A stretch of 11,026 bases of DNA. Source: Gammaproteobacteria bacterium. GTDB taxonomy: Bacteria > Pseudomonadota > Gammaproteobacteria > Pseudomonadales > Pseudohongiellaceae. Positions 1 through 11,026 of the stretch are shown here, in pieces; the first letter of the stretch is position 1; the number at the start of each line of letters is the position of its first letter. A program made the position numbers and the translations under genes. The notes beneath the pieces are model-generated. The model searched no databases and was not told the DNA's origin. It saw only the letters and a list, made by a program, of their open reading frames with translations. The DNA is taken from the NCBI GenBank assembly GCA_016762995.1, contig JAESUT010000035.1, positions 625-11,650 on the forward strand, given 5' to 3'.

Positions 1-324
1 CTGGAGCTAGGCCAACTTGGGCTGCCAGGCCGACCCTCACCACTACTTACAAAGACTCTACTATTTCTCGGCGAGGGGCTCACTAATCAGCGACCTGGCG
101 GACGTATCCCGGTGGACATGCCTGTCGAGATTGCCACGAATAGTGGCGGCCCAATGTTCAGAGCCTACAACAAAGAGTCAGGTGAGATCGTTTGGGAATT
201 CGAATTGGAAGCAGGAACATCTGGACCTCCAATCAGCTACTTGCATGACGGAGAGCAGTACATACTCGTCGCCATTGGTGACAGAGAGTACAGCCCCGAA
301 CTCGTCGCTTTCAAACTGCCATAA
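1..324 (+). CDS. PQQ-dependent dehydrogenase (quinoprotein), C-terminal fragment
   Basis: The frame is open from the first base to a TAA at 322-324, giving the last 107 residues of a protein whose start lies outside the window. Visible family features are the TKTLLFLGEG stretch (residues 18-27), FRAYNKESGEIVWEFEL (about 53-69; the beta-propeller 'Asp/Asn-x-x-Thr/Ser-Gly-x-x-x-Trp' blade repeat), SGPPISYLHDGEQYILVAIG (about 74-93) and a final ELVAFKLP. These match the last blades of quinoprotein glucose or alcohol dehydrogenases, periplasmic or membrane enzymes that oxidise sugars or alcohols with PQQ and pass electrons to the respiratory chain. The substrate cannot be told because the active-site and PQQ-binding blades are missing. 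An internal ATG at 118 is not the start, since family homology continues upstream of it. The gene ends just before a strong hairpin and converges on the methyltransferase gene. Confidence 0.85.
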   Translation: MELGQLGLPGRPSPLLTKTLLFLGEGLTNQRPGGRIPVDMPVEIATNSGGPMFRAYNKESGEIVWEFELEAGTSGPPISYLHDGEQYILVAIGDREYSPELVAFKLP

Positions 325-326
325 AA

Positions 327-357
327 AAAAGCTGACGCGCATTGCGCGTCAGCTTTT
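327..357. terminator. Bidirectional intrinsic terminator
   Basis: A perfect 10-bp GC-rich stem, GCTGACGCGC (331-340) and GCGCGTCAGC (344-353), closes on a three-base ATT loop. It is extended by AAAA (327-330) pairing with TTTT (354-357). On the minus strand the stem is followed by eight T's, a strong signal for the methyltransferase gene ending at 398. On the plus strand only four T's follow, so termination of the dehydrogenase transcript is probably weaker. It starts three bases after the dehydrogenase stop. Confidence 0.88.
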
Positions 358-397
358 CACTTCTTTCCTAAGGTCTTAGCTACGGCATTCTTTCAGG

Positions 398-958
398 TTA
401 TTTTGTACACTCATAGACAAAAGCCGGAGGCATATTTCGGAACGTGAAATTCAGTCTCACATTTTTGAAGATTGGCTTTAGTTCCGCGTAATTACTTAAA
501 CTGTACTGGAATTGTAAAAAATGGCCGCCTTCACGTAAATTTGATCTCACTGATTCAAGAATTCGTGCAACAACCTCGTCATCGATCAAAGCCAGCGGCA
601 GGCTGGAAACAACGTGGTCTACCTCTTCTACATCAATCTCATCGAGCAGGGTTCGAATAGACGAGGCACAGGCATTGACCACCCTGAGACGAGGGTCTTG
701 TAGAGCTTCTAACTGACCGATGAAATCACTGTTCACTTCGAAGCAGATCAAAACGCAGTCCGGATGCATTCGCTCCAGGATCGAGCGTGTAACACATCCG
801 GTGCCAGGGCCCAGCTCGATAATGCAACGCGCCAATGTAAAATCTATAGGAGCAAGAAGCGTCCTTATCAAGACCTTAGAACTGGGCGTAATTGTCCCAG
901 AAGTCTTAAAGCTCTTGATTAGATTCAAGGAATCACTAAATTTCAATCTTGCACTCAT
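398..958 (-). CDS. PmtA-like SAM-dependent methyltransferase (COG3963 type)
   Basis: The 186-residue protein is a class I SAM methyltransferase related to small bacterial phospholipid N-methyltransferases and to rRNA adenine dimethylase folds. Residues seen: GTITPSS (21-27; the 'PSS' segment typical of the PmtA group), motif I IIELGPGTG (46-54), the acidic end of strand 2 at Glu74, VVSSLPL (116-122), QFQYS (149-153) and NMPPAFVYEC (175-184; the Asn-x-Pro-Pro-Ala signature of this group). Length is close to the roughly 200 residues usual for PmtA. No transmembrane helix is seen, so it is probably cytosolic or peripheral to the membrane. By family the substrate would be a lipid headgroup such as phosphatidylethanolamine, but many COG3963 members are uncharacterised and the substrate is inference. 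Its ATG overlaps the upstream stop codon (ATGA), implying translational coupling to the VTT membrane protein. It ends 40 bases before the shared terminator. Confidence 0.82.
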   Translation of the reverse strand: MSARLKFSDSLNLIKSFKTSGTITPSSKVLIRTLLAPIDFTLARCIIELGPGTGCVTRSILERMHPDCVLICFEVNSDFIGQLEALQDPRLRVVNACASSIRTLLDEIDVEEVDHVVSSLPLALIDDEVVARILESVRSNLREGGHFLQFQYSLSNYAELKPIFKNVRLNFTFRNMPPAFVYECTK

Positions 959-1518
959 ATTCTAAGCCACTCGCCAATTTCGGCACCGAGAAAAACATAC
1001 ACGGCAATTAAGGGTAATTCGCCCAGTAATAATGCTGTAAGCATTTTCCTAAGCGGCATCTTAGCAACCCCCGCAACATAACAAACTGCATCAGTAGGTA
1101 CTAAGGGAAAAAAAGACCAGCCCACTACAAACCAAAACGCATTCTTGTGCTGCATTTTGTTCTTCAAGTTAGCGATTTTTTCGGGGTATTTCTTTTCCAG
1201 CAGACTATCGTAGCCGCCAAAAGAGGGGAAACTGTATACTAGGAATGCCCCAACCACAACTCCTGCAAGGGATATAGCGAACACCAAAAAGGGCCACTGC
1301 GGAAAGGAAATAGCTCCAGCTAAGATAAACGGTGTACAGGGTATCAATAGTACCGAACGGCTTAGCGACATCAATACATAGATAAGCAGCGCCATTGAGC
1401 CCATTTCATTGAGCAACTGCGATATTGATTCGCGAGTCAGCCACTCTGGATAGACAACTATCATGCCTAAAATCATAGCCACCATGACAAGCCAGACGGT
1501 GTTGAGGTGCTTGATCAT
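955..1518 (-). CDS. TVP38/TMEM64-family (VTT domain) membrane protein
   Basis: A 187-residue polytopic inner-membrane protein. Hydrophobic segments lie at about 8-24, 42-60, 62-95 (a long or re-entrant pair), 127-150 and 160-180. The segment GWSFFPLVPTDAVCYVAGV (133-151) matches the conserved second half of the VTT/'SNARE-associated' domain, where a Pro-rich turn precedes a small-residue 'Y-x-x-G' helix. SLSRSVLLIPCTPFILAGAISF (51-72 region) matches the first half. VTT/DedA-type proteins are linked to lipid scrambling, envelope homeostasis and proton-motive-force functions; the role here is not known. The start is ATG at 1518, with only a weak GGA upstream. The stop overlaps the start of the methyltransferase gene, so the two are likely made together and may act on the same membrane lipids (inference). 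The secreted MBL hydrolase gene lies upstream with a 104-base gap. Confidence 0.87.
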   Translation of the reverse strand: MIKHLNTVWLVMVAMILGMIVVYPEWLTRESISQLLNEMGSMALLIYVLMSLSRSVLLIPCTPFILAGAISFPQWPFLVFAISLAGVVVGAFLVYSFPSFGGYDSLLEKKYPEKIANLKNKMQHKNAFWFVVGWSFFPLVPTDAVCYVAGVAKMPLRKMLTALLLGELPLIAVYVFLGAEIGEWLRI

Positions 1519-1570
1519 AGGGAGTCCAAAATAAAGTGCTGGGTACTGAGTTGTGGCTTTATTGCGGAAT

Positions 1571-1620
1571 GAAGAGTTTAGGACCGAGTAGGCGCCGACG
1601 CAAGCTTTCCTCGACTCTTC
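1571..1620. repeat. Imperfect inverted repeat downstream of the MBL hydrolase gene
   Basis: GAAGAGT (1571-1577) pairs with ACTCTTC (1614-1620), and CGAG (1585-1588) pairs with CTCG (1610-1613), giving 11 pairs interrupted by a seven-base bulge on one arm. The loop contains the palindrome GGCGCC. It starts three bases after the hydrolase stop codon on the minus strand. No T-run follows on either strand, so it is not a standard intrinsic terminator. It may protect the mRNA end or separate expression of the hydrolase from the two genes downstream. Confidence 0.5.
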
Positions 1621-1622
1621 AA

Positions 1623-2528
1623 CTACTGCGTCAGCTCATCATAGACTATCGGCAGCACATCGGCGGCGGTCCAGGAAGGCACTTGCCCCCAGCGACCATC
1701 TAGATCCGCTGTCGGCTTTGCCGCTAGCACTTCATCGAGGCTACTGCCGGAATCGATAAGCTCCTGCACCCTATCACGGAGCGTTATGAGAAGCGTGTGT
1801 ACCTCTACCATGCCCTCTCTGTCAGTAAAGCCGACTCCATGGCCTGGGATAACTTTCGTATCCGGGCCCGCCATACCAATGGCAATGTCCATTGCCTCGA
1901 TCATGCCAAGGAAACTTCCACCATTGAGCTTGTCGATAATGGGATACATGTTAGTGCGAAACACATCGCCCAAATGCAGAACATCTGACCCCATAAAGTA
2001 GACGAAACTATCACCATCAGTATGGGCAGGTGGCGCAAGAAAGACGCGAACTTCCTCGCCATTCAGATGAAAACTAATTGCCTCGCTGTACGTGAGCACC
2101 GGTCGTGCCTGCTCAGGTGGCTGTGGAAAAGTAATTCCACCACGACGGGGTATTATCAATTCCTTGAGCATACGCAAACGCACACTGTCATGAGCGAGTA
2201 TAAGCACGCCATGAGCAGCAAGGTTGTTATTGCCGCCAATATGGTCCGGATGAATATGTGTGTTCACCGAGAAACGTATGTCTTCATCGCTTATCGCACT
2301 CACAGATTCCAATAACGCTGGCGTCTCGCGGTCAAAGCGATCGTCAATAAGTAGCACTCCATCATCACCACTGAACACTCCAATATTGCCGCCGGCATCG
2401 GGTGACTGCAGCATGTGTACCTTGCCGGCCACGTGGTAGGTGGTAAAATAGGGATCAGTACTCGACTGGGCGATTAATGCCATAGACACAAGACACAACG
2501 ACAAAATGCTAGCTAATTTAAACATCAT
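1623..2528 (-). CDS. Secreted metallo-beta-lactamase-fold hydrolase
   Basis: Starting at ATG 2528 the product is 301 residues. It begins MMFKLASILSLCLVSMALIAQSS, in which Lys4, a hydrophobic core (about 5-18) and a polar c-region look like a Sec signal peptide, so the enzyme is probably periplasmic. The zinc-binding set of the MBL superfamily is complete: HIHPDH (His91, His93, Asp95, His96), His169 in PPAHTDGD, Asp188 in HLGD, and His230 in PGHG. This pattern of two-metal ligands implies an active hydrolase; substrates in the family range from beta-lactams to lactones and thioesters, and cannot be chosen from sequence alone. The start was placed at 2528 (or the adjacent ATG at 2525) because GAGGG lies directly upstream and the signal peptide begins there. 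The frame is also open to a GTG at 2567, but that has no ribosome binding site and would bury the signal peptide. It is divergent from the acyl synthetase gene. Confidence 0.87.
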   Translation of the reverse strand: MMFKLASILSLCLVSMALIAQSSTDPYFTTYHVAGKVHMLQSPDAGGNIGVFSGDDGVLLIDDRFDRETPALLESVSAISDEDIRFSVNTHIHPDHIGGNNNLAAHGVLILAHDSVRLRMLKELIIPRRGGITFPQPPEQARPVLTYSEAISFHLNGEEVRVFLAPPAHTDGDSFVYFMGSDVLHLGDVFRTNMYPIIDKLNGGSFLGMIEAMDIAIGMAGPDTKVIPGHGVGFTDREGMVEVHTLLITLRDRVQELIDSGSSLDEVLAAKPTADLDGRWGQVPSWTAADVLPIVYDELTQ

Positions 2529-2616
2529 CTTCCCTCGATTCGATTGAGCACACCGGCACTTTAGCACTGCGGGCGCGGTGGTTCCACGCCCTGCTTTTCT
2601 GCGCTACTATAACTTA

Positions 2617-4134
2617 ATGCTCCAACACCGATTCATTGATGCTGCACTGCGAAACCCCGATAAGATTGCCTTCATCGATCGCAGCCTCGGCCGCAATATT
2701 AGTTACTCTCAGGCATTACTCGCCTCACTCATCCTCGCTAGTCGATTTAAGAAACTGGAGAGAGGCCGCATTGGAATAATGCTGCCGACTTCGTCCGCTG
2801 GTGGGCTCGCTGTAATCGGAGCACTAATGGCAGGACGCACGCCAGTGATGATTAACTATTCGACCGGCGCTGAAAAAAATTGCCTCTACGCCCAAGGGCA
2901 ATGTGATTTCAAAGTCATTGTAACTACCAAGGCTCTGTTGGAAAAAGTCGACTGCAAGAAACTTTCCAACATGGTGTTCATCGAGGATATTCTCGGCGCG
3001 CTAGGCAATATTGAGAAGGGGCTAGCATTTCTAAAATCGAAACTCCCTCGCGCTTTATTGAAACGAGTTGTTGGCATATCGAACCTAGACTCACCTGCGG
3101 TGATTCTATTCACCAGCGGCAGCGAGAAGGAACCGAAGGCTGTTCAGCTAACACAGCGCAACATTCTCTCCAATATCGACTCTTTCTCAGAGATGATGGA
3201 AATCCATGAAATGGATAACCTGCTGGCGATCCTGCCCTATTTCCATGTCTTCGGCCTAACAATCAATCTGTGGACACCGCTGTGCCTAGGCATGACCTCT
3301 ATCACCTATGCCAATCCACTTGAATTTAAAACAGTAGCGAAAATTATTCGCGAGAACAAACCAGAGCTCTTGATAGGAACGCCGCTGTTTCTCGAGGGCT
3401 ATGTCAAACAATCGAAGCCAGGCGACTTCGCCAGCATCAAGCTGGCGGTTTCAGGCGCAGATAGATGCCCCGAGCACTTAAGAGCGCTTTATAAAGAAAA
3501 GCACAACATCGACATCATCGAAGGCTATGGCACTACAGAAACTTCGCCGGTAATATCCGCCAACCCACGCGGGGCCAACAAGCCTGGCAGCATTGGCACA
3601 CCGATTCCTGGAACAAAGATAAGAATTCAGAATCTGGACACGGGCACAGATTGCCCCACGGGCGAAACGGGCAAGATCCTCGTCAAGGGTGACGGAGTGA
3701 TGCAGGGCTATCTGAATGACATAGAAGAATCTTCTTTAAGGATCAAGTCAGGCTGGTACGACACGGGAGACTTGGGCTACCTCGATGAAGATGGCTATCT
3801 ATGGCACAAAGGCCGACTGAAACGCTTCGTCAAGATTGGCGGAGAGATGGTGTCTCTGGTCATGGTCGAGGAGACCATGAACGAGTTAACACCGCTGGAA
3901 GTCGAATGCTGCGCCGTAGAGTTACCGGACGCCAAACGCGGCTCAAAAATAGTCGCGGTTACAAATTCCGAAATAGATAAGCACGACCCCAAAAAGCGTC
4001 TTTCTAAGGCATTGCCCAGCTTGGCTATGCCTAAAAAATACGTACACGTGCCCGACTTTCCAAGAATGGGCAGCGGCAAGACGGACTTTCGCACGCTTAC
4101 TGAGATCGTTCGCCAGTTGGATGAACACGATTAA
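2617..4134 (+). CDS. AMP-binding acyl-ACP/acyl-CoA synthetase (Aas C-terminal-like)
   Basis: From ATG 2617 the product is 505 residues and covers one complete ANL-superfamily adenylating enzyme. Core motifs: P-loop-like A3 LFTSGSEKEPKAV (164-176), A5 YGTTETSP (304-311), A7 YDTGDLG (381-387), the hinge motif A8 GRLKRFVKIGGEMVS (399-413) and the A10 lysine in GSGKTD (Lys488). The 'FKKIGGEMVSL'-like hinge, PYFHVFGLT and the MQGYLND segment are closest to the synthetase half of Aas, which activates fatty acids with ATP and transfers them to ACP. There is no acyltransferase (PlsC-like) domain, so this is a free-standing version. The frame is open to a GTG at 2578, which would add 13 residues; neither start has a good Shine-Dalgarno, and the ATG was preferred because family proteins begin close to it. 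TATAAC (2608-2613) just before the ATG would fit a near-leaderless transcript, but no -35 match is seen. The gene ends ahead of a bidirectional terminator. Confidence 0.88.
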   Translation: MLQHRFIDAALRNPDKIAFIDRSLGRNISYSQALLASLILASRFKKLERGRIGIMLPTSSAGGLAVIGALMAGRTPVMINYSTGAEKNCLYAQGQCDFKVIVTTKALLEKVDCKKLSNMVFIEDILGALGNIEKGLAFLKSKLPRALLKRVVGISNLDSPAVILFTSGSEKEPKAVQLTQRNILSNIDSFSEMMEIHEMDNLLAILPYFHVFGLTINLWTPLCLGMTSITYANPLEFKTVAKIIRENKPELLIGTPLFLEGYVKQSKPGDFASIKLAVSGADRCPEHLRALYKEKHNIDIIEGYGTTETSPVISANPRGANKPGSIGTPIPGTKIRIQNLDTGTDCPTGETGKILVKGDGVMQGYLNDIEESSLRIKSGWYDTGDLGYLDEDGYLWHKGRLKRFVKIGGEMVSLVMVEETMNELTPLEVECCAVELPDAKRGSKIVAVTNSEIDKHDPKKRLSKALPSLAMPKKYVHVPDFPRMGSGKTDFRTLTEIVRQLDEHD

Positions 4135-4197
4135 AAGTCTATGAGAAAAGTGAGAGCTTTCTAGGTTAGACCGCAACATCCATCACCCAGCTGAAAT

Positions 4198-4239
4198 AAA
4201 AAAGCAGCCAAAATCACAATGATTCTGACTGCTTTTTTT
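4198..4239. terminator. Bidirectional intrinsic terminator between convergent genes
   Basis: AAAAAAGCAG (4198-4207) pairs with CTGCTTTTTT (4229-4238). Inside it CA pairs with TG, and AATCA (4212-4216) pairs with TGATT (4220-4224) around a CAA loop, with single mismatches between the blocks. The plus strand ends in a seven-T run and the minus strand in a six-T run. It lies 63 bases after the acyl synthetase stop and 27 bases beyond the MAPEG stop, so it can serve both. Confidence 0.82.
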
Positions 4240-4265
4240 ATCTTCGCTAAGTTGCTTAAGAGCGC

Positions 4266-4652
4266 TTAGCCAATCAACTGGATAACAACAGATACAAGAC
4301 CCGCCAACACCATTAGCACCATCGGTATCCAACCTACTATAAACCCTAAGCCACGTTTTGCAGGATCGTTAACATAAGACACAAAGTAGATGATTCTGCC
4401 AACAAGGAAGAACGCACCTAGGCCCGCTGCGTAAGTCGGATTGCCGAAGTACGCGAAAACAAGAATCGCAGGAATAAAAACTATCAGCTGTTCCAGGGTA
4501 TTCATATGTACACGATAGTACCGGTCAAAAACCTCATGGCCGGTTATCGCTGGCGCTTTAATGTCGTATTTTCCTCTTGCCATACCGACTTTAAAGCTAA
4601 AGAACTGATATTCCATGATTGATAATAATATGACTAATGCAACTAATTCCAT
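4266..4652 (-). CDS. MAPEG-family membrane protein
   Basis: A 128-residue protein with the four-helix plan of the MAPEG superfamily (membrane-associated proteins in eicosanoid and glutathione metabolism): hydrophobic stretches at about 2-20, 54-70, 72-94 and 103-126. Signature residues are RVHMNTLEQLIVFIPA (47-62; the Asn-Thr-x-Glu-Gln glutathione-binding region) and GRIIYFVSYVNDPAKRGLGF (85-104; Arg-x-x-Tyr and the basic loop). Bacterial members are inner-membrane trimers; some have glutathione transferase or peroxidase activity, most are untested. The ATG is preceded by GGGGAAG at good spacing. A small hairpin, CGCTG (4665-4669) with CAGCG (4675-4679), sits just upstream of that site in the 44-base gap after the preceding minus-strand gene, with which it may share a transcript. 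Confidence 0.9.
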   Translation of the reverse strand: MELVALVILLSIMEYQFFSFKVGMARGKYDIKAPAITGHEVFDRYYRVHMNTLEQLIVFIPAILVFAYFGNPTYAAGLGAFFLVGRIIYFVSYVNDPAKRGLGFIVGWIPMVLMVLAGLVSVVIQLIG

Positions 4653-4696
4653 GATTCTTCCCCACGCTGCTTTACAGCGATTTATTTTTGAAATAG

Positions 4697-5470
4697 TTAA
4701 CTGCTCTCAATTTTTGAATTGATCATGCGATCCAAATACTCAATCGAGTCAGTGCCGACGATTGGTTCGAACTTGATGTCCGGATGCAGCCCTCGCATAT
4801 TAACATTTAGCATGCCGTGCGCCGAATTGAGCAATGTATCCAAAATAATCTTGTCTGTGTCGCAGCCTTTTGCCAATTCTACGAGGCGATCAAAGCCCAC
4901 TATAAAATTCTCGGTGTGGCGCCTACGAATTTCGGTACCGTAGTAGAGGTCGACGTAATCCACGTCAGCTACCCCAGCCATCGTTAGAAATAGGCGAGAG
5001 AAAATCTCACTATCCCCACCAGCAAACTGCGTCCAGACTTCCGCCATTTCTTCAGATGAATAGTTACTATTCCCAATCGGGCTCTGCGAGGAGAGAAACA
5101 ATAGACCTATTATCGAACCCAACTGCCTTCGCGTACTTTCTGCGATCTTAAAGAAAGTCTCCTGCCGCGCATTCATCTCCGTCGCAGCAATAGCCTGGGT
5201 CTGCTTCTCCGAATGTAGATTGTTGCGACGCAGCTCCTCATTATTCTCAGCTAACACCGACTGCTGAATAAACAAGCCAACTACCAACCAGAGAAATGCC
5301 AAAAACGCGAACGCTCCCTCTAAGAAAGTGCCCATCTCTTCTATGGGCAGGTCAAGAAAAGAGCCCCAGCCGACATTTCGCGCTATATAGACAGCAAGAA
5401 AGCAGAACCATAAGAAGGTGAGGACAATCGCAAACCAGATGCGCCAGTCTTTAGGGATATAGGATTTCAT
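4697..5470 (-). CDS. Two-TM, coiled-coil membrane protein; resembles putative phage abortive infection proteins
   Basis: I do not recognise this 257-residue protein at family level with certainty. Two transmembrane helices are clear (about 12-32 and 48-70). The second lies in LPIEEMGTFLEGAFAFLAFL followed by WLVVGLFIQQ. After it comes a polar, Glu/Asn/Gln-rich stretch (about 71-105) likely to be a coiled coil, and then a cytoplasmic domain of about 150 residues containing RQETFFKIAESTRRQ and HTENFIVGFDRLVEL. The order 'Gly-Thr-Phe ... Gly-Ala-Phe-Ala-Phe-Leu-Ala' helix, then 'QQ' and a coiled coil, is the one seen in proteins annotated as putative phage abortive infection proteins (PF16872-like), which have no proven biochemical activity. 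No nuclease, NTPase or other catalytic motif is visible. The ATG at 5470 lacks a clear Shine-Dalgarno. It sits between an exported hydrolase gene and the MAPEG gene, on the same strand, without other defence genes. A general stress-sensing or membrane role is equally possible. Confidence 0.72.
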   Translation of the reverse strand: MKSYIPKDWRIWFAIVLTFLWFCFLAVYIARNVGWGSFLDLPIEEMGTFLEGAFAFLAFLWLVVGLFIQQSVLAENNEELRRNNLHSEKQTQAIAATEMNARQETFFKIAESTRRQLGSIIGLLFLSSQSPIGNSNYSSEEMAEVWTQFAGGDSEIFSRLFLTMAGVADVDYVDLYYGTEIRRRHTENFIVGFDRLVELAKGCDTDKIILDTLLNSAHGMLNVNMRGLHPDIKFEPIVGTDSIEYLDRMINSKIESS

Positions 5471-5525
5471 GGTGGAGTAGAGTAAAGCGCTAACTAGGAT
5501 GGGTCAATTACTTCCGCTGCACATT

Positions 5526-6404
5526 TCAATTCGCAGAGAAGTTGGACGAGGGGACGCGACTAGCGAAGAATTCGATGAGATTATCCCTTATCAGCGGGGC
5601 CTCCTCCCACAATACGAAATGACCCATACCCTCACGATGCAGGTAGCGCACCTCGGAGTTGATCAGCATGCGTTGCATGAACAAAGCATTGCCCGGATGT
5701 ACTAAGCGATCCTTATCTCCTTGCACGATAAGAACTGGCATAGTGAGATCCTGCCAACGCGGCAACATGGCTTCTAACTGTGGCCGCAGCGGAATAATTT
5801 CTGCATTCGCCCCCTTTAGACTTGCACCCAACACGAAGCGAGGTAAGAAGACGGCGAAGCGATTGTACCAACGTGGAGCACTTAACTCTGGGTCACCTGT
5901 AGTAGCGACGAAGATTAGCCCAGCAATAAGCTCTGGATAGTTCATCGCGGTGCGTGCTATCACCGGCCCCCCATAGGAATGCCCCATAAGCAAAGCGCCC
6001 TTTCCGGAACGGTCCATGTCCAAGAGTGGGCGCAATGCCGCTGCCTGTTCATCTAGAGAGGGCACCTTCGTGTCATCATCACTCCTCCACCCAGGTCGAG
6101 TGACAGAGATCATATGAAATTTTTCCTGCATGATTGGATCATTCAGATAACTTCTGAATGCCGAATAAGAGCCAGGTGTACCATGAACGAATACGATCAA
6201 TTGCTTCTGCCTGATCGCCGCTGAGGGAGTATTGATCTCGACATAGTCGATCGAGCCTAAGGCTTTTACCTCTAAACTAGCTAACATGCGAGCAACATTG
6301 TCTTGCTGAGCAAGAAGCAACTGAGGGACACAAAGAGCGAGAATCCAGCCCAGCATTGGCCAGAACGAAGCAGAATAATGCGTGTTTGAATGACAATTGG
6401 ACAA
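5526..6404 (-). CDS. Exported alpha/beta hydrolase
   Basis: The alpha/beta-hydrolase fold is clear. In the 292-residue form starting at TTG 6404 the motifs are HGTPG (74-78, oxyanion region), the nucleophile elbow GHSYGG with Ser143, the acid in QGDKDRLV (Asp232) and the catalytic His262 in GMGHF, so the Ser-Asp-His triad is complete. A hydrophobic segment MLGWILALCVPQLLLAQ (17-33) resembles a signal peptide or membrane anchor, implying a periplasmic or membrane-bound esterase/lipase-like enzyme; substrate unknown. The start is uncertain. TTG 6404 has a good GGAGGG (6413-6418) eight bases upstream. ATG 6356 begins directly at the hydrophobic segment but has no ribosome binding site. The frame remains open to TTG 6476 with no ribosome binding site. 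It is divergent from xseB and heads the minus-strand group that continues to the MAPEG gene. Confidence 0.85.
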   Translation of the reverse strand: MSNCHSNTHYSASFWPMLGWILALCVPQLLLAQQDNVARMLASLEVKALGSIDYVEINTPSAAIRQKQLIVFVHGTPGSYSAFRSYLNDPIMQEKFHMISVTRPGWRSDDDTKVPSLDEQAAALRPLLDMDRSGKGALLMGHSYGGPVIARTAMNYPELIAGLIFVATTGDPELSAPRWYNRFAVFLPRFVLGASLKGANAEIIPLRPQLEAMLPRWQDLTMPVLIVQGDKDRLVHPGNALFMQRMLINSEVRYLHREGMGHFVLWEEAPLIRDNLIEFFASRVPSSNFSAN

Positions 6405-6505
6405 CTGCAGAACCCTCCTACCGCGCAGCAATGACAACAAGGCCTCTATTCCAGCAGAAAGCGCGGAGATGATCAACAGCGACTATATCGCTCCATAGCG
6501 CCGTT

Positions 6506-6556
6506 TTGGCGTGAAATCCAATTCACTTGGCGTATAATCTCGGTTCGATTAAATCG
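6506..6556 (+). promoter_or_regulatory. Candidate promoter of xseB-ispA-dxs with overlapping repeats
   Basis: A perfect -10 box TATAAT lies at 6533-6538, with GTGAAA (6511-6516, four of six matches to TTGACA) 16 bases upstream as a possible -35. TTGGCGT occurs twice, at 6506-6512 and 6527-6533, 21 bases apart (two helical turns). GTGAA (6511-6515) and TTCAC (6522-6526) form an inverted repeat between them. Just downstream of the -10 is the 11-base palindrome CGATTAAATCG (6546-6556). The repeats lie where a repressor or activator would act; the regulator is unknown. Confidence 0.55.
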
Positions 6557-6565
6557 CGCGTCAAA

Positions 6566-6587
6566 AACTGGCCCTACCCTGCCAGTT
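6566..6587 (+). other. Hairpin in the xseB 5' untranslated region
   Basis: AACTGGC (6566-6572) and GCCAGTT (6581-6587) form a perfect seven-base-pair stem around an eight-base, C-rich loop. It lies between the predicted transcription start (about 6545) and the xseB ATG at 6629. No U-run follows, so it is not an intrinsic terminator. It could stabilise the leader or bind a factor. Confidence 0.45.
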
Positions 6588-6628
6588 GTAGTGCTCAGTA
6601 ACCGTAGCTGCTATACCGGAATAGGAAC

Positions 6629-6871
6629 ATGACCAAGAAGAAACAAGCGAAATTCGATTTTGAGATAGCTCTAGAAGAGCTGGAGGAGCTGGTGTCCTCC
6701 ATGGAAGACGGCGAGCTTAGTCTCGAGGAGTCCTTACAAGCCTTTGAGAAGGGCATTAAGCTGACTCGCGAGTGTCAAACCGCGCTGAAGAATGCCGAAC
6801 AGAAGGTACAGGTATTGTTGAATGAGAGCGGCGATACTACAGAATTAGATCTCGACGAAGTCGAAGAATAA
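6629..6871 (+). CDS. xseB: Exodeoxyribonuclease VII small subunit
   Basis: An 80-residue protein matching XseB throughout: FDFEIALEELEELVSSMEDGELSLEESL (9-36 region), ALEKG-like QAFEKGIKLTRECQTALKNAEQKVQVL (37-63 region) and an acidic tail. It is almost entirely helical and partners XseA to form exonuclease VII, which degrades single-stranded DNA to oligonucleotides. XseA is not in the window, which is usual for gammaproteobacteria, where xseB sits ahead of ispA. The ATG is preceded by AGGAAC. The stop is nine bases ahead of the ispA start, so the two are surely co-transcribed. Confidence 0.97.
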   Translation: MTKKKQAKFDFEIALEELEELVSSMEDGELSLEESLQAFEKGIKLTRECQTALKNAEQKVQVLLNESGDTTELDLDEVEE

Positions 6872-6880
6872 ACCAAACCG

Positions 6881-7795
6881 ATGAGCACAGCGAATACCCC
6901 TCAGCTAAATGAATTTCAGCAGCATTGCCAGCAACGCGTCGACCGGCGCCTTGATGCGGCACTCGATGCCGATATCGCCAGCGCTACGCTTCTAGAGGCG
7001 ATGCGCTATGCCTGTCTGGGCGGAGGCAAGCGCATTCGCCCCGTCCTAACATACGGCAGCGCACTCGCCGTGGGCGGCGACCTCCCCGCTGCAGACAATG
7101 CGGCCGCGGCCATCGAACTCATTCATAGCTATTCCCTGGTACATGACGACCTTCCCGCGATGGATGACGATGACCTGCGTCGCGGCAAACCTACGTTGCA
7201 CAAGGCATTCGACGAGGCTACTGCGATACTGGTAGGCGATGCGCTGCAGCCCCTAGCCTTTCAGATATTAAGTACCGACCCTATAACCGAAAATGACGCG
7301 CTAGCCGCCAACAACCGCCTTGCCATGGTCCAATTACTGAGTCAGGCAGCTGGCGCCACAGGAATGGTCGGTGGTCAGAGCCTGGACTTCGAGGCGGTAG
7401 GGGTAAAACTCAACATCCAACAGCTTGAGCAGATGCATAGCCTCAAGACCGGCGCCCTAATTCGCTGTGCCGTACTACTTGGCGGCATGAGCTGCGAAAC
7501 GGCAAGCGACTCACAAATGGACGCATTAGCAATCTATGCAGACAATATAGGACTGGCATTCCAAGTGCAGGACGATATCCTGGATGTAATCGGAGACACC
7601 TCGCAACTAGGTAAACCGCAGGGCTCAGACAGTGACAAAAACAAACCCACCTATGTCTCTCTCTTGGGCCTAGATGAAGCGAAGGCTCTAGCTAATTCAC
7701 TATCAGATAAGGCTATCGCCGCCCTGAAGGAATTTCCTGCCAGCGCAGACAGATTGCGAGAACTAGCCGCCTTTGTGGTGAGTAGATTGCACTGA
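6881..7795 (+). CDS. ispA: (2E,6E)-farnesyl diphosphate synthase
   Basis: A 304-residue all-helical prenyltransferase of the short-chain trans type. Seen in order: GGGKRIRPVL (47-56, diphosphate-binding), the first Asp-rich motif in HDDLPAMDDDDLRRG (88-102), GGQSLDF (164-170), KTGALI (189-194), and the second Asp-rich motif FQVQDDILDVIGD (227-239), followed by the KPT segment (255-257). The residues ahead of the first motif, HSYSLVHDD, are those of bacterial farnesyl diphosphate synthases. It condenses IPP with DMAPP and then GPP in the cytoplasm, feeding ubiquinone, undecaprenyl phosphate and other isoprenoids. Length is normal (E. coli about 299). It has little Shine-Dalgarno of its own and starts nine bases after xseB, so it probably depends on translation of that gene. 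dxs follows after 117 bases. Confidence 0.97.
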   Translation: MSTANTPQLNEFQQHCQQRVDRRLDAALDADIASATLLEAMRYACLGGGKRIRPVLTYGSALAVGGDLPAADNAAAAIELIHSYSLVHDDLPAMDDDDLRRGKPTLHKAFDEATAILVGDALQPLAFQILSTDPITENDALAANNRLAMVQLLSQAAGATGMVGGQSLDFEAVGVKLNIQQLEQMHSLKTGALIRCAVLLGGMSCETASDSQMDALAIYADNIGLAFQVQDDILDVIGDTSQLGKPQGSDSDKNKPTYVSLLGLDEAKALANSLSDKAIAALKEFPASADRLRELAAFVVSRLH

Positions 7796-7801
7796 TCAGG
7801 G

Positions 7802-7807
7802 TATAAT
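7802..7807 (+). promoter_or_regulatory. Possible -10 box of an internal dxs promoter
   Basis: A perfect TATAAT lies seven bases after the ispA stop codon. No good -35 is found at normal spacing (TGAGTA at 7779-7784 is poor), so the case rests on the -10 and on the following leader-like structure ahead of dxs. A second promoter here would let dxs be controlled apart from ispA. Confidence 0.3.
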
Positions 7808-7839
7808 TGACGATTCGGTGCTTGCGCCGGTTTTCACCC

Positions 7840-7910
7840 CCCTCTAGGCTGTTAGCTGCAGACGTTGCAGGCCTTAAGCTATCTAGAGGGTATCTGGAGT
7901 TGAACTACAG
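7840..7910 (+). promoter_or_regulatory. Structured leader of dxs (long hairpin plus Shine-Dalgarno hairpin)
   Basis: CCCTCTAG (7840-7847) pairs perfectly with CTAGAGGG (7883-7890). Inside, GCT (7848-7850) can pair with AGC (7877-7879), and CTGCA (7856-7860) pairs with TGCAG (7866-7870) around GACGT. Directly after, CTGGAGTTGAACTACAG (7894-7910) folds as CTG/CAG plus AGT/ACT with one G-A mismatch, and it contains GGAG (7896-7899), the only Shine-Dalgarno candidate for dxs. The fold therefore could hide the ribosome binding site. No T-run follows the first hairpin, and no known riboswitch consensus (including TPP) is recognisable. Confidence 0.5.
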
Positions 7911-7912
7911 CT

Positions 7913-9853
7913 ATGCTTAATGAAATACCGCGGTCCCGGCCCGACACGCCATTACTGGATAAGGTAGACAATCCTGACGACCTAAAACTGCTGGAGCTAG
8001 ATCAACTGGCTCAGTTGGCGGAAGAGCTGCGCGCGTTTCTTCTCTATTCTGTGGGTCAAACTGGCGGGCATTTCGGTGCGGGACTCGGCGTGGTCGAGTT
8101 AACCATCGCGCTTCACTATGTATTCGATACGCCAAATGACAAGCTAGTCTGGGATGTAGGTCACCAGGCCTATCCACACAAGATCCTTACCGGCCGGCGA
8201 GACCAAATGCTGACCATGCGCCAGGCGGGTGGCCTTGCCGCGTTCCCAAATCGCGGCGAGAGTGAATATGACACCTTCGGTGTCGGCCACTCCAGTACGT
8301 CCATTAGCGCGGCGTTAGGCATGATGGTGGCAGCAAAAACGCAGGGCAAAGAGCGGCATAATATTGCCGTTATTGGTGACGGTGCGATGACTGCCGGCAT
8401 GGCCTTCGAGGCACTGAATCACGCCGGCCATCTCGATGACAATATTCTCGTTATCCTTAACGATAACAATATGTCTATCTCCAATAATGTCGGCGGACTC
8501 TCCAGCTATTTCGCCCGCATGTGGGCAAGCAAGCCCTATAACTTCATTCGCACCGGCAGCAAGCGCGTACTATCTAAGATTCCTCCCGCATTGAAGGCAG
8601 CGCACCGCGCAGAAGAATACATGAAAGGCATGGTGTCACCCGGCACCTTGTTCGAAGAGATAGGCTTCAACTACATCGGTCTAATAGACGGACACGACAC
8701 CAATGGGCTTGTCGATATACTCAGGAACATAAAGACTCTACGTGGCCCACAACTGCTGCACATCGTTACGCAAAAGGGCAAGGGCTACCTAGAGTCCGAG
8801 AACGACCCCTTCGGCATGCACGCTCTGAGCAAAATAGGCCCAGGAGCAGCCCCAAATACTGAACCTGCCGAGACTCCTGAAGAAGGCATTGAGCCAGATC
8901 CCAAGAGTAGTTCTTCACTGAGCTATTCGGAAGTCTTCGGCAATTGGTTGTGCGAAGTTGCGCAGCATGATGAGCTCACGGTAGGCATAACACCTGCCAT
9001 GGGGGAAGGTTCGGGCATGAGTAAATTCGCCGCAGAGTTCCCCGATCGCTTTCACGATGTGGCCATCGCCGAACAACACGCCGTAACTTTTGCAGCAGGC
9101 ATGGCCACCGACGGGCTAAAGCCTATCGTTGCTATATATTCGACCTTCTTGCAGCGTGGCTACGATCAGTTAATCCATGATGTTGCCTTACAGAATCTGA
9201 ATGTGATGTTCGCCATCGACCGGGCTGGTCTCGTCGGTGAAGACGGCCCCACCCATGCTGGCAGCTTTGACTTGAGTTATCTGCGCTGTATTCCAAACAT
9301 GGTAGTGATGACACCAAGCAATGAAGATGAAACCCATAAACTATTATCAACCGGCTATCACTTCGATGGGCCATCGGCTGTTCGCTACCCACGCGGCAAA
9401 GGACCTGGTGCGGTTATAGAGACCGGACTAGACCCAGTTGAGATTGGTAAAGCCAAGCTCCGCAGGCACGGTAGCAAAGTCGCAATCCTTGCCTTCGGCA
9501 GCATGGTGAACCCTGCCTTGGAAGCGGCTGAAAAACTGGATTTAACTGTAGTAGATATGCGCTTCGTTAAGCCGCTAGATATCGGCACCATCGGCGACAT
9601 GGCGGAAAAACATCAATTGCTGGTAACTATCGAAGAGAATTCTTTGATGGGCGGCGCAGGGTCTGCCGTGAACGAATTCCTGCTCGCCTCCAACTACCAG
9701 ATACCGGTCCTGAACCTAGGATTGCCTGATGTATTCTTGGAACATGGCAAGGTACCGCAGATGTTAGCGGATGCAGGCCTCGATGCTGCAAGCATCAGCG
9801 CCGCTATCAAGAAGAAATTAAAAGACTGCAAAATTCAATCGGAAGCTGTCTAA
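7913..9853 (+). CDS. dxs: 1-deoxy-D-xylulose-5-phosphate synthase
   Basis: A 646-residue thiamine-diphosphate enzyme that joins pyruvate and glyceraldehyde 3-phosphate to DXP, the first step of the MEP isoprenoid pathway and also a source of thiamine and pyridoxal. Key parts: GGHFGAGLG (51-59) with catalytic His53, [16 protein letters not shown] (80-95), the ThDP/Mg motif from GDGAMTAG (155-162) to NDNNMSIS (183-190), [15 protein letters not shown] (248-262), the second-domain [14 protein letters not shown] (385-398) with Glu387, and [15 protein letters not shown] (436-450). The C-terminal transketolase domain is complete (about 510-640). The linker at 310-340 is Pro/Glu/Ser-rich and somewhat long, accounting for the size above E. 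coli's 620. The ATG follows GGAG at a long 13-base spacing in a folded leader. It sits with ispA, an arrangement that joins the first and a late step of isoprenoid synthesis. Confidence 0.98.
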
Positions 9854-9930
9854 GACTTACTTAGTTTTGAGACAGCAAGTCCATCACCACCCTCGATCGG
9901 TTATCCATTTAACCAACACTGGAGTCCAGC

Positions 9931-10539
9931 GTGCCAACTAGCGAAGAGAGAGCGTTACGCCATAAGAAGGCGATGCAGCGTAAGAAGGAACACATAGACG
10001 GCCGCATTGCCGCAGCTACCATCGATAAGGGTCTGCTGGTGGTTCTTACCGGTAACGGCAAGGGCAAGAGCACCTCTGCCTTCGGCATGCTCGCACGCAG
10101 TGTTGGACACGGACTCCGCTGTGGCGTTATTCAATTTATAAAGGGTCAGTGGGAATGCGGCGAGCAGATGCTGTTTGCCGACAACCCGTTGGTTGAATTT
10201 CATGTAATGAACACGGGTTTTACATGGGAGACTCAGGACCGCGACAAGGACATTGCCGCCGCCGAGAACACTTGGGCACACGGCGCTGCAATGATGAAGA
10301 ATCCAGAGGTTGATGTGGTGATTCTGGATGAGCTCACCTACATGCTTACCTATGGCTATCTCGATAAGGAGATGGTGCTGTCCGCGCTGGAGAACAGACC
10401 CGAGGACCAACACGTTATAATAACCGGACGTAGTGCCGCCAAGGAGCTCATAGAGTTGGCGGACACCGTTACCGAGCTAAGCGAAAAGAAACACGCGTTC
10501 TACGACGGCGTCAAAGTTCAGAAGGGCATCGACTACTGA
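9931..10539 (+). CDS. cobO: Corrinoid adenosyltransferase, CobO/BtuR (CobA) type
   Basis: A 202-residue P-loop protein that transfers adenosyl from ATP to Co(I) corrinoids, making adenosylcobalamin or its precursors in the cytoplasm. Seen: a basic N-terminal helix (about 8-22), Walker A GNGKGKST (41-48), VIQFIKGQWECGEQ (66-79), GFTWETQDRD (96-105; the corrin-facing loop), ILDELTY (131-137; Walker B-like) and HVIITGRSA (161-169). Length is close to E. coli BtuR (about 196). The GTG start at 9931 is supported by GGAG (9921-9924) six bases upstream, inside the perfect palindrome CTGGAGTCCAG (9919-9929). It lies 77 bases after dxs with no terminator between, so it is probably read from the same transcript. 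No other cobalamin gene is in the window, so salvage as well as synthesis is possible. Confidence 0.96.
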   Translation: MPTSEERALRHKKAMQRKKEHIDGRIAAATIDKGLLVVLTGNGKGKSTSAFGMLARSVGHGLRCGVIQFIKGQWECGEQMLFADNPLVEFHVMNTGFTWETQDRDKDIAAAENTWAHGAAMMKNPEVDVVILDELTYMLTYGYLDKEMVLSALENRPEDQHVIITGRSAAKELIELADTVTELSEKKHAFYDGVKVQKGIDY

Positions 10540-10561
10540 TGATTGCCAATCCGATAATATC

Positions 10562-10588
10562 AACGCAATATCGAGGTAATAGTGCGTT
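10562..10588 (+). other. Small inverted repeat ahead of the repeat-protein gene
   Basis: AACGCA (10562-10567) pairs with TGCGTT (10583-10588) around a 15-base loop, ending directly before the AGGA of the repeat gene. An overlapping alternative is CGATA (10552-10556) with TATCG (10569-10573). No T-run follows, so it does not terminate the cobO transcript in the usual way. It could affect translation of the downstream gene, but six pairs with a large loop is weak support. Confidence 0.3.
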
Positions 10589-10601
10589 AGGAATATTTGG
10601 C

Positions 10602-11026
10602 ATGTCGTTTTTATTTGAGAAGACACTCAATAATCTACCTACTCGATTTAGGAAAAGTTTTTCGCGGCTGTTGGTGTTGGTAACTTTTTTCATTAGTCAA
10701 TCGTCTCAAAAAACTCTTTCAACTAGCTTGGGGAAGGTACTTTCGCTGGGGTTGGTTTTTGTGACTCTTATGGGTTGGGAGACGACCCAGAGAATTCTTT
10801 CAACGAGTTTACGAAAAATACTTTCGCTGCTGTTGTTTTTTGTGACCCTTATCACTCCGGAGACGGCCCAGAGAATTCTTTCAACGAGTTTACGGAAAAT
10901 ACTTTCGCTGCTGTTGTTTTTTGTGACTCTTATCACTCAGGGGACGGCCCAGAGAATTCTTTCAACGAGTTTACGAAAAATACTTTCGCTGCTGTTGTTT
11001 TTTGTGACCCTTATCACTCCGGAGAC
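10602..11026 (+). CDS. Unrecognised tandem-repeat protein with signal-peptide-like units, 3' end cut by window
   Basis: An ATG at 10602, with AGGA (10589-10592) nine bases upstream, opens a frame without a stop to the window end: 141 codons and counting. The product starts MSFLFEKTL and then consists of 27-residue units at residues 10-36, 37-63, 64-90, 91-117 and from 118 on. Each unit has the same plan: a Ser/Thr stretch with basic residues (STSLRK), a hydrophobic core of about 12 residues (ILSLLLFFVTLI), and a polar tail (TPETAQ). The first unit, with TRFRKSFSR, then LLVLVTFFI, then SQSSQ, reads as a plausible Sec signal peptide. Differences between units include silent ones (Thr, Ser, Leu, Lys codons), consistent with coding. 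No homologue is recognised. The opposite strand is also open through part of the array, but has a TGA inside it (10706-10708). Alternatives are a multi-pass hydrophobic protein, or a non-coding minisatellite that happens to stay open because 81 is divisible by three. Confidence 0.6.
   Translation, partial: MSFLFEKTLNNLPTRFRKSFSRLLVLVTFFISQSSQKTLSTSLGKVLSLGLVFVTLMGWETTQRILSTSLRKILSLLLFFVTLITPETAQRILSTSLRKILSLLLFFVTLITQGTAQRILSTSLRKILSLLLFFVTLITPE
10629..11026. repeat. 81-bp tandem repeat array
   Basis: Units start at 10629, 10710, 10791, 10872 and 10953; the last is cut by the window end after 74 bases. The unit at 10629 is strongly diverged. The one at 10710 differs from its neighbour at 19 of 81 bases. 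The unit at 10872 differs from the one before at four positions. The unit at 10953 is identical to that at 10791 across all 74 visible bases. Every copy carries a variant of CTTTCAACGAGTTTACG and CTTTCGCTGCTGTTG. There are no unique spacers, so it is not a CRISPR array. The period is exactly 27 codons and keeps the plus-strand frame open throughout. Confidence 0.95.

Follow-up and report, generated by a model that had tools for sequence, protein, structure and literature searches.

Signal peptides are usually regarded as single. In the precursor of microcin PDI, McpM, two successive double-glycine leaders are both cleaved (PMC5311971, PMC10233263), and polygalacturonases of a rumen bacterium have been called 'tandem signal peptide-containing' (PMC7807696), a wording that possibly refers to natural tandem signal peptides and could also mean tandem genes. 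The long signal sequences of autotransporters are described as following a common domain plan (PMC2805444), the CTG repeat in the signal peptide of human CNDP1 carries a repeat-number polymorphism that affects secretion (PMC8128792), and in B. subtilis extracellular enzyme activity rose by 63% with two engineered serial signal peptides (PMC12652682) and 1.6 times in a second engineered serial design (PMC8062742). The array analyzed here, which probably lies in front of a BtuF-like vitamin B12-binding protein, shares with McpM a naturally duplicated export leader before one product; however, the McpM leaders, as described, belong to an ABC exporter, are only two and are both cleaved, whereas here the leaders appear to be of the Sec type, vary in number and carry the ancestral cleavage site only in the last copy. 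The passage on the polygalacturonases (PMC7807696) describes no repeat array or copy-number variation of the kind found here, and the autotransporter signals, which are likewise over-long Sec signals, come without repeated copies of one signal peptide in their description (PMC2805444). According to the cited accounts, a single-codon repeat lengthens one core in CNDP1, whereas here whole signal peptides are repeated, and the B. subtilis tandems are synthetic with two copies, whereas the present array is natural with at least six. Among the papers listed by searches of the open-licence PMC literature for repeated or tandem signal peptides and for intragenic repeats, we recognized no description of a natural array of Sec signal peptides, PMC7807696 being ambiguous in this respect; PMC12697944 and PMC8026896 were set aside as precedents because their tandem or repeated signal-peptide wording is used in another sense.

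The window, by which we mean the whole stretch of DNA analyzed (11,026 nucleotides; G000:C229:625-11650), ends where its contig ends, and the array reaches this contig end. Tandem Repeats Finder reports an 81-bp tandem repeat at 10738-11026 (3.6 copies, 91% matches, 0% indels, score 473), corresponding to a unit of 27 residues and confirming the period proposed in the first-pass annotation; the hydrophobic core of about 12 residues that it had described for each unit is also present, with basic residues ahead of the cores. The 3' units A, B and A' are the most similar to one another (94-100%), and the 5' units U1 and U0 are more diverged (Table 1). The array sequence by itself is stop-free in two of the three plus-strand frames, which justifies an earlier worry that it might be a non-coding minisatellite; the openness of the array thus proves little, and the evidence for coding comes from its flanks and from the relatives. 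The corrinoid adenosyltransferase gene cobO lies directly upstream of the array frame. Further upstream of cobO-btuF, on the same strand, xseB, farnesyl diphosphate synthase and dxs (window 6629-9853) form an ordinary isoprenoid cluster, and a frame of 257 amino acids on the minus strand at 4697-5470 has no Pfam match.

Table 1. Features of the cobO-btuF junction and the repeat array in the window; unit starts are given in protein phase, and identities between units are at the nucleotide level.
Feature	Positions	Strand	Remarks
cobO/btuR, corrinoid adenosyltransferase	9931..10539	+	Pfam CobA_CobO_BtuR 212.5 bits; NCBIfam cobA 222.3 bits, cutoff 167.75
TGATG, cobO stop overlapping btuF start ATG 10539	10537..10541	+	start/stop overlap in relatives
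5' part of btuF: leader and signal-peptide array	10539..11026	+	open frame; continuation presumably on C74 (L003:1-981)
Leader residues 1-30 ahead of the units	10539..10628	+	contains the second candidate start, ATG 10602
AGGA before alternative start ATG 10602	10589..10592	+	9 nt ahead of ATG 10602
Unit U0	10629..10709	+	27 aa; most diverged, 59% identity to A
Unit U1	10710..10790	+	27 aa; 77% identity to A
Unit A	10791..10871	+	27 aa
Unit B	10872..10952	+	27 aa; 95% identity to A (4 nt changed: 2 synonymous and 2 non-synonymous codons)
Unit A' (second A)	10953..11026	+	100% identity to A over 72 nt; ends at contig end

Elsewhere in the window's genome, the array is matched only by the first 119 bases of contig C74, which begins within a B unit, passes through a terminal unit and continues in frame into an open frame of 326 residues. 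On this one contig, the terminal unit is a normal signal peptide fused to a BtuF-like vitamin B12-binding protein. Although the two contigs are not physically joined, C74 is probably the missing half of the window's gene; an early stop codon just beyond the window, which the first-pass annotation had named as a mark of a non-coding repeat, is not seen there, the frame on C74 continuing into the BtuF-like protein. This protein matches Pfam Peripla_BP_2 with 92 bits (cutoff 27.5), its best NCBIfam model by far is BtuF (188.4 bits, under the equivalog cutoff of 234), and vitamin B12-binding proteins take the first nine places among its PDB matches (best 5ysc, E 9e-57). Judged by these homologies, we assign the array-bearing protein as BtuF-like: as in BtuF (class of PDB 1n2z and 5ysc), the mature domain matches along its length and cobO adjoins, but the protein of this clade scores under the NCBIfam BtuF cutoff. 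The same genome holds one match to a FecCD permease, putatively of the BtuC type (280 bits, C210). The earlier statement that no described family has such a plan is hence to be divided: the protein itself is of a described kind, and the oddity is its leader.

Read from the 5' end, the units on C229 are U0, U1, A, B and A'. Since A' needs at least one last unit after it, the minimum is six units, and if C229 and C74 belong to one chromosome the number becomes seven, because the B unit of C229 precedes A and that of C74 precedes the last unit. We modeled the assembly using unitigs of A/B arrays that start with ABA and end with B, with up to seven such units and k from 41 to 199; no modeled array at any k in this range reproduced both contig ends together. 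Within k 91-144, the right contig end alone fits k 95-97 or 119-121, and the left end fits none. Since no modeled array gives both ends, we keep the unit number of this genome at 'at least six'. An assembly error may lie behind this particular array, but the two- and three-unit forms described below lie inside contigs of other assemblies.

Our genus sample comprised 84 genomes including that of the window, 71 of them with a BtuF match, and loci were taken from 29 besides the window's own. The junction between cobO and btuF was readable in 28 of the 29 (loci L005-L033), the locus of G032 (L025) being cut by a contig end, and in the relatives cobO, leader and btuF lie on single contigs. By eye and by a unit scan, 7 of the 28 leaders bear repeats, with two units in G058, G052, G077, G079, G080 and G072 and three in G004. 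In contrast to these repeat forms, which range from two to at least six copies when the window's genome is included, ordinary BtuF relatives have a single signal peptide: G073, whose BtuF is 88% identical, has one that begins at the cobO stop, and the remaining 20 leaders are single by eye. The unit scan found no unit in six outgroup loci. A search of 137 family genomes with the G004 leader returned ten matches, all in the same genus, among which G057 was discounted as a stretch with seven stops and G073 matches through its single signal peptide. With the first 140 residues of the G004 protein as query, 45 of 1176 candidates were homologous proteins; the unit scan found two or three units in 14 of these 45, and P0018 and P0022 have two units by eye, the first being truncated. 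The spacing is 27 residues in all multi-unit rows scanned, except one of 29. The locus is thus a coding variable-number tandem repeat, with head-to-tail, in-frame units whose copy number differs among relatives.

A quick tree built from the mature domain, with 44 of 58 rows labeled, requires at least 11 copy-number changes, a figure to be read with the roughness of this tree, in which many forks are open, some labels come from predicted starts and 14 rows with uncertain starts are unlabeled. The end of the array differs even between near-identical strains: P0017 deviates from the BtuF of the window's genome in 3 of 302 residues, and its junction runs from A to the last unit versus from B to the last unit in C74. 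Used as a protein query, the partial frame of the window, which is repetitive and cut off, gave no hit at E <= 0.001 among 7988 scored candidates, and the first 60 residues of the C74 protein gave 5 of 295 candidates, none with a longer array. A further, older unit suspected by eye in residues 1-30 did not rise above the 99.9% threshold of the scan. The related records (uncultured Gammaproteobacteria, Pseudomonadales, Pseudohongiella, OM182) indicate that the source bacterium is probably marine. These loci form a natural series, within a single genus, in which the same orthologous protein carries one, two, three or at least six signal peptides of the Sec type, and they make the handling of serial signals by Sec, and the evolution of export via repeat number, directly testable.

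Two candidate start codons, ATG 10539 and ATG 10602, share one frame that is open to the window end. The first-pass annotation had chosen ATG 10602 with its AGGA; both elements are present, but by homology ATG 10539 is the likelier start. Of the 28 readable junctions, 21 have a start codon that overlaps the cobO stop (20 ATG and 1 GTG) and seven have neither, and in the window's genome and all eight genomes with the closest BtuF it is an ATG. This TGATG overlap suggests translational coupling from cobO to btuF. The AGGA before ATG 10602 also occurs in G058 and G077; G052 and G072 have no ribosome site of at least four bases before the equivalent position, and G004, G079 and G080 carry a residue other than M there. 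Downstream of ATG 10602, the array part of the window contains no ATG, GTG or TTG with a ribosome site of at least four bases. A promoter scan gave one promoter-like site against 1.1 expected and is thus uninformative.

The first 57 codons, comprising the leader and U0, contain an in-frame stop in none of eight genomes, and the other two plus-strand frames of the same codons contain three to seven stops, except for one stop-free frame each in G079 and G080. In neutral simulations with about 226 estimated substitutions on a neighbour-joining tree, using a simple self-made substitution model and slices that are equal in length by construction, 0 of 5000 runs left all eight genomes stop-free. The leader is 309 nt long in all six two-unit genomes and 390 nt, one unit more, in G004, and the units begin at residue 31 both in the window's genome and in all seven repeat-bearing relatives with DNA; these two observations are evidence against indels. 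The leader evolves as a translated frame. Together with the fusion of unit and BtuF on C74, this supports the original proposal that an N-terminal export signal was duplicated in tandem and in frame.

Selection on the units was gauged by pN/pS pooled over the 15 non-independent pairs of the six two-unit genomes. In the reading frame, the pooled value is 0.86 in residues 1-33 (shifted-frame controls 0.93 and 0.78), 0.75 in U0 (controls 1.10 and 0.89) and 0.47 in the last unit (controls 0.93 and 1.46), and the mature protein has 0.13. The last unit is constrained as expected of a signal peptide, U0 is at most slightly constrained and residues 1-33 are not detectably so. For the latter, the value in the reading frame is not below both shifted frames and gives no signal of amino-acid selection, so that translation of this stretch is argued from the stop and length evidence only.

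A simple -3/-1 signal-peptidase rule was applied to 21 distinct leaders (23 sequences given, two duplicates dropped), several of which come from near-identical strains. The ancestral cleavage position, adjoining mature BtuF, is permitted in the last unit of 21/21 leaders and in the penultimate unit of 0/21. The penultimate unit loses this site through the position of the repeat boundary, and its counterpart of the cleavage position ends in K, R or E in all 21. Elsewhere in the penultimate unit, 15 of the 21 leaders have loosely permitted sites, close to the expectation from nine positions at a base rate of 0.128 per position; these sites do not point to internal cleavage, which may nonetheless happen, and we dropped the statement that cleavage of internal units is impossible. 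All features of a Sec signal peptide are found in the last unit, and the internal units have an n-region and a core but are without the ancestral site.

The hydrophobic cores give a less uniform picture. In the window's genome, the cores of A and B (KD12 3.02) are more hydrophobic than that of the last unit (2.58) and are not decayed, so that a role of these young units as signals or membrane segments is conceivable. Over the 21 leaders, which are non-independent rows, core hydrophobicity differs little between the last (2.01) and the penultimate unit (1.81; p 0.046), and the penultimate core exceeds the last in five of them, clearly so in P0001, P0007 and G004, three of the four leaders that have three units. 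Among the six two-unit genomes, five have a charge in the best 12-residue window of U0, in many cases at the window's edge, and none has one in that of the last unit; in G004, the best 12-residue window of the last unit holds one charge. The AlphaFold2 model of the G004 protein has a mean pLDDT of 65.5, with most of the leader below 60, and places separate helices, mostly of low confidence, at 39-58, 63-86 and 89-108.

We consider it likely, from comparison of these sequences, that the array is an in-frame multiplied btuF signal peptide of which the last copy exports the protein and is cleaved, the upstream copies being tolerated passengers. The segment coding for the btuF signal peptide would have been multiplied in frame as an 81-bp minisatellite, and translation would most likely start at the ATG overlapping the cobO stop and run through every unit into BtuF. 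The last unit, with its normal core and ancestral cleavage position, would be the working export signal cut by signal peptidase I, and the upstream units would depart with it as one over-long leader. Units could be gained and lost via slippage or unequal recombination without a frameshift, since the repeat is 27 codons long, and older upstream copies would decay or drift afterwards. This explanation does not account for the cores of A and B being stronger than that of their own last unit or for penultimate cores exceeding last ones in three-unit forms; youth alone may be the reason for such strong cores, or the units may be active. The feature is real and mostly explained: the protein is of a known kind, its leader is very unusual and the extra copies are probably near neutral, which suggests minisatellite-like behaviour of an export tag. 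The surprise is moderate and lies in the natural copy-number series of signal peptides, which offers a clean experimental system for serial Sec signals.

An alternative that we regard as unlikely is that the upstream units raise or lower the export of BtuF, so that gain and loss of repeats would adjust B12 uptake. Slippage would then set the number of Sec signals on the B12-binding protein as a rheostat of its periplasmic amount or, through an even or odd number, of the side of the membrane on which it lies; we keep the even/odd switch within this reading only, because the two-unit forms show no consistent loss of the U0 core. Such tuning would fit the strong cores retained by A and B and the array end that differs between near-identical strains, and it has parallels in the enzyme activity raised by serial signal peptides in B. 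subtilis (PMC12652682, PMC8062742) and in the effect of the CNDP1 leucine-repeat polymorphism on secretion (PMC8128792), as these sources present them. However, amino-acid constraint upstream is little in two-unit genomes, and the frequent charges in the best U0 window, often at its edge, also speak against tuning.

It is improbable that the units form hairpins that cross the inner membrane or dip into it, tethering BtuF or flipping it by their even or odd number, even if the 12-residue cores of A and B are hydrophobic and uncharged and the AlphaFold2 model of the G004 form shows separate helices. By the positive-inside rule, basic residues before the cores disfavour an alternating membrane orientation, and this is where they lie in the array of the window. 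In addition, the cores are short, and the common two-unit forms would turn BtuF inward if both units were inserted.

We give very little credence to the view that the array is an untranslated, non-coding minisatellite and that the start of BtuF lies in the last unit. The upstream pN/pS values of 0.75-0.86, close to the shifted-frame controls, the public G004-type record P0019 that starts inside the core and the several open frames of the array would agree with it; against it stand the stop-free leaders, unmatched in the neutral simulations, their conserved lengths, the lack of a start with a ribosome site of at least four bases after ATG 10602 in the array part of the window, and the conservation of the start codon at the cobO stop in the window's genome and its eight closest relatives. 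Serial cleavage with release of small peptides, one of the outcomes put forward in the first-pass annotation, is the least probable: the ancestral site is lost in all 21 penultimate units, and the loosely permitted sites there are near the base-rate expectation. In its favour are the existence of these sites, GTA|Q in the B unit of the window's genome and the precedent of microcin PDI, where both successive leaders are reported to be cut (PMC5311971).

Three further records bear on the 5' end of btuF. The public protein P0019 (L040, G004-type, NVUL01000102.1) has 289 amino acids, its start lying within the hydrophobic core, and conceals a 386-aa frame that contains three units; the record probably misses the true start, and gene callers may miss such repeated leaders. 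P0005 shows another duplication, its usual leader start lying downstream of a second copy of an SFL...STSNN-like segment, so that the gene's 5' end may have a tendency to duplicate that is not limited to the 81-bp unit. In Pseudohongiella sp. isolate bin.121 (L017/L052), a more distant BtuF leader opens with a short leucine/arginine repeat, possibly another expansion of a signal-peptide repeat.
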